Origin: [Clostridium] ultunense DSM 10521
GTDB lineage: Bacteria; Bacillota; Clostridia; Tissierellales; Tepidimicrobiaceae
Length of the DNA stretch: 64,000 nucleotides
Direction: 5' to 3'
Assembly (NCBI RefSeq): GCF_000511955.1
Contig: NZ_AZSU01000005.1
Location: 112,682-176,681 of the forward strand
In this document: positions 1 through 64,000 of the stretch, piece after piece
Numbering within the stretch: the first letter of the stretch is position 1
How the letters are laid out: each line of letters begins with the position of its first letter
Translations under genes and position numbers: made by a program
Notes under the pieces: generated by a model
Told to the model about the DNA's origin: nothing
What the model saw: the letters and a program-made list of their open reading frames with translations, nothing else
The model's database searches: none

Positions 1-470
1 ACATATGCCCAAACAATCAAATATTAAAGTATAGTACAACCAATAGAGATGGCTATAGGGAGTATAAATCAGATCCTAAAATATGTATAAATTGCCCAGA
101 TATAAACAAATGCACAAATAGCAAAAACCATACTAAAGTTGTTACCCGTCATATATGGGAAAATTATATGGAGGGAGTCGAGCATTTAAGGCATACAAGC
201 ATTAATAAAGAAATATACGATATGAGAAAGGAAACAATAGAACGTGTATTTGCAGATATGAAAGAGAAGCATGGCATGCGCTGGACAACCCTACGGGGCT
301 TAAAAAAAGTTAAGGCGCAGGCGATGCTTATTGCTGCTTGCATGAATTTAAAGAAGATAGCGAATTGGATGTGGAGGTCCAGGAAAAATGGACCAAATCC
401 ATCCAATCCATGCGTTAATATGCATGGTCTTTTATCAAATTTATATAGTTTTATTATTTGTTCATTAAGA

Positions 471-502
471 AACACGGTTTCCATAAAGAAGGAAACCGTG
501 TT
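471..502 (+). terminator. Hairpin at the end of the transposase frame
   Basis: A perfect 12-bp inverted repeat (AACACGGTTTCC / GGAAACCGTGTT) with an 8-base loop, followed by TTG rather than a long T-run. It lies inside the last ~25 codons of the transposase frame. It could be the element's own terminator or a subterminal repeat. Confidence 0.55.
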
Positions 503-517
503 TTGTCTACAAACTGC

Positions 518-540
518 AAAAACTGTCCAAGACAGTTTTT
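518..540. terminator. Bidirectional hairpin between transposase and M23 gene
   Basis: A 10-bp perfect stem (AAAAACTGTC / GACAGTTTTT) with a 3-base loop. Both arms end in A/T runs, so it can act as an intrinsic terminator on either strand. It touches the stop codons of both convergent genes. It may also coincide with the right inverted repeat of the insertion element. Confidence 0.65.
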
Positions 541-1222
541 AAAGTTTATTTTTGAAATTTACATAATTTAATGGATCCACTGGTGTGCCTTCTATCCAAA
601 CTTCAAAGTGTAGATAACTATTTCCATTTTTATTGGTTCCTAAGGTGCCGATTTTAGTCCCCAGTTCTATCTCTTCTCCTTCCTTTACATAGACTAATGC
701 TAAATATCCATATAGGGTTTCCATGTTTTCATGTTCCACCGTAACAAAATATCCTTTGGTTCCCCTGTCCTCAATTGATTTTACAATTCCTTTCTCAATA
801 GAGACGGGTTCTTTTTCTCCATCCGGTATTATATCTATGCCATTATTAAATATTGTTCTACCATCTAGATGCCTAGTCTCACCAAAAGGATTGTAGATTG
901 TTCCTGGAATTGGTGGTGGATATTTAGTTGAGTTAGTAATATTCAAAACAGACAAAGTTCTTTCAGGTAACATTAACAGTTTCTTACCATAATCTATTAT
1001 CATTTTCCCATCTTTCTTTATACTAAATTCATGATTTATGCTATTATGAATTATTTGAATAATATTAGATGAAATACTATTATTTATCACCTTTAATAAA
1101 AGGATTAAAATCAATATTATTAGGACAGCAATAACTTTATTCAATTGTCTTTTATAATGTAGCCTTTTTTTCAATATATTAAGGATTCCTTTGTACCTAA
1201 TATTATACCTTTTTCTATACAT
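539..1222 (-). CDS. SpoIVFA-like degenerate M23 (LytM-fold) membrane protein
   Basis: About 227 residues: a basic N-terminus, one membrane segment around residues 29-46, a linker, then an M23/LytM domain over the last ~120 residues. The zinc and catalytic positions are mostly lost. The first ligand is Asn (FNNGID instead of HxxxD), a mid-domain His is Tyr (YGYL), and the HxH pair is YLH. Only one Asp and one His remain, so it is probably not a hydrolase. In Bacilli the gene after minCD is spoIVFA, an inactive M23 regulator of the SpoIVFB protease in sporulation, and architecture and location both fit that. The ATG at 1222 is preferred over the GTG at 1234 because AAGGTGG lies 8 bases upstream. 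No spoIVFB is present in the window. Confidence 0.75.
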   Translation of the reverse strand: MYRKRYNIRYKGILNILKKRLHYKRQLNKVIAVLIILILILLLKVINNSISSNIIQIIHNSINHEFSIKKDGKMIIDYGKKLLMLPERTLSVLNITNSTKYPPPIPGTIYNPFGETRHLDGRTIFNNGIDIIPDGEKEPVSIEKGIVKSIEDRGTKGYFVTVEHENMETLYGYLALVYVKEGEEIELGTKIGTLGTNKNGNSYLHFEVWIEGTPVDPLNYVNFKNKL

Positions 1223-1228
1223 AATTTC

Positions 1229-1270
1229 ACCCACCTTAATCTACTATTATGATATTTATTAACGGTGGGT
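1229..1270 (-). promoter_or_regulatory. Hairpin covering the ribosome site of the SpoIVFA-like gene
   Basis: ACCCACC at 1264-1270 (minus strand) pairs with GGTGGGT at 1229-1235, and the stem continues as TTAAT/ATTAA with one bulge. The 3' arm contains the AAGGTGG Shine-Dalgarno sequence. The structure could lower translation or act as a weak terminator after apbE. Confidence 0.45.
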
Positions 1271-1280
1271 TTTATTACTT

Positions 1281-2336
1281 TTAGTTTGGATTTTTAATCA
1301 ATTTTAGTTTGTTGTTTTTTAAAGAAAAATCTTCCATAATGTTTTCATCTACAATTACTTCCTCTTGTTTTGTAATAAATATTGCTTCAATATTCTCTTG
1401 TTCATTAATTAATTCAGTTCCCTCGTCTACTCCCAGTATAAATAATGCAGTAGATAATGCATCACCGTCAATGGATTTATCTGAAATTATACTTACACCA
1501 GCCACTTCATTTTCAGATGGATAACCTGTTTTAGAATCGATTATATGATGATATTTTTGCCCTTCATATATAAAGAACCTTTCATAGTCTCCAGATGTAA
1601 CTATGGATTTATCCTCTACACTTAATATTCCTAAATAACTTCCTGTAACTTCAAAAGGATCTTGGATTCCAATTCTCCAGGCTTCTCCATTTTCCTTTTT
1701 CCCCAATGCATAAACATTGCCTCCTAAGTCGATTATAGCAGACTCTATTCCATTTTCAATAAATATTCTTTTTACCTCATCGGCTGCATAACCTTTTACT
1801 ATTCCACCTAAGTCTAATTTCATTCCCTCTCTTTTTAAATATACATGGTTATTATCCATTAATTCTAAATCATTATAATCTACTAGGGCCATCCTCTTTT
1901 TAATCTCTTCTTCAGTTGGTATAGAGTGCCTTTCATCTTTATCAGTACCAGTTATATTCCATAAATCTACTAAAGGACCTATAGTTGGTTCATAAGCCCC
2001 CTTTGTAATTCTGGCAAAATACTTGGCTTGTTGAATAACATAATATACATCATCGTGGACTTTTACAGGTTTGATTCCAGAATTTTTATTAATCAAACTT
2101 ATATCACTAGTATCTATAGTTGCACTCATTCTTTCCTCTATTTCTTTTAATCTATTTACTGCCTCATCTAATATTTTATTATCTTTTTGATCATACATCT
2201 TTAATGTAATAACAGTGTCCATTAAAAATTCAGTTCTAGTCAAAGGACCTTGGTTATCCGATTTTTGACAACCCAAAATGGCAGAGGTCATGACTATAAC
2301 TATTAGTACATAAATTAATGACCTTTTAAATTTCAT
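1281..2336 (-). CDS. apbE: ApbE: FAD:protein FMN transferase lipoprotein
   Basis: A 351-residue lipoprotein with a lipobox ending ILGC (Cys23). It carries the ApbE family hallmarks: TEFLMDTVITL near the N-terminus, LDLGGIVKGYAADEV mid-protein, and GDALSTALFILG near the C-terminus where the metal-binding Asp lies. The family moves FMN from FAD onto a Thr in DxxS/TGATxT motifs of exported proteins. Its neighbour just upstream (2398-3264) has two such motifs, so it is the obvious substrate. RnfG and RnfD further along are other candidates. A terminator separates the two genes, so expression here probably relies on read-through. Confidence 0.93.
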   Translation of the reverse strand: MKFKRSLIYVLIVIVMTSAILGCQKSDNQGPLTRTEFLMDTVITLKMYDQKDNKILDEAVNRLKEIEERMSATIDTSDISLINKNSGIKPVKVHDDVYYVIQQAKYFARITKGAYEPTIGPLVDLWNITGTDKDERHSIPTEEEIKKRMALVDYNDLELMDNNHVYLKREGMKLDLGGIVKGYAADEVKRIFIENGIESAIIDLGGNVYALGKKENGEAWRIGIQDPFEVTGSYLGILSVEDKSIVTSGDYERFFIYEGQKYHHIIDSKTGYPSENEVAGVSIISDKSIDGDALSTALFILGVDEGTELINEQENIEAIFITKQEEVIVDENIMEDFSLKNNKLKLIKNPN

Positions 2337-2367
2337 AACATTTTACCTCTCTTGAGAATATTTAGAA

Positions 2368-2392
2368 AAACCCTAACATTACGTTAGGGTTT
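2368..2392 (-). terminator. Terminator after FMN-binding lipoprotein gene
   Basis: A perfect 10-bp stem (AAACCCTAAC / GTTAGGGTTT) with a 5-base loop, ending in a T-rich tract on the minus strand. Confidence 0.7.
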
Positions 2393-2397
2393 TATTT

Positions 2398-3264
2398 CTA
2401 TTTTGCACCTTCTAATGCTTTTTCAACTAGTTCAATCATGGTAGTTCTTGTATTTGTAGCTCCTGTAATAGAATCTACATCTAGGTTTTCAGTACCATTG
2501 TTGTCAATTATTAGTTTTTGCACTCCTTTAACTACATCAAAGGAGTCTAGGTAAGCATAATTTTCAACGGATTTTCTATCTCCAGCTTTAACTTGAACTG
2601 GTTCCGTTTTAGGCTTTCCATCGCTATCCATGACAGGTTTATTGTCTTCATCAAATACTACTTTATTACTTTCCATATCTTCTACTGCAGATTCAAAATA
2701 ATCTATTCCCACGATTTGTCCATCTTTTACTACTACCACCACTTCTCCTAGCCAACCATGACTTTCTTCTTCAGCCTCTGCTGTATATTCACCATCAGTA
2801 TATACCGGGGTATATGTTTCTCCTTTTCCAGCTTGGGCTAATAGTCTATTGACTATATCTTTAAAGGCTTCTTTAGTATGAGTAGCACCTGATACAGCAT
2901 CAAAATCTACTTCGTTTAGGTCTTTTTTCTCGCTAAATTGTTCGTTAAGATCTTTAATTACTGCTAACCCTTCTGGATAGTTGTAATTATCTTCATTCTT
3001 TTCTTCTCCTGAAGTTGCTAAAATTTCCACATAGCTAAATGAAGAAATTTCGCCATCTACAACTTCCATCTTTGCCATACCGTAGTTGCCATGGTCACTA
3101 ACAGGGTCTTTGATTAAATAAGTACCATCTTGTAATTCACCTGCGGCTGTAGTGTCATTAGAATCCCCATTAGTTGTAGTTTCTGTCTCTTTACTGCCAC
3201 AACCAACAAGTAAAGCTACAATTAACACTGTGGCTAAGAGCATAAAACCTAACCTTTTTTTCAT
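2398..3264 (-). CDS. Extracellular lipoprotein with two FMN-binding domains (PplA-like)
   Basis: A 288-residue lipoprotein (lipobox LLVGC, Cys22) with a Thr/Asn-rich linker and two tandem FMN-binding domains. Each domain ends in an ApbE target motif: DAVSGATHT near residue 122 and DSITGATNT near 264. Covalently bound FMN on both domains is expected. Its size and layout resemble PplA of the Listeria flavin-based extracellular electron transfer pathway. The partners known there (Ndh2, EetA/B, DmkA) are not in the window. The nearby Rnf operon or other membrane reductases could supply electrons. That role is an inference; the domain assignment is not. Confidence 0.88.
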   Translation of the reverse strand: MKKRLGFMLLATVLIVALLVGCGSKETETTTNGDSNDTTAAGELQDGTYLIKDPVSDHGNYGMAKMEVVDGEISSFSYVEILATSGEEKNEDNYNYPEGLAVIKDLNEQFSEKKDLNEVDFDAVSGATHTKEAFKDIVNRLLAQAGKGETYTPVYTDGEYTAEAEEESHGWLGEVVVVVKDGQIVGIDYFESAVEDMESNKVVFDEDNKPVMDSDGKPKTEPVQVKAGDRKSVENYAYLDSFDVVKGVQKLIIDNNGTENLDVDSITGATNTRTTMIELVEKALEGAK

Positions 3265-3318
3265 TCGTATCCCTCCAAAATTTTAAATAATTAGGTAAGT
3301 ACATGAAAACCCTCATAT

Positions 3319-3347
3319 ATTATATCTAAATTTGATAATAATTACAA
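3319..3347 (-). promoter_or_regulatory. Promoter for the FMN-lipoprotein/apbE/M23 unit
   Basis: On the minus strand TTGTAA (3347-3342) and TATAAT (3324-3319) are separated by 17 bases. It lies ~50 bases upstream of a GGAGG ribosome site. This suggests a transcript independent of the min genes. Confidence 0.6.
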
Positions 3348-3378
3348 TAATTGTTTGATTATTAACAATCACAATATA

Positions 3379-3657
3379 TTACTCATTATCCTTGACTTTG
3401 ATTATTGGTATATTTGCCACTAAGGCTGACATAGGCATATTGTCTGATTCCCTTTTCATCCTAGTCAATTTAATATCTAACCCTTCTTCATCAATTTCTG
3501 CATACTCCCTTACTACTCTAATCATATCTCCTTTGATCATATCTAAAAATTTCGGAGATAAATCGGATCTATCATGAACTAAAACTAATTTCAACCTTTC
3601 CTTAGCTACATTTTTACTACTTTGATTGTTTTTACTAAAAATTTTAAAAAAATCCAA
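3379..3657 (-). CDS. minE: MinE cell division topological specificity factor
   Basis: 92 residues, the usual MinE length. An N-terminal amphipathic segment (MDFFKIF) is followed by the conserved AKERLKLVLVHDR stretch that releases MinD from MinC and membrane, then a C-terminal beta/alpha dimerisation region with MKRESDNM. The start is TTG, with AGGGGG 7 bases upstream. It is the last gene of the minC-minD-minE group. Presence of MinE rather than only DivIVA is typical of many Clostridia and implies MinD oscillation or gradients placing the division site. Confidence 0.93.
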   Translation of the reverse strand: MDFFKIFSKNNQSSKNVAKERLKLVLVHDRSDLSPKFLDMIKGDMIRVVREYAEIDEEGLDIKLTRMKRESDNMPMSALVANIPIIKVKDNE

Positions 3658-3670
3658 GGTTATTCCCCCT

Positions 3671-4465
3671 TTACTTGCTAAATAACAGTTTGATCAGCTT
3701 ACTGAGTTTACCTTCATTGTTTTCTAAATTGAGTAATTCTACATCCTTTCCAATAATTCTATCACAAATGTTTCTAAAGGCTTTTGCTGATAAAGGTTCA
3801 TCTTCTACTACTACCGGTTCGCCTTTATTAGTTGAGATTACAATAGCTTCATCATCTGGAATAACGCCTATTAAGTCCACTGCTAATATATCTATTATAT
3901 CTTCTACATTCATCATATCTCCTCTCTTTACCATATCATGTTTAATCCTATTGACAATCAATTTAGGGTTGTTAAGTCCCTGAGCTTCTAATAGCCCAAT
4001 TACCCTATCTGCATCTCTTACTGCAGAAATTTCAGGTGTAGTTACTATAAAGGCTTCATCTGCACCAGCAATAGAGTTTTGGAATCCTTGTTCAATTCCT
4101 GCAGGTGAATCTATTATAATATAGTCAAATTCTTCTTTTAACTCTTTTATAAGTTCCAACATTTGTTCAGGCTTTACTGCCGTCTTGTCTTTCGTCTGGG
4201 CAGCAGGTAATAAAAATAAGCCTTCAAACCGCTTGTCCCTAATAAGACCTTGTTTTAGCCTGCAGGTTTTCTCTACCACATCGACAATATCATATACTAT
4301 TCTATTTTCCAGTCCCATGACTACATCTAAATTCCTGAGACCTATATCCGTATCTACTACTACAACTTTATTACCTAATATGGCTAATCCAGTACCTATA
4401 TTTGCAGTTGTAGTAGTTTTTCCTACTCCACCTTTTCCTGATGTTATTACAATTGCTTTTCCCAT
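3671..4465 (-). CDS. minD: MinD septum-site ATPase
   Basis: A 264-residue ParA/MinD ATPase. The deviant Walker A motif GKGGVGKTTTT lies near residue 10, with DTDIGLRNLD and DSPAGIEQG following. The C-terminus carries a short hydrophobic/basic tail (KLIKLLFSK) that fits the membrane-targeting helix. The ATG at 4465 is chosen because GAGGAGGAAGG lies just upstream and the family starts at the Walker region. The longer frame to 4540 would add 25 unrelated residues overlapping minC. It recruits MinC to the membrane and is displaced by MinE. Confidence 0.95.
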   Translation of the reverse strand: MGKAIVITSGKGGVGKTTTTANIGTGLAILGNKVVVVDTDIGLRNLDVVMGLENRIVYDIVDVVEKTCRLKQGLIRDKRFEGLFLLPAAQTKDKTAVKPEQMLELIKELKEEFDYIIIDSPAGIEQGFQNSIAGADEAFIVTTPEISAVRDADRVIGLLEAQGLNNPKLIVNRIKHDMVKRGDMMNVEDIIDILAVDLIGVIPDDEAIVISTNKGEPVVVEDEPLSAKAFRNICDRIIGKDVELLNLENNEGKLSKLIKLLFSK

Positions 4466-4484
4466 TTTTCCTTCCTCCTCTTGG

Positions 4485-5147
4485 CTATTTTCTCGGTAAA
4501 TATGGCTCAATAAGAACTTCACCGTCACAAATTCTGGCAATTTCTGGCATCCCAGAGGTAATTATATCTCCATCTGGCTTTCTTCCAATAATATTTCCAA
4601 TTCTAAGCTGTGTCGGTTGCAAATCATAAGCAGCTACAATTGCCTTATAATTTCCATCTATCCCAGCATGAGCAACTCCCCTTAAGGTTCCAAGTATTAT
4701 AATATTACCCTTTGCTTTGATAAGAGCACCAGGATTTACATCCCCTATAATAACTATATTCCCATCATATTCAATAACTTGTCCAGATCTTATTGTGGTA
4801 TTAATGAATTTTGTCATTCCTTCATAAATACCTTCATAGGGCTTTTCTTCTTCTAAATAGGAAGGTAACCCAGCCTCCGATATATGTAACTTATATTTAT
4901 CCTGAATAATTTTAAGTAGCTCGTCAACTTCATTGTCGGAAATATTTTCCCCTTTGATCCCTAAAAGGTTTGCTCCTTTAAAAAAATCTATAGATTCTTT
5001 CAACTTGTCCTCCAATTCCCTTTTAATATGCTTAAAATCTCCTTCTCGAATATAAATATAAATTCCTTCCTTTATTCCTCTAAAATTTACTAGTCCTTCT
5101 TTCACAGGTATTACCTCCACAAAAGCTTCTCCATATATATTCTCCAT
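4485..5147 (-). CDS. minC: MinC septum formation inhibitor
   Basis: 220 residues. The C-terminal half is the beta-helix domain with RSGQVIEYDGNIVIIGDVNP and LRGVAHAG repeats that bind MinD and FtsZ. The N-terminal half is the less conserved MinC_N domain. It blocks FtsZ ring formation away from midcell. A 19-base gap with a strong ribosome site separates it from minD. Confidence 0.92.
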   Translation of the reverse strand: MENIYGEAFVEVIPVKEGLVNFRGIKEGIYIYIREGDFKHIKRELEDKLKESIDFFKGANLLGIKGENISDNEVDELLKIIQDKYKLHISEAGLPSYLEEEKPYEGIYEGMTKFINTTIRSGQVIEYDGNIVIIGDVNPGALIKAKGNIIILGTLRGVAHAGIDGNYKAIVAAYDLQPTQLRIGNIIGRKPDGDIITSGMPEIARICDGEVLIEPYLPRK

Positions 5148-5198
5148 ATCTTAAAAAAATCCTTCTAATTTTAAAAATTGAATTGGAAGGCCTATAGA

Positions 5199-8100
5199 TT
5201 ACCTTACCAATTCAATTTCAAAAGGTAATGCTTCCTTTTTATCTGAACTATTAAGTCCAAAGTATTCGGCAATAATTTCTCGAGCAATAGGTCCAGCATA
5301 TCCACCACTTCCCCCTTGAAATAAAACTACAGAAATCGCTATTTCTGGGTCATCGTAGGGAGCAAAAGCCACAAACCAAGCATAATCATCATAAGTATCT
5401 CCAGTTGCTGGATTGATACCAGTTCTTTGAGCTGTCCCAGTTTTTGCTGCTACAGGTATAGGAAATTTTCCAAATTGGCTTCTTGCCGTTCCTTCGGTAG
5501 CTACCTTTCTCATTCCAATTTTTACATGTTCCAAGTTTTCATAATCATTTAATTTGATTCTCTCTGGGTTAACTTCCCTTTGGAGTATAGTTTTTGAATT
5601 ATCAAAGTTTTTTATGCTATCTATAGTAGTTACTTTATGTCTATAGCCTCCGTTAGCTATAGTTGCAACAAAATTCGCCATTTGAATTGGAGTGTAGGCA
5701 TTCTGTCCTTGTCCAATAGTTACGTTCAATGTGTCTGTAATATTCCATCCTGCATAGTTTAAATAGGTAAATTTGATTTTATCTGCAATTCCTTCCCTTT
5801 CTCCCTCAAGTCGCTTTTCTGGTTCTAAACCCATAGCATCTAATCTTCTTATTACCTCGTTCCTTGATAATGGTTCTGCTTCATCTGTCCAACTTATTAT
5901 CTCCTCTATTTTTTCATTTATTTCTTCATCTGAAAATTGTTCCCCTTCTTTGATATAGGACCTTATATTTCTATTTAAATATCTCTTTAACAAACTCTTA
6001 GTTATCATTATCTTACTTTGAGGATCTGGCACTCCGCCAGAAGCCTCGCTAGGTATGTCTATTTCTATACCAGTTTTATCATTTAATCCTAATTGTTTTG
6101 AAATATTGGCTATATCTTCAATGTCCACTCTTACTCCTAAGGCTTCCCCGGTTTTTTGGTTTCTGCCCAATGCAAGAGAGTAGAAATAATAGTTACAGGA
6201 ATCCCTAAGAGCATCATATACATTCACGGGTCCATGGGTACGTCTACTAGAATTCCAAAGCCAACAGCCAAAGGACCTAGGACCAATATCCACTTTTCCC
6301 ATATCCCTAATAGTCTTATTAGGACTAAATCCCTTTTCCAAGGCTGCAAGAGCAGTAACCATCTTAAAAGTAGAACCTGGTTGTATAGCCGTCTGTATGG
6401 CAATATTGTATAAAGGCCTTGGTGCTAATAAATCTTCCTCATTTTCAGGAAATAAACTAGCCCAGTCTGTACTAGATATTCCAGTAGAAAAAAGATTGGG
6501 GTCATAGGCAGGATAATTGGCCAACGCCAGTAGTTCCCCAGTTTTTACATCGGTAACTACCACCGCACCAGAAGTAGCATTTTTATATGGTCTTCCCTTG
6601 CTTCTACTAGTTCCGAATTTATAGTCTCCCCACTGACTTTTAAAAGTTCCTCCTACTTGTATCTGCTCCAATGCATGTTTTAGTGCATCTTCTGCTACTT
6701 TTTGAAGTTGCAAATCTATGGTTAGGTAAATATTATTTCCCGGCGTTGCCTTTTCTTCATCTATTATATTGGTAGTATTTCCCAAAACGTCAACTTCTAC
6801 CCTTTTAACACCACTTTTCCCTCTGAGCTCCGACTCAAATTTCTCTTCAATACCAGTCTTACCTATTATATCATTAGGAGAATACTTCTTGTCTTTGACG
6901 TATTTCTCAATTTCATTAGTTTGAGATATCTTGCCTAAATACCCCAATATATGAGCTGCGGTTTCCCCTTGAGGGTAGTATCTTACCGGCTCTATGGATA
7001 CTTGTATTCCAGGCATTTCCATAAGGCCTTCTTCAATTTTTGCAACGGTTGCATCCTTAATGCCATAGGCAATATTAATAGGTTGATAGGCTCTATGCCC
7101 TTGTTTATCCAATTGATCATATAGGCTCATTATGACTCTAGATTCATACTTACTTAAATTTTTATCTATTTTATAATATTCCATTAGATAAGAAAAAGCC
7201 TCTTCAGCACTTTTCCCCTCAGGAATTTTAAACTTTTCATACCAATCACTTTTGTTAACTAAAGATACATATTCCCACCTTGAAACTGAAATTCTAGGAT
7301 TATATCCTTTTTCCAGTATGGCTTCTTGAGCTATGCCTTTTATATTATCATCAGTAATGAAGTCTTCCAATAAACTATTTTTCTTTACAAAATCTATTAA
7401 TGCTTCTATAGGACTTTTATCACCGGAATAACCCTTATCTTTATAAGTATATAATACAGTGTTAACCTCTTCGTTAATTTCTATCTTAACAGGAGATTCT
7501 AAACCCTTTTCCTCTATTTTTTTAATCAATATCTCTCCAGGTATAGTTGTCTCTACGTTTCCCTTTTCATCTTCAACATTCACTACCTTTTCCAACATAT
7601 CTACTAATGAGGTTTCAGTAACTATGTTAACAAAATCATCTTTTGCACTGGAATCAAAATTTATATTTTTAAAGGTTTTCATAAGAGTTCTTTTTTGCTC
7701 TAAATATTCTTCATCAAAGGTTATTGAGTACTCCTTTAATATCAAATTATTGTTTAAGTTATTTTCTTTTAATATATCATAGACTATCTGTCTTGAAACA
7801 GGATGATCTATGATTTTTCTTATAATATTCTTATCATTATTTATTAGTTTAACTATTGCCTCTTTAGGATTAGCTCCTTGGCTTATTTGATAATGTTTCT
7901 TCCACTCTTCTATATCTTTTCCATTATCAAAATCTAATTTTAATCCTTCTTTACTAAGTTCAATATTAATGGGCATATCTATTCCTTTGTTTTCTAAGGC
8001 ATTTATAGCTTTATTCACTGTTATAAATTGATAATGTTCTTTATAATCAGGATGGATATAGTAAGTGTCCAATATCTGTGGTAATAAATTATTTGATATT

Positions 8101-8534
8101 ATAATATCTATTACCTTCTCAGTTGGAGTAATGTTTTCTATTTCATATATTTCTTCTTTGATATAATCAAAGATATTAAATTCTATAGGGAAATCATCTA
8201 CATAGATTACCCCATCCTCTTCCAGCAATCTAGCTAATGTTAACAATGTATTGTTTTTTTTATCCCTATCTTTAATATTTAACTCATCTTTCAAAATTTG
8301 CACAGTAAAGCTAGGCTTATTGCCAGCTAACAGCCTGCCATATCTATCTCTAATTTCGCCTCTTGGCGCCGTAATGTATATTTCCTTTAGCCTTTTATTA
8401 TCGGAAATATCCCTATAATAATCTCCTTCTACTATAGTCAATGTAGCTAATTTAAAAGAAAGAATTAGCATAATAGTAGTTAATATGATGATTAAAATAT
8501 TATATCGATTTTTTAACTTTTCTAATATTTTCAA
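5199..8534 (-). CDS. Class B penicillin-binding protein (PBP2/MrdA-type transpeptidase), unusually long
   Basis: 1,111 residues with one N-terminal membrane anchor, a pedestal region and a C-terminal transpeptidase. The active-site triad is visible: STFK (Ser about 721), SCN (about 783) and KTGTAQ (Lys about 1031). The segment between the ETPRGEIRDR-type anchor region and the SxxK motif is longer than in textbook PBP2 (~630 residues), with repeated blocks rich in Lys/Glu/Ile at about 100-480. The start is a TTG with AGGGGTG upstream. Its place directly after mreBCD indicates the elongation-specific transpeptidase that partners RodA in lateral wall synthesis. rodA itself is not in the window. 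Confidence 0.9.
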   Translation of the reverse strand: MKILEKLKNRYNILIIILTTIMLILSFKLATLTIVEGDYYRDISDNKRLKEIYITAPRGEIRDRYGRLLAGNKPSFTVQILKDELNIKDRDKKNNTLLTLARLLEEDGVIYVDDFPIEFNIFDYIKEEIYEIENITPTEKVIDIIISNNLLPQILDTYYIHPDYKEHYQFITVNKAINALENKGIDMPINIELSKEGLKLDFDNGKDIEEWKKHYQISQGANPKEAIVKLINNDKNIIRKIIDHPVSRQIVYDILKENNLNNNLILKEYSITFDEEYLEQKRTLMKTFKNINFDSSAKDDFVNIVTETSLVDMLEKVVNVEDEKGNVETTIPGEILIKKIEEKGLESPVKIEINEEVNTVLYTYKDKGYSGDKSPIEALIDFVKKNSLLEDFITDDNIKGIAQEAILEKGYNPRISVSRWEYVSLVNKSDWYEKFKIPEGKSAEEAFSYLMEYYKIDKNLSKYESRVIMSLYDQLDKQGHRAYQPINIAYGIKDATVAKIEEGLMEMPGIQVSIEPVRYYPQGETAAHILGYLGKISQTNEIEKYVKDKKYSPNDIIGKTGIEEKFESELRGKSGVKRVEVDVLGNTTNIIDEEKATPGNNIYLTIDLQLQKVAEDALKHALEQIQVGGTFKSQWGDYKFGTSRSKGRPYKNATSGAVVVTDVKTGELLALANYPAYDPNLFSTGISSTDWASLFPENEEDLLAPRPLYNIAIQTAIQPGSTFKMVTALAALEKGFSPNKTIRDMGKVDIGPRSFGCWLWNSSRRTHGPVNVYDALRDSCNYYFYSLALGRNQKTGEALGVRVDIEDIANISKQLGLNDKTGIEIDIPSEASGGVPDPQSKIMITKSLLKRYLNRNIRSYIKEGEQFSDEEINEKIEEIISWTDEAEPLSRNEVIRRLDAMGLEPEKRLEGEREGIADKIKFTYLNYAGWNITDTLNVTIGQGQNAYTPIQMANFVATIANGGYRHKVTTIDSIKNFDNSKTILQREVNPERIKLNDYENLEHVKIGMRKVATEGTARSQFGKFPIPVAAKTGTAQRTGINPATGDTYDDYAWFVAFAPYDDPEIAISVVLFQGGSGGYAGPIAREIIAEYFGLNSSDKKEALPFEIELVR

Positions 8535-8545
8535 ATTCTACACCC

Positions 8546-9046
8546 CTATCTCCTTCCAAACCTAATTGAAGGAATGACAAATATCCTCGAAAACCATTTG
8601 TACAATATAATAGATATGAGACTATTATATAGCATCTCAATAACAACCACATTCTTAAAAAAGGCAAAAAAGGGTATATTAAAAGATAAAAAGTACATAA
8701 ATAGATAGTAGACTAAATGATAACATATAGTAGAAATTAAAGTCATTATAAATGGAATCAGTATATTATCCTTAGATAACTTGTTTTCTGCCATGCCAAC
8801 AAAATATCCGACAAAAAAGTATATGAAACCATTTATTCCAATCACAGGGCTAAAGATAATATCTTGTAATAGGCCAGCTATCAAACCTGCAATACTGGCA
8901 GTTTTTTTCCCTCTTAGTAATGCTATTACAATAATAATTACAAGACTTGTATTTGGAACTACATCGAAAATATTAAAATAATGTAATATTGTCGATTGCA
9001 ATATAAAATTAATTATGATTATCAGTAATGTAATCAGTGTAATCAA
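8546..9046 (-). CDS. mreD: MreD rod-shape membrane protein
   Basis: 166 residues, almost wholly hydrophobic, with about five membrane segments and the family pattern of N-terminal ILQSTILHYF and a central AGLLQDIIFSPVIGINGF. It bridges MreC and the elongasome membrane complex. It sits in the canonical mreB-mreC-mreD-PBP order with a 16-base gap to mreC. Confidence 0.88.
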   Translation of the reverse strand: MITLITLLIIIINFILQSTILHYFNIFDVVPNTSLVIIIVIALLRGKKTASIAGLIAGLLQDIIFSPVIGINGFIYFFVGYFVGMAENKLSKDNILIPFIMTLISTICYHLVYYLFMYFLSFNIPFFAFFKNVVVIEMLYNSLISIILYKWFSRIFVIPSIRFGRR

Positions 9047-9062
9047 TTTAAATCCCTCAATT

Positions 9063-9899
9063 TTAATCAGTTATAATAAAAACTTTATATAATTTTTTAA
9101 AATCAACCGCTGGTTCTATCTCTATCTGCTTAGTCAAAGATTCATCTTTCTTTATTACATCTGTAATCTCACCAATGTAAAGATCCTTCATATATATTCC
9201 GCCTAAACCAGAGCTAAAAAGCTTGTCTCCCTTCATTATATCCGCTTTGTTATCGAATAGATAGCCACTTAATCTACCGTCTACACTACCTGATATCATT
9301 CCGCCATCTTGAGTTCTTATAACTTTAAAGGAGATTTTACTATTTTCATCTATAACAGAAACTACCTTAGACCAATTATCTCCTACTTCAGCAATTCTTC
9401 CAACTATTCCTTCTTGAATTATACCCTCATCAGTTTCTATAGCTTGGATTACTGTATCTCCTTTTTTAATACCATCTTTTGAACCTTTGTCTATAGTAAA
9501 CCTATCAAACCAATTGCCTGGTTCTTTTCCTATAACCTGAGCATTTATTAGATTGTAAATGGTATTCTCCATTAATTCTTTTTCATTCTTTAGGTACTCA
9601 GATTTGCCAATTAAATCTTCATAGGCCCTATTTTTCTCTTCCATTTCAGCAATTTTCAATTTTAAATTTTCATTTTCTTCTCTTAAACTACCAATATCCT
9701 TTATAGATCCAAAAAAATTGGAAGTCTTTTTGCCAAGATTGAAAAAAACTTTCTCTAAAGGTTTCATTACATCCCCAACAATTTTCTCCATCTTAGATAA
9801 TCCTACTCTCTCACTGCTAGTAATACCAATGATTACAATTAGAATGATAGCAACTATAGTCACTATCATTCTATTTTTATATTTTTTGAAAAAAAACAT
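9063..9899 (-). CDS. mreC: MreC rod-shape protein
   Basis: 278 residues: a short cytoplasmic start, one membrane segment (about 10-26), a coiled coil (about 65-110, LREENENLKLKIAEMEEKN) and two C-terminal beta domains with the family stretch RFTIDKGSKDGIKKGD. It is the extracellular scaffold that couples MreB filaments to PBP2. The size is normal for the family. Confidence 0.93.
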   Translation of the reverse strand: MFFFKKYKNRMIVTIVAIILIVIIGITSSERVGLSKMEKIVGDVMKPLEKVFFNLGKKTSNFFGSIKDIGSLREENENLKLKIAEMEEKNRAYEDLIGKSEYLKNEKELMENTIYNLINAQVIGKEPGNWFDRFTIDKGSKDGIKKGDTVIQAIETDEGIIQEGIVGRIAEVGDNWSKVVSVIDENSKISFKVIRTQDGGMISGSVDGRLSGYLFDNKADIMKGDKLFSSGLGGIYMKDLYIGEITDVIKKDESLTKQIEIEPAVDFKKLYKVFIITD

Positions 9900-9910
9900 A
9901 AAATCACCAC

Positions 9911-10942
9911 TTAACCTATTCTTTTATTATTTGATACAGTTTTTTTCAATACTTCTATACTTTCCAATGCTTTTCCAGTCCCTATGGCTACACAATCTAA
10001 TGGGTCTTCTGCTACATGAACAGGCATGCCCGTTTCGTTTCTAATTAATCTATCTAACCCATCAAGTAAAGCTCCTCCTCCAGTTAACATTATACCTTGT
10101 TCCATTATATCTGCTGCCAATTCTGGTGGTGTTTTTTCTAAGGTGGATTTAATAGCTTCTAATATATTATATATTTGTTCTTTCATAGCTTCATATATCT
10201 CTTTTGAAGTTATCTCTATAGTTTTAGGCAAACCACTTATTAGGTCTCTTCCTCTAATACTCATCTTAGTTTCCTTATTGTTTACATTAGCAGAACCAAT
10301 AGTAATTTTGATATCTTCTGCTGTACGTTCTCCAATCATCAAACTGTACTCTTTCTTAATATAGTTTACTATAGATTCATCTAATTCATCTCCACCAATC
10401 CTGATAGATTTACTGGTAACTATTCCACCTAAGGAGATAACAGCAACTTCCGTTGTACCTCCTCCAATATCTACTATTAAGCTACCAGTAGGCTCATGAA
10501 CAGGAAGTCCAGCACCTATTGCTGCTGCCATTGGTTCTTCTATTAAATATGCATCCCTAGCGCCAGCATGGATAGCAGCTTCTTCTACTGCTCTTTTTTC
10601 TACTTCTGTAACCCCACTAGGTACACAAACTACTACCCTTGGTTGAAATAATGAACGTCTTTGCATAGAACGTTTAATAAAATACTTAAGCATGCTTTGC
10701 GTTATATCAAAATCAGCTATAACTCCATCTCTTAAAGGTCGTATAGCTACAATATTTCCTGGAGTCCTACCAATCATTTTTTTTGCTTCTTCACCTACGG
10801 CTAAAACTTGTTTTGTATTAGTTTGTATTGCTACTACTGATGGTTCTCTAATTACAATATCCTTACCTTTAATATAAACTAATGTATTTGCTGTTCCTAA
10901 ATCAATACCCATATCCTTTGTAAATGCACTAAAAATTCCCAT
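9911..10942 (-). CDS. mreB: MreB actin-like rod-shape determinant
   Basis: 343 residues from the ATG at 10942. A good AAGGAG site precedes it, and the peptide starts [20 protein letters not shown]. Actin-fold nucleotide motifs are present: [10 protein letters not shown] (phosphate 1), [12 protein letters not shown] region (phosphate 2) and [10 protein letters not shown] (adenosine). Filaments orient lateral wall synthesis. The longer frame to 10978 adds only 12 unlikely residues. Confidence 0.95.
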
Positions 10943-10982
10943 ATCTTTTGCTCCTTCCTTTCTATAGGCTAAAATCAATAAT

Positions 10983-11690
10983 TTAGATAATGTTCTTCTG
11001 TTTAAAACTTATATATTTATTATCACCAATTATAATATGGTCTAAAACCTTGATCCCAATTATATTTCCTGCATCGATTAATCTATGTGTAATATTAATG
11101 TCTTCTGTGCTTGGTGTTGGATCACCGCTAGGGTGATTATGTACTAAAATAATAGAATTTGCACTTCTCTTAATTGCGATATTAAAAACTTCCCTAGGAT
11201 GGACGATGGACGAGTTCAAATTACCTATGGAAATATTCTCAATACTAATAATTTGATTTTTAGTATCAAGAATTGCTATTTTAAAGTGTTCTTTCCTTAA
11301 GTACCTCATCTCTTCCATAAGTAATTCTGCAATTACTAAAGGCGAGTCTACCTTTAGTTTGTCTTCTCCACTTCTGCTAGAAATCCTTTTGCCTAGTTCT
11401 ATGGCAGCTATAATTTGAGCTGCCTTACATTGCCCTATACCTTTTATACTGGTCAATTCTTCCACAGTTGCATGGGAAAGGTATCCAATACCAGTACTAT
11501 CAATACTAAGGAGTCTATGGGCCAAGTCTATTGCAGTATCTTCTCTATATCCTGTCCTAATAATAATAGCTATTAACTCAGCATTGGATAGGGAACCGAC
11601 TCCGTATTTAATTAGTTTTTCCCTAGGCCTTTCATATAATGGAAGATCCTTTATGGTGTAAGATTTGTTAATATTAATACTCTCTGCCAT
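10983..11690 (-). CDS. radC: RadC family JAB/MPN+ domain protein
   Basis: 235 residues with an N-terminal helix-hairpin-helix region ([13 protein letters not shown]) and a C-terminal JAMM metalloprotease-like motif ([14 protein letters not shown]). The JAMM zinc residues appear intact. Despite the name, a direct role in DNA repair is doubtful. It sits between maf and mreB, an arrangement shared with Bacilli. Confidence 0.93.
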
Positions 11691-11708
11691 ATATTACCAC
11701 CCTAATTA

Positions 11709-12290
11709 TTATAATAGACTTATGTCGAAATGTCTTTCTAATAAAATGTCTAATTTATATATAGGCAAACCCATTACATTAAAATAACATCCATTAATAG
11801 ACTCTACTAGTATTCCTCCTAACCCTTGTATAGCATATCCTCCAGCTTTATCAATGTATTCTTTAGTTTTGATATAATTCTCAATTTTTTTATAGGTAAG
11901 CTTCCTAAACTTGACCATTGTCCTTTCATAGTCTATTATCTTAATATTTGAGTTGGATTTTACAATGCTTATTCCAGTTATTACTTCATGTTCTTTGCCA
12001 CTTAAAAATTTAAGCATATCTTTTCCTTCATCTTGATTTTTAGGTTTACCAAGTACTTTTCCCTTACAAGTTACAATTGTATCTGCACCTATTATAATTT
12101 CTCCATCTTTGAATCCCTTTGCCACTTGATTTGCCTTTTCAAAGGATAATGCCATGGCAATTTGCGCAGCTGTTTCCTTTTGGGAAATTCTTTCTTCAAT
12201 TTTTGATTCTATTATAATAGGTTTAATATTATACTTCAATAGCAACTCTTTCCTTCTAGGAGAGGCTGAAGCAAGAATGATCCTCTTCAT
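11709..12290 (-). CDS. maf: Maf nucleoside triphosphate pyrophosphatase
   Basis: 193 residues with the Maf signature LASASPRRKELL at the start, GADTIV mid-protein and DKAGGYAIQGLGG near the C-terminus. It hydrolyses dTTP/UTP or modified nucleotides, in a house-cleaning and division-linked role. The start has AAGGTGATATT just upstream. Confidence 0.93.
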   Translation of the reverse strand: MKRIILASASPRRKELLLKYNIKPIIIESKIEERISQKETAAQIAMALSFEKANQVAKGFKDGEIIIGADTIVTCKGKVLGKPKNQDEGKDMLKFLSGKEHEVITGISIVKSNSNIKIIDYERTMVKFRKLTYKKIENYIKTKEYIDKAGGYAIQGLGGILVESINGCYFNVMGLPIYKLDILLERHFDISLL

Positions 12291-12299
12291 AATATCACC

Positions 12300-12824
12300 T
12301 TAATTCTTAGAATAAAATATATTGTCAAAAAATTTTTTTAAATTATTTACTACAAATATAGAAACTAACCCAACAAAATATCCGGTAAATAAGCTAGTTA
12401 ATAATAATATGGGAAGATATGAAAATATCCTAAAATTTTTCATCATTAAACTAGCTACTAAAACTTGAGCAAAATTATGGGCTAATGCTCCAAAAATGCT
12501 AACACCAATTAAACTAAATATATTAGAAAAATTATTATATATTATAAACATCAATACGCAGCTTAAAACGGAACCAGAAAGACTATAAAAAAGACTTGTA
12601 ACACTACCCGAAACTAATGTAAATATTATGGACTTAAGGATACCAACAGTCAGAGCTTCCATAAAACCAAAAATTACTAATGTTATCAAAATTACCATAT
12701 TTGACAATCCTAATTTAGCTCCTGGTGCCACAAAAGGTACTGGCATCATCGATTCAATGATACTTAATCCTAACCCAATAGAAACTAATAATGACAAAAA
12801 AATTAATCTTTTAATACCTTTCAT
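12300..12824 (-). CDS. Gx transporter family / heptaprenyl diphosphate synthase component I-like membrane protein
   Basis: 174 residues with five or six membrane segments and the family pattern LGLSIIESMMPVPFVAPGAKLGLSN. This family is annotated either as heptaprenyl diphosphate synthase component I or as a Gx-type (ECF-like substrate-binding) transporter, and the hydrophobicity favours the transporter reading. It commonly travels with the NusG-II protein upstream of it. The substrate is unknown. Confidence 0.8.
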   Translation of the reverse strand: MKGIKRLIFLSLLVSIGLGLSIIESMMPVPFVAPGAKLGLSNMVILITLVIFGFMEALTVGILKSIIFTLVSGSVTSLFYSLSGSVLSCVLMFIIYNNFSNIFSLIGVSIFGALAHNFAQVLVASLMMKNFRIFSYLPILLLTSLFTGYFVGLVSIFVVNNLKKFFDNIFYSKN

Positions 12825-12835
12825 CCTTTCACCTT

Positions 12836-13222
12836 CTAACGGCTTATATAATCTACATCTCCTTCGTCCATACCTTTTATCTCAATAACTAATCTATTAG
12901 GTAAACAAACGATAACTTCTCCAACTTTTGATATATAGCCTTGTTTTACATCTAATTGGTCGGGACAATCTGCTTCAATTACGCGAACCATTCCATCTCC
13001 TAACTCAATTAAATTATACCCATACTGGGTTTCTACCGGAATAGTTTGCCCTATTAAATTGGCATCAAATATAATCTTCTTTATTTCTTCTCCATTTACC
13101 TGTATACTTATATACTTTTCATTATAATTAAAGGCTGATCTTTTTACATATGATAGGGATAATATACTTATAATTACAATAAATATCATCAAAATCTTAT
13201 CACCTTTTGTCAACTTATTCAC
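12836..13222 (-). CDS. NusG domain II-containing protein, membrane-anchored
   Basis: 128 residues with one N-terminal membrane segment (about 10-25), then a beta-rich NusG-domain-II fold ending in the typical EADCPDQLDVKQGYIS.. VCLPNRLVIEI pattern. Function is unknown. It pairs with the Gx membrane protein 11 bases downstream. The start is uncertain: the GTG at 13222 has no separate ribosome site, whereas the TTG at 13213 or the ATG at 13189 have AAAGG-type sites upstream. Confidence 0.8.
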   Translation of the reverse strand: MNKLTKGDKILMIFIVIISILSLSYVKRSAFNYNEKYISIQVNGEEIKKIIFDANLIGQTIPVETQYGYNLIELGDGMVRVIEADCPDQLDVKQGYISKVGEVIVCLPNRLVIEIKGMDEGDVDYISR

Positions 13223-13364
13223 CCTTTAGGACTTATATTAATTCTGTGCATATTACAATTAGTTTATCATTTATACTTTCCATTTACAAGTTTGAATTAC
13301 TTAGATAATTGCACAAAGTTATTACCTTACCTTTTATATTATAAATGAATTTGACTAAAAATAA

Positions 13365-13386
13365 AAGAGCCTAAATTTAGGCTCTT
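13365..13386 (-). terminator. Terminator of the rnf operon
   Basis: A perfect 22-base palindrome (AAGAGCCTAAA / TTTAGGCTCTT) right after the rnfB stop, followed by TTTTATTTTT on the minus strand. It separates rnf from the NusG-II/maf/mre unit. Confidence 0.8.
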
Positions 13387-13387
13387 A

Positions 13388-14203
13388 TTATTGGGCTGCC
13401 GTCTTTGCTTCCTCCAGACTTGAAAAAATTGCTTTTGTAGGACATTTAGCAGCACAAATACCGCAATTTATACATTTTTCATAGTTAATTTTAGCCAGAT
13501 AATTTTCAAAGGTAAAAGCGTCTTCTGGACAATTTTTAACACAGATCTGACAACCTATACATCCAATACTGCAATTGCCTCTTACTACTTTACCTGGATC
13601 ATTACTCATACATTTAACTATTACCTCTTGTTCATAAGGTACAAGCTCAATTATCCCCTTTGGACATACATCTATACATTTTTTGCAGGATGTACATTTG
13701 TCTTTATCTATAACTGCAATGCCATCTACAATTTGAATTGCATCAAATTCACAGACTTCTTTACAAGTGCCACATCCTAAGCAACCATAGGAACAAGATT
13801 TACTACCTCCTGCTAATATGTTTTGGGCTCTGCAGTCTATAATCCCATCATAAATATACTTTTCTTTTGCTTTATTACAATCCCCTTGACATAGAACAGT
13901 GGCCACTTCTTTAGTAGTTTCTACTGGATTCACTCCCATTATTTCAGCCACCATTTCTGCCACAGGGTTACCTCCAACACTACAAGCATTTACTGGAGCT
14001 TTACCTTCTGCTATAGCATTTGCTAATCCATCACATCCTGGGAAACCACAAGCCCCGCAGTTAGCTCCTGGTAATGCTTTTCTAACCTCTTCAACTTTTG
14101 GGTTTATTTCTACTGCAAAAACTTTTGATGCTAATGAAAGACTTGTACCAAATAAAAGTCCTAAACCACCTAATACAGTAACTGGATATAATATTTCTAT
14201 CAT
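13388..14203 (-). CDS. rnfB: RnfB ferredoxin subunit
   Basis: 271 residues. It has an N-terminal membrane helix, a 4Fe-4S domain (NCGACGFPGC), a central Cys-rich block (CSYGCLGCGTCKEVC) and several 2[4Fe-4S] ferredoxin modules (CTSCKKCIDVCP, CIGCQICVKNCP, CINCGICAAKCP). It takes electrons from reduced ferredoxin into the Rnf complex. It is the last gene of rnfCDGEAB, the usual clostridial order. Confidence 0.96.
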   Translation of the reverse strand: MIEILYPVTVLGGLGLLFGTSLSLASKVFAVEINPKVEEVRKALPGANCGACGFPGCDGLANAIAEGKAPVNACSVGGNPVAEMVAEIMGVNPVETTKEVATVLCQGDCNKAKEKYIYDGIIDCRAQNILAGGSKSCSYGCLGCGTCKEVCEFDAIQIVDGIAVIDKDKCTSCKKCIDVCPKGIIELVPYEQEVIVKCMSNDPGKVVRGNCSIGCIGCQICVKNCPEDAFTFENYLAKINYEKCINCGICAAKCPTKAIFSSLEEAKTAAQ

Positions 14204-14214
14204 CTTATTACCTC

Positions 14215-14784
14215 CTATACAAGTCCATTAAATCCTAAAAACGCTATGGACATAAGACCTGCAGTTATTAACGCAATAGGGAAACCTTCTAATGCTTCTG
14301 GTATATCGATAACTTCAAACTGTTCTCTTATTCCTGAAATCAACACTAGGGCTAAGCTAAAGCCAACAGATGCCCCAAAAGCATTAAATATTGTTTCAAC
14401 TAAGGTATATCCTTCTTGAATATTTAATATGGCGACTCCAAGAACTACACAGTTAGTTGTAATTAATGGAAGATATACCCCTAATGCATTATATAGAGTT
14501 GGGCTCATCTTTTTTAGTACCATTTCAACAAATTGAACTAATGCTGCTATAACAAGAATAAATACTATAGTTTGCAAATACTCTAAACGACCAACTAATA
14601 TAGTATGATGTATTATATAGGTTATAATTGAGGACAATGTCACCACAAAGGTTACAGCAATTCCCATTCCTGTTGCCGTTTCCGTCTTATTAGATACTCC
14701 TAAAAAGGGACATATTCCTAAAAAACGAGCTAATACATAGTTGTTGACAAAAATAGTACTTATCAATATAGTAAAAAGGCTCAT
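14215..14784 (-). CDS. rnfA: RnfA membrane subunit
   Basis: 189 residues, about six membrane segments, with the family stretch NNYVLARFLGICPFLGVS at the start and LVLISGIREQFE near the end. It forms the ion-translocating membrane core with RnfE. The start overlaps the rnfE stop by 4 bases, indicating translational coupling. Confidence 0.95.
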   Translation of the reverse strand: MSLFTILISTIFVNNYVLARFLGICPFLGVSNKTETATGMGIAVTFVVTLSSIITYIIHHTILVGRLEYLQTIVFILVIAALVQFVEMVLKKMSPTLYNALGVYLPLITTNCVVLGVAILNIQEGYTLVETIFNAFGASVGFSLALVLISGIREQFEVIDIPEALEGFPIALITAGLMSIAFLGFNGLV

Positions 14785-15407
14785 CTAGCTTCCTCCTTTA
14801 CCAAAGCTTCCTTTGAAGCTTTCTTATTCCTAATACTATTAAAGACTGCTATTAATATACCAAGTAGAATAAAGGCTCCTGGTGGCATTATAAATATTAA
14901 TGCAGGTTCAAAAGAAGGACCAAATAATTGTATATCAAATATACTTCCAGCCCCTAAAATCTCTCTTAAAATACTTAATACTAATAATGCTATAGTATAT
15001 CCAAGCCCCATACCTAAACCGTCTACTGCCGAGGCTAGAACATTGTTTTTTGATGCAAAGGCTTCTGCCCTTGCTAAAATAATACAGTTAACTACGATTA
15101 AAGGAATAAATATTCCTAGAGCATTATATAGATCTTGAGTATAAGCCTTCATAAACATCTCTACGATAGTAACAAATGTTGCAATAACAACGATGAAAGC
15201 TGGTATACGAATTTTATCTGGAATTACCTTCCTTAGTAGTGAAACCACCACATTAGATCCAATTAATACTCCAGTAACAGCCAGTCCCATGGCTAAACCG
15301 TTTATGGCAGAAGTAGTTACCGCTAGAACTGAACACATACCTATTAACTGGACGAATATGGGGTTTTCTTTTACTACTCCATTATAAAAGACTTTAGATA
15401 ACTTCAA
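14781..15407 (-). CDS. rnfE: RnfE membrane subunit
   Basis: 208 residues, six predicted membrane segments, homologous in pattern to RnfA (VQLIGMCSVLAVTTSA, VLSILREILGAGSIF). It is in opposite topology to RnfA in the complex. A short Lys/Glu tail ends the protein. Confidence 0.95.
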   Translation of the reverse strand: MKLSKVFYNGVVKENPIFVQLIGMCSVLAVTTSAINGLAMGLAVTGVLIGSNVVVSLLRKVIPDKIRIPAFIVVIATFVTIVEMFMKAYTQDLYNALGIFIPLIVVNCIILARAEAFASKNNVLASAVDGLGMGLGYTIALLVLSILREILGAGSIFDIQLFGPSFEPALIFIMPPGAFILLGILIAVFNSIRNKKASKEALVKEEAR

Positions 15408-15429
15408 TGTTTACACCTCCACAAATTAA

Positions 15430-16005
15430 CTAATTGGATAGTTTCTCATTATATACTTGACGAACTATATTGACTCCATCAACTATTGCATTTGTTGTAA
15501 TAGTAGCACTAGTAAGAGCTTGGACTTCGCTATCTCCCTGTGGGCTTTTAGTCGCTGTTAGTTCGTTATCTACAGATTTATCTTTAAATGAGTTGGAAAA
15601 ATAAGGTTTTGTTGAATTAGCCCCAAGTCCAGGTGTTTCTCCATGGTTTAATATCTTTAAGCCTGTAATTTTTCCTTCTTTAGAGACTCCAGTCATAAAG
15701 GTAATCTCTCCACCATAGCCATTTACCTTCATATTAAATGTATATCCAACTAGATCAGAATCTTTATATCCTTCATTAATTTCTACTATATTGGTATTTG
15801 AGCCAATTATATCCTTTAATCTTCCCTCGTCTATAGTATTGAATTCCTCTGCTATATCTAACACTTCCATCTTTGCTCTTTCATTGGCTAACCTGTCGGC
15901 TTCAGCTATCCTTTCAGATGTAACGCTATTGGATACTGCTAACACAGAAGCAGCTACTGCAGTAATAATAAACAATATTAATCCTAACTTTAGGGTTTCG
16001 TTCAT
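15430..16005 (-). CDS. rnfG: RnfG flavoprotein subunit
   Basis: 191 residues: one N-terminal membrane helix and an extracytoplasmic FMN-binding domain. The covalent FMN site is LTSATITT near residue 170, a variant of SGATxT. ApbE encoded at 1281-2336 is the expected transferase. The frame directly follows rnfD with no spacer. Confidence 0.94.
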   Translation of the reverse strand: MNETLKLGLILFIITAVAASVLAVSNSVTSERIAEADRLANERAKMEVLDIAEEFNTIDEGRLKDIIGSNTNIVEINEGYKDSDLVGYTFNMKVNGYGGEITFMTGVSKEGKITGLKILNHGETPGLGANSTKPYFSNSFKDKSVDNELTATKSPQGDSEVQALTSATITTNAIVDGVNIVRQVYNEKLSN

Positions 16006-17043
16006 CTACTTCACCTCCCCAAATACTTTAGGCCTTGTAAATTTATCAATTAAAGGAGTTGCCACATTCATTAATAGAATTGAGTAAGACACTCCTTCTG
16101 GATAACCACCATTAACTCGAATGAGAGCAGTTAATATTCCAGCGCCTACCCCGAAGATAATCCTCCCTATGGGAGTAACTGGGGAAGAAGCATAGTCAGT
16201 AGCCATGTAAAAAGCTCCTAGTATTAATCCTCCACCTAACATATGATAGGGTAGAAACTCTGTCTCTACTCCAAGTAAAACTAACATAATAAAGGTTGTA
16301 CCCAAATAGAATACTGGAATCTTCCAATCAATAACTTGCCTAATTATCAAATATGCTGCACCTATTAACAGTAGCAATACAGAGGTTTCTCCTATTGCCC
16401 CAGGAATATTTCCTATAAACATATTCCATAATGTAGGTAACTCTGCTCCTGCTGCTTGTGATGCAGATGTAGCAGCTTCAACAGTTGCAGATGCTCCTCC
16501 ATCAGCTCCCATTCCATATTTCATTATAGCTAAAGGTGTAGCAGTCGCAACTACATCTGGTCTAGTTCCAGTAAAACTAGACATATGGGCTGGCCATGAG
16601 GTTAGTAACATAGCCCTTGCTGCTAATGCTGGATTCATAAAATTGGAACCTAAACCACCAAAAAATTGCTTTACTACTATTATAGCAAAAGCAGAACCCA
16701 TAATTGGTAACCACCAAGGTGCACTGGCAGGTAAATTAAATGCAATTAAAATACCTGTTATTATAGCTGAAAAATCGTTTATAGTTATAGGCTTGTTAAA
16801 TATCTTTTGAATGATTGCTTCAAAAACCATAGCTGAAGCCACGGAAATTAATATCAATTTTAATGCATTTAATCCAAAAAAGTATACGCTGCCTATAATG
16901 GCTGGCGTAAGCGCAATTATTACATCTAGCATTATCCTCTGTACAGATTCATTAGATCGTATATGAGGAGATGAAGAAACTAACAACATATTTTCTAAAG
17001 CAATCTCTTGGGCTTTAGAAGTATCCATTACTTTACTATCCAT
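16006..17043 (-). CDS. rnfD: RnfD membrane flavoprotein subunit
   Basis: 345 residues with many membrane segments and the loop PDVVATATPLAIMKYG that carries the covalently bound FMN in this family. The motif is ATATPL here, close to the usual SGATPL. GGLGSNFMNPALAARAMLL is typical of RnfD/NqrB. It passes electrons across the membrane with RnfG. Confidence 0.95.
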   Translation of the reverse strand: MDSKVMDTSKAQEIALENMLLVSSSPHIRSNESVQRIMLDVIIALTPAIIGSVYFFGLNALKLILISVASAMVFEAIIQKIFNKPITINDFSAIITGILIAFNLPASAPWWLPIMGSAFAIIVVKQFFGGLGSNFMNPALAARAMLLTSWPAHMSSFTGTRPDVVATATPLAIMKYGMGADGGASATVEAATSASQAAGAELPTLWNMFIGNIPGAIGETSVLLLLIGAAYLIIRQVIDWKIPVFYLGTTFIMLVLLGVETEFLPYHMLGGGLILGAFYMATDYASSPVTPIGRIIFGVGAGILTALIRVNGGYPEGVSYSILLMNVATPLIDKFTRPKVFGEVK

Positions 17044-17054
17044 TTCATATCCTC

Positions 17055-18389
17055 CTATCTATTTTGCTTTCTTTTAGCGATTACTTCCCTTTTAGCCATT
17101 CTAATAGATTCGGCTAAAGGTCTTTTAGATGGACAAATATATGAACACGCTCCACACTCTACACAGTCTAGAGCATGAAATTCTTCTGCTTTATCAAAAT
17201 TTTTCTTTAGGGCAAAGCTACTTAAATATAAAGGCTGTAACCTTACTGGGCAGACTTCTACGCATTTGCCACATCTGATACAAGGTTGTATAGGTTCTGG
17301 TTTTGCTTCCTCTTCTGTCATTATCAATATACCACCTGTACCTTTTATTACTGGTATATCTATTGAATATTGGCTTAATCCCATCATTGGCCCGCCCATT
17401 AAGATCTTGCCTGGTGAGCCTTCATTAAATCCTCCACATTGTTCAATTAAATCCTTGAAAGGTGTTCCAATTTTCACAAGAAGGTTCTTAGGTTCTTTTA
17501 TACCATGGCCTGTAATGGTGGTTATTCTCTCATACAAAGGTTTTCCCTCTAATATGGCTTCTGCAATAGCTTTAGTAGTGGAAATATTGCATACTACAGC
17601 ACCAACATCCATTGGTAATCCTCCAGATGGAACTACTCGTCCTAAGGTAGCATTGATTAACCTTTTTTCATCTCCTTGAGGATATTTAACCTTTAAAGAG
17701 GCTACATTAACACTTTTTACATCTTTGCTCGCTTCCCTTAGAGCAATTATTGCATCTGGTTTATTTTTTTCTATTCCAATAATTCCTCTCTCTACTCCTA
17801 CAGCCTTCATAATAGCCTTTAAACCAAATATTACCTTTTCAGATTCTTCAACCATTATTCTATGGTCTGCTGTTAAATAGGGTTCACATTCTGCCCCATT
17901 TATAAGAATAGTATCTATCTTCTTATCTGAAGGGGGTGATAATTTAACATGAGTTGGAAAACCAGCCCCACCCATACCTGTAATACCTGCCTCTTTGATA
18001 ATTTCAATAATCTCCTCAGAAGATAAATCCTCTAATTTTCCCTTAGGTTTTACCGATTCGTGTAATTCATTCTTTCCATCAGACTCAATTATCACACAAT
18101 TAACAGTAAGACCAGTAGGAATGGTCATAGTAGTAATGCCTTTCACTGTACCAGATATTGATGAATGAACTGGTGCAGATACAAAAGCTTCCGATTGTCC
18201 AATTTTTTGGCCAATTCTTACTTTGTCCCCTACCTTTACTAAAGGTTCACAGGGTGCCCCAGTATGTTGGTGCAATGGAATTGTAACCATAGCTGGCTCT
18301 TTTGCTCTCTCTATAGATAGGTTTTCTGTCAGCTCCTTATAATGTGGTACATTTACCCCACCTTTGAAAGTGAGATTCTCTAACTTCAT
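17055..18389 (-). CDS. rnfC: RnfC NADH-binding subunit
   Basis: 444 residues: an N-terminal RnfC barrel, a Rossmann-like nucleotide-binding domain (GAGITGMGGAGFPTHVK), a SLBB domain and two 4Fe-4S motifs (CIRCGKCVEVCP, CVECGACSYICP). It exchanges electrons with NAD+/NADH. It is first in the operon and is preceded by a 334-base gap holding the operon promoter. Confidence 0.95.
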   Translation of the reverse strand: MKLENLTFKGGVNVPHYKELTENLSIERAKEPAMVTIPLHQHTGAPCEPLVKVGDKVRIGQKIGQSEAFVSAPVHSSISGTVKGITTMTIPTGLTVNCVIIESDGKNELHESVKPKGKLEDLSSEEIIEIIKEAGITGMGGAGFPTHVKLSPPSDKKIDTILINGAECEPYLTADHRIMVEESEKVIFGLKAIMKAVGVERGIIGIEKNKPDAIIALREASKDVKSVNVASLKVKYPQGDEKRLINATLGRVVPSGGLPMDVGAVVCNISTTKAIAEAILEGKPLYERITTITGHGIKEPKNLLVKIGTPFKDLIEQCGGFNEGSPGKILMGGPMMGLSQYSIDIPVIKGTGGILIMTEEEAKPEPIQPCIRCGKCVEVCPVRLQPLYLSSFALKKNFDKAEEFHALDCVECGACSYICPSKRPLAESIRMAKREVIAKRKQNR

Positions 18390-18506
18390 CCTTATTCCAC
18401 CTCTTTTTTCTTATTCTTTGATTATTTGAAAATGATAAAAAATAAATAAACTATAATCAAGTAAAACCTTTAAAAAATGGGTTCAGGCTATTTGTTTCCA
18501 CTGTTC

Positions 18507-18535
18507 ATTATAACATTATTTCCCTAGATTGTATA
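18507..18535 (-). promoter_or_regulatory. Predicted promoter of the rnf operon
   Basis: Minus strand: TATACA and TATAAT separated by 17 bases, ~110 bases before the rnfC start. The rest of the 18390-18723 gap is AT-rich. I see no riboswitch and no clear terminator after dinB in it. Confidence 0.5.
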
Positions 18536-18723
18536 CCATATAGACGTATTGAGATATTTTTAACAATCCCTTTACTAATAGAATTTTCATAGGTCATTGC
18601 TAGTTATATTCACAGCTATAGATGTTTATACTTTTCTAATAAAATATGATTTTTTTTATATTATCAATAATTTATACTAGTTATTGTTAAATAAACAACT
18701 TATTTTACCTTAATATACTTTGA

Positions 18724-19770
18724 TCATATTTCCATACTTAATTGGATTGGGTCTTCTGGATAGATTAAGTTCGAAAGGGTCAATCCAATGAGTCTAATGC
18801 TCTTATCTAAACTAAATTTGTTCGACAATATTTGTTTGCTTATCTTAAAAATAATCTTCTCATCATTAGTAGGAATATTTAAAGTCATACTTCTAGTCTC
18901 CACAGTAAAATCATTATACTTTACTTTTACAGTAATTGTCCTTATTAAATAACCTTTGGATACCAACTTATTAGCTAAATTAATAGAATAAAATTCTAAC
19001 CTATTGATTAATATTTCAGGACTTTTAATATCTTCTTGAAACGTCTCTTCTTCTCCTATAGATTGATTAATGATATGGACCTCTACTGGCCTTGGGTCTA
19101 TGCCATAAGAAAAATCATATATTTCCTTTCCCCGTTTACCAAAAATGGAAATAAGAACATCTATATCGTATCTCTGTATGTCTCCAATAAAATATATGCC
19201 TATTTTGTTTAATTCCCTCTCCATTTTGGGACCAACACCCCATAAGCAAGATACCGGTAAAGGTTTTAAAAATTTTACTGCTTCTTCTTTTCTTATTACT
19301 GTTAATCCATCAGGTTTTTTAACATCTGAGGCAAGTTTTGCTAAAAATTTATTGGTAGAGATTCCTACAGAAGCAGTCAGTTGAAGTTCCTTTAGTATAT
19401 CTTTTTTAATGTTTTGGGCAATAATGAGGGAGTTTTCACCAGTTACATCTAGGAAGGCTTCATCTATAGAAATAGGTTCAATTTTTGATGAATATCTTTT
19501 AAAGATCCTATGGAGTTCTTTAGATACTTCCTTGTACTTTTCCATATTTACTGGCAAATAAATACCATTAGGGCATAATCTTCTTGCAACCTTTATTGGC
19601 ATTGCTGAGTGAACACCATATATTCTAGCTTCATAGGAAGCGGTACATACAACTCCCCTACTGCGAACTCCTCCTACTATTACAGGTTTACCCTTTAAAT
19701 TAGGATTGTCCCTTTGTTCTATTGCTGCATAAAAGGCATCCATATCTATATGAATTATTTCTCTATCCAT
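18724..19770 (-). CDS. dinB: DinB DNA polymerase IV (Y family)
   Basis: 348 residues from the ATG at 19770, which has GGGGTGG just upstream and gives the family start IIHIDMDAFYAAIEQRDNP. Catalytic acids lie in DMDAFYA and SIDEAFLDVTG. The little-finger domain follows after about residue 235, and the C-terminus is short with no clear clamp-binding peptide recognised. It is an error-prone translesion polymerase. It lies right after a tRNA terminator, so it probably has its own weak promoter. Confidence 0.94.
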   Translation of the reverse strand: MDREIIHIDMDAFYAAIEQRDNPNLKGKPVIVGGVRSRGVVCTASYEARIYGVHSAMPIKVARRLCPNGIYLPVNMEKYKEVSKELHRIFKRYSSKIEPISIDEAFLDVTGENSLIIAQNIKKDILKELQLTASVGISTNKFLAKLASDVKKPDGLTVIRKEEAVKFLKPLPVSCLWGVGPKMERELNKIGIYFIGDIQRYDIDVLISIFGKRGKEIYDFSYGIDPRPVEVHIINQSIGEEETFQEDIKSPEILINRLEFYSINLANKLVSKGYLIRTITVKVKYNDFTVETRSMTLNIPTNDEKIIFKISKQILSNKFSLDKSIRLIGLTLSNLIYPEDPIQLSMEI

Positions 19771-19794
19771 TTTTATACCACCCCAGTTATTGTA

Positions 19795-19827
19795 TAAAAA
19801 AATCATATACTATATATGTATATGATT
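19795..19827 (-). terminator. Terminator after tRNA-Leu(GAG)
   Basis: A 10-bp perfect stem (AATCATATAC / GTATATGATT) with a 7-base loop, followed on the minus strand by TTTTTT. It starts right at the tRNA 3' end. Confidence 0.7.
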
Positions 19828-19914
19828 TGGTGCAGGAGAAGGGACTCGAACCCTCACGGTATCTCTACCATATGCCCCTCAAACATACGTGTCTACCAGT
19901 TCCACCACCCCTGC
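19828..19914 (-). tRNA. tRNA-Leu (anticodon GAG)
   Basis: 87 bases with encoded CCA. The acceptor GCAGGGG pairs with CTCCTGC. The anticodon loop TTGAGGG sits on stem TATGT/GCATA (one G-T pair). A long variable arm is present, as expected for class II tRNA, and the T arm has GGTTCGAGTCC. It reads CUC/CUU codons. Confidence 0.95.
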
Positions 19915-19951
19915 AGTTTTATATTGTTACAATTCTATTATAAATAAAATT

Positions 19952-21706
19952 CTATTTTTTATCAACTATTTCTTCTTGGAATTCTTTAGGGATATACCAT
20001 TTTTCAATATTCCTATAAACGTCATGGAAGGTAGGATCAATATCTCCCATAATCTTTTTGTCCATTAATAAGGCTTTATTCTTAAAGAATAAGCTCACAT
20101 AAGGCAAGTCTTCAGTGATTATTGATTGCAGCTTTTCATAAGCTTTTAATTTTTTATCTCTATTAGTAGCTCTAAAAGCCTCTAGTAAAGCCTCATCCAT
20201 AGCTTCATTGCTATACCTAATAATATTAGTGCCGGATTTTATTTGGTTAGAGTGAAAGGCAAAGGATAGTTCAGGTATTGGAGATAATCTCCAGCCTAAC
20301 AATACAATATCATAATCTCCTTTTACAATCTGGCTATTTAACTGTTCCCACTGGTTTTCTACCATCTCCTCTGTTAAATTGTCTGGTATCTTTTCTGGGT
20401 AATCTTTAATTACACGTATTCCCATTTTGTTTAAATCTTCAACAATCATATCAGCTGTCTTAAGCCTTAAATGGCTATAAGAGTTGGTTGTAAGTCTTAA
20501 AATGATTTCCTTTCCATTTTCATCCTCATAAAATCCATCTCCGTCAATATCCTTCCAACCTAATCTATTCAACTCCTCCCTAGCTTTTGATAAATTATAT
20601 CCATAAGCATTGGCCTCATTAGAAATTAGCCAAGAATTAGGATGAATAGGTAAATCTGTCTGAGTCGCGTGACCTAAATACACCCTCTGGATTATAGCTT
20701 GTCTATCTATTCCATAAGCCATAGCTTTTCTTAGTCTATATCCCTTTTCATTATTAAAAACTAACTTGGAAAAATTGAACCCTATGAAATCATAGTTCTG
20801 TGAAACGAATTCAAGTATTTTAACCCTGTTGTTTTGATCGAACTTTTCCCAATCCACCCCCAATGCTGTAGTCAAATCTATTTGCCCAGCTTCGAAAGCG
20901 GTTAAGGCTAATTCTTCATCTTCTAATATTTTGCCGACTATCTGATCTATATAAGGCCTGCCTTCCCTATAGTCTTGAAAATATTCTAATTGGACTGATT
21001 TATATTTGTCATAGTTTAAGAATCTATAGGGTCCAGTTCCTATGGGGGTATATCCCTCCTCAGCCAACGCTTTTATATAAGAATTTTTATCCTCCCTACC
21101 TACAACAAATCTATGCTTAGGTATGATTGGAAAAATCAATGTTTCCAAACTATTGCTAAAGCCTATATCAAATCTTATGTCTAAATTATAGGCATCAATT
21201 ATATTAACATCTATAATTCTGTTAATATTTGAAGAATAAAAATTGCCCATGGCAGCATTCCACATTTTTTTATAAGTTGTATCATTACTTGCATACTTAA
21301 TAGTATTTATTGTAAAGACTACATCTTCTGCTGTGAATTTTTCACCATCATGCCACAGTACATTATCCCTTAATTTAATCCTTATGGTTCCATCGTCTTT
21401 GATAGTATAGTCTTCTGCCAATTGATATTTAATATCAAAATTTTCATCTAATTCGAATAAACTTTCAAATACTAGCTTACTAAAATAATAATAACTAAGA
21501 TTTTCACTGATTAGGGGATTTAAAGTTTTTAAAGTTGTTAATGGTAATACCAATTGACCACCATATTCGGGTTCATATTCTTTAACATTATTAACATTGG
21601 TTTCAAAGGTTTCTGATGTATTATTTACTTCATTTTTGTCGCATCCTGTTAATGTAAACAAGATTGTCATAATTAATAATGTAATTGTTATCCTTCTACA
21701 TTTCAA
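19952..21706 (-). CDS. Peptide ABC transporter substrate-binding lipoprotein (SBP family 5, Opp/Dpp-like)
   Basis: 584 residues with a lipobox FTLTGC (Cys22) and the family 5 fold: YYFSKLVFESLFELDENF, LRDNVLWHDGEKFTAEDVVFT and AMAYGIDRQAIIQRVYLG. It binds oligopeptides or similar solutes for an ABC importer. No permease or ATPase genes are adjacent, so it is an orphan receptor or shares a distant transporter. The TTG start has AGGGGG 8 bases upstream. Confidence 0.9.
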   Translation of the reverse strand: MKCRRITITLLIMTILFTLTGCDKNEVNNTSETFETNVNNVKEYEPEYGGQLVLPLTTLKTLNPLISENLSYYYFSKLVFESLFELDENFDIKYQLAEDYTIKDDGTIRIKLRDNVLWHDGEKFTAEDVVFTINTIKYASNDTTYKKMWNAAMGNFYSSNINRIIDVNIIDAYNLDIRFDIGFSNSLETLIFPIIPKHRFVVGREDKNSYIKALAEEGYTPIGTGPYRFLNYDKYKSVQLEYFQDYREGRPYIDQIVGKILEDEELALTAFEAGQIDLTTALGVDWEKFDQNNRVKILEFVSQNYDFIGFNFSKLVFNNEKGYRLRKAMAYGIDRQAIIQRVYLGHATQTDLPIHPNSWLISNEANAYGYNLSKAREELNRLGWKDIDGDGFYEDENGKEIILRLTTNSYSHLRLKTADMIVEDLNKMGIRVIKDYPEKIPDNLTEEMVENQWEQLNSQIVKGDYDIVLLGWRLSPIPELSFAFHSNQIKSGTNIIRYSNEAMDEALLEAFRATNRDKKLKAYEKLQSIITEDLPYVSLFFKNKALLMDKKIMGDIDPTFHDVYRNIEKWYIPKEFQEEIVDKK

Positions 21707-21723
21707 AGTATTTTCCCCCTTTG

Positions 21724-22380
21724 CTATTTATACACTATCAAATTTTTGATTATCTTTCTAAAATTATGCATTAAACCAATTAAATAATTTTCTCCATAGA
21801 AAGATGAACTATTAAATTGAGATTTATAAATTATCCTATATATCCTTAAGTTCTTTTCCACCTTTTTAATATATTCTTCTGTTTCTTTAAAAGGTATTTT
21901 AGTTAACGCTAATCCATCTTTGGAATACTCTTCATTTTCTAACCATTTAGATACATTACCACTTCCACCATTATAAGCTGCTAATATTAACTGAAGGTTA
22001 TTATTAAATTCTTCAGAAAGGACCTTTATATACCAAGTACCTATTTTTATATTAATCTCTGGGTCAAAGAGCATTTCCATACTAAAGTCTTCTATAGACA
22101 ATTCCTTTGCAGCCCATTCTCCAGTAATAGGGGATATCTGCATAAGCCCTCTCGCCTTCTTAGAAGATATAGCTTTTTTATCATATCTACTCTCCACATT
22201 AATAATTGCTGCCACTAAATAAGGATCTACATTATATTCTTTAGAATATTTTTTAATAAAGTTTAGATAGCCTAAAGGATAGGTTATTTTCAAATAAACG
22301 AGTATTCCTGCAATGATTAATGTAAAAATCAGAATAGTAGATATTATTTTCTTAAATATTTTTTTTATTTTCCATGTCAA
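21724..22380 (-). CDS. Membrane-anchored lytic transglycosylase (SLT domain)
   Basis: 218 residues: one N-terminal membrane helix (about 10-30) and an SLT lysozyme-like domain with the catalytic Glu in INVESRYD, followed by ARGLMQISP and LILAAYNGG. It cleaves peptidoglycan glycan strands. It follows coaE by 18 bases and is likely cotranscribed with polA and coaE. The TTG start has GGAGG 7 bases upstream. Confidence 0.92.
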   Translation of the reverse strand: MTWKIKKIFKKIISTILIFTLIIAGILVYLKITYPLGYLNFIKKYSKEYNVDPYLVAAIINVESRYDKKAISSKKARGLMQISPITGEWAAKELSIEDFSMEMLFDPEINIKIGTWYIKVLSEEFNNNLQLILAAYNGGSGNVSKWLENEEYSKDGLALTKIPFKETEEYIKKVEKNLRIYRIIYKSQFNSSSFYGENYLIGLMHNFRKIIKNLIVYK

Positions 22381-22398
22381 ATTAAACCCTCCAGAGAA

Positions 22399-23013
22399 TT
22401 ATATTACTTCAAATACTATTTTTTCTACTGTTTCTTCTAAACTTTTTAAATCTTTTCCATTATCGATTATTCTGGTTGCATATTCTCTTTTTAACTTTAT
22501 AGGCATCTGGGCTTTAATCCTTTTTATTGCGTCCTCTTTACTAATTAAATCCCTTTTAATAAGCCTATCCAATTGGGTAGTTTCGTCTACATAGACTAAC
22601 CAAATTTCATCAAAGGATATTCCGTAGTTGATAAATTCATCCATTTCTTCTATTAACAAAGGCACATCTAAAAAGATAATACTCTCTTCTTTGTATTTGT
22701 CAATCAATTCTTTTATATCTTCAAAAACATAGGGGTGTACAATATTATTTAATTTCATCCTCATAAATCTATCTTTAAATATTATGCTGCCTAATTTTTT
22801 TCTATTAATATTATTCTTAGCATCTAATATGCTTTTCCCAAAAACATCTATTATTTCTTTATAGGCGGGTTTACCTATTTGCACCACATTTTTTGCTATT
22901 TTATCAGCATCTATCACCTTGTAACCTAAGTTTTTTATGATATTGGAAACCGTTGACTTACCCGTGGCAATACCTCCGGTTAAACCGATAATTCTAGCTT
23001 TATTTTGATTCAT
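22399..23013 (-). CDS. coaE: CoaE dephospho-CoA kinase
   Basis: 204 residues with the P-loop GLTGGIATGKSTVS, IDADKIA and the DVPLLIEE stretch. It performs the last step of coenzyme A synthesis. The ATG at 23013 lies inside the end of polA (14-base overlap), implying translational coupling. Confidence 0.95.
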   Translation of the reverse strand: MNQNKARIIGLTGGIATGKSTVSNIIKNLGYKVIDADKIAKNVVQIGKPAYKEIIDVFGKSILDAKNNINRKKLGSIIFKDRFMRMKLNNIVHPYVFEDIKELIDKYKEESIIFLDVPLLIEEMDEFINYGISFDEIWLVYVDETTQLDRLIKRDLISKEDAIKRIKAQMPIKLKREYATRIIDNGKDLKSLEETVEKIVFEVI

Positions 23014-25684
23014 ACCAATTGTCTCCTGTATTTAAATCCACTTTTAATGGAATATCTAATTTAATAGAATTTTCCATAATATCCTTTATAAGATTTTTTA
23101 CTTCTTCTACTTCATCTTTATATGCTTCTATAATAAGTTCGTCATGAACCTGTAATATCAACCTTGATTTTAAATTTCTTTTATTTAATTCTTTAAACAC
23201 TTTTACCATAGCCACTTTTATTATATCTGCAGCACTCCCTTGTATAGGGGTATTCATGGCAATCCTTTCACCAAAGGACCTTACATTATAATTTCTCGAT
23301 TTAAGTTCTGGAACATATCTTCTTCTATTTAAAATAGTCTCTACATAACCTTTTTCTTTTCCAATTTTTATTATACCCTCCATGTATTTCTTAACCATTC
23401 CATAGTTTTTCAAATAATTATCTATATATTCTTTGGCTTCTTTTCTAGGAATATTCAAATCTTTCGAAAGACCATAATCACTTATTCCATAAACGATACC
23501 AAAATTAACTGCTTTAGCCCTATTTCTCATCAAAGGTGTTACTTCATCCTTTGGAATATGAAAGACTTCTGCTGCAGTTTTTGTATGGATATCTTCGCCA
23601 TGGTAAAAAGCCTCCATTAGCTTTGGATCCTTGGATATATGAGCTAATACCCTTAATTCAATCTGTGAATAGTCTGCATCCACTAGTATATAGTCTTCAT
23701 CTTCAGCCACAAAGGCCTTTCGAATCATCCTACCTTCTTCTGTTTTAATGGGAATGTTTTGTAGGTTTGGCTCTGTACTGCTAATCCTACCTGTATTTGT
23801 TACAGTTTGGTTAAAGCTAGAATGGATTTTGTTAGTTTCTTTATCTACAACATTTATTAAACCATCTATATATGTGGATTTTAATTTTACCATCTGCCTA
23901 TATTTAAGTATTTTTTCTATTATTTCATGTTGACCCTTTAATTTATCCAAAACCTCCGCATCTGTCGAATATCCAGTTTTGGTTTTTTTAATTACAGGTA
24001 AATTTAATTCATCAAATAATATTTCTCCCATTTGCTTTGGAGAATTGATATTGAACTCCTTACCAGCTAAAGTATATATTTCTTTTGTTAAGCTATCAAT
24101 TTCTCCTTGAAACTCTTCGCCTAACTGATTCAATACATCTAAATCTACTTTAAATCCATAATATTCCATATTAGCCAACACTTCTACTAAGGGTAATTCC
24201 ACTTCATAATATAATTCGATCATTTCCTGTTCTTCAATCAATCTGTTTATAGGCTCTCTAATTCCATGGATTAAATCCAAAGTTTGTGCAACATGCTCCG
24301 CCCTCGTTTCCACAGGTAAATCTTTATATCTTTTTTTATTTTTACCTTTCCCTAATAATTCTTCTAAGTCTTTCCCATAAATATTTAGATATTCTTTACC
24401 TAATTCATTGATACTATAATTGGATTGGGCAGGATTTAATAAATATTGGCCTATCATAGTATCAAAAACCATATTATTAATATCTATATCAAGCTTCAAT
24501 AAAGCAAATATGTCCATTTTCATCATATGGCCATATTTTTCAATTTCCTTAGATTCAAAATACTTTGCAAATTTTTTTCTAAATAATTTTATATCATTTT
24601 TAGAGCAATCTATATAATAAGGTACACTATCTCCAACCTTTATCCCAACTCCAATTATTTCGCTTTTAATATAATTTTCATCCTCAAATAAGAATTTAAA
24701 ACAAAAGCTCTTTTCCGATTCAATTTTATCTATTATTTGATCAAAATTATTTTCTTCAATAACTATATATTTTACCTCATATTTGGAATCTGCTTCTATT
24801 GTAATCTTTTCTTCTGGTATTTTTGAAAGTAAACTATTGAATTCTAATATATCGTATAGTTTTTTCAACTCTTCCCAATTAGGTTCCTCTACTTTTAGTT
24901 CCTTAAGGACAAACTCAATAGGAGCATTTCTAATTATTTTTCCTAAAGTTTTACTAAGTCCCGCAGAGTTTTTATGTTCTATTAAAGATTCTTTAGTTTT
25001 TTTGCCTCCTACCTTATCTATATTATCATACAGGTTTTCCATAGTACCAAATTCTTTTAATAATTTTATGCCAGTTTTTTCCCCTATGCCTGGTACTCCA
25101 GGAATATTATCGGATTTATCTCCCATAAGTCCCTTTAAATCGATGAATTGGTCTGGAGTTATTCCATATTCCTCTATTATTTTTTCCCTATCATATTCTT
25201 CTAATTCAGTAATTCCCTTTCTGGTTATTAAAACCTTAGTATAGTCTGAGGCTAGTTGTAAATAATCCTTATCTCCAGTTACCAATATGGTTTCCAGTCC
25301 ATTATCTTCTCCCATTTTTGACAATGTCCCTGCAATATCATCTGCCTCATATCCATCTAGTTCTAGTTGGGCTATATTCATAGCTGAAAGTATTTCTTTC
25401 AGTATAGGAAACTGTTGGGATAATTCATTGGGGGTAGACTGTCTATTTGCTTTATAAAGGTCAAAAGCTTCATGTCTAAAGGTAGGACCTTTTTTATCAA
25501 ATGCCACACATATATAGTCTATGGTATATTCCTCTCTAATTCTATATAACATGGTTAAAAAACCATAAACCCCATTTGTATATATACCATCCTTTGTAGA
25601 TAATAAAGGAAGGGCATAAAAAGCCCTATGGATTAAGCTATTTCCATCTATGACCATTAATTTTTCTTTTTTTTCTCTATTCAC
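23000..25684 (-). CDS. polA: DNA polymerase I
   Basis: 894 residues from a GTG at 25684 with GAGGAG 7 bases upstream. The TTG at 25699 overlaps that ribosome site and is unlikely. The 5'-3' exonuclease domain is at about 1-290 (VIDGNSLIHRAFYAL, GDKSDNIPGVPGIG) and the polymerase domain at about 480-894 with DADYSQIELR, RAKAVNFGIVYG and VHDELI. The middle 3'-5' exonuclease-like domain lacks the DxE motif (FCFKFLFEDE in its place), so proofreading is probably absent, as in Bacillus Pol I. Confidence 0.96.
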   Translation of the reverse strand: MNREKKEKLMVIDGNSLIHRAFYALPLLSTKDGIYTNGVYGFLTMLYRIREEYTIDYICVAFDKKGPTFRHEAFDLYKANRQSTPNELSQQFPILKEILSAMNIAQLELDGYEADDIAGTLSKMGEDNGLETILVTGDKDYLQLASDYTKVLITRKGITELEEYDREKIIEEYGITPDQFIDLKGLMGDKSDNIPGVPGIGEKTGIKLLKEFGTMENLYDNIDKVGGKKTKESLIEHKNSAGLSKTLGKIIRNAPIEFVLKELKVEEPNWEELKKLYDILEFNSLLSKIPEEKITIEADSKYEVKYIVIEENNFDQIIDKIESEKSFCFKFLFEDENYIKSEIIGVGIKVGDSVPYYIDCSKNDIKLFRKKFAKYFESKEIEKYGHMMKMDIFALLKLDIDINNMVFDTMIGQYLLNPAQSNYSINELGKEYLNIYGKDLEELLGKGKNKKRYKDLPVETRAEHVAQTLDLIHGIREPINRLIEEQEMIELYYEVELPLVEVLANMEYYGFKVDLDVLNQLGEEFQGEIDSLTKEIYTLAGKEFNINSPKQMGEILFDELNLPVIKKTKTGYSTDAEVLDKLKGQHEIIEKILKYRQMVKLKSTYIDGLINVVDKETNKIHSSFNQTVTNTGRISSTEPNLQNIPIKTEEGRMIRKAFVAEDEDYILVDADYSQIELRVLAHISKDPKLMEAFYHGEDIHTKTAAEVFHIPKDEVTPLMRNRAKAVNFGIVYGISDYGLSKDLNIPRKEAKEYIDNYLKNYGMVKKYMEGIIKIGKEKGYVETILNRRRYVPELKSRNYNVRSFGERIAMNTPIQGSAADIIKVAMVKVFKELNKRNLKSRLILQVHDELIIEAYKDEVEEVKNLIKDIMENSIKLDIPLKVDLNTGDNWYESK

Positions 25685-25743
25685 AAAATCACTCCTCAAA
25701 TATTATATTGAACATATTAAAAACTTTGCCATTTGCTATAACT

Positions 25744-25772
25744 AGTATACCTTAAATATATTTTTCAGTAAA
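25744..25772 (-). promoter_or_regulatory. Predicted promoter of polA-coaE-SLT unit
   Basis: Minus strand TTTACT and TATACT spaced by 17 bases, ~60 bases before the polA GTG. Confidence 0.5.
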
Positions 25773-25792
25773 TATAATTGAAAATAAAGTTC

Positions 25793-25821
25793 TTGATTGT
25801 TTGATAATTTTATGTTATTAT
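25793..25821 (+). promoter_or_regulatory. Promoter of tRNA-Leu(CAA)
   Basis: TTGATT (25793-25798), 17-base spacer, TATTAT (25816-25821). It ends ~18 bases before the tRNA. Confidence 0.6.
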
Positions 25822-25839
25822 ATTTTTTGTAGCAAGTAA

Positions 25840-25927
25840 GCCGAAGTGGTGGAACTGGCAGACGCGCTGGACTCAAAATCCAGTGGTACTTTGTACCATG
25901 AGGGTTCGAGCCCCTCCTTCGGCACCA
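25840..25927 (+). tRNA. tRNA-Leu (anticodon CAA)
   Basis: 88 bases with encoded CCA. The acceptor GCCGAAG pairs with CTTCGGC, the anticodon stem is CTGGA/TCCAG around loop CTCAAAA, and there is a long variable arm. It reads UUG codons. Confidence 0.96.
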
Positions 25928-25935
25928 GTGCTTAT

Positions 25936-25967
25936 AAAGGTTTAAGCTGTAAGGCTTAAGCCTTTTT
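25936..25967 (+). terminator. Terminator of tRNA-Leu(CAA)
   Basis: Stem AAAGGTTTAAGC / GCTTAAGCCTTT with one G-T pair and a ~6-base loop, ending in a T-run. It may also end the convergent 62-residue ORF. Confidence 0.7.
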
Positions 25968-25973
25968 CAATTT

Positions 25974-26162
25974 TTAATCAAATTTTTCTATAGATGAAAA
26001 CCCATTTTTGATCATGTCGTCAACATTCTTTATGGATATCTGTCTGTAACTACCATTCTTGTCAATAATTTTTACAATATCCCCATCAATTTTTGATATC
26101 CTAGACCTATATTCCCCATTCCCCGTTTTTAAAACTAAAATATCTCCACTTTTAATTTCCAT
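25974..26162 (-). CDS. Small uncharacterised protein, 62 residues
   Basis: I do not recognise this protein. It has alternating beta-prone segments (SGDILVLKTGNGEYRSRI, GDIVKIIDKNG) that resemble a small SH3/KOW-like barrel, then an acidic-helical tail. AAGGGG lies ~9 bases upstream of the ATG. It stands alone between a tRNA terminator and the DsbA promoter region. Confidence 0.5.
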   Translation of the reverse strand: MEIKSGDILVLKTGNGEYRSRISKIDGDIVKIIDKNGSYRQISIKNVDDMIKNGFSSIEKFD

Positions 26163-26331
26163 CCCCTTCGCCCCTTCTCTAAAAATAATCTTAAGTTTTA
26201 ATCCTTGCTTACTTCACTAATTAATATTATATAAATTATATCCTAATTTTTTCTAATTTCCAATATAAGTATTATTGATGAGTGGTTTAAGTAAATACAA
26301 TCTATTTAACAAGTATACATTAGGTTTATAT

Positions 26332-26360
26332 TTTACCCCCTTGGGTATACCATATATAGT
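26332..26360 (+). promoter_or_regulatory. Promoter with CsoR/CstR-like operator ahead of the DsbA-family gene
   Basis: TTTACC (26332-26337) and TATAGT (26355-26360) are 17 bases apart. The inverted repeat TACCC-CCTT-GGGTA (26334-26347) overlaps the -35 element. C/G-rich TACCCnnnnGGGTA half-sites in AT-rich DNA are typical of CsoR-family (copper or persulfide) repressor sites. The regulator is not in the window. Confidence 0.5.
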
Positions 26361-26380
26361 ATATATTAAGGAGTGGTAAT

Positions 26381-26971
26381 ATGACTAGTATAAAGATAGT
26401 TTCTGATTTTGCATGTCCCTTTTGTTATATAGGTTTTTCTATAGCTGAGAAATTAACAAAAGAAATTCCAGATATAAATATAGAATGGATTCCCTATGAA
26501 TTAGATCCAGTTCTTCCCATTGAAGGAGGAGATTTAACAGACCAGATCCCACAGAAACAGATAGAGATGAGTTATAGAAGAATTGAAAGATTAGGCTCCG
26601 AGTATAATTTGGTATACAATAACAAAACCAAAAAATTTAACACCCATAGACTACACAAGGCTGCTTTATTTGCAAGGGATGAAGGAAAATACTACCAGTT
26701 TGCTAAAGAAGCTTTTAAAACTATATTTGAATATGGAATAAATGTAGGTGAACCAGTAATTATTAATGAAATAGGACTAGAGGTTGGAATTAATATAGTA
26801 GAAATGAACAAATGTATTGATGAGGGTTTCTATGATGGGGAAATGGAAGAGGCAAAAAACCTATGGTCTGTATATGGAATAGAATCTGTACCTACATTTA
26901 TTGTAAATGGAAATAAAAAGGTAACTTTATTAAAGGATTATGAGAGATTTAAGAAAGACTTGTTGGGTTAA
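26381..26971 (+). CDS. DsbA-family dithiol oxidoreductase (FrnE-like)
   Basis: 196 residues, thioredoxin fold with a long helical insert. The active site is CPFC (FACPFCYIG, about residue 12-15), the cis-Pro loop is ESVPTFIVNG, and the sequence WIPYELDP is characteristic of the FrnE/2-hydroxychromene isomerase-like branch. There is no signal peptide, so it is cytoplasmic. A role in thiol stress is supported only by the operator-like repeat in its promoter. Confidence 0.9.
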   Translation: MTSIKIVSDFACPFCYIGFSIAEKLTKEIPDINIEWIPYELDPVLPIEGGDLTDQIPQKQIEMSYRRIERLGSEYNLVYNNKTKKFNTHRLHKAALFARDEGKYYQFAKEAFKTIFEYGINVGEPVIINEIGLEVGINIVEMNKCIDEGFYDGEMEEAKNLWSVYGIESVPTFIVNGNKKVTLLKDYERFKKDLLG

Positions 26972-27002
26972 AAGTATAATTTTAATTTAAGGGGTTGAAT
27001 AT

Positions 27003-27704
27003 ATGAAAATGATAAATGTGTTAGATAAGGGTTATGTAAGACTTGTAGATACTTTAGGCTCAGATTTAACTATCGTAAATGCTGCTAGAGTGTCTTACGC
27101 AAAAGAATCTTTAGAATTAGACGATAAGGATAGAAGGCTTATTAATTTTTTAGCTAGAGAGGACCACACTTCCCCTTTTAGACATGCCATATTACAATTT
27201 GAAGTATATGCTCCTCTTATGGTAGCTAGACAATGGTGGAAATATATTGTAGGATCAGCCCATCAAGAAGGGGTTGGGGATTCACTTAACGCATGGAATG
27301 AATCTAGCAGAAGGTATATTACTGAAGAGCCCCTATTCTATATTCCTGAAAAAAATCAATGGCGGAGTAAACCAGAAAATTCTAAACAAGGTAGCGGTAA
27401 ACCTATAGAGTGGGAATTGGGAGAAAAATATACAAAATCCCTTATGGAATATATAGATTTAGGGGAAAGATTATATAATGAAGCCTTGGAAGATGGTATA
27501 TGTGCTGAACAAGCAAGATTGTTCTTACCAGCATATGGCATGTATGTAAGGTGGTACTGGACAGCCTCTTTACAGTCAGTTGTTCATTTTATTAACCAAA
27601 GAATTCAATCTGATGCTCAAAAAGAAATTCAAGAATATGCGAAAGCCATACTTATATTAGCAAAAGAAAGTTTCCCAGTATCATTAGAAGCTATTTCTAT
27701 TTAA
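27003..27704 (+). CDS. thyX: FAD-dependent thymidylate synthase ThyX, atypical motif
   Basis: 233 residues. The family features seen are HTSPFRHAILQFEVYAPLMVARQWW, WNESSRRY and a C-terminal AEQARLFLPAYGMYVRWYWT. It makes dTMP from dUMP with methylene-folate and NADPH. The usual RHRxxSxNExSxR signature is changed: after RQWW comes KYIVGSAHQEG, an insertion of several residues, then NAWNESSRRY. The second Arg cluster is intact. This variant is probably functional because the rest of the fold is conserved. It is 31 bases downstream of the DsbA gene. Confidence 0.9.
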   Translation: MKMINVLDKGYVRLVDTLGSDLTIVNAARVSYAKESLELDDKDRRLINFLAREDHTSPFRHAILQFEVYAPLMVARQWWKYIVGSAHQEGVGDSLNAWNESSRRYITEEPLFYIPEKNQWRSKPENSKQGSGKPIEWELGEKYTKSLMEYIDLGERLYNEALEDGICAEQARLFLPAYGMYVRWYWTASLQSVVHFINQRIQSDAQKEIQEYAKAILILAKESFPVSLEAISI

Positions 27705-27714
27705 GTTCATCTAA

Positions 27715-27739
27715 GAGAACGGTTAGCTCAGCCGTTCTC
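27715..27739 (+). terminator. Hairpin after thyX
   Basis: Stem GAGAACGG / CCGTTCTC with a 9-base loop, directly after the thyX stop. There is no strong T-run, so termination may be partial. Confidence 0.45.
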
Positions 27740-27859
27740 AGTTTATATAGTATCTAAAAACCAGCTGGCTCAAATTTTTCTTTCTTATATAAAATATTCC
27801 ACTATATTTATGGGTATTAATTATATATGATAAGATATAATTAATAAGGGGTGAATTTT

Positions 27860-28132
27860 ATGTCTAATAAGCAACATGATATTCATAAGAAAAATCATGA
27901 AGATGATATTAAAATGGTTCTTTTAAAAACTGTATATAATAGTGTTGAGTTGAACTTCATTGAAAATTTATTAGATGAAAATAATATCCCATATATCCTT
28001 AAGGATCAAGGAAGTGGAGGGTATATGAGGATTTATAGTGGCTTTTCAATTTATGGAACTGATATATTCGTAGAAAAATCCATGCTTGAAAAAGCTCAAT
28101 CTATTATTGATGAATTCCCTTGGGATGAATAA
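27860..28132 (+). CDS. DUF2007 family small protein (putative signal transducing protein)
   Basis: 90 residues from the ATG at 27860, with AAGGGG 7-8 bases upstream; the GTG at 27851 overlaps that site. A central KTVYNSVELNFIENLLDENN and C-terminal GTDIFVEKSMLEKAQSIIDEF match the DUF2007 pattern of a small ACT-like fold. Biochemical role is unknown. Confidence 0.8.
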   Translation: MSNKQHDIHKKNHEDDIKMVLLKTVYNSVELNFIENLLDENNIPYILKDQGSGGYMRIYSGFSIYGTDIFVEKSMLEKAQSIIDEFPWDE

Positions 28133-28153
28133 TGATTAATCAGAGGTGTTTGA

Positions 28154-28591
28154 ATGACTATTTTTATTGATGCTGATGGTTGCCCTGTAGTTGATATTGC
28201 AATAAGAGTTGCTAAAGAGAATAATATTAAAATAGTGGTAGTTAAAAATTACGCAGTAGAATTAAACGACCCTTATGCAGAAATCATAACTGTAGATATA
28301 TCTAACGATAGTGCAGATTATTACATAGTAAATAGGATTAAACCTGGTGATATATTGATTAGCCAGGACTATGGTCTAGCAGCTATGGGGTTAGCAAAAA
28401 ATGCTTATTGTATCAATCAAAACGGATTATTCATTACAGAAAATAATATTGATGAAATATTAAATAGAAGATATATTCACCAAACCTTGCGGAGAAAACA
28501 AAATATCTATACTAAGTTCAAAAAAAGAAATCCTCAAGCTAATGAGGATTTTGAAGAGAACTTAAAAAGGCTTATTTTATCTATATCCTGA
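28154..28591 (+). CDS. YaiI/YqxD family protein (DUF188)
   Basis: 145 residues with the family start FIDADGCPVVDIAIRVAKE and SQDYGLAAMGLAKNA. The conserved acids (DADGCP, SNDSAD, SQDYGLA) resemble PIN-like nuclease geometry. Function is not established. It is 21 bases downstream of the DUF2007 gene and likely cotranscribed. Confidence 0.9.
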   Translation: MTIFIDADGCPVVDIAIRVAKENNIKIVVVKNYAVELNDPYAEIITVDISNDSADYYIVNRIKPGDILISQDYGLAAMGLAKNAYCINQNGLFITENNIDEILNRRYIHQTLRRKQNIYTKFKKRNPQANEDFEENLKRLILSIS

Positions 28592-28613
28592 TTTGGCTTA
28601 TACATCAGATATA

Positions 28614-29786
28614 TTACAGTAATTTTTCTGCTGAGTAATTAATACCAATAGCTCCTAAAGGTGCAGTAATAAGTATGGATAATACTGCTAATGCTAAAAT
28701 TATTTCTCCTGACTCTACACCTAAAGACAATGGTACCGCTCCAATTGCAGCTTGGACCGTTGCTTTTGGTGTATATGAAATTATACAAAATAGTCTTTCT
28801 CTCCAATTTAAATCTGTGTTTAATAAGGAAATCAGTACTCCTATACTTCTTCCTAATAGCCCAATCAAGATAATTACAATTCCCGTTTTCCCAGCTTCAA
28901 ATGCTATTCCTACATTTACTTGAGCACCCACTAATACAAATAATAATATTTCTGCAAAAACCCATAGTTTGTTAAATTTTGCTGCTAGCCTTTTACCTAC
29001 TAAAGGCATTTTCTCCATTACTACAAAACCTATGGTCATAACTCCTAACAAAGAAGCTATTTGAATTCGCATTTTTAATAAATTTTCAGTCTCAGTTAAT
29101 AAAATAGCTAGACCTAATATTAATAATACTTTTTTAGTATCTCTCATATGATATTTTTTAAAGACTATTATGGATACAATTCCAATAACAATACCAGCTA
29201 TGATACCCAATAATATAGATATTGGTATGCTTAGTATCTGTATTCCAATATTTAAATGTGTACCACTATATAATCCTAAAAAGGCGCTAAATATAGTAAT
29301 AGCAAAAACATCATCGATAGAAGCACCTGTTAATATTAAAGTAGGTATACCCTTGGTTTCCCCTATATTATTTTCAATCAATTTTAACATAGAAGGAACT
29401 ACTACTGCTGGAGAAACTGCTGCAATTACAAATCCTAAAATCCCACCTTGGATAAAGGAGAAATTAAGAAGCTTTGTTGAAATAAAAGCAATTGTAAATC
29501 CTTCTAATATAGCTGGTATAAAACTCATTTTGATTGCAGTAATTCCGTTCTTTTTTAATGCTTTTTTATCAATTCCAAAGCCTGCTCTTAATAAAATAAT
29601 TATTAATGCAATTTTTCTCAAATCTGCCGATGCATTAATTATATCTTTTTGTAGCAAATTTATACCATAAGGTCCTATAATAATACCTAAAATAAGCATC
29701 CCCAGTAATCCTGGTAACTTAAGCTTTTCAAACAGTTTGTTTGCTGGTAATCCTAATAATAGAATAGCTGCTAAGCTTATTGCCAA
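28614..29786 (-). CDS. Cation:proton antiporter (CPA family) under fluoride riboswitch control
   Basis: 390 residues from a TTG at 29786 with AAGGAG 7 bases upstream. The longer frame to 29867 runs back through the riboswitch terminator and is not coding. About 12 membrane segments, with GLLGMLILGIIIGPYG near the start and the core TGASIDDVFAITIFSA carrying the paired acids of Na+/H+ antiporters. It exchanges Na+ or K+ for H+. The riboswitch links it to fluoride stress: pumping or pH adjustment when HF enters the cell. Confidence 0.88.
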   Translation of the reverse strand: MAISLAAILLLGLPANKLFEKLKLPGLLGMLILGIIIGPYGINLLQKDIINASADLRKIALIIILLRAGFGIDKKALKKNGITAIKMSFIPAILEGFTIAFISTKLLNFSFIQGGILGFVIAAVSPAVVVPSMLKLIENNIGETKGIPTLILTGASIDDVFAITIFSAFLGLYSGTHLNIGIQILSIPISILLGIIAGIVIGIVSIIVFKKYHMRDTKKVLLILGLAILLTETENLLKMRIQIASLLGVMTIGFVVMEKMPLVGKRLAAKFNKLWVFAEILLFVLVGAQVNVGIAFEAGKTGIVIILIGLLGRSIGVLISLLNTDLNWRERLFCIISYTPKATVQAAIGAVPLSLGVESGEIILALAVLSILITAPLGAIGINYSAEKLL

Positions 29787-29814
29787 AATATCATCTCCTT
29801 TATAATAGTCACAA

Positions 29815-29896
29815 AAAATAAAAATCCCACAGGTATAACATAGTATTCCTGTAGGAGTCATTAGCATTAAGCGATTTTGGTGAACCCCATCACCAT
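29815..29896 (-). promoter_or_regulatory. Fluoride (crcB-type) riboswitch with terminator
   Basis: Minus strand: the aptamer begins GGTGATGGGGTTCACC (29894-29879), continues through AATGCTAATGACTCCTAC (to 29851) and matches the conserved fluoride-riboswitch core as I remember it. The expression platform is a terminator: CCTACAGG-type arm (29856-29848) pairs with CCTGTGGGA (29833-29825), followed by TTTTTATTTTTT. The terminator shares the aptamer's 3' CTCCTAC strand, so fluoride binding should block it and turn the antiporter on. Confidence 0.9.
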
Positions 29897-29914
29897 TATT
29901 TATTTTCTAGTAAG

Positions 29915-29944
29915 AGTATATTATAACTCTCTATCTAATGTCAA
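29915..29944 (-). promoter_or_regulatory. Promoter ahead of the fluoride riboswitch
   Basis: Minus strand consensus TTGACA (29944-29939), 18-base spacer, TATACT (29920-29915). Transcription should begin ~10 bases before the aptamer. Confidence 0.65.
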
Positions 29945-30072
29945 GAAATTTAAATTTATATGGTAAACAAAAATAATAAATATTTCAAACCTATACATTA
30001 GTTTTTCATTTTCAGATACTCCGCTAATCCAAATTATCATATGGATGCTTTCAGAAACTAACTTTCTACAGT

Positions 30073-30630
30073 CTAATCCGCTCTACACCTATAAAACTCT
30101 TCTCTTAGAATTGCATAACTTTTCAAATCCACTGGTACTCCATTTTTAATAGCATCCTGTCTACGAGTGCCTTCATATTTCATACCTACCTTTTCCATTA
30201 CCCTCCATGAACCAATGTTAGAATCCATAGCTCGTGCATAAATCCTATTTAGATTTAATTCCTTAAACCCAAATTCAATAATAGCTTGAGAAGCCTCTGT
30301 ACAATATCCATTTTTCCAATAAGGTACTCCTATCCAATATCCAAGTTCTGCTTTTCTATGAATTTTACTTATCGTAAGGCCTATTGCTCCAATTACTTCT
30401 TTAGTATCTTTTATCACTATTGCATAGGTAATACTTTTTCCACTATTAAAATTATGTTTATGAGTACTAATCCATGATTCCGCTATTCCATCTTCGTAGG
30501 GATGGGGAATATTTAAGGTTGTCTCTGCCACCTTTGAATCTCCAGACAATTCTTGTACTCTTTTCGAATCCGATAACTCAAAAGGTCTTAGTATTAACCT
30601 TTCTGTTTCTATTATAGGTTGTTTTCCCAT
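30073..30630 (-). CDS. GNAT acetyltransferase, RimJ/RimL type
   Basis: 185 residues. It begins ETERLILRPFELSDSKRV, the standard RimJ/RimL opening, with ELGYWIGVPYWKNGYCTEA as the acetyl-CoA loop and MEKVGMKYEGTRR near the end. It probably acetylates a protein N-terminus or small amine. The substrate cannot be told. It is 26 bases after another GNAT gene, in a three-gene GNAT run. Confidence 0.9.
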   Translation of the reverse strand: MGKQPIIETERLILRPFELSDSKRVQELSGDSKVAETTLNIPHPYEDGIAESWISTHKHNFNSGKSITYAIVIKDTKEVIGAIGLTISKIHRKAELGYWIGVPYWKNGYCTEASQAIIEFGFKELNLNRIYARAMDSNIGSWRVMEKVGMKYEGTRRQDAIKNGVPVDLKSYAILREEFYRCRAD

Positions 30631-30656
30631 TTTATTGCCCCCTATATTTCAGATAA

Positions 30657-31205
30657 TTAATACCCTCTATTCCATTCTTTTCTCAGCATTCCGTATATAA
30701 CACAATTTACATAACCATCCTTAAGTAATTCACCATCTCGAATTATACCTTCCTTAGTAAATCCAAGCCTTTCTGGAATAGCTCTGCTTTTAAGATTGTC
30801 TTCTGCACATCTAATTACTACTCTATTTAGATTATAAATAGTAAATGCATAATTAATAAATTCTATACATGCTTTTGTCATTATTCCTTTTCCTACATAG
30901 TTTTCATCTAGCCAATAACCTATACTTATTTCTTTAATACTAGGATTTATACCGTGAAAACCTATAACACCTGCAAATTCTCCTTTATACCATATACTAG
31001 CATCAAAACCTTCATTGGCTGCATATCGCTTTTTACTATTCTTTATAAAGGATATAGTATCATCTACAGTTTTAGTACTATCAACCCAAGGCAAATACTT
31101 TCCTAAATGTTCTCTATTTGAATCGATTGATTTAAACATCTCTTCTGCGTGATGTATACCAACTAATCTTAGTTCAATATTATTATCAACTATATGTTTA
31201 AACAT
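30657..31205 (-). CDS. GNAT acetyltransferase, RimL type
   Basis: 182 residues from the ATG at 31205 (GGAGG site 8 bases upstream). IELRLVGIHHAEEMF at the start, SIGYWLDENYVGKGIMTKA as the CoA loop and PERLGFTKEGIIRDGE at the end are typical of ribosomal-protein-Ser acetyltransferase-like enzymes. The start overlaps the end of the upstream Cys-rich GNAT gene by 8 bases. Confidence 0.9.
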   Translation of the reverse strand: MFKHIVDNNIELRLVGIHHAEEMFKSIDSNREHLGKYLPWVDSTKTVDDTISFIKNSKKRYAANEGFDASIWYKGEFAGVIGFHGINPSIKEISIGYWLDENYVGKGIMTKACIEFINYAFTIYNLNRVVIRCAEDNLKSRAIPERLGFTKEGIIRDGELLKDGYVNCVIYGMLRKEWNRGY

Positions 31206-31899
31206 TGACTGTACCTCCATACAAACTTTTTACCATTATAAGACAAGGATTATGTTCCCCCCAAATTCCTTTAATTTCTTCGATTGGATAAAATCCTAGT
31301 TTATTATAAAATTCTCTAGTTTTTTTATAATTCTTATCTAGATGACTTTCTCCAAGAGTCTTAACCATTAAAAACTTATAATTTTTCTTTATCAAATAAC
31401 TTATGGCTCTTTCTACTAACTCTCTACCTATTCCTTTATTATGATATTCTTTCTTAATCCCCATAACATATATTTCACAAGTATATTCATTATTAAACTT
31501 TAAGCTTAAAAATCCTATAGGCTTATCATTATCAAAAGCTGCATAAAAAATGGTATCCTTTACTTTATCTACATATTCAATAATAGCTTCTTCTATTCCA
31601 AACCAATCTGGTAGTTTTCTAAGTATGGAATTAGTTATATTTGATTTGGATTTTGGATCACTTATTTCTTTAATAAAATAATCCCTAGTGTTTGCCAACT
31701 CTTTAAGCAAAGCAGTTCTATCTTCAACAATTTTTTTATGTTGTTCATCTGTCCAATTTGGGTTTTTATTCATCCAAAACTTTTCACATGGCATTTTCTC
31801 ACATTCCTTGCCTTCTATAGCATGGCATCCCATACATTTTACCTCAAAAATGTGGCAATCACTACAGATGCATCCCCATGCTCCAACTACTTTATTCAA
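31198..31899 (-). CDS. Cys-rich (DUF3795-like) domain fused to a GNAT acetyltransferase
   Basis: 233 residues in two parts. Residues 1-70 carry seven Cys (CICSDC, CMGCH, C33, C38) and NPNWTDEQHKKIVEDR, resembling DUF3795 putative zinc-binding proteins. Residues about 75-230 are a GNAT domain with IYVMGIKKEYHNKGIGREL. The fusion suggests a metal- or redox-sensing part, or a substrate-binding part, on an acetyltransferase. Overlap with the next gene implies one operon. The DUF3795 assignment is from memory of the pattern. Confidence 0.8.
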   Translation of the reverse strand: MNKVVGAWGCICSDCHIFEVKCMGCHAIEGKECEKMPCEKFWMNKNPNWTDEQHKKIVEDRTALLKELANTRDYFIKEISDPKSKSNITNSILRKLPDWFGIEEAIIEYVDKVKDTIFYAAFDNDKPIGFLSLKFNNEYTCEIYVMGIKKEYHNKGIGRELVERAISYLIKKNYKFLMVKTLGESHLDKNYKKTREFYNKLGFYPIEEIKGIWGEHNPCLIMVKSLYGGTVNV

Positions 31900-31941
31900 T
31901 ATGATCCCCCCAGTTTTTAACCTTATTAGAGTATTACTTAT

Positions 31942-33117
31942 CTACCATTCTAATAATCTTCTTTCCCCTTCTAATTCCCTTATTCCTGTAATATCTTGAC
32001 TAACCTCCAGTACTCCTTTATATTCATCTTTTGAATTCTTTAATGCAAAATACTGGATTAATATCTTTCTCCCCTTCAAGTCTATCCAAAATCTAGCTGA
32101 ATCCTTACTACCATCTTTAAATGCTTCAATTATTTTATTTACTACATCTACGCTTTCTGAAGGGTGACAATTCTCCACATCACGGCCAATGACGGCTGGT
32201 GAACGTGGAAATATTCTATCCTTAGGCCTTGTAAAAAATCTAACTTTATTGTTTTCATCTACAAAAGTAAGGTCTACTGGCAAAGCGTTTAATAGAAGCA
32301 TCATCTGTTCAAAATTCAATTCTCCAGTATTGGTTTTGAACTTCGTTGCCTCTAACCCATATAAATCTAATTTTTCTTTCTTCTCTAATGCTGGCTTTTG
32401 AATAAATGGAAATCCATAATCCATACTTTGAGCATGCATATCTTCCCATTCCTCATCACTAATTACTTCCATAGATGCTGGAAATAAAATAAGTTTTTCT
32501 TTCTTTACTATACCAAGTAAAGTAAAGAACAAACTACCAATTTCTTTATTAAATTCTTCAACAGACATATTTTCAGATTCTAATAAATTTTCTACTCTCT
32601 TTATATTTTTTCTTGCCTCATCATGTAATGACCACATAATAGTTAGTCCATGGAACCTGTCCATTTTTTTCTCTAAATAAGGAAAAAGTATATTCTCCTT
32701 CTTTAAATAATGTTGATTAAATTCCTCTAGTTTCTTAACACGAACTAATAATTCATCCTTTTTTATCTCCACTTCTTTGTTTAATATTATTTTCTTTATT
32801 TCTTCTAATTTTTTCGTAAGGGCTTCATTTTCTTTTATTAAATAATATAAAAAACTGTCTTCTTTTGGCTTTTTCCATGAATAATTGCTTAAAGGTTTAT
32901 GAAATACATTTATAACCTTATCTAATATTTTAAGTACATCCTTTGGTGTATACCCTTTTTCTAATTTTGAGGTAAATATTTCAAAACATTCTTGTGGAGT
33001 TACAGTTTCAATATCTTCTTTGTATTTAAGATATAAAGCTTTCCCATCTCCATTATCCACAACTCCTTGAACGTATTCCTTTAAACTTTCAATTTTTTTC
33101 CTATCTATATCCACCAT
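31942..33117 (-). CDS. DUF438 / hemerythrin-like / PAS domain protein
   Basis: 391 residues in three parts. An N-terminal DUF438 helical domain (about 1-75) is followed by a hemerythrin HHE-like bundle (about 110-215; His/Glu residues in EEFNQHYLKKENILFPYLEK and WSLHDEARKN). The C-terminal PAS domain (about 265-390) has FVDENNKVRFF and VIGRDVENCHPS. It is probably a cytoplasmic oxygen, NO or redox sensor without an output domain. It lies 73 bases downstream of a glutaredoxin-like selenoprotein gene on the same strand, so a shared redox function is plausible. Confidence 0.88.
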   Translation of the reverse strand: MVDIDRKKIESLKEYVQGVVDNGDGKALYLKYKEDIETVTPQECFEIFTSKLEKGYTPKDVLKILDKVINVFHKPLSNYSWKKPKEDSFLYYLIKENEALTKKLEEIKKIILNKEVEIKKDELLVRVKKLEEFNQHYLKKENILFPYLEKKMDRFHGLTIMWSLHDEARKNIKRVENLLESENMSVEEFNKEIGSLFFTLLGIVKKEKLILFPASMEVISDEEWEDMHAQSMDYGFPFIQKPALEKKEKLDLYGLEATKFKTNTGELNFEQMMLLLNALPVDLTFVDENNKVRFFTRPKDRIFPRSPAVIGRDVENCHPSESVDVVNKIIEAFKDGSKDSARFWIDLKGRKILIQYFALKNSKDEYKGVLEVSQDITGIRELEGERRLLEW

Positions 33118-33190
33118 TACACCCCTTGCTTCAAAATTTCACATAATCTAAATTATAATATATCCAATATATACCAACTATTCTATATAT

Positions 33191-33448
33191 TTAAACTATC
33201 AACTTTTTATAATCGAAAATAACCTGTTCCCCATCATTTATAACTATACAAGGAAGCCCTACCCTTCCTGCCTTTTTTATTTCATCAAATTCCGGTCTAT
33301 TATCCCTTATTTTTAAGAACTTCTTTAGGTATAACATATTTTCAGTAATATCTAAATATAAGAACTTAATATTGTTGTTGGAAAGATACTCTTTCGCTGG
33401 CTCACAATCTGGTCAATGTTTACTACCAAAAACAATTATTTTCTTCAT
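33191..33448 (-). CDS. Glutaredoxin-like selenoprotein (UxxC), read through an in-frame UGA
   Basis: An 85-codon frame from ATG 33448 to TAA 33191, with an in-frame TGA at 33415-33413 (codon 12). The peptide is MKKIIVFGSKH-U-PDCEPAKEYL..., then LDITENMLYLKKFLKIRD and RVGLPCIVINDG. It is a thioredoxin-fold glutaredoxin relative: the UGA falls exactly on the first Cys of CxxC, and GLP supplies the cis-Pro loop. A strong AGGAGGAG site precedes the ATG. The frame is otherwise open and uses host-like codons. Read literally it would be two fragments, which explains why ORF callers miss it. A single nonsense mutation is the alternative. Confidence 0.82.
33381..33415 (-). promoter_or_regulatory. Candidate bacterial SECIS element
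   Basis: Downstream of the UGA (33415-33413), GAAAG-AGUAU-CUUUC (33395-33381) forms a perfect 5-bp stem with a 5-base loop. The loop starts 22 bases after the UGA and has G as its second base. Bacterial SECIS hairpins are placed at about that distance with a G among the first loop bases. Confidence 0.55.
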
Positions 33449-33542
33449 TTACATCTCTCCTCCTAAGTAAATTATCTATATTTAATATATCATGGTCCTC
33501 CTAATTGGTAAATATATTAATAATGAATATTTAGAATAATAC

Positions 33543-33571
33543 TTGTGACTTTATACTCAATATGGTAAAAT
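33543..33571 (+). promoter_or_regulatory. Promoter of the ABC-F leader
   Basis: TTGTGA (33543-33548), 17-base spacer, TAAAAT (33566-33571). It lies 20 bases before the first leader ORF ribosome site. Confidence 0.55.
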
Positions 33572-33601
33572 TAATGTGAAAATAATATTTGGAGGTTGCT
33601 C

Positions 33602-33625
33602 ATGATTTTATTTCTTGCTAAATAA
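33602..33625 (+). CDS. Leader peptide 1 (MILFLAK)
   Basis: A 7-codon ORF with GGAGG 6 bases upstream. Its coding bases (ATTTCTTGCTAAAT) can pair with a downstream segment ATTTTAGCGAGAAAT (33683-33697). A stalled ribosome here would therefore change leader folding. Such drug-sensing leader peptides are typical of inducible ribosome-protection genes. Confidence 0.6.
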   Translation: MILFLAK

Positions 33626-33697
33626 TAAAATTTTACAGGGACAAAAATACAGCCATTATATTACCCTAGTATTTTTGTGTCTAATTTTAGCGAGAAA
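33609..33697 (+). promoter_or_regulatory. Nested hairpin in ABC-F leader
   Basis: Outer stem: ATTTCTTGCTAAAT with ATTTTAGCGAGAAAT. Inner stem: ACAAAAATAC (33651-33660 region) with GTATTTTTGT (33669-33678). The outer stem includes leader ORF 1 codons and would be opened by a translating or stalled ribosome. Confidence 0.5.
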
Positions 33698-33725
33698 TCT
33701 CTTATGAATATATTTATATTTTATT

Positions 33726-33752
33726 AAAGGATGATTTTGATCATCTTTTTTT
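33726..33752 (+). terminator. First leader terminator
   Basis: Stem AAAGGATGA / TCATCTTTT with a 6-base loop and a seven-T tract. It lies within the leader of the ABC-F gene, so it acts as an attenuator rather than a gene-end signal. Confidence 0.6.
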
Positions 33753-33766
33753 ATATATTTTTCTGC

Positions 33767-33796
33767 TGCCAGGAGAGCTTTCTCTTGGCATTTTTT
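33767..33796 (+). terminator. Second leader terminator (attenuator)
   Basis: A 10-bp stem TGCCAGGAGA / TCTCTTGGCA (one G-T pair) with tetraloop GCTT, followed by TTTTTT. It is the stronger of the two leader terminators, 66 bases before the ABC-F start. Confidence 0.75.
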
Positions 33797-33811
33797 ATGG
33801 AGGTGAACAAT

Positions 33812-33856
33812 ATGAATAATACCCTTTTATACCAGAAGTATCTGAAGAAGGAGTGA
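33812..33856 (+). CDS. Leader peptide 2 (14 residues) overlapping the ABC-F ribosome site
   Basis: ATG to TGA with GGAGGTG upstream, encoding MNNTLLYQKYLKKE. Its last codons contain the AAGGAG site of the ABC-F gene, so translation of this ORF should affect initiation at the TTG 7 bases after its stop. Confidence 0.55.
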   Translation: MNNTLLYQKYLKKE

Positions 33857-33862
33857 AATTAG

Positions 33863-35332
33863 TTGTCATTAATAGATATTAAAAATTTAACATTTACTCA
33901 TATAGGTAGCATTAATCCAATTTTTGATGATGTAAGTTTACAACTAGATACAAATTGGAAATTAGGATTTATTGGTCGCAATGGTTATGGAAAATCTACA
34001 TTTCTAAACCTTTTAATGGGTAAGTTGTCCTATAAGGGTAATATCCATACTTCTGTAGATTTTGAATACTTTCCCTATGTGGTAAATAATCCAGATAATA
34101 TAACCATATCAGTTATTGAAAACTTAAAAGGAGAATTTCCACTGTGGAAATTGGAAAAAGAAATGAACTTGCTTCAACTTAAGGAAGATGTGTTGTACCG
34201 GTCTTTTTCTACCTTAAGCCATGGAGAACAGACTAAAATACTTCTTGCCACTATGTTTATTACAGATAATCAGTTTCTATTAGTTGATGAACCTACCAAT
34301 CATTTAGATGTTCAAGGTAGGAAACTTGTAGCTGAATACTTGGCAATGAAAAAAGGATTTATAGTTGTATCCCACGATCGAGAGTTTTTAAATATCTCCG
34401 TTGACCATATATTGGCCATTGAAAAAAATAAAATTGTACTAACTAAAGGAAATTACGATACATGGCAGCGCAATAAGCATTTAGAAGATCAATTTGAGCT
34501 TGCACAAAATGAAAAATTAAGAAAAGAAATACGAAGATTAAAAGACTCAGCAAGGGAAAAAGCTCTATGGTCAGATAAAGTTGAGAAATCCAAAATTGGT
34601 CAAGGTCCTGTAGATCGAGGATATATTGGTCATATGGCTGCTAAAATGATGAAGCGCTCTAAAAACATTGAGAAACGTTATGAAAAAGCCATTGAGAAAA
34701 AGCAAAAATTACTCAAAAATATAGAGGAGATTGAAGCACTACAAATAGACCCTTTAGAGCACCATGTAGATACTCTTATAGAAGTAGACGATTATACAAT
34801 ATATTACAATGATAATCCTATATTTAAACCAATAAGCTTTACCCTTAATCAAGGGGAATGTTTAATTCTGCAAGGTAATAATGGCAGCGGAAAATCCAGT
34901 ATTATAAAGGCTATTCTAGGTGAAAAACTACAAACCATTGGCCAATTGTGGAAAGCCAATAATTTAATAATATCTTATGTGCCACAACAATTTGATTTTT
35001 TAAAGGGCAGTCTATTTGAGTTTATTGATAATTCCAATATTGATAAGACTCAGTTTCTAACAATCTTTAGAAAAATGGGAATTCCCCGAGAACAATTTGA
35101 TATTCCCATGGAGAATTACAGTAGTGGTCAAAAGAAAAAGGTTCTTTTAGCAAAATCCCTTTGTGAACAGGCTCATGTATATATCTGGGATGAACCTTTA
35201 AATTATATTGATATCATTTCGAGAATTCAGATTGAAAATATGATTTTAGAATATGCCCCTACAATGCTCCTTGTTGAGCATGATAAAAAATTTATCGACA
35301 AGGTTGCTACAGATATTGTTGAATTGTGCTAA
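33863..35332 (+). CDS. Lsa-type ABC-F ribosome protection protein
   Basis: 489 residues, two ABC domains and no membrane segments. NBD1 has Walker A GRNGYGKST, signature LSHGEQTKILLA and LLVDEPTNHLD. NBD2 has GNNGSGKSS, YSSGQKKKVLLAKSL and IWDEPLNYID (an atypical second D-loop, as in Lsa/Msr types). The linker (about 190-300) is long and Lys-rich, the part that reaches the peptidyl transferase centre. Length and opening (NLTFTHIGSINPIFDDVSLQ) fit the Lsa/CplR antibiotic-resistance group for lincosamides, pleuromutilins and streptogramin A rather than housekeeping EttA-like members. The structured leader supports drug-inducible control. The start is TTG. Confidence 0.88.
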   Translation: MSLIDIKNLTFTHIGSINPIFDDVSLQLDTNWKLGFIGRNGYGKSTFLNLLMGKLSYKGNIHTSVDFEYFPYVVNNPDNITISVIENLKGEFPLWKLEKEMNLLQLKEDVLYRSFSTLSHGEQTKILLATMFITDNQFLLVDEPTNHLDVQGRKLVAEYLAMKKGFIVVSHDREFLNISVDHILAIEKNKIVLTKGNYDTWQRNKHLEDQFELAQNEKLRKEIRRLKDSAREKALWSDKVEKSKIGQGPVDRGYIGHMAAKMMKRSKNIEKRYEKAIEKKQKLLKNIEEIEALQIDPLEHHVDTLIEVDDYTIYYNDNPIFKPISFTLNQGECLILQGNNGSGKSSIIKAILGEKLQTIGQLWKANNLIISYVPQQFDFLKGSLFEFIDNSNIDKTQFLTIFRKMGIPREQFDIPMENYSSGQKKKVLLAKSLCEQAHVYIWDEPLNYIDIISRIQIENMILEYAPTMLLVEHDKKFIDKVATDIVELC

Positions 35333-35340
35333 AATATAGC

Positions 35341-35377
35341 CAAGCACAAGAATAAAAATTATTTTTTCTTGTGCTTG
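35341..35377 (+). terminator. Terminator after ABC-F gene
   Basis: Stem CAAGCACAAGAA / TTCTTGTGCTTG (12 bp), 13-base AT-rich loop. There is no long T-run after it. Confidence 0.55.
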
Positions 35378-35389
35378 ATCTATATAGTT

Positions 35390-35565
35390 TTATAAATTAT
35401 AATTTTCTCTATTTATATCCTCTAAAGAAAACATCATTTCTTTCATAGCCATAATACTTTGTAGTCTTTTAGTATCTTTCTCGGTATAGTATCTATAGTT
35501 TTTCTTCGATCAACAGTAAATAAACCAATTTTATCATAGTATCTAAAGGTTCCGATTCAAATATT
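35390..35565 (-). pseudogene. MerR-family regulator remnant
   Basis: Two reading frames together give TFRYYDKIGLFTVDRRK then NYRYYTEKDTKRLQSIMAMK, the core of a MerR winged helix. They are separated by a frameshift in an A-run near 35500. The start of the helix-turn-helix and everything beyond ~50 residues are missing. It is a decayed gene next to the ABC-F unit. Confidence 0.65.
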
Positions 35566-35670
35566 TATTTTTTAAGCACCTCTCCTTCTCTTCCACCGCC
35601 AAATGTATTTTTCTATTTGAATTTTAGCCAATCATATTTTTTCCTCTTACTTTGACTTAAATTTTAAAGA

Positions 35671-35724
35671 CTATATTTTAAAACTTGTTAAACCAGTTCA
35701 TATAAATTGGAGTTTAAAATATAG
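35671..35724. repeat. 12-bp inverted repeat with 30-base loop
   Basis: CTATATTTTAAA (35671-35682) and TTTAAAATATAG (35713-35724). It marks the junction between the MerR remnant and an unrecognised ORF remnant. It may be an excision scar or just a hairpin. Confidence 0.35.
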
Positions 35725-35912
35725 GGTTTTCTATGGTTAGATAGAACAGGAGATGCTAATATTCATGGAAGATTAATACAAATTGCTCACCTTGAAAGGG
35801 ATAAAACTTTAAAGATATATAAACTATATGACAAAACTTTAAATATACTGAATAACACCAATAAAGCTAAATTTATTCTTGACAGAATTAGGGTTGAAAA
35901 CCAAGCTACATA
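35723..35912 (+). pseudogene. Unrecognised ORF remnant (~62 codons, no start)
   Basis: An open frame with no ATG/GTG start, reading GFLWLDRTGDANIHGRLIQI then AHLERDKTLKIYKLYDKTLN and ending in NQAT before TAA. It looks protein-like and helical, but I cannot assign a family. The flanks (35566-35722 and 35913-36130) hold nothing else I can identify. Confidence 0.3.
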
Positions 35913-36180
35913 AGGGCCCAATACAGTTTAATATGCAACGCTTACAAAGATATAAAGAAAAAACTTATAGAAGAATCCCTTGAATATTGCCTATTTAGAA
36001 GATTAGAAATTGAAAATTGTTCGGGAGCATTATTTTGTGAAAATTAAGAAAAAACACTTGCCTTTTACATATATTTATGGTCATAGATTCTAGAAAATAT
36101 TTTTATACTTAATTTCATAAAGAACTCCTCTTGAATATAATACATATAATATCATAGAAGCCATAAAAGGAGTGAATATC

Positions 36181-36678
36181 ATGTATAATGATTATAGATC
36201 GTATCCGTGTCCTTACTGGGATAACAAACCAAAACGTCACCCAAATTATTATAAAGACCCTATCCAATTAAAAGATTATGGACCTTGCCCATTTGTAACC
36301 AATATTGAAGAAGCTGCAAAACAAAATAACTATTTTCGTATAGCATTATGGACAGGGAAATATCTACAGCTTACACTAATGAGTATTAATGTTGGTGATG
36401 ACATCGGTCTAGAAATGCACCCTGATCTAGATCAATTCATTCGTATTGAACAAGGGCAAGGAATCATTAGAATGGGGAATACAATGGATAACTTGAGTTT
36501 TCAAACAAGAGTTTATGACGATTATGTAATATTTATACCTGCAGGCACATGGCATAATTTAATTAATACAGGTAATTTACCAATTAAACTATATTCTATA
36601 TATGCACCTCCAGAGCATCCCCATGGCACAATTCATAGAACTAAAGAAGAAGCTGAAATACATGAAAATCGTTATTAG
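36181..36678 (+). CDS. Cupin domain protein
   Basis: 165 residues from the ATG at 36181 (AAAGGAG 8 bases upstream; the GTG at 36172 abuts the site). A single cupin barrel: motif 1 is GLEMHPDLDQFIRIEQGQG, with Asp replacing the second metal His, and motif 2 is PAGTWHNLINTG. The N-terminus is rich in Tyr, Pro and Cys. It is probably a metal-binding isomerase/dioxygenase-like or sensor protein. The substrate is unknown. Confidence 0.88.
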   Translation: MYNDYRSYPCPYWDNKPKRHPNYYKDPIQLKDYGPCPFVTNIEEAAKQNNYFRIALWTGKYLQLTLMSINVGDDIGLEMHPDLDQFIRIEQGQGIIRMGNTMDNLSFQTRVYDDYVIFIPAGTWHNLINTGNLPIKLYSIYAPPEHPHGTIHRTKEEAEIHENRY

Positions 36679-36690
36679 ATATTGGTAGTA

Positions 36691-36725
36691 AAAGATGTGG
36701 ACAAAAATTCTTTGTCCACATCTTT
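36691..36725. terminator. Bidirectional terminator between cupin and GNAT genes
   Basis: A 15-bp perfect stem (AAAGATGTGGACAAA / TTTGTCCACATCTTT) with a 5-base loop between convergent genes. Confidence 0.8.
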
Positions 36726-36793
36726 TCCGCTACCAAATTATCAATTAATCCATCATTATATATTAGCAATACATCATATTATCACTTAATATT

Positions 36794-37312
36794 TTAAAGA
36801 TATAAATTCATAAGTACAGCATCAAAATATTCTCCATCAATTTTAAAAAATTTTTTATACACTCCAATCCTTTCAAATCCCAATTTTTCATAAAGCTTTA
36901 TTGCACTTAAATTATCTATCCTAACTTCTAATTCTATAACTTCCAGTTTTGCAATATATTTTGCAAATGTAATCAATTCTTCCATCATTTTAGTACCAAT
37001 ACCTTGATTCCAATATTTCTTCTTAACACTTATAGCAAGTCCACCTCTATGGGCAATACGAGTTCTATTGATAAATCCTTGCAATGAACCAATAGAAACT
37101 ATTTCTTCACCAATTTTCCCAAGATACATAACTGATTTATCCGATAAATTAATATCTTCAATGATTGCCATTTCTTTTTCTACTGGCATGTCTTTAAATT
37201 CATTTTCACCAAATAATAGATTGTCGCTTTCCCCACCAATAATATTTAAGAATTCTAATACCTTTTCAGCGTCTTCCTTTTTAGCCTTACTAATTTTCAA
37301 ATGTTGAGACAT
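36794..37312 (-). CDS. GNAT acetyltransferase
   Basis: 172 residues with GLAISVKKKYWNQGIGTKMM as the acetyl-CoA loop and NLSAIKLYEKLGFERIGVYKK near the end. It resembles RimI/PhnO-type N-acetyltransferases. Ribosome site GAGGTG precedes the ATG. It is downstream of an AlkD-like gene by 17 bases. Confidence 0.9.
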   Translation of the reverse strand: MSQHLKISKAKKEDAEKVLEFLNIIGGESDNLLFGENEFKDMPVEKEMAIIEDINLSDKSVMYLGKIGEEIVSIGSLQGFINRTRIAHRGGLAISVKKKYWNQGIGTKMMEELITFAKYIAKLEVIELEVRIDNLSAIKLYEKLGFERIGVYKKFFKIDGEYFDAVLMNLYL

Positions 37313-37329
37313 ATTCTCACCTCATTTAC

Positions 37330-37974
37330 CTATAAATACTTGCTACCTTCCCTAACGCTTAAAGGATGGAGTGTGTTTTTATGGATAAAATTTTTCACCC
37401 ATTCCTTATTGGTTTTAGAGTACTCTCTCAAGGCCCAGCCTATTGCTTTGTTTATAAAAAAATCATTGGTTTCGGAGTTGGATAAAATTGCTTTGCTTAA
37501 AAATTGGGTATCGGTTTTTTCTTTATATTTCAATTGAAATATAATAGATACCCTATTTAACCAAATATTATTCGACTCTATCCATTTGGTTAAATAGTCT
37601 TTCTTTACTTCAGGATATTCCATAGCTACATGGCCTACTATTCTATTTATGGCATCTACACTATCCCACCATGATTTTGTCGTCAATAGTCTCTCAATAT
37701 TTCCCATATCATCTGGCGTAAACAGCTTTTTAACTTTTTCCATATAATCTATAGCCAAGTATTGAAATTCCCTTTCTGGCATATCATAACATTTAAAAAC
37801 GAAATTCCAATCTATATTTGTATCCTTTCTTTTAACTTTTAGTAATTCCTTCGATAATCCATTCCTTTCTGGCTTTTTAAGGCCAAGAAAAGGGAATTTG
37901 TTTTTCATATATTTGGCCATAGGTATTGCTTGTTCTTCGTTTCTATTGTTATAGAATATTTGAAAAATGTCCAT
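37330..37974 (-). CDS. AlkD-like DNA alkylation repair protein
   Basis: 214 residues of HEAT-like helical repeats with NGLSKELLKVKRK, WWDSVDAINRIVGH and INKAIGWALREYSKTNKEWV, the pattern of AlkD DNA glycosylases that excise positively charged 3-methyladenine/7-methylguanine. The WWDSVD stretch holds the catalytic Asp region. The start overlaps the NUDIX stop (TAATG). Confidence 0.9.
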   Translation of the reverse strand: MDIFQIFYNNRNEEQAIPMAKYMKNKFPFLGLKKPERNGLSKELLKVKRKDTNIDWNFVFKCYDMPEREFQYLAIDYMEKVKKLFTPDDMGNIERLLTTKSWWDSVDAINRIVGHVAMEYPEVKKDYLTKWIESNNIWLNRVSIIFQLKYKEKTDTQFLSKAILSNSETNDFFINKAIGWALREYSKTNKEWVKNFIHKNTLHPLSVREGSKYL

Positions 37975-38426
37975 TATATCCCTCTTTCTAATCTTAACCT
38001 GACATTTTCAGCCTTTTCGATGCTCTCCTTTAACCATATAAGGGCTTTTTCATTTTCTAATATTTCTTCACAAGTCATCCAATATATTTCCCCAACCTCA
38101 TCGGTAGCCACGGGCTTTGCTTCCCCAGATTTATATTTGCATATAAAAACCACATCTACAACTACTTGTCCATCAGCTAGTAAGAATGATTTGCTCTCAA
38201 GATAATGCATTGTATCTAAAACTTCTATACCAACTTCCTCCATTATTTCCCTTCTTAAAGTCTCTTCTAAAATGCCATCTTGTGCCATATTTGTTTCTAC
38301 TTTCCCTCCAACCAAAGACATAAGTCCTGGAGCATGTTCTTCTTTTTCACTTCTTTTTATGATCAACCATTTATCATCTTTATATATGGCTGCCTCCACA
38401 TTGACAATGTACAATATATTGCTCAT
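37974..38426 (-). CDS. NUDIX hydrolase
   Basis: 150 residues from the ATG at 38426 (AAAGGAG 8 bases upstream). The Nudix box ends LRREIMEEVGIEV. The spacing from the preceding GGKVET segment differs slightly from the strict consensus. The substrate could be an oxidised nucleotide. Overlap with the alkylation repair gene suggests a small nucleotide/DNA damage unit. Confidence 0.88.
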   Translation of the reverse strand: MSNILYIVNVEAAIYKDDKWLIIKRSEKEEHAPGLMSLVGGKVETNMAQDGILEETLRREIMEEVGIEVLDTMHYLESKSFLLADGQVVVDVVFICKYKSGEAKPVATDEVGEIYWMTCEEILENEKALIWLKESIEKAENVRLRLERGI

Positions 38427-38463
38427 ATATATTTCTCCTTTCAATTTTCCATATTTATTGTTC

Positions 38464-40227
38464 TCATTTATTACTAATTATAGAATAGTTTTCAACTTGT
38501 ACTAAAGCCTTTTCATATATTTCCGACGGATAGTCAAGATATTCTAAAATTGCAATAGCATTTCTGCTTACACAAGGGCCTTTCCTCAATATGTAGTCAA
38601 ATATTATATCCTTACTTTTAATAGTTTCCTTAAAATGATAATTTTCATATTTATTGTTTACTAAACTTATAAGCTCTAAATCATGTGTGGCTGCAATGAC
38701 ACAAGAATTATTATTTATCATATAATTTAGTACTACACTGGCAGCACTAATCCTTTCAGCTGTATTAGTACCTCTAAATATTTCATCTAAAATACATAGT
38801 ATTGGTTCATCAGAAGCAATAGAGTCAATTATCCTCTTCAATGCCTTAGCTTCAGCCATAAAATAGCTATCCCCTTCAACAATACTGTCTGTAGTTCCAA
38901 TTGAAGTAAATAGTCTAAAATAAGAGGAAGTATAACCTTTAGCTAATACTATATTTAGAGTCTGAGCAAAGATTGAGTTTATGCCTATAGTCCGTAAAAA
39001 TGTAGATTTTCCTGATGCATTTGAACCTGTAATTAAAACCCCTTTATTATTAAATTCAAAAGTATAGGGTACTGGTTTTTCTAATAGGGGATGATACATT
39101 TTATCTACTTCCAAATAGAATCTACAGTTTTCCTTCCTAAGCTTAGGTTTAATAAAGTAATCTAACCCTGATGTATAGGAACTGACAGAAATATATGCAT
39201 CTATTTCACCAACTATTGTATACATTTTCAAAAAATCCTCTTTATTTTCATTTAACTGTTTAACAACTCTATAAAATACTTTTGGTTCTCTTAAAACAAT
39301 CATATTATAATAATCTATTAATAACTGAGCTTCTGTTTTTAGTTCATCGTTAAAGTTGATTTTAGAAATATTACGCTTTATCTTCTTGGTGTTTTGCAAT
39401 AACTCCTCTAAACTATTTTGATTTAATCCTAAACTATCTATGTTTAATTTCATAATATTTTCAGCACAATAAATAAGGTTTCCTAAATATTTAAAAGTTT
39501 CCATCTCTGCATATATTTTATGCTTGTTGCTATTATAAACCACAGTATTAACCATAAAAGTTAATATAAATATAGCAAACCCAATTCTAAGGTTAATTAA
39601 TAGCAATATCAATGATAAAAAAGGTATATAAGAAAGTATTTGGTATAAAGTTGAATAATTTGTATCTACATTCATACCTTCTTCAAAGTATGCAAATATC
39701 TCTTTACCCTCCTCTTTCCCCAGTATAGAAAGATAATACTGAATTCCTTGTGAAATATCACTATTATTTCTTAATCGGTCTATTATTTCATACCTTTTAT
39801 TAAGTGGATTTTCTTTAAATAAAGGTCTTCTCAGAATATAATATAGATATTGCATACCTGGCAAACTCATAGTATGATCAATTTTTGTAAATATAGTATC
39901 CATATCTAAATCATTCCATGTAATATCGTCTATTGAAAAATAAATATTTTCCCTTTTAGATAGAAATTTATGAAGATTATCTTTCCCAGAAAAATTAGCA
40001 TTATCTTTCCTTTCTTCTCCCCATAATTCACTAATAGCCTTTTTCTTACCCTTTACATAATTATTTCTTTTTATTTTTTGATATACTAATAAAAATATAA
40101 TTACTGAAATAGAAACTAAAAAAAACAAATAATTTACTTGTATTCCTAATGCAATTCCAACAATAATTAGAACTACAGATAAGGTTTCTATTATGAAATC
40201 TAAATCTCCTTTAGAAAATTGATTCAA
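38464..40227 (-). CDS. Membrane-anchored MutS-like ATPase
   Basis: 587 residues: two N-terminal membrane segments (about 12-50), possibly more around 200-245, a helical lever region and a C-terminal MutS ATPase with GSNASGKSTFLR, FTSIGTTDSIVEGDSYFMAE, CILDEIFRGTNTAERI and a final TH in AATHDLEL. It lacks the mismatch-binding domain, so it is not the repair MutS. Roles of this membrane branch are poorly known. The TTG start has GGAGG 10 bases upstream. Confidence 0.87.
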   Translation of the reverse strand: MNQFSKGDLDFIIETLSVVLIIVGIALGIQVNYLFFLVSISVIIFLLVYQKIKRNNYVKGKKKAISELWGEERKDNANFSGKDNLHKFLSKRENIYFSIDDITWNDLDMDTIFTKIDHTMSLPGMQYLYYILRRPLFKENPLNKRYEIIDRLRNNSDISQGIQYYLSILGKEEGKEIFAYFEEGMNVDTNYSTLYQILSYIPFLSLILLLINLRIGFAIFILTFMVNTVVYNSNKHKIYAEMETFKYLGNLIYCAENIMKLNIDSLGLNQNSLEELLQNTKKIKRNISKINFNDELKTEAQLLIDYYNMIVLREPKVFYRVVKQLNENKEDFLKMYTIVGEIDAYISVSSYTSGLDYFIKPKLRKENCRFYLEVDKMYHPLLEKPVPYTFEFNNKGVLITGSNASGKSTFLRTIGINSIFAQTLNIVLAKGYTSSYFRLFTSIGTTDSIVEGDSYFMAEAKALKRIIDSIASDEPILCILDEIFRGTNTAERISAASVVLNYMINNNSCVIAATHDLELISLVNNKYENYHFKETIKSKDIIFDYILRKGPCVSRNAIAILEYLDYPSEIYEKALVQVENYSIISNK

Positions 40228-40318
40228 AGCATTTTATCCTCCTTTTCTAGATGATTAGTTTTATAAGATATTGATAAATTGTGAAAAAATTATATTGACT
40301 CTCCTCCAAATCTATAAT

Positions 40319-41284
40319 TTACTCCAATTCTTTTATAAACCCAAAAACATTATTTTCATATTCATTTGGATAGTCAAAATATATTTCTGCATGTGCACTA
40401 TATTCAACAGTAAAAATCTTTTTATTATTATGTTTAACTGAATTATAAATATCCTGTCCCATAAAATAAGGTGTTATTTCATCAGCTCTACTATTTATAA
40501 TTAGTAGAGGTACTTTAGTATCACCTATACGGTTACAAATATTAGCATCTTCATAAGAAAATCCTAATTTCAATTTAGTAACGATATTTCCCGTAAACAT
40601 CATGAAATCTACCGGTATACCTATATCCATTTTTTCCATCTCAGTAGAAAGCATATAACTCATATTGCTCATAGGACAGTCTAAAATTGCAAAATCAACA
40701 TTCCTATTGGCTTGGTCTGAACCAAGATATATTCCTACGGTGCCCCCACCAAATGAAGTTCCCCATACTCCAATCTTTTTATTATCACCAATATTATCTT
40801 TTAGATATGTAACATAATCCTGTAAATCATGACTTTCTAAGTAACCATAAGTAGTGTATTTTGCTGTATTTTCTCCTGAACTTCGTTGGTCATAAGAAAT
40901 AACATTATATCCGTTTTCTAAAAACATATTAGCTATAGGATAGTTTGTCCAACGATTTCCACCCAAACCATGAACCATGACTATGGTATCTGTATTTTTA
41001 TCTCCATCTATAGTGATATAATCAGCAGGGATTATATGTTCATCAGATGTAGATTTTATTTGTATTGTCTCAATTGCATATTTTGATTTAAATTCATCTA
41101 AATTAAAATTTATCTTTTTGAAATATGCTTTTGCATTTTCAAAACTAGTGCTCTCATTATCCACCATTTGCATAGAACCATTAAAAACAGAAATTCCTGT
41201 AAAATAACAAGTTCCAATTATTCCGGCTAATATAACAAATCCTAAGGTGATGCCAAATATTCTTATTATTCTTTTCTTTTTCAA
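40319..41284 (-). CDS. Alpha/beta hydrolase, membrane-anchored
   Basis: 321 residues: an N-terminal membrane helix (about 8-28), then an alpha/beta hydrolase with the HGLGGNRW oxyanion region, nucleophile elbow GTSFGGG, a late Asp in NSRADEITP and His in EYSAHAEIYF. It is probably exported and faces outward. The family includes esterases and cell-wall-related hydrolases. The TTG start follows AAAGGGG. Confidence 0.87.
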   Translation of the reverse strand: MKKKRIIRIFGITLGFVILAGIIGTCYFTGISVFNGSMQMVDNESTSFENAKAYFKKINFNLDEFKSKYAIETIQIKSTSDEHIIPADYITIDGDKNTDTIVMVHGLGGNRWTNYPIANMFLENGYNVISYDQRSSGENTAKYTTYGYLESHDLQDYVTYLKDNIGDNKKIGVWGTSFGGGTVGIYLGSDQANRNVDFAILDCPMSNMSYMLSTEMEKMDIGIPVDFMMFTGNIVTKLKLGFSYEDANICNRIGDTKVPLLIINSRADEITPYFMGQDIYNSVKHNNKKIFTVEYSAHAEIYFDYPNEYENNVFGFIKELE

Positions 41285-41342
41285 TATTTGAGCCCCTTTC
41301 GATATTATAATAATATGTTAAAAAGATCTTTAATCTACAGAA

Positions 41343-41693
41343 TTATATATTTTTTAATTTTTCCTTTGGTAACCACCCTTCATCTTTATCAATAATTTTT
41401 ATACACCATAACCAACCATTAAGTTCTTCTGTCCCTTCAACAACTTCGCCTATTTTAACATTCAGTTCCTTTGCTGTATAATCTTCTAATATTGTTCCAT
41501 ATTCATTTTCAATAGAAAGTATCTGTTCTGGAACCCATCCCTCTGTCTCATTATCTAATGTATAACAATACCTCCAGTTATCCCAATTTTCTGGTCCATT
41601 ATATTTATCTCCTATCTTTAATTTGGTGCCTTTTTTTATTGTTATTGGATTTGGATAATTGCTAATATGGGATTTAATTACTTTATAAATCAT
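41343..41693 (-). CDS. Two-SH3-domain-like small protein
   Basis: 116 residues containing two variant SH3 repeats, each ending in a Gly-Trp motif (EGWVPEQIL and EGWLPKEKL). There is no signal peptide. It is 7 bases downstream of a GNAT gene and likely cotranscribed. The role is unknown. Confidence 0.75.
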   Translation of the reverse strand: MIYKVIKSHISNYPNPITIKKGTKLKIGDKYNGPENWDNWRYCYTLDNETEGWVPEQILSIENEYGTILEDYTAKELNVKIGEVVEGTEELNGWLWCIKIIDKDEGWLPKEKLKNI

Positions 41694-41699
41694 ACTTAT

Positions 41700-42158
41700 T
41701 TACCTCTCTTTATTAATTCTTGACATAATAATAGAGTCTATATATACTCCTTTTTCTAAATATTTATCAAACTTCAAGATTCCTTCTTGTTGAAATCCAA
41801 ATTTTTCATACAGTTTTATAGCCCGTTCGTTATTGGAATCTACTTCTAAGCAAATTTTTAGAAAATTACTGTTATCTGCCCAGTTTATCATCGTTTCTAT
41901 CAATTTACTTCCTATACCATAATTCCAAAATTCCTTTAATATTGCTATTCCAAATTGACCTTTATGTTGATATCTTTTTAAAGAACTAGTTGTAAAACCT
42001 AGTGTGCCTACAATATTTCCATTAACTTTTGCAGTAAGAAAGATCTCCTTATCATTATTTGCTTTATTTTTAATAAACTTTATTTCATTTTCTATACTCA
42101 TATTAAATTCACCAGGTTCTCTCATTAAATACTTAGCAATTTTAATTCGATTATGCAT
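41700..42158 (-). CDS. GNAT acetyltransferase, short N-terminus
   Basis: 152 residues with FGIAILKEFWNYGIGSKLI and ERAIKLYEKFGFQQEGILKF. The first beta strand of the GNAT fold, usually 20-30 residues before the EPGEF segment, is missing. No good ribosome site precedes the ATG at 42158. The frame stays open about 27 codons further upstream without a standard start. The gene may be 5' truncated. Confidence 0.75.
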   Translation of the reverse strand: MHNRIKIAKYLMREPGEFNMSIENEIKFIKNKANNDKEIFLTAKVNGNIVGTLGFTTSSLKRYQHKGQFGIAILKEFWNYGIGSKLIETMINWADNSNFLKICLEVDSNNERAIKLYEKFGFQQEGILKFDKYLEKGVYIDSIIMSRINKER

Positions 42159-42529
42159 GTCCCTTTCAATTAATAGATAATTGATTTGTTCTGAAATGCT
42201 ATTTTTAAAATTATCTTTACCTTTTTTTCATCAACTAAGGCCATCCTATCCCTCTTGAGATATTTATTTTTATGTTTCCCTATATTTGATATATGCTTCA
42301 CAATGTATAAAGAATGTGTCGTGATATTTGCCAAATCTCGAATCGGAAATGCTGTTCTTTATAAATATGCCGGAAACTGCCACTAAAGTTTAAAAACAAA
42401 ACTAAGACACATAAATTTTCTTATGTTCACTTAATATCAATTCTTATTTAAATCAGTATTACCCTTTTCGTAACCCTTCCTCCTACATGAGTTCTAATGA
42501 TATCATTTGCTTTCCTAGGTGAATATAAA
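42159..42529. other. 371-base gap without a clear gene
   Basis: It lies between the helicase stop and the short GNAT gene. A 24-codon minus-strand ORF (42246-42172, AGAGGG upstream) is possible but unremarkable. No terminator or RNA structure is evident. Confidence 0.4.
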
Positions 42530-44881
42530 CTAATTCTTCCAGAACTCCATGAGTTTTACTCTTATAAGTTTTGAATTTGCTACCCTCTTATAATGAGACC
42601 ATTCCTTTGGATATAATCTTTTATACTTTATAATGCCAAACCTTTCATCTATAAGTAGTATTGCTCCCTTATCCTTCTCGCTTCTAATAACTCTACCAGC
42701 AGCTTGAAGGACTTTATTCATTCCAGGATACATATAAGCATATTCATAGCCTAACCCATTTTCTGATTGAAAGTATTCTCTAATAATATCTCTTTCAAAA
42801 CATATCTGGGGTAGCCCTACTCCTACAATTACAGCACCAATGAGTTTGTCTCCAATTAAGTCTATTCCCTCTGAAAATATACCTCCTAATACTCCAAAAG
42901 CAACCATTGTATCCTCTGTTTCTAGATTGAATCTATTTAAAAATTTCTCTCTATCTTCTTCTGTCATAAAACTTTCCTGAATTATAGTTCTAATATCTGG
43001 ATTTCTATCTACAAAATTTAAATACACTTGTTCCATATATTTGTATGAAGGAAAGAAAATAAAATAATTTCCCTTTTTCTGTGATACAAATTCTTCAATA
43101 TATTCCACTACATTTAAGTAAGTTTTATCTCTATCCTTATACTTAGTGGAAATAGTATCCCCAACTAAAAGACATAGATTGTCCTTGGGAAAGGGAGATG
43201 AAAATCTAATAATATAATCCTCTTCATCTCCACCTAATACATCTCTATAATAATCAAGGGGTGTTAATGTAGCAGAAAAGAATATAGCTGCTCTCACCTT
43301 TTTTAATATTTCACTTAATAAATAGGAAGGATCTATGCAAAATAGCTTTAAAAGCATATCCTTACCCATTGGCTCAATATAGGTTACATACCTCTTATCA
43401 TAGAAATCGGCTATCTTAATAAATCTCAATAGTTCAAAATATAACTCCTGTATTTCCTCATGAAGCCCATGTCCTTTTTCATTTATAAGCCACTCTTCTA
43501 ATTCTTTTATAAGCTTATTTATTGGAGAATAAATATCTGTTATTTCCTCTTTTTGATAATAAAAATCCTTATTAGAAACATGCTCTCTTTTTACTTTATT
43601 CATAGCATTATTACAATTATTAAAAGCTTTTGAAACATTGGGAAATTTTTCTCTAAATAATCTTTTATATTTTATAAATGGCTCTTTTGTAATCTGTGCT
43701 GAAAACATGTCCCGAGAACGGTCTACTAGGTTATGAGCTTCATCTATTAAAAATATATAGTCATTTCCATTACCTTCAAAAAATCTTTTCAAACTTACAT
43801 TTGGATCAAATGCATAGTTATAATCGCATATTATTACATCACTCCAAAGACTTAAATCTAGAGAAAATTCGAAGGGACATACCTGGTGAAGTTGTGCATA
43901 TTCTACTATAATCTCCCTTGTCATCATATCTTGTTTCTCTAGTACATCCATAATAGCCTGATTCACCCTGTCATAATGGCCTTTGGCATAAGGACAGTCT
44001 CTTGGATTACATTTTACTTCTTCATTTAAACATATTTTTTCCTTAGCAGTGATAAAAATGGATTTAATCCTAAGTCCCTTCCATGCCATCTGCTCTATAG
44101 AATTTAAAGCTACCTGCCTTGTAATAGTCTTTGCGGTCAAATAAAAAACTTTAGAAGCAACACCCTCCCCAATAGCCTTTATAGAAGGAAATATAGTAGA
44201 AATGGTTTTACCTATACCTGTTGGAGCCTGAGCAAAAAGGTTTTTTTCATTAAGTATTGTCTCATAAACGGCAACTGCTAATTTCCTTTGACCTTTTCTA
44301 TAACTTTTAAAAGGAAAAGAAAGTTCTTTTATGGCTGCATCTCTAACCATTTGCCAATAAAAAGTCATATTTGCCCACTCTACATATTCTTCAATTAACC
44401 CTAAAAAGAATTCCTCTAATTCCTTAAAAGTATAGTATTTTATAAACTTCCTTGTTTCTTCCCATTCAATGTTGTAATAGGTAAGCTGTATATTTATTTC
44501 ATCTATTTTATTTTCCTTTGCATACATGTAACCATAACATTTCCCTTGAGCCCAGTGAAGCTGATTATAATCTTCACCAAGCTCATCTAATGGCCTTGTA
44601 GTGCTTTTAATCTCATCTATTATTATATTTTCATCTGTCTTTAAAATCCCATCCGCTCTACCTTCTATTTCTATAGTGAAATCCTCATAATTTAAGATAT
44701 GCCTTAATGCAACTTCTGGAGTATATTCTTCTCCATAAGAGTTTTGCACCTTTTGATGGGCTCTTGTCCCTTCCACTGCTCTAGTACTTCCCATAAATGT
44801 ATTGTCTATATCTCCTGAACGAAGTACAAACTCGACTAAATTCCTTACAGATACTTTGATTTGCTTAGACATATTATTCAT
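42530..44881 (-). CDS. PD-(D/E)XK nuclease fused to XPD/DinG-type iron-sulfur helicase
   Basis: 783 residues. The N-terminal ~170 residues form a Cas4/RecB-like nuclease fold with Asp77 (GRADG) and Glu90-x-Lys92 (IDEIKST). Then comes a superfamily 2 helicase: Walker A APTGIGKT at about 219-226, a 4Fe-4S Cys set (CLNEEVKCNPRDCPYAKG and VCPFE), DEAH box IDEAHNLVD, FFSATLTPL and QAAGRVIRS. XPD-family enzymes unwind 5'-3' on damaged DNA. The attached nuclease suggests combined unwinding and cutting in repair or DNA processing. It is monocistronic, with no Cas genes nearby. Confidence 0.9.
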   Translation of the reverse strand: MNNMSKQIKVSVRNLVEFVLRSGDIDNTFMGSTRAVEGTRAHQKVQNSYGEEYTPEVALRHILNYEDFTIEIEGRADGILKTDENIIIDEIKSTTRPLDELGEDYNQLHWAQGKCYGYMYAKENKIDEINIQLTYYNIEWEETRKFIKYYTFKELEEFFLGLIEEYVEWANMTFYWQMVRDAAIKELSFPFKSYRKGQRKLAVAVYETILNEKNLFAQAPTGIGKTISTIFPSIKAIGEGVASKVFYLTAKTITRQVALNSIEQMAWKGLRIKSIFITAKEKICLNEEVKCNPRDCPYAKGHYDRVNQAIMDVLEKQDMMTREIIVEYAQLHQVCPFEFSLDLSLWSDVIICDYNYAFDPNVSLKRFFEGNGNDYIFLIDEAHNLVDRSRDMFSAQITKEPFIKYKRLFREKFPNVSKAFNNCNNAMNKVKREHVSNKDFYYQKEEITDIYSPINKLIKELEEWLINEKGHGLHEEIQELYFELLRFIKIADFYDKRYVTYIEPMGKDMLLKLFCIDPSYLLSEILKKVRAAIFFSATLTPLDYYRDVLGGDEEDYIIRFSSPFPKDNLCLLVGDTISTKYKDRDKTYLNVVEYIEEFVSQKKGNYFIFFPSYKYMEQVYLNFVDRNPDIRTIIQESFMTEEDREKFLNRFNLETEDTMVAFGVLGGIFSEGIDLIGDKLIGAVIVGVGLPQICFERDIIREYFQSENGLGYEYAYMYPGMNKVLQAAGRVIRSEKDKGAILLIDERFGIIKYKRLYPKEWSHYKRVANSKLIRVKLMEFWKN

Positions 44882-44942
44882 CCTTAATCTTCATGATATT
44901 TGATACCTATATATGCTTTCATATGGACTTCCTTTCTAATAC

Positions 44943-45386
44943 CTATAATCTTACTATATACTGACAAGTCTTTTTTTGCCCGTTTTTATATAATTCATGC
45001 CACGTTGGTCTATCGATAATTCCTATTAGTTCAGCACCACTGTGTTCACAAGTTTTTCTGGATGCAATATTTTCCGGTGCACATGTAATTATAACTTTAT
45101 CCATCTTGTGTTTCTTTGCCAATAGAAACAGTAATTTACAGGCCTTTGAGGCGTAATGGTTTCCTCTATAAGATTCATAAATTTCATATCCTATATTCCC
45201 GCCATATTTTGTATTATCATTATGCCCGATACGCAAATCACACTGACCTACTTCAACATCATCAACGCACCTGACAATCTTGAAATAATATGCTGGAACA
45301 TATCCCTTCTCGATGTTTTCATCAGAAGTTCTATATAGGCGTAGATAAATTTCTTGATCTCGCAAATCCGTTGTATCAAAAAACAA
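44943..45386 (-). CDS. GNAT acetyltransferase
   Basis: 147 residues with NIGYEIYESYRGNHYASKAC as the acetyl-CoA loop and PENIASRKTCEHSGAELIGI near the end. The TTG start follows GGAGGTG. It acts on an unknown substrate. It is part of the scattered acetyltransferase set in this region. Confidence 0.87.
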   Translation of the reverse strand: MFFDTTDLRDQEIYLRLYRTSDENIEKGYVPAYYFKIVRCVDDVEVGQCDLRIGHNDNTKYGGNIGYEIYESYRGNHYASKACKLLFLLAKKHKMDKVIITCAPENIASRKTCEHSGAELIGIIDRPTWHELYKNGQKKTCQYIVRL

Positions 45387-45509
45387 TTTTACACCTCCAT
45401 GAAATTGAAATATTATCTTTATCGAAAGTGACTTACATGAATACTACCAAAACATCTGCATTGCTTTGCTTTTAGGGTCTAAATAATCATAATAAAGACC
45501 ATAATGTTT

Positions 45510-46505
45510 TCATCCTGCAAATCCAATCTTATTTAATAAAACAGTGAATTCATATGCCTTCCCTATAATAATGAATTCTTCCTTATTTCATTTAATTCAT
45601 CTACATTAAACAATCCTAGCCTATATAAATATAAATATTCCTCAGAAACTCCACTATTAAATATTAATAGGTCATCTGTATTTATTGTAAGAAGTATCCC
45701 ATTATCAAATAATTTTCTGGCAGGATAACATGCCATGTCTTTAGCCGCTCCTAATATATAGTTGCTGCTTGGACATATATTTAATCTAATGTTTCTCTCT
45801 TTTATTAAATCCATCACGTATTCATTTGAAACAGTCCCTATGCCATGTTGTATTTCATCTACTTCTAATATTTCTATTGCTTTTTTTACATTTTTAGAAT
45901 CATGGAATTCTCCAGCATGTACTTTAAGTTTAAGACCTTTCTCCTTTGCATATTTATAATAATCTCTAAATCTCTCAAAGTCATCTACAGTTCCATCTCC
46001 ATATAAATCTATAGAAAAAAACACTCCACTGTCTATACAGGGTAGCAAAAGTTTCTCTAGATTTTCATTGGATATATTTTTAGGCATACCTACCTCTGGT
46101 CTAAAGTCTGTCGATTCAATATACTTATTTCTAATGTAAAGTACTGTTTTGAAGAACTCATCCTCTTCAGTAAAGCGCATTAGTTCATGACAATCTATAC
46201 TAGCTTCTAATACCTTTACTCCATCTTTTATGGCTTCCTTTACCGTTTCTACAATTAAAAACAGAATATCTTCTTTTTTACTAATATACCTCATAGTTTC
46301 ATTAAAAATATAATCATCTAATCCTTTAAGTCCATCTATTTTACTAGGTGGATTATTTACATTGCCACCAGCCCATTTATTAAAAATAGAGAATCTCATA
46401 CCTAGCCCACAATGATTATGTACATCTCCCTTGGATACCTTTCTTATCTTAGTTAAATCTTTTTTATTAATCCCTCTTTAAATAGTTTCCCCTCTGTTTT
46501 TCCAT
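45510..46505 (-). pseudogene. Adenosine deaminase family gene broken by three frameshifts
   Basis: The central frame (45563-46399) has the deaminase residues HAGE, EIQHGIG and NTDD. The metal-binding HNH motif (GDVHNHCGLG) lies in the same frame but upstream of any start codon. The expected start, ATG 46505 with AAAGGAG, is reached only after two single-base shifts (near 46487 in GGGGAAAC and near 46462 in an A-run). The expected C-terminus (IGKAYEFTVLLNKIGF) needs another shift near 45566 and ends at 45510. The span restores 331 codons, the normal family length. It is either a decayed gene or one hit by homopolymer sequencing errors. Confidence 0.75.
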
Positions 46506-46573
46506 AAATATTCTCCTTTGACTTAAACATAGAAATCATTAATGCATCTGTGACTTTTTGTATCTTTCATTTC

Positions 46574-47500
46574 CTATTTTGATAAAGGTCGTATTGCATC
46601 ATTCTTAATTGAAAGCTCCAGCTTATCTAATCCAGGTAATATTAACTGCTCATACTCATTTCTTTCTGTGAACTCATGAAGATAATTAAAGCATTCTTCA
46701 ATATCGTGCAATATACCATGGTGTTTACATGTTCTTTTTATTATACTCATCAGCTTATGATTATTAGGACTATTTACATTATACGCATACTTATACCTCT
46801 CAATATATCGGGCTTTCATTCCTGGAAAATGTTCATCTAACTTTTTATAGAAGTATTCTCGATTGCCTTCTCTTAGTGTTAGTCCAATGCCAAAACAAAT
46901 AATGCCATGTACTTTTGCCTCTACACAATAATCCAAAATTCCTCTAATATTTTCCTCCGTATCATTGATAAATGGTAAAATAGGGCTCAACCATACTACC
47001 GTTGGGATTCCGTTATCACGCATTATCTTTAGCACCTCAAACCGTTCCCTTGTAGTGCTCACATTTGGTTCAATTATTTTGCATAAATCTTCATCATAAG
47101 TAGTAAGGGTCATTTGTATTACACATTTTGTATTTTCATTAATTTTTTTAAGTAAATCTAGATCTCTTAAAATTCTTGTAGACTTTGTCTGTATAGCCAG
47201 TCCAAATCCATAGGAATAAATAAGCTCTATACACTTTCTGGTATTTTCTAGCTTTTCTTCCAAATGAATATATGGGTCACTCATAGCTCCAGTGATTATC
47301 ATACATTTCTTTCTTTTTCTACGCAGGGCCTTCTCTAAAACTTCAGGAGCATTTACCTTTACCTCTATATCTTCAAAATCATGATTCATCTGATAACACT
47401 TACTTCTTGAGTCACAATAAATACAGCCATGGGTGCAGTCTCGATATATATTTATTCCATTCTGAGCGGATAAGATACCTTTCACTTCTGTTTCATGCAT
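46574..47500 (-). CDS. SPL-family radical SAM protein
   Basis: 308 residues with the radical SAM motif CTHGCIYC (about residues 22-29), CDSRSKCYQMNHDFE after it and TGAMSDPYIHLEE, the pattern of the spore-photoproduct-lyase-like (SplB/Rv2578c) group. The group is mostly uncharacterised. It lacks the C-terminal Cys of true SPL that I could recognise. Ribosome site GAGGAG. Confidence 0.88.
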   Translation of the reverse strand: MHETEVKGILSAQNGINIYRDCTHGCIYCDSRSKCYQMNHDFEDIEVKVNAPEVLEKALRRKRKKCMIITGAMSDPYIHLEEKLENTRKCIELIYSYGFGLAIQTKSTRILRDLDLLKKINENTKCVIQMTLTTYDEDLCKIIEPNVSTTRERFEVLKIMRDNGIPTVVWLSPILPFINDTEENIRGILDYCVEAKVHGIICFGIGLTLREGNREYFYKKLDEHFPGMKARYIERYKYAYNVNSPNNHKLMSIIKRTCKHHGILHDIEECFNYLHEFTERNEYEQLILPGLDKLELSIKNDAIRPLSK

Positions 47501-47609
47501 AATATTCTCCTCTTTGATTAAATACTTTTATTGCATAATAATCTGGAATCGCAAGAAAATATAGGTATTTTAATTCTGGTATTTTCTAATGGGTCATTAC
47601 CTATTTCAT

Positions 47610-48023
47610 TTATTTTCTTTTAGGTTTCTTTTTTATTATTATCAATCTCTTTATATCTTCAACTAAACTCATATCAGAAACATTGATCCATAACCATTTA
47701 CCATCATGATATTGACGGGTATTTGAATATAATTCAATAATTTTAGAAGAAAACTCATTTTGTATTAACTCAAATTTCTGCCTTTCTGCCTTGCCAAATA
47801 TAACCAGTACAATAAACTGTCCCTCTTTTACATAAAAAGCACATAGGGTTCTGCCACTTCTACGAAATTTCACTTCCCAAACCCCATACTTTCCGCCTTC
47901 ATCCCATACAGGATCAAATTGATAATTTGACTCTACAAATTGAATAACTTCATTCCATGCTTCCATTGCTGTCTCGCCTATTAGAGATTCTATTTGCTCT
48001 TTATTAGGAATTGTCTCAAGCAC
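47610..48023 (-). CDS. DUF3788 family protein
   Basis: 137 residues. YGVWEVKFRRSGRTLCAFYV and FIVLVIFGKAERQKFE are typical of DUF3788/YdhG-like proteins of unknown function. The GTG start has AGGAGGTG just upstream. It lies between two radical SAM genes. Confidence 0.82.
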   Translation of the reverse strand: MLETIPNKEQIESLIGETAMEAWNEVIQFVESNYQFDPVWDEGGKYGVWEVKFRRSGRTLCAFYVKEGQFIVLVIFGKAERQKFELIQNEFSSKIIELYSNTRQYHDGKWLWINVSDMSLVEDIKRLIIIKKKPKRK

Positions 48024-48060
48024 ATTTACACCTCCTTGCTTTCTTGATTTCTAAAAATGT

Positions 48061-49404
48061 CTAGACAAGGTAGGAAAGCTTTTCTGCAATACTGCCAACC
48101 CGTTCATAAGTTATTAATTCACATAGTTTTTCAGTTGCTTTTCCAAATTTTCTATATAAAAAATTAAATAGAAAATATGGTACTCGTTGTTTATGTGCCT
48201 TTGGCATCCTTTTAAATATATTCTTCGTAGAGTAAATTTGTCTGTAAATCCATATATATCCATTATAAAGTTCCTCAGGAGTCATATTTTTTGGCTTAAA
48301 TACAACATTTGCAGTATTATACTTTGAAAAATCAAAGTCTATGATTCTTCCATTTTTGGCGTACTCATCGTAAACTTTTGTTCCGGGGTATGGGGTTAGT
48401 ATATGGGATGTAACTGTTTCTATTTTATTTTTTACGATCCAGTCTAATGTAGTCTTAAATGTTGTAATATCGTCATCGTCAAGGCCAAAAACAAAACTAG
48501 CGTTAATCATTATTCCCCTTTTATGAATTTCTTTAACTAAAGTCTCATACTTTCGGATATTGTTCTGACTTTTATGGACATTTTTTATAGCCTTTTCATT
48601 TAGGCTTTCAAAACCAATGAATAAACTTTCACATCCTGAGATAGCCATCTCATCTAATAAATCAGGCATGTCCACTATATTTGCTGAAACTGCTGCATTC
48701 CACTTCAATCCCATTGGTCTAATGGCTCTAACAAATTCTAAGGTCCATTTGGGATTTCCAATAAAATTATCATCTATGAACATAACATGTCGCTTGCCAA
48801 TTGTTTTTATATCTTTTATCACATCTTCAATATCCCTATTAATATACAATGTTTTATAAGCTTCACAGCTATTGTAACAGAAATCACATCTGAATGGACA
48901 TCCTCTACTTGTACTAATAATATTACAATATAAATATTTTTTGGTATCAATCAAATGATATCCTGGCGAAACAATCTCACTACCTTTAATTTCACCATTA
49001 CATCGGTATATTTTTTTCAGTTTCCCATTTTGAAAATCTCGAATAATATCAGGCCATGTTTTCTCTGCTAATCCAACAGCTACAATATCAAAGTACGTTT
49101 TGGCCTGTTCAGGAAATGCAGTAATATGTATTCCACCTGCTACGACTGGAATCCCCTTACTTTGGTAAATCTTTGAAATTTCTATTGCACGAGGAAAAAC
49201 ATCTACTGTAACAGTAATGCCTACAATGTCTACTGCTTCATCAAAATTAATATCTTCTATATTTTCATTTTCAATTATTACTGTATGTTCTTTATGAATC
49301 ATATTTGCTATTGTCAATAATGCAAGGGATGGGGCCATTCTAGTTTTAAGTCGAGTATCCATTGGCCTCATAATCATTTTAGGTTGTATCAATTTAATAA
49401 TCAT
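48061..49404 (-). CDS. B12-binding radical SAM protein
   Basis: 447 residues. The N-terminal cobalamin-binding domain (about 1-140) has VDIVGITVTVDVFPRAIE and VVAGGIHITAFPE. A radical SAM domain with CPFRCDFCYN follows, and then a C-terminal helical extension. This class B-like architecture covers methyltransferases and ring-forming enzymes (BchE/HpnR relatives). A product cannot be predicted. No biosynthetic partners are adjacent. Confidence 0.88.
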   Translation of the reverse strand: MIIKLIQPKMIMRPMDTRLKTRMAPSLALLTIANMIHKEHTVIIENENIEDINFDEAVDIVGITVTVDVFPRAIEISKIYQSKGIPVVAGGIHITAFPEQAKTYFDIVAVGLAEKTWPDIIRDFQNGKLKKIYRCNGEIKGSEIVSPGYHLIDTKKYLYCNIISTSRGCPFRCDFCYNSCEAYKTLYINRDIEDVIKDIKTIGKRHVMFIDDNFIGNPKWTLEFVRAIRPMGLKWNAAVSANIVDMPDLLDEMAISGCESLFIGFESLNEKAIKNVHKSQNNIRKYETLVKEIHKRGIMINASFVFGLDDDDITTFKTTLDWIVKNKIETVTSHILTPYPGTKVYDEYAKNGRIIDFDFSKYNTANVVFKPKNMTPEELYNGYIWIYRQIYSTKNIFKRMPKAHKQRVPYFLFNFLYRKFGKATEKLCELITYERVGSIAEKLSYLV

Positions 49405-49436
49405 ATCAGCGTTTTCCCTCCAAGGTATAGGTTCTT

Positions 49437-50042
49437 CTATTTCTCCAAAACAACTTCAACAGCTAATCTTAATCCTTTTCTAATATTTTCAATACTCATA
49501 CTAGGCATATTCCTTTTTGATATGACTTGTTCAGGTAAATATGGTACATGAATGAAACCTCCTCTTATATTAGGATATTTTTTGTCTATTAAATATAATA
49601 GTCCATACATAATATGATTACATACAAAAGTTCCTGCAGTATTAGAGATACTAGCTGGAATACCCGATTCTCTAATTTTCTTTACCATTCTTTTTATAGG
49701 TAGTGAAGTAAAATAAGCATTTTCTCCATCCTCAAATATTTTTATATCTACTGGTTGATTTCCTTCATTATCCTTTATCCTTGCATCATCTATATTTATT
49801 GCTACTCTTTCTAATGAAATATCATATCTCCCTCCAGCTTGTCCAACACAAATAACTATATCCGGTTTTTCATTTTCAATTAAATTTTCTAATACTTCTA
49901 TGGATTTGTTAAATACAGTAGGAATTTCTTTTTTAATAATTTCTGTATTCATTATTTTGTCTTCTAAAGTTTTAACTGCTTCATAGGCAGGGTTAATAGT
50001 TTCTCCGCCAAATGGTTCAAATCCCGTAATCAAAAGCTTCAT
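49437..50042 (-). CDS. pcp: Pyrrolidone-carboxylate peptidase
   Basis: 201 residues, peptidase family C15. It begins [17 protein letters not shown], has [20 protein letters not shown] with the catalytic Glu, [10 protein letters not shown] with the catalytic Cys, and a late His in [11 protein letters not shown]. It removes N-terminal pyroglutamate from peptides. Ribosome site GGGAGG. Confidence 0.94.
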
Positions 50043-50065
50043 TCATAATTACCTCCCGAATTTAA

Positions 50066-50833
50066 TTATACCTGAAATATAACTTCTGCTTCACTCTCAT
50101 CTAAGACAAATCCTATTTTTTCATATAAATTTCTTGCAATTATATTATCATATCCAACCCATAACATTGCCTTTAATGCTCCTTTTTTCTTTGCTTCTTT
50201 TAAACCAGATAGTATCAATCTCTTTCCAAAACCTTTTCCTCTTTCAACTTCACTTACCCCAACATTCCTTATAAAGCAGTTTATATTGTTTCTTCCATAT
50301 AATTCAATTATTATAGATCCTATTATCTTCTTGTTTTTCTTATAAACCAGTATTATATGATGATCATCATCCAACCTAGTAGTTAGCTGATTTTTCGTTA
50401 TGTTAAGAGAATCAAACAGGTATCTATCAAATATGAGAAACTCATTTATATCTTCTCTCTTTAAGTATTCAATAGATGAGCTATCCTCTTGACATGTAAT
50501 ATTATCTAATGTGCATGAATAGCCTACATAAATTTCTTTGCCCTTATACCCCCACTGATTAATTATTTTTTCCTTTTCAATGACTTCATTAAGACTATTG
50601 CCATACCTAAATATAAATTTAATATCTGGATTTTCCTTCTTTATTTTTTCTATGCTACTTCTTAAATCTTCTAAATTATTTACTCCCCATAATAACTCCA
50701 TGTCCTCGCTAGTCTTTCCCAACAAAAAAACACCTTCAGGAAATTCATATAGTTTTGAATCCTCTAACATATCACCATAGAAAAAACTTTCTTTATAACT
50801 ATACCCTCTTTCATATATTTCTTCAAATTTCAT
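50066..50833 (-). CDS. GNAT acetyltransferase with N-terminal extension
   Basis: 255 residues. The last ~130 are a GNAT domain with VGVSEVERGKGFGKRLILS and NIIARNLYEKIGFVLDE. The first ~115 have no obvious catalytic loop and may be a degenerate second GNAT domain, common in two-domain members. It precedes pcp by 23 bases in the same direction. Confidence 0.85.
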   Translation of the reverse strand: MKFEEIYERGYSYKESFFYGDMLEDSKLYEFPEGVFLLGKTSEDMELLWGVNNLEDLRSSIEKIKKENPDIKFIFRYGNSLNEVIEKEKIINQWGYKGKEIYVGYSCTLDNITCQEDSSSIEYLKREDINEFLIFDRYLFDSLNITKNQLTTRLDDDHHIILVYKKNKKIIGSIIIELYGRNNINCFIRNVGVSEVERGKGFGKRLILSGLKEAKKKGALKAMLWVGYDNIIARNLYEKIGFVLDESEAEVIFQV

Positions 50834-50997
50834 TATATTCTCCCCTTGTATTTTAATAATCCAATATGAAATCTCATTGCTTTAAATAGGAATTATTCAA
50901 TATAAATTATAGTTATAATTTTACGACATGCTGATTAGAATTTATTTCTGTATACTTTTTCTTCATAATAAATCTCTCCTTAGTCAGCGAATATAAT

Positions 50998-51987
50998 CTA
51001 TTTGCTGTCTTTCTTTAAGATAATTAAATCTCCATCCCATTCAGGAATATACAATCTTCTATCATAATAGTCCATACTACAAATTAACGGCAAGTTTATC
51101 TTAAACAAATCCTTTTCGTTGGTTCTATTTTTTCTACCTTTTATTACATTGATATTTCCCGCTATTGTATAAACCTTCCCTTTATTCGTTATCATTCTTA
51201 CAACATGATTTTGGGTGTCTCCTACATATATATTACCAACTTCATCAAGTGACAAAGACCATGGTCCATCAAAATAACTCTCTTTATTTCCACCAAAAGT
51301 AGCATCTTTAGCATCTCCACCGTCACCTGTATAACCAGGCTTACCTGTTCCAGCAATTAATTCAACAGTCTCTTTATCTATATTAATCTTCCGTACTGCA
51401 TAATTTTTACTATCTAATATATAGATATTTCCTTCAGGACCTCTCCTTAAATCATATATCCAGTTAAAACGTGCCTCATTAAAAGAAACTTCCTCCCTTT
51501 GAAATCCAGGTTGCCCAGTTCCCAAAACTTCTAATGTATTGCCTTTTTTATCAAACTTCCATATCCTACAGCCGGTTATTTCATTTATCCACATATTACC
51601 ATCTATATCATATTCACAATTTCCTACATCTTTTAATCCTATTTTGTTACAATCAATTAAAACTTCTATATCTTTAGGTTTGTTATTTTCCATTATTATC
51701 TTATACACTATTTTGTTTCCACCACTTACTACTATAGGTGAACCATCGGGTAATCCTGTTAAATAGTTTGGATTTTTTATATCACAATTAATATGACAAT
51801 TAGTCTCAAAGCCAGAGTTATGTCCAATTGTCCACAACAAATTATTTCCATCTATTTGGCCTACCCAATTATTATCATAATCAAGTCCATATTGATTGCC
51901 AAAATAGTCATGGAAGCCTAAATGAGAAAAACCATCTCCCCAATTTTTATTTTCTTCATAATTAATTATCTTTTCTACTTTCCACAT
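50998..51987 (-). CDS. NHL-repeat beta-propeller protein
   Basis: 329 residues with NHL-type repeats (GPEGNIYILDSKNYAVRKI, DEVGNIYVGDTQNHVVRMI) and GTGKPGYTGDGGDAKDATF. There is no signal peptide. It is probably a ligand- or protein-binding propeller. The function is unknown. It starts at an ATG with AGGGGG upstream. Confidence 0.82.
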   Translation of the reverse strand: MWKVEKIINYEENKNWGDGFSHLGFHDYFGNQYGLDYDNNWVGQIDGNNLLWTIGHNSGFETNCHINCDIKNPNYLTGLPDGSPIVVSGGNKIVYKIIMENNKPKDIEVLIDCNKIGLKDVGNCEYDIDGNMWINEITGCRIWKFDKKGNTLEVLGTGQPGFQREEVSFNEARFNWIYDLRRGPEGNIYILDSKNYAVRKINIDKETVELIAGTGKPGYTGDGGDAKDATFGGNKESYFDGPWSLSLDEVGNIYVGDTQNHVVRMITNKGKVYTIAGNINVIKGRKNRTNEKDLFKINLPLICSMDYYDRRLYIPEWDGDLIILKKDSK

Positions 51988-52127
51988 AATTATCCCCCTA
52001 AATTTATTAACCTATATCTGATTTTATTCATATCTATAGCTCTTATATTTGCCACATCTCTGAATCAGTCCTTTAAGCCAAACTCCTTTACATCAATATT
52101 TTGTTTGCTGGTGGCTTATTTTTGAAA

Positions 52128-52808
52128 CTAGACCAACCTCATTCCTTCTATTTCCATACTCAATCTATTAAAAAATTCATTCATAAAGTTTAATCTATCA
52201 ATACCAATTTCCTTTGCTTTTTTCGTATATAACTTCTCTGGTATTTTTTTAAACTTAACTTCATACTCAATAAAAGGTGAATGCTTTGATACATCTTTTA
52301 ACCTTCCATTTTCGGTAGTATTTTCAACCATATATTTCTTTGAGAACAGGTCTGTTGATAATTTTTGTCCAAACTGGCCAGATATCATAAAGGTACGTGC
52401 AATTCCAATAGCCCCTAATGAATCTAGCTTGTCTGCATCAAATAGTATTTTAGCTTCTATTGTCCTTGGCTCATTTCCACTTCTAAATCGATGTGATGCA
52501 ATACAATGTTTTATTTCTTCAATTTTGTCCTCTCCGTATTCTAAATCTCTTAAAATCCTTCCTGCAATTTCACTGCCTAAAATAGCATGATCAGTCTTTC
52601 CAGTATTATCATTGCTTTCTTTTACTCTAGCAATATCATGTAACAGCGCTGCAGGAATAAGAACATGTAAATCAACATTTTCTTCATATTCTGCTAATAG
52701 TAAACATAAATTATACACTCTCATTACATGGTCTAAATTATGTGCTGAACATGATAACTCTTTTTCAACAATTTCTTTTATCTTCTCATGTTTTTTATCT
52801 ATCATCAT
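52128..52808 (-). CDS. HD-domain phosphohydrolase
   Basis: 226 residues from the ATG at 52808. The longer frame to 52895 runs through an apparent gene fragment. The metal-binding HD set is visible: HNLDHVMRV, LLHDIAR, then DHAILGSEIAG, CIASHRF and FDADKLDSLG. The family cleaves nucleotides or signalling phosphates. The substrate is unknown. Confidence 0.88.
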   Translation of the reverse strand: MMIDKKHEKIKEIVEKELSCSAHNLDHVMRVYNLCLLLAEYEENVDLHVLIPAALLHDIARVKESNDNTGKTDHAILGSEIAGRILRDLEYGEDKIEEIKHCIASHRFRSGNEPRTIEAKILFDADKLDSLGAIGIARTFMISGQFGQKLSTDLFSKKYMVENTTENGRLKDVSKHSPFIEYEVKFKKIPEKLYTKKAKEIGIDRLNFMNEFFNRLSMEIEGMRLV

Positions 52809-52829
52809 ATTTACTTCCTTTCTAATGGC

Positions 52830-53353
52830 TATTATGGATAGAGGGACAGGTAATCTGTCCATTGAATAGAAAAATATACCCCTCACTTTGTCCATGCTGT
52901 ATAAAAATTCCTATTGTGATGAAAACAAGAATTACACCAATCCAAATTTCAAACCCAGGATAATATCGAAGAAGGAATGTGATGAACGTTTAAAATCTTG
53001 ATAGACTATTACAATTTTGTTTCGCTATAACATTTATTATCAACTTTATTAAGTTTCTTAGTAAGCATGATTAGAATTGGAATAAGTATAAATATTATAG
53101 ATTGAAAAATTGACCTCCCATTATTAATATTAAATCCAATATTACTAATGTTATCGCCAACTATCTTTACAAATAGAATTACAATAATAAAACCAATTAT
53201 TTTTGACAATATAATCTCACCTAATAGATCGTCCAATCCGAAAACAAAAATATCCAATAGTCTAATAACCATAGTAACACTCATTAAGCATATGCTAAGG
53301 GTTAGTGGTCTTGATAATAATAAATCTTTAAGCCTATATTTTTGAATTAACAT
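52830..53353 (-). pseudogene. Broken membrane protein gene, CPBP (CAAX protease-like) type
   Basis: The N-terminal 114-codon frame (53009-53353) has three membrane segments and a CPBP-like GFNINNGRSI stretch but stops before any catalytic motif. About 20 bases later another frame reads FITFLLRYYPGFEIWIGVIL, like the last membrane segment of a similar protein. The glutamic-protease core between them is gone. Family assignment is tentative. Confidence 0.4.
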
Positions 53354-53531
53354 TCTTTTATAGTATATATTAATTTCTTGCTTATATATCTGTATATTTT
53401 CTTAGATAGAATATATCATTTCTTATCTTAGTATTATATGCTTCTTCCTACTTTATCTATTGCAATACATTATTTGTTTTTTATCTAATACCCTTAGTAC
53501 TTCTATTTATTCTTGATATACTTGCTCTATC

Positions 53532-54575
53532 TCATTCTTCTACTGTTCCTGATTCATTAATTCTAAACTTTTTATTGTCACAATCTATTTCTGCTTCAAC
53601 ACCATAGGGTAAAATAAACATTGGTGCTGTATGTCCAAAGTTCATATTATACATTATTGGAAGATCATCTCTTTTTGCTTCATCTCTTATTACTTTTAAA
53701 TACTCATCCTTATATTCTTCATAATATTTTTCATCTTGAGGCTTACCTATTATTAAACCATTTATTCTACCAAATATGCCAAGAGCATTTAGAGCTCTTA
53801 GATACCATCTTATATAATCTGGGGTAGGTTTATCTTCACTAGTCTCTAGAAATAATATTTTATTTTCCCATTCATCTAAACTTGGCCATAAAGTTGTGCC
53901 TCTTAACCAATCCAATACTTCTATACAACCACCTATCAGTTTGCCTCTTACTTTTCCTTTTCCTTGAAGAATCTCATGACCCCTTTTCTCCATATTCATT
54001 TTTCTTTTTATTTTACTATTTTCTTCCTTTTCCCATGCTAACCATTGTGATGTCCAATATTCACTTGGCATAATCTCTCCTATAGTTTCATTACTAAATA
54101 GTGATTTCTGGATCCATTTAATCGTATAATCGTGCATCTCTACATTTTCTGCAAATTCTCCTAAAACACTCGGACCATAATAACTCGTCAAACCAGCCTT
54201 ATAGCACATAAAATGATTTACGGTTGTATCAGAATAACCCATAAATATTTTCGGATTTCTCTTTATTATTTCAAAATCTATATAGGGTAACAATCTTAGG
54301 GTATCATCACCACCTATATTAGAAAAAATAGCTTTTACTTCTTTATTTTTAAAGGCGTTCATCAAATCTTCTGCTCTTGCTTTGGGATTATTATTTAAAT
54401 ATTCACTACCCCTTAAACTGTTTGGCATCTCTATAACATTTACTCCAAACAATTCTTCCATTCTTTTTTTACCTATCTCATATCGATATCTATATTCTTT
54501 ATCTCCTGCTCCACCCCATGACAAACTTACCGTTGCTACTGTATCTCCTTTTTTTAATTTTTTTGGTTTTATCAT
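53532..54575 (-). CDS. S66 family peptidase (LD-carboxypeptidase/MccF-like)
   Basis: 347 residues. The catalytic Ser is in FMGYSDTT, the oxyanion region is FSNIGGDDTLRL, the Glu follows LFLETSEDKP and the His is in MNFGHTAPM. The central insert and EDKPTPDYIRW resemble the MccF branch, which cleaves microcin C-like peptidyl nucleotides, as well as murein LD-carboxypeptidases. It has no signal peptide, so cytoplasmic action is likely. Confidence 0.9.
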   Translation of the reverse strand: MIKPKKLKKGDTVATVSLSWGGAGDKEYRYRYEIGKKRMEELFGVNVIEMPNSLRGSEYLNNNPKARAEDLMNAFKNKEVKAIFSNIGGDDTLRLLPYIDFEIIKRNPKIFMGYSDTTVNHFMCYKAGLTSYYGPSVLGEFAENVEMHDYTIKWIQKSLFSNETIGEIMPSEYWTSQWLAWEKEENSKIKRKMNMEKRGHEILQGKGKVRGKLIGGCIEVLDWLRGTTLWPSLDEWENKILFLETSEDKPTPDYIRWYLRALNALGIFGRINGLIIGKPQDEKYYEEYKDEYLKVIRDEAKRDDLPIMYNMNFGHTAPMFILPYGVEAEIDCDNKKFRINESGTVEE

Positions 54576-55023
54576 TATTAGTTCTCGGACCTCCCTCTAA
54601 CACTCTATTAAAAGCAAATTTCACATAACCTTCCCATATTTGCTACGTAGAACTTTTTCTATAGGCATGCTATTTCCTCTTTCCTTTTTGTAAATTATTA
54701 ATATTTTACAATCCAATACTTCAATATAATAAATATTTATATAATTGCTTAATACATACTTTTTTACATAAAAGACATTAATAAGTAGCTCCCATATTGG
54801 TATTTCCTATAACGTTCTTAGTATTGGAGGCATCTATAGGCTATTTACTATAAACAGTTTCATCCTATTTTTTACGAACTGCCCCTCTATAATAACTAAA
54901 TTAAAACAACAACTACAACGATTACATTATCAGCCCATCCTACCTCATTAAATGTAGATTCATATCTCTAATATTCTACATTTTATTTTAAATCCCTTCT
55001 TTTTACATTATTATTATCAGAAC
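54576..55023. other. ~450-base gap with only gene debris
   Basis: No complete gene is seen. A minus-strand fragment near 54890-54960 reads TFNEVGWADNVIVVVVVLI before a stop, resembling a bit of a small membrane protein. A ~40-base stretch at 54975-55013 is similar to 58096-58136 (see repeat). Confidence 0.35.
54975..55013. repeat. Imperfect copy of a ~40-base sequence also at 58096-58136
   Basis: Shared core TAATATTCTACATTTT followed by TTTTAA, then TCC and TTCTTTT, with a few differences. The second copy lies in the broken S8 protease gene. It may reflect duplicated gene debris. Confidence 0.35.
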
Positions 55024-55052
55024 AAAAAAAGATAGGTAAATTATTACCTATC
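55024..55052 (-). terminator. Terminator of the M18 aminopeptidase gene
   Basis: Stem GATAGGTAA / TTACCTATC, 4-base loop, then seven T on the minus strand. Confidence 0.75.
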
Positions 55053-55089
55053 AATTGAAGAATTAAGAATATATTTAAATGTATATGAA

Positions 55090-56403
55090 TTAATTTGTTG
55101 CTATAATACTATAAAATTCTTGAAAAGACTTATAGACATAATAATGATCAAAAACCCCGCCTAATTCTCTTATAGAGTGCATACCAAGTATTGGATTTCC
55201 TATATCTACTGAAGGAATATCTAATTGAGTTGAGGATATAGGTCCTATAGTGGAGCCTCCTCTTTCATCAGACCTGTTAACAAACTTTTGTACAGGAACA
55301 TTTACAGATTTACATATTCCTTCATAAACAGCTGACGACGAACTATCAGTTGTATAGGACTGATTTGCAGATATCTTTATAGTTGGGCCTCCGTTTATTA
55401 CTGGTCTATTAGTCAGGTCTTGCTTTTCTGTATAATTAGGATGAAGTGCATGTGCCATATCAGCAGATATTAAAAAAGAATTGGATAATGCTCTATAATA
55501 ATCTTCCTTGTCCTTACCCATAGATATTGCAATTCTCTCAAGAACAGTTCTAAGCATGGGGCTCGCTGCTCCCTGTTTTGTGGTGCTACCTACTTCTTCA
55601 TTATCAAAACAAACTAGTACATTTGTAGCATTACCTACTTTACTATCTATAAGCCCATATAATCCAGCATGAACCATAGCTAAATCGTCTAATCTGCCAA
55701 TAGAGATAAATTCTTCATTAAGCCCTATTAAAGATCCTTTCTCTACACCATATAAGAACAATTCAAAATCTAGAATATCCTCTAATTTTATATTTAATTT
55801 TTCAGCAATTAATCCTAATATGAAACTCTCTTTTTCAAATTTATCATTTATAGTTGATAGTAATGGTAAAGTATCAATTTGAGGATTTATCTTTACACCT
55901 TCGTTTACTTTTCTGTTCATATGTATGGCTAAATTAGGGATAGTCATTATAGGTTTTTCCATATCGATCAGTAATTCTTTGGGCTTTAATGGATTTTTAG
56001 TTTTTATACTTACTCTACCTGCCATAGATAAAGGTCTATCAAACCAAGTGTTTAATATTGGCCCACCATAGACCTCTGTGTTTAATTTTAAATATTCTCC
56101 TTCCACAGTCATTTCAGGATCAGGTTTAATCCTAAAAGTTGGTGAATCTGTATGAGCCCCTACAATCCTAAATCCATCATCTTCTATTTCTCCTTTTCCT
56201 ATTACGAATGCTACTATTGCTGAACTATTCTTAGATACATAATACTTGCCTTCTTTACTTAATTTCCATTTGTCCTGTAATTCAATTTTTTTAAACCCTT
56301 CTTTTATAAGTATTTCTTCTACATTTTTTGTTGCATGAAATGAACTGTGACTTGCATTGATAAAATCTATTAATTTTTTTGCAAATTCTTGTTCTTTTCC
56401 CAT
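55090..56403 (-). CDS. M18 family aminopeptidase
   Basis: 437 residues. The metal-site motifs are GAHTDSPTFRIKP, CFDNEEVGS, and SADMAHALHPNY near the C-terminal third, then the final GMHSIRE. It is a cytosolic di-metal enzyme releasing N-terminal residues, often acidic or neutral. It stands alone with its own terminator. Confidence 0.94.
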   Translation of the reverse strand: MGKEQEFAKKLIDFINASHSSFHATKNVEEILIKEGFKKIELQDKWKLSKEGKYYVSKNSSAIVAFVIGKGEIEDDGFRIVGAHTDSPTFRIKPDPEMTVEGEYLKLNTEVYGGPILNTWFDRPLSMAGRVSIKTKNPLKPKELLIDMEKPIMTIPNLAIHMNRKVNEGVKINPQIDTLPLLSTINDKFEKESFILGLIAEKLNIKLEDILDFELFLYGVEKGSLIGLNEEFISIGRLDDLAMVHAGLYGLIDSKVGNATNVLVCFDNEEVGSTTKQGAASPMLRTVLERIAISMGKDKEDYYRALSNSFLISADMAHALHPNYTEKQDLTNRPVINGGPTIKISANQSYTTDSSSSAVYEGICKSVNVPVQKFVNRSDERGGSTIGPISSTQLDIPSVDIGNPILGMHSIRELGGVFDHYYVYKSFQEFYSIIATN

Positions 56404-56552
56404 AAAATCTTCCTTTCATACCTATTCTTTAATTAATATTCCATATATAAAAACTATAACATATTAGACTTATATTTATAAGACAAAAACAATAGGTTTT
56501 TCAAAAGCATTTGGGTATTTGAAATCTTCTGGTAGATACTCATTAATGTGGT

Positions 56553-57251
56553 TTACCAAGGCTTACTCGAATCAAGCCATCCTTTTTGTAACCAATATTC
56601 TCTATCAGTGGGATTCCAATCATTTATTTTCTGACTCATTCGCATTACTTGAAATATTGCTTTGGTTTTTATCCCTGGTTTTGTCTTACCTATCTGTTTT
56701 GAAATTCTACTAGCTAATTTTATAACTTCCTTTTCTATCTGACGCTTCTTTTCTGGTTTTACAGTTTCCCAGCTTGAAGCAGCAACATTTTTTCCATAAC
56801 GATAGATTTTAGCTACTCCCCAATAGAAAAGATTATCTTTCAAAGCTTTTGTCACTTTTTTTGTACCTGCACCTGCAGCGGTGGAAATAACTAGCCCAAC
56901 CTTACTGAACATTTTGGGATGAGGTCTATGTGGCATCCATAGATAGGCTAAATGATCAAGAAGTGTTTTAAGTTGACCACTCATTCCGTAGACATAACAA
57001 GGAGATTCTAAAACTAATAAATCAGCTTCTTCAATTGCTTTAACAATTGGTTGAACCACCTCAGCATGTGGACATTGTTCCTCACCCTTTGTAAAACAAT
57101 TAAAACAGCCTATACAGAATGATGGGGTATCCTTTGGCATAAAATATTCAATTATTTCTGTATTTTCATCTGAAAGATTATCTAAAAAAAGTTTTGTAAT
57201 ATTATATGTACTACCTTTATGCAATTGCCCATGCAAAACTACAATTCTCAT
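56553..57251 (-). CDS. Flavodoxin-fold NAD(P)H-dependent FMN reductase
   Basis: 232 residues from the ATG at 57251. It begins RIVVLHGQLHKGSTYNI, has FCIGCFNCFTKGEEQCPH (four Cys), and LVLESPCYVYGMSGQLKTLLD. The CxxCxxC pattern is typical of iron-sulfur flavoprotein-like or azoreductase-like enzymes. The substrate is unknown. A TTG-started frame from 57281 would add ten residues overlapping the ribosome site. Confidence 0.87.
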   Translation of the reverse strand: MRIVVLHGQLHKGSTYNITKLFLDNLSDENTEIIEYFMPKDTPSFCIGCFNCFTKGEEQCPHAEVVQPIVKAIEEADLLVLESPCYVYGMSGQLKTLLDHLAYLWMPHRPHPKMFSKVGLVISTAAGAGTKKVTKALKDNLFYWGVAKIYRYGKNVAASSWETVKPEKKRQIEKEVIKLASRISKQIGKTKPGIKTKAIFQVMRMSQKINDWNPTDREYWLQKGWLDSSKPW

Positions 57252-57359
57252 ATTGCTTAATTCCCCCTTTTGAAATTTCAATTTTGATAAAGTTGAAATT
57301 AAATATTATTTCTCTCGCACTATTCCATTTTCTCGATCTTTTCAATTAATCTGATAGGG

Positions 57360-58193
57360 TTAACAATTTTCCCCAGTGGTTTCATCAACAATTACTGTAT
57401 CGCTTGTATTGAGGGTTTCAAAAAAGAATACATCCAATATAATATCTGGATTAACTTGACATGCCAATGCGTATAATCCTGCTAAATATGGTACTGTCCA
57501 ACTCATACCACCTTCCCTATAATATACATAATCATTTGTGCCAGTAGGACTTGCGGTACATCTAGAGTCCATAGGTATTAATAGAGCATTGTTATAGTAT
57601 TCTCCCTTCTTCCAATACTCTCCTTTTCCATATGAGGTAATGTCATCTGCATCTATCAATGGATTTCTTCCAAGCCCCATAAAATCTTTACTACCCACGT
57701 ATATAGTGTAGATTCCATGGGCTTCAGCAATATAATAAAGGTCTGCTTCAGGTGCTACTCCAACAGTTTTCCCTACAGCAATGGATGCAACTGCAGGTCC
57801 ATGCATTGATGCTCTTTCGTCATAACAATGAATTTCCTCATACATTTTCAATTGTTCTTTATATTCTACATGGTCAACTAGCAAGCTCTGATCGATTATT
57901 GCTATACCAACTCCTTTTCCAGTAATCCCTTTTTGGTGAAGTTCCCTTAATCCTAAACCAGGATTTTTTCCTAACTCCATGATCATCTCCGGATTAAAAC
58001 CATCTGGTAGTTCACCAGGCCATTGTGTTTTACTATCAAAATCAGCATGTATTAAATCTTCATTAATTGGTTTTATAACCTTGTAATAGTCCTAACTATA
58101 TAATATTCTACATTTTCTTTTTAAGTCCTTCTTTTGCTTCAGATGTTTATTAGGTTCTAAACAATTCTGTATATTATCTATTTTCTCCCACAT
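57360..58193 (-). pseudogene. Broken S8 (subtilase) family peptidase gene
   Basis: The frame from ATG 58193 is interrupted by TAG at 58094-58092 and then continues in frame as DYYKVIKPINEDLIHADFDS into the protease. The catalytic Asp (AIIDQSLLVDH), His (MHGPAVASIA) and Ser (GGMSWTVPYLAG) remain. However, the segment between LYYIAEAHGIY and MGLGRNPLID is roughly 80 residues shorter than in the family members I recall, removing the oxyanion Asn region. No ribosome site precedes 58193. With a nonsense codon and a deletion it is probably inactive. Confidence 0.7.
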
Positions 58194-58210
58194 AATTTTT
58201 ATATGATAAA

Positions 58211-58234
58211 GCCCTATAAATAAAATATAGGGCC
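58211..58234 (-). terminator. Terminator after the 46-residue ORF
   Basis: Stem GCCCTATA / TATAGGGC with a 7-base loop, 6 bases after the ORF stop. Confidence 0.65.
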
Positions 58235-58239
58235 TTTTA

Positions 58240-58380
58240 TTACCATTTTATATAATTACAAAAATTTCTAAACTCTAAAGCTTTATAGGAATTTTTAAAT
58301 TCTATTTTCAAATATTCATCAAGTCCATTGCATCTTTTGAATTTAAACATCCCTAAAATATACATCAAGTATGGCTCCAT
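58240..58380 (-). CDS. Unrecognised small protein, 46 residues
   Basis: Too short for most gene callers. ATG 58380 has GGAGGTG 7 bases upstream, and a terminator follows the stop. The peptide starts MEPYLMYILGMFKFKRCNGL, is rich in Phe, Tyr and Lys, has two Cys and ends FCNYIKW. There is no clear membrane helix. I cannot assign a family. Confidence 0.5.
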   Translation of the reverse strand: MEPYLMYILGMFKFKRCNGLDEYLKIEFKNSYKALEFRNFCNYIKW

Positions 58381-58436
58381 ATAAAATCACCTCCATATAG
58401 AAATACTAGATTCTTAAATTTCTTTGTGATTATCAT
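58365..58436 (-). CDS. 23-residue ORF overlapping the 46-residue ORF
   Basis: ATG 58436 with AAAGGAGG 7 bases upstream. It ends 16 bases inside the next ORF, whose ribosome site it contains. It could be a leader that controls translation of the 46-residue ORF by coupling. Confidence 0.35.
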   Translation of the reverse strand: MIITKKFKNLVFLYGGDFIWSHT

Positions 58437-58475
58437 CACTTTTCCTCCTTTCCATTTTTGTTTTTTATATAAAAA

Positions 58476-58501
58476 AACCGCAGGTATTCCTACGGTTATA
58501 A
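58476..58501 (-). terminator. Terminator upstream of the small ORFs
   Basis: Stem ACCGTAGG / CCTGCGGT (one G-T pair), loop AATA, then seven T on the minus strand, ~40 bases before the 23-residue ORF. There is no gene before it to end, so it could be an attenuator. Confidence 0.55.
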
Positions 58502-58568
58502 ACAAAATTATTCAATATTATAGCAAAAAAATTTACCAAATTCATAAAATAGGCATAGATTAAACAAC

Positions 58569-58593
58569 AAAAAAAGTCACAGCCTGCTGTGAC
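58569..58593 (-). terminator. Terminator after the 30-residue ORF
   Basis: Stem GTCACAG / CTGTGAC, 4-base loop, followed by TTTTTTT on the minus strand. Confidence 0.7.
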
Positions 58594-58630
58594 TAATATA
58601 TAATCTATTCAATATGGTTTACGCATCATA

Positions 58631-58723
58631 TCATATTGAAACATAACATACCTTTCCGCAGGTTTTTATATTTTTTAGCATATATAGTTTTCTTAATGGT
58701 AGTAGGTTTATTGTTTTGATCAT
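58631..58723 (-). CDS. Unrecognised small peptide, 30 residues
   Basis: ATG 58723 with AAGGAGG 8 bases upstream and a good terminator 38 bases after the stop. The peptide begins MIKTINLLPLRKLYMLKNIK and ends TCGKVCYVSI, with two Cys. It is basic and not membrane-like. It lies 121 bases downstream of a PflX-like radical SAM gene. I do not claim it is a substrate. Confidence 0.45.
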   Translation of the reverse strand: MIKTINLLPLRKLYMLKNIKTCGKVCYVSI

Positions 58724-58844
58724 TATTATAATCCTCCTTAGAAAGTTTTAATATGTTAAAGTATTACCACTATAGTTTATCAAGGAATTATTTGGAAAGC
58801 AAGCATTATTTTTAAAATTTAAACTTATAGTGCAAATGGCCTAA

Positions 58845-59747
58845 TTAATCCAACCTTAGGCCCAGCTTTTGTGCAAAAGCATAGGCTTGTTGGTATTCTT
58901 TAAACCCCAATCTTCGATTTATTTCATCATATTCAAAAGCTTTATGGGTAGGATAGTATTGGCTCATAAGGTTTACTAAACAGTCATGGGACAACTCCTT
59001 TTTAATAAATTCTAAAACTTTCTTAGTATCTTCTAATCCCCCAGGTAGCATTAAATGTCTTATAAGTAATCCTCTATAGGCTATTCCTCTCTTATCTACC
59101 TTCAATCCCTCTACTTGCCTATCCATCTCCTTTAAAGCTAACTTTATTTTATCGGAATAATCTGCTACTTTAGAGTATTTTTTCCCTCGTTCAGATATAC
59201 TATATTTAAAATCTGGCATATAAATATCTACTAATCCATCTAAAATCCTTAAAATTTCAATCCTCTCATATCCTCCACAATTATATACTAAAGGTAAATG
59301 GAAGCCTTTTCGGACTGCTATATAAAGGGCTTCTATTATATTAGGTATAAAATGAGTTGGAGTAACAAAATTTATATTATGGCATCTATAATGATTTTGT
59401 AATAAGAGCATTATATCAGCTAATTCCCCATTAGATACTATATTCCCTTCACCTTCAAAGCTAAGTTCATAGTTTTGACAAAAAACACATCTCATATTAC
59501 AATAGCCAAAGAATATGGTGCCAGAGCCTCTAGTTCCAACTAGCATATCTTCTTCACCAAAATGAGGACCATAACTTGAGACTATTGCCTTATCAGTAGC
59601 TCCACAAAACCCTACCTTTTTTGTTCTATCCACTCCACATTCATGGGGGCATAAATAACAGTCGGTTAAATGCTTTTTAGTTTCCTCTACTTTCTTACGC
59701 AATGTACCATCCTTCAATAATTTTATATAATTTGGTTTAAAAACCAT
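58845..59747 (-). CDS. PflX-like radical SAM protein (COG1313 type)
   Basis: 300 residues. N-terminal Cys set CYLCPHECGVDR and GFCGATD, then the radical SAM motif GYCNMRCVFCQN, with NFVTPTHFIPNIIEAL and YMPDFKYS. This family is related to pyruvate formate-lyase activating enzymes. No glycyl-radical enzyme is adjacent, so the target is unknown. Confidence 0.88.
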   Translation of the reverse strand: MVFKPNYIKLLKDGTLRKKVEETKKHLTDCYLCPHECGVDRTKKVGFCGATDKAIVSSYGPHFGEEDMLVGTRGSGTIFFGYCNMRCVFCQNYELSFEGEGNIVSNGELADIMLLLQNHYRCHNINFVTPTHFIPNIIEALYIAVRKGFHLPLVYNCGGYERIEILRILDGLVDIYMPDFKYSISERGKKYSKVADYSDKIKLALKEMDRQVEGLKVDKRGIAYRGLLIRHLMLPGGLEDTKKVLEFIKKELSHDCLVNLMSQYYPTHKAFEYDEINRRLGFKEYQQAYAFAQKLGLRLD

Positions 59748-59792
59748 TCATTTGTTCACCTATCCTCTCAAATAATTTCATGGAAATAGTAA

Positions 59793-60974
59793 TTATCTAA
59801 TTGATTTTACAAATATTTCCCCGATAACACTTTTGTCTAGCTGAATTTCTAAGTCCCTATCCCCTGCAACCATAATCCAAAAATTATCATTTCCTAAATA
59901 GATAGCCTCTACCCTATTGTCTACAATATTAATTCTTTGACTAGATATTTCATTAATTAAGGGAGTTATTACATTAATTCTATCACAATTTTTAGCAAAA
60001 ATAATGTGGACTTTTTCTACTGCCTCTCCTCTAATATCTTTACTTAAAGGTTTTTCTAAAACAGAAGATAGATAATCCTTTGACTTGTATAAAATATCCG
60101 TATGATTGCCTTCAAGCAATATATTTTGTCCATTTAAATTGCCTAGAGCACTGAAGGTAGTTACTGTTCCATCTCCATAATTAGTTCTATAAGCTTTTAT
60201 CGGTCTTCCATCTTTCCATTTGGTTTTCCCTTTATTCTTTACATCTACTAAAAATTCCTTATTAGTAAAAATATCTTTACCAGCAATAATTAAAATCTTA
60301 CTCGGATCAATATACTTTTCTTCCAATTCACTTAAAAATATATTTTTAGCTAACATTCTCTCTACTGCAATTTCCTTCCTTTTCCCATTTTCTTCATAGA
60401 ATAAATAGTTTCCATACCCAAAGCTAGGCAATAAATCCCTTGCTACAGGAAAAATACTCCTTAAAACCTCTATATGGCTTATATTTTTAAATAAAGAAAA
60501 ATAAAGCATAAATCCAATTTTCAATCCATTGTAAAGAATATTATCCTCTACTTTTGAATAAGGGATTTTCCCTCCACTCCAGAAATAATAAGCATTTACA
60601 GCTCCTAAATTTGGAGTACCTATCATAATCAATTTATCCACTGAAGAGGGACTAAAATAGCTTAGATAAGCCCTTCCCAATAATCCACCTAGACTATGGC
60701 CAATAAGTATTACTTTATTCTTCCTTGTCTTGCTTTTAACCTTTTCTATGTCTGGAAATAAATATTTATCTACTGCCTCCAACACCGGTTTTTTCCAATC
60801 ATAATAGGAAATAAATAAATTCAAACCTTCCATATACCCCATGGCATTCAATATTTGGATGAAAGGTCTATAGATTCTTTCTGCCAATCCGAAAGAAAAT
60901 TCTCCTGTTCCTTTTATCACATCATCCCCTAAAGAACCAAAGAGTCCTGGTATAAAGACGATAGGATAATCCAT
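59793..60974 (-). CDS. Lipase-like alpha/beta hydrolase
   Basis: 393 residues. It begins PIVFIPGLFGSLG, with nucleophile elbow GHSLGGLLGRAYL, DGTVTTFSALGN and GNHTDILY as the probable Asp/His region. It has no signal peptide. The resemblance is to lecithin:cholesterol acyltransferase/PGAP1-like lipases. It is followed by the radical SAM gene 45 bases downstream. Confidence 0.87.
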   Translation of the reverse strand: MDYPIVFIPGLFGSLGDDVIKGTGEFSFGLAERIYRPFIQILNAMGYMEGLNLFISYYDWKKPVLEAVDKYLFPDIEKVKSKTRKNKVILIGHSLGGLLGRAYLSYFSPSSVDKLIMIGTPNLGAVNAYYFWSGGKIPYSKVEDNILYNGLKIGFMLYFSLFKNISHIEVLRSIFPVARDLLPSFGYGNYLFYEENGKRKEIAVERMLAKNIFLSELEEKYIDPSKILIIAGKDIFTNKEFLVDVKNKGKTKWKDGRPIKAYRTNYGDGTVTTFSALGNLNGQNILLEGNHTDILYKSKDYLSSVLEKPLSKDIRGEAVEKVHIIFAKNCDRINVITPLINEISSQRINIVDNRVEAIYLGNDNFWIMVAGDRDLEIQLDKSVIGEIFVKSIR

Positions 60975-61206
60975 TTAAAATCTTCCTTTCTCTTTTATAT
61001 CAGGATATGCAATTATCTACAAAAACTTTAATTTAAGGATACAAATATAGACCATGACAATTACTAATCCATCCTCCACATAACTACTTTGATAATCTTA
61101 TCTTTTATTTATTATTCTACACTATATTTTCAAAGCCTTTATATATTTGACAGAAGTTTTAGAATATGAAAAAATGATTATACTAAATATATAGTTGGTG
61201 ATTATA

Positions 61207-62226
61207 TTGAATATACCTAAAGAACTAGTAGATAAAATCAAATCCATACCTGAAAGACCCGGCATATATCAAATGAAAGATTCCCAGGGGAATATAATTT
61301 ATATTGGTAAAAGTAAATCTTTAAGTAAAAGAGTAAGATCATATTTTCAAACTAAAGCTAACTTTAACAAAATAAAGCAAATGGTCTTCAATATCCATGA
61401 TATTGATTTTATAGTTACAGACACCCATTTAGAAGCTCAGTTATTAGAATGTTGTTTAATAAAAAAATATAGACCTATTTATAATAGCCAGTTTAAGAAT
61501 GATAAAAAATATTTATATTTGATAATAGAAGACGACAATAGTTTTAATCCCCTATCTGTTAATCTAGAAAGAAAGAATGTATATAGTTTTGGTCCTTATA
61601 GAAGTAGAAATATTCTTGTAAATTTAGTAAAACTTTTCCATAAAATATATCCTATTAAGAAAGGTTTATACTCATATGAATTTAATTATCATCCTTTACC
61701 TTTAAGTATGAAAAAAGATGATTTTGAGGAGAATAAGAAAGCTATAGTAGAGATATTATCCCAAGGAGAATCTATGGAAGAATTCCTATTCAAAATAAAA
61801 GCTAAAATGGGAGAAGCTTCTTCATTATTACAATTTGAAAGGGCTTCATATTACAGGGATTTACTATCATCGCTAAAATATTTATATCATTCTAACAAAA
61901 TGGATATTACAAAGGATAAAAAAATTTTAGTAGGGGAAAGATTAGATGATGGTTATAAGTTATTCTATATAGTAGACGGAAATTTAGTTTGGAAAAAGAA
62001 ATTCCATAGAATTCATACTAAAGATATAGAAGATTTTTTATCTAAAGCTAAAAAGTTTGAAAACTATTATGTTTACAATAAAGGTGAGAAAAGTGCTCTA
62101 GATTTTAAAGCTATTATTAATAGAGAATTAAGAACCAACTCGTCTATGTTAGTTGAATATTTAAATAAAGAGGTTGATTTAAATTTATTAATTAATTTTT
62201 TAAAAACATTAAAAACAACAAATTGA
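61207..62226 (+). CDS. UvrC-like GIY-YIG nuclease, short form
   Basis: 339 residues from the TTG at 61207 (GGTGAT site 4-5 bases upstream; an alternative TTG is 61195). The N-terminal GIY-YIG domain (PGIYQMKDSQGNIIYIGKS, then TDTHLEAQLLE) is followed by a UVR-like pair of helices (FERASYYRDLLSSLKYL). The C-terminal RNase H-like endonuclease and HhH domains of full UvrC (~600 residues) are missing. It is therefore a Cho-like or UvrC N-terminal homologue making only the 3' incision, or a nuclease of another role. Confidence 0.85.
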   Translation: MNIPKELVDKIKSIPERPGIYQMKDSQGNIIYIGKSKSLSKRVRSYFQTKANFNKIKQMVFNIHDIDFIVTDTHLEAQLLECCLIKKYRPIYNSQFKNDKKYLYLIIEDDNSFNPLSVNLERKNVYSFGPYRSRNILVNLVKLFHKIYPIKKGLYSYEFNYHPLPLSMKKDDFEENKKAIVEILSQGESMEEFLFKIKAKMGEASSLLQFERASYYRDLLSSLKYLYHSNKMDITKDKKILVGERLDDGYKLFYIVDGNLVWKKKFHRIHTKDIEDFLSKAKKFENYYVYNKGEKSALDFKAIINRELRTNSSMLVEYLNKEVDLNLLINFLKTLKTTN

Positions 62227-62283
62227 TTTTAATTATAAATTTCATGAAACTTGGGTATATAGACTAAGGAAAGGAGTGTAACT

Positions 62284-63306
62284 ATGACTAAATTATTTTC
62301 AAATATAAAGATTAAAGACCTAGAACTAAAAAACCGTATTGTAATGGCACCTATGTGCATGGTTGCTGCTGACGAGGAAGGTTATGCTAAGGATTGGCAT
62401 GAAATCCATTATGCTTCCCGTGCCATAGGAGGAACTGGTCTTATAATTTTAGAAGCTACGGCAGTAGAAAGTAGAGGAAGGATTAAAGAAGGGGATTTAG
62501 GAATCTGGGATGATTCTCATATAGAAGGACTAGCAAGGATAGTCCAAAGTTCTAAAGCATTAGGGGCCAAAGTAGGCGTTCAATTAGCCCACGCAGGAAG
62601 AAAATGCGAAGTAAAATCTGAAAAGATTATTGCACCATCTCCTATTGCTTTTAATGATACTTATCCCACTCCAGAAGAAATGACTATAGATGATATAAAA
62701 TTTGTAATAAATGCTTTTAAGGAAGGGGCAAGGAGAGCTAATGAAGCTGGATTTGATACTATTGAAATCCATGGAGCTCATGGATATTTAATCAATGAAT
62801 TTTTATCCCCTCTTACTAATAAAAGAAAAGATGAATATGGAGGTAGCATAGAAAATAGAGTTAGATTCTTAAGGGAAATAACTCAAGAAATCAAAACCGT
62901 ATGGCCTGAAAACAAACCTATAATCCTGAGGGTTTCTGCTGAAGAATATGTAGAAGATGGAAATCATCCAGAAGATTTAGTAGAAATAATCAATATTGTA
63001 AAAGATGAAGGCATAGATATAATAGATATAAGTTCAGGAGGAGTAGTTCCTGCTAGGATTGATGTTTACCCAGGTTATCAAATACCCTTTGCAGAAACGA
63101 TTAAAAAGGGAACCAATTTACCAATTATCGCTGGAGGATTGGTTACAGAACCAGATATGGCTGAAGAAATATTAAAAAACAATAGGGCTGATTTCATATT
63201 CCTAGGTAGAGAATTATTAAGAAATCCTTATTGGCCTTTACAAGCTGCTAGTAAATTAAATTATGATATGGAATGGCCCTATTCCTATAGTAGAGCCAAA
63301 ATTTAA
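62284..63306 (+). CDS. namA: NADPH dehydrogenase NamA (Old Yellow Enzyme)
   Basis: 340 residues, TIM-barrel flavoprotein. It has LKNRIVMAPMCMVAAD, VQLAHAGRKC with the active-site His, HGAHGYLINEFLSPLTNKR and LGRELLRNPYWPL. It reduces activated alkenes, quinones and similar with NADPH/FMN. AAAGGAG precedes the ATG. A terminator follows. Confidence 0.94.
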   Translation: MTKLFSNIKIKDLELKNRIVMAPMCMVAADEEGYAKDWHEIHYASRAIGGTGLIILEATAVESRGRIKEGDLGIWDDSHIEGLARIVQSSKALGAKVGVQLAHAGRKCEVKSEKIIAPSPIAFNDTYPTPEEMTIDDIKFVINAFKEGARRANEAGFDTIEIHGAHGYLINEFLSPLTNKRKDEYGGSIENRVRFLREITQEIKTVWPENKPIILRVSAEEYVEDGNHPEDLVEIINIVKDEGIDIIDISSGGVVPARIDVYPGYQIPFAETIKKGTNLPIIAGGLVTEPDMAEEILKNNRADFIFLGRELLRNPYWPLQAASKLNYDMEWPYSYSRAKI

Positions 63307-63312
63307 TATAAA

Positions 63313-63350
63313 CTAAAACCCCAGAAAATCTCTGGGGTTTTAGTTTTTTT
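63313..63350 (+). terminator. Terminator of namA
   Basis: A 13-bp perfect stem (CTAAAACCCCAGA / TCTGGGGTTTTAG), 5-base loop, then seven T. Confidence 0.85.
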
Positions 63351-63429
63351 AATAGCTACTCCTATGTTATAATAATATTATGACCATAGGTAATTATTGG
63401 TTAATCTAAATAGTATGGAGGGATAGAAG

Positions 63430-64000
63430 ATGAACATATCAAGAAGAATTGTATCAATAGTATTACTAGTAAGCTTATTATTGGGTATTCCTGCTACTAC
63501 ATTGGGAACCCCTCAAGCTAATATAAATATTCTATTAGATGAAGAGAAAGTTTCTCTAGAGGATGAAATAATTACAAATGAAATTAATCAAATTATGCTT
63601 CCTTTACGTGAGATAGCAGAAAAATTGGAATACAAAGTTAATTGGGATGGCAATACTCGAAGTATTACCCTTTCCAAAGGCTCCCAAATTATTGAACTAA
63701 AAATTGGTGAGACAAAGGTTGATGTAAATGGAGAAATTCTAGTATTAAAATCTCCACCCATTCTAAAAGAAACTAAAACCTTTGTACCAATGGAATTATT
63801 CAGCAATGCCCTAGGTTTAGTTATAGGATGGAATGGTAAGCACCAGGTTCTAAAAATTAATCAACCAGAGGAGAAAAACGAGTCCTTTTTTACTATATCT
63901 AAGGATAAAGATAAACAAGCTGAACTAGATGCTTATATAAAAGCCCTTGAAAAACATCAAAATTTTCATGGTAGTGTATTTGTAGCTAAAGATGGTGAAG
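63430..64000 (+). CDS. Stalk-domain / beta-lactamase-like serine hydrolase, 5' part
   Basis: Open from ATG 63430 (GGAGGG 7 bases upstream) to the window end. A signal peptide (RRIVSIVLLVSLLLGIPA) is followed by a copper-amine-oxidase N-terminal (stalk) domain with INQIMLPLREIAEKLEYKV and TFVPMELFSNALGLV. The last ~25 visible codons read LDAYIKALEKHQNFHGSVFV then AKDGE, the usual opening of class C beta-lactamase-like hydrolases. The catalytic SxxK lies outside the window. It is probably cell-surface located. Confidence 0.8.
   Translation, partial: MNISRRIVSIVLLVSLLLGIPATTLGTPQANINILLDEEKVSLEDEIITNEINQIMLPLREIAEKLEYKVNWDGNTRSITLSKGSQIIELKIGETKVDVNGEILVLKSPPILKETKTFVPMELFSNALGLVIGWNGKHQVLKINQPEEKNESFFTISKDKDKQAELDAYIKALEKHQNFHGSVFVAKDGE

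Follow-up and report, generated by a model that had tools for sequence, protein, structure and literature searches.

In a 64,000-nucleotide stretch of [Clostridium] ultunense DSM 10521 DNA (hereafter, the window), we identified a minus-strand gene that very probably encodes an 85-residue glutaredoxin-like thiol-disulfide oxidoreductase with selenocysteine (Sec) as its nucleophile, inserted at codon 12 under the direction of a putative SECIS element and acting through a UxxC cycle. Overall, this selenoprotein reading is supported by sequence evidence on the frame, its homology, the exchange of UGA and Cys codons, the Sec machinery, and the conservation of a hairpin. Feature coordinates are collected in Table 1.

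Table 1. Coordinates of the gene, its putative signals, and its downstream neighbor within the window
Feature	Position	Strand	Details
Glutaredoxin-like selenoprotein CDS	33191..33448	(-)	85 codons + TAA, codon 12 UGA decoded as Sec; Pfam PF00462, orthologs
In-frame TGA, codon 12	33413..33415	(-)	Position 1 of UxxC active-site motif
Ribosome-binding site	33459..33464	(-)	AGGAGG, 10 nt upstream of ATG
Putative bacterial SECIS core	33381..33395	(-)	GAAAG-AGTAT-CTTTC; 5-bp stem, 5-nt loop, G at loop position 2
Hemerythrin/PAS protein, downstream neighbor	31942..33117	(-)	391 aa; 73 nt after stop

The interrupted frame and its glutaredoxin domain

The conceptual translation (33448 to 33191, minus strand) reads MKKIIVFGSKHUPDCEPAKEYLSNNNIKFLYLDITENMLYLKKFLKIRDNRPEFDEIKKAGRVGLPCIVINDGEQVIFDYKKLIV, in which codon 12, within the motif KH-U-PDC, is the sole TGA; our ORF finder ends the frame there. 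An open frame of this kind is by itself no evidence for a selenoprotein, as single-TGA frames of such length are common. Because the six frames of the whole window hold 78 single-TGA stretches of at least 85 codons, the frame is uninformative, and the argument has to come from comparison with relatives and from the setting in the genome. What stands above chance is the Pfam match, the conservation of the UGA in 33 distinct orthologs, and the constrained synonymous codons across the hairpin. With Cys placed at codon 12, the protein matched PF00462 (Glutaredoxin) at 38.7 bits against a cut-off of 22.9 (E = 1.1e-9), and of 26 aligned members, 25 matched the same model with an E-value of 0.001 or lower. 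Three features were invariant in this 26-member alignment, namely residue 12 (Sec or Cys), Pro66, and an RD pair.

The AlphaFold2 model (pLDDT 91, pTM 0.81) has the order of elements of Trx/Grx proteins, with an extra helix in an inserted segment, and the predicted fold is glutaredoxin-like, its cis-Pro loop being assigned from the invariant Pro66. Purine-rich sites like AGGAGG lie upstream of nearly all orthologs. The first-pass annotation, which had described a minus-strand frame open for 85 codons apart from one UGA, that UGA in place of the first Cys of a CxxC, an otherwise intact domain including the cis-Pro loop, and a strong ribosome site before the ATG, was borne out on each of these points when the frame was re-read.

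Two small features were also seen near the start of the gene. A start-stop pair, ATG-TAA, lies between the Shine-Dalgarno sequence and the real ATG (AGGAGGAGAGATGTAAATG, window 33449-33454, minus strand); it also occurs in two other loci, L013 and L056, and in the Cys-form locus L023, and is absent from most orthologs. Approximately 45 nt upstream of the gene, at 33482-33502 (minus strand), there is another AGGAGG with a three-codon frame, ATG ATA TAT TAA, after it. L013 and L056 retain this mini-frame, which may be a leader or a product of chance.

The top PDB matches to the model were Clostridium oremlandii cGrx1 (7c10), BC3987, and archaeal glutaredoxins, with moderate TM scores of 0.6-0.7; thioredoxin-like proteins were also among the best matches. 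Both C. oremlandii proteins, cGrx1 and cGrx2 (4tr0), share the glutaredoxin fold with the window protein, and 7c10 is the best match in sequence and structure, although identity to the C. oremlandii glutaredoxins is only ~30%. In length, cGrx1 is closer to a Cys-type short glutaredoxin of the window's genome than to the Sec form. This second, short glutaredoxin (CPYC; L011 1501-1731, plus strand) is also more like cGrx1 than the Sec form is.

Sec-containing glutaredoxins have been described before. Those with UxxC were predicted from the Sargasso Sea metagenome in 2005 (PMC1088965) and reported in 2006 from Alkaliphilus metalliredigenes, Moorella, and Geobacter (PMC1794560), and a selenoprotein glutaredoxin of C. 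oremlandii has been characterized (Kim et al. 2011, as cited in PMC4333827 and PMC13188914). With the proteins of the 2005 and 2006 reports the window gene shares PF00462, UxxC, a small hairpin after the UGA with a G in its loop, and a host range in Clostridia. Unlike classical glutaredoxins, its subfamily carries an extra segment at approximately residues 38-60 that includes RDNRPEFD. The UXX-star selenoproteins (NF041212 and NF041114) are glutaredoxin-like and have Sec at the same place, but they lack the second Cys that gives the window protein its UxxC; matches to them were weak (E ~1e-5) and stayed far below the curated cut-offs (25.5 vs 66 bits and 25.0 vs 72 bits, respectively). No NCBIfam model scored over its cut-off for the window subfamily, and a literature search of incomplete coverage, in which the COG number and Tissierella were tried, found no paper naming it.

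Codon 12 and the downstream hairpin in orthologs

We searched 199 relatives, together with named genome contigs, and assembled a codon-level set of 38 distinct close homologs. Codon 12 was TGA in 33 of these, TGC in three, and TGT in two; TAA and TAG did not occur at this site in the set. Two remoter homologs, L062 and L063, have TGT. The UGA form is present in independent isolates and metagenome-assembled genomes from several families, the named isolates including Tissierella pigra, Acetoanaerobium pronyense, and Sedimentibacter acidaminivorans, and a same-genus relative carries a gene identical to the window copy over its full length. An identical protein is encoded by the cultured relative Clostridium sp. 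Cult1. SelA was found in 45 of 46 relatives tested, Cys-form carriers among them; therefore, loss of the Sec system does not account for the Cys forms. In one genome (G014, contig 31), a Cys form (28881-29132) and a UGA form (38647-38895) lie ~10 kb apart, and it is the Cys form that adjoins a hemerythrin/PAS gene.

The putative SECIS follows the UGA after a 17-nt spacer, and its first loop base is nucleotide 23 after the UGA (22 nt from UGA to loop). Positions 2-3 of the loop (AGUAU) are GU; the hairpin can also be drawn with a 3-nt loop and a 6-bp stem. The published bacterial SECIS model specifies a loop of 3-9 nt, a stem of 4-16 bp, a UGA-loop distance of 16-37 nt, and a G at loop position 1 or 2, with G or U as the usual next base (PMC13188914). 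The GAAAG/CUUUC hairpin conforms to the loop, stem, G-position, and distance rules of this model, but it falls short of the model's energy threshold of -7.5 kcal/mol, which is a screening threshold and not a biological definition. Folding gave -3.9 kcal/mol for the hairpin alone (z -2.9), -5.8 kcal/mol in a 50-nt context (z -1.0), and -7.4 kcal/mol in 76 nt with unrelated pairs included, so the stem is thermodynamically weak. The long lower stem in the 50-nt fold was discarded as unconserved, extensions past the 5-bp core being sporadic.

Conservation makes a stronger case for the putative SECIS than do geometry and energy, and supports it. All five core pairs form in 31 of the 33 UGA genes, with four and three pairs in the other two. 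In the Cys orthologs, only 2-4 pairs form and the core is lost or weakened in 5/5, a contrast that rests on only five sequences, three of which look closely related. When 21 UGA genes were aligned, the core was paired in 98% of cells vs 27-79% for slid versions of the stem, and in two sequences both sides of the outer pair have changed. Because the stem hardly varies, there is little formal covariation: it was seen at one pair of five, and 23 of 500 shuffles scored as high.

Synonymous codon choice over the stem points the same way. Leu22 is encoded by CTT in 33/33 UGA genes, vs 12% elsewhere in the same genes; Glu20 is GAG in 32/33 (25% elsewhere), and Ala18 is GCG in 20/22 (10% elsewhere), with the caveat that p-values for these codons take related sequences as independent. 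In a set thinned to 26 genes below 85% DNA identity, codons 22, 20, and 19 ranked lowest in synonymous entropy among 59 columns, and at other conserved Leu columns codon choice varies freely. The constraint over the stem is selection on the RNA, as far as sequences that remain related can show.

Selenocysteine machinery and alternative readings of the UGA

We surveyed the genome (3.2 Mb, 12 contigs) and found that its Sec system is complete and that further genes in it need Sec. A tRNA-Sec with anticodon TCA lies on contig 5 at 93882-93974; a second match over the cut-off of the tRNA-Sec model turned out to be tRNA-Ser(tga). The genes selB (363 bits), selA (625 bits), and selD (379 bits), all over their NCBIfam cut-offs, adjoin tRNA-Sec on the same strand, and this selD-selA-selB-tRNA-Sec block is ~50 kb from the glutaredoxin gene on the same contig (the window starts at 112682). 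Near its start, selD extends upstream through an in-frame TGA (KASG-U-AAK; L009 12164-13230, minus strand). The ORF finder called this gene from an internal TTG, and SelD is itself a selenoprotein here. GrdA has an in-frame TGA in CFVU, and each of three GrdB-like genes has one TGA.

The halt of the ORF finder at codon 12, along with the many single-TGA frames in the window, would also fit a decayed glutaredoxin pseudogene in which the UGA is a real stop. Against this, the same UGA recurs across several families in otherwise open and conserved frames, the remaining orthologs have Cys rather than TAA or TAG, and the same-genus relative has a protein 100% identical to that of the window. We rejected decay on this ortholog pattern and consider it extremely improbable. 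The Cys codons in some orthologs might instead hint at a sequencing or assembly error that turned TGC or TGT into TGA, but independently assembled genomes, such as those of the isolates named above, contain the same UGA; these rule out such an error, the chance of which is virtually nil. If a suppressor or a recoded genetic code made the UGA specify Trp or Cys, the full-length protein would likewise result. This alternative is highly improbable given the complete Sec system and the other classic UGA selenoproteins of the genome, the conservation of a SECIS-like hairpin with the UGA, and, for Trp, the alignment of residue 12 with a catalytic Cys.

Sec insertion is thus our preferred reading of codon 12. 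The first-pass annotation had proposed a hairpin with a loop G at a distance suited to a SECIS, and both its spacing and its conservation with the UGA agree with that description. Its suggested comparisons came out in favor of a selenoprotein as well: alignment with Cys homologs revealed 33 UGA and five Cys codons at one site, close relatives had only these codons there and no random stops, and selA, selB, selD, and tRNA-Sec were all found.

Proposed cycle, gene context, and significance

We infer Sec insertion in vivo and catalysis, as well as the nature of the physiological substrate and reductant. In the proposed mechanism, the hairpin shortly downstream of the UGA would recruit SelB carrying Sec-tRNA-Sec, and Sec would be inserted at codon 12. 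Sec12 would then attack an oxidized substrate, and Cys15 would resolve the selenenylsulfide. Glutathione made by the cell is doubtful as a reductant, judging from TIGR01435 only (glutamate-cysteine ligase related), which had no match in the genome for gshA/gshF. A thioredoxin reductase does score over its cut-off. Because of these two observations, thioredoxin reductase or a different thiol is a likelier reductant than endogenous glutathione. In C. oremlandii, the Sec-glutaredoxin is reportedly paired with a Sec-containing MsrA. Such a pairing is unsupported here, as the single MsrA match is of the Cys type with no in-frame stop. Somewhat speculatively, the subfamily with the RDNRPEFD insert could be a distinct, unnamed selenoprotein family of Tissierellia/Clostridia that operates independently of glutathione, draws reducing power from thioredoxin reductase or some other thiol, and acts on a dedicated target.

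The hemerythrin/PAS gene downstream had been read as suggesting a redox unit. The neighbor itself was confirmed on the same strand, and co-transcription is possible, but the unit found little backing: an intact hemerythrin/PAS gene follows the glutaredoxin gene in only three loci, namely the window, the same-genus relative (L041), and the Cys-form L016. Partial matches adjoin the glutaredoxin gene in L042 (4243-4404, 54 residues) and L018 (1324-1452, 43 residues), which suggests loss of the neighbor there. These loci, together with the short distance in the window, would speak for a single redox or oxygen-sensing unit in which the hemerythrin/PAS protein has the Sec protein as its dedicated partner. 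Against this, most other loci have unrelated neighbors, and in several genomes no hemerythrin/PAS gene adjoins the glutaredoxin gene. We consider such a partnership unlikely. A conserved neighborhood was sought across the loci and not found, and PADLOC gave no matches.

The window gene almost certainly joins the already known Sec-glutaredoxins as a conserved, genuine selenoprotein. Standard gene calling splits it at the active site, and ordinary gene finding would miss the selenoprotein. Its 33 UGA and five Cys orthologs in close relatives amount to a compact natural experiment, in which replacement of Sec by Cys is accompanied by loss of the hairpin. The finding raises the question of how a glutaredoxin-like selenoprotein is reduced where the bacterium is seemingly without glutathione synthesis, and it enlarges the selenoproteome of anaerobic amino-acid fermenters.
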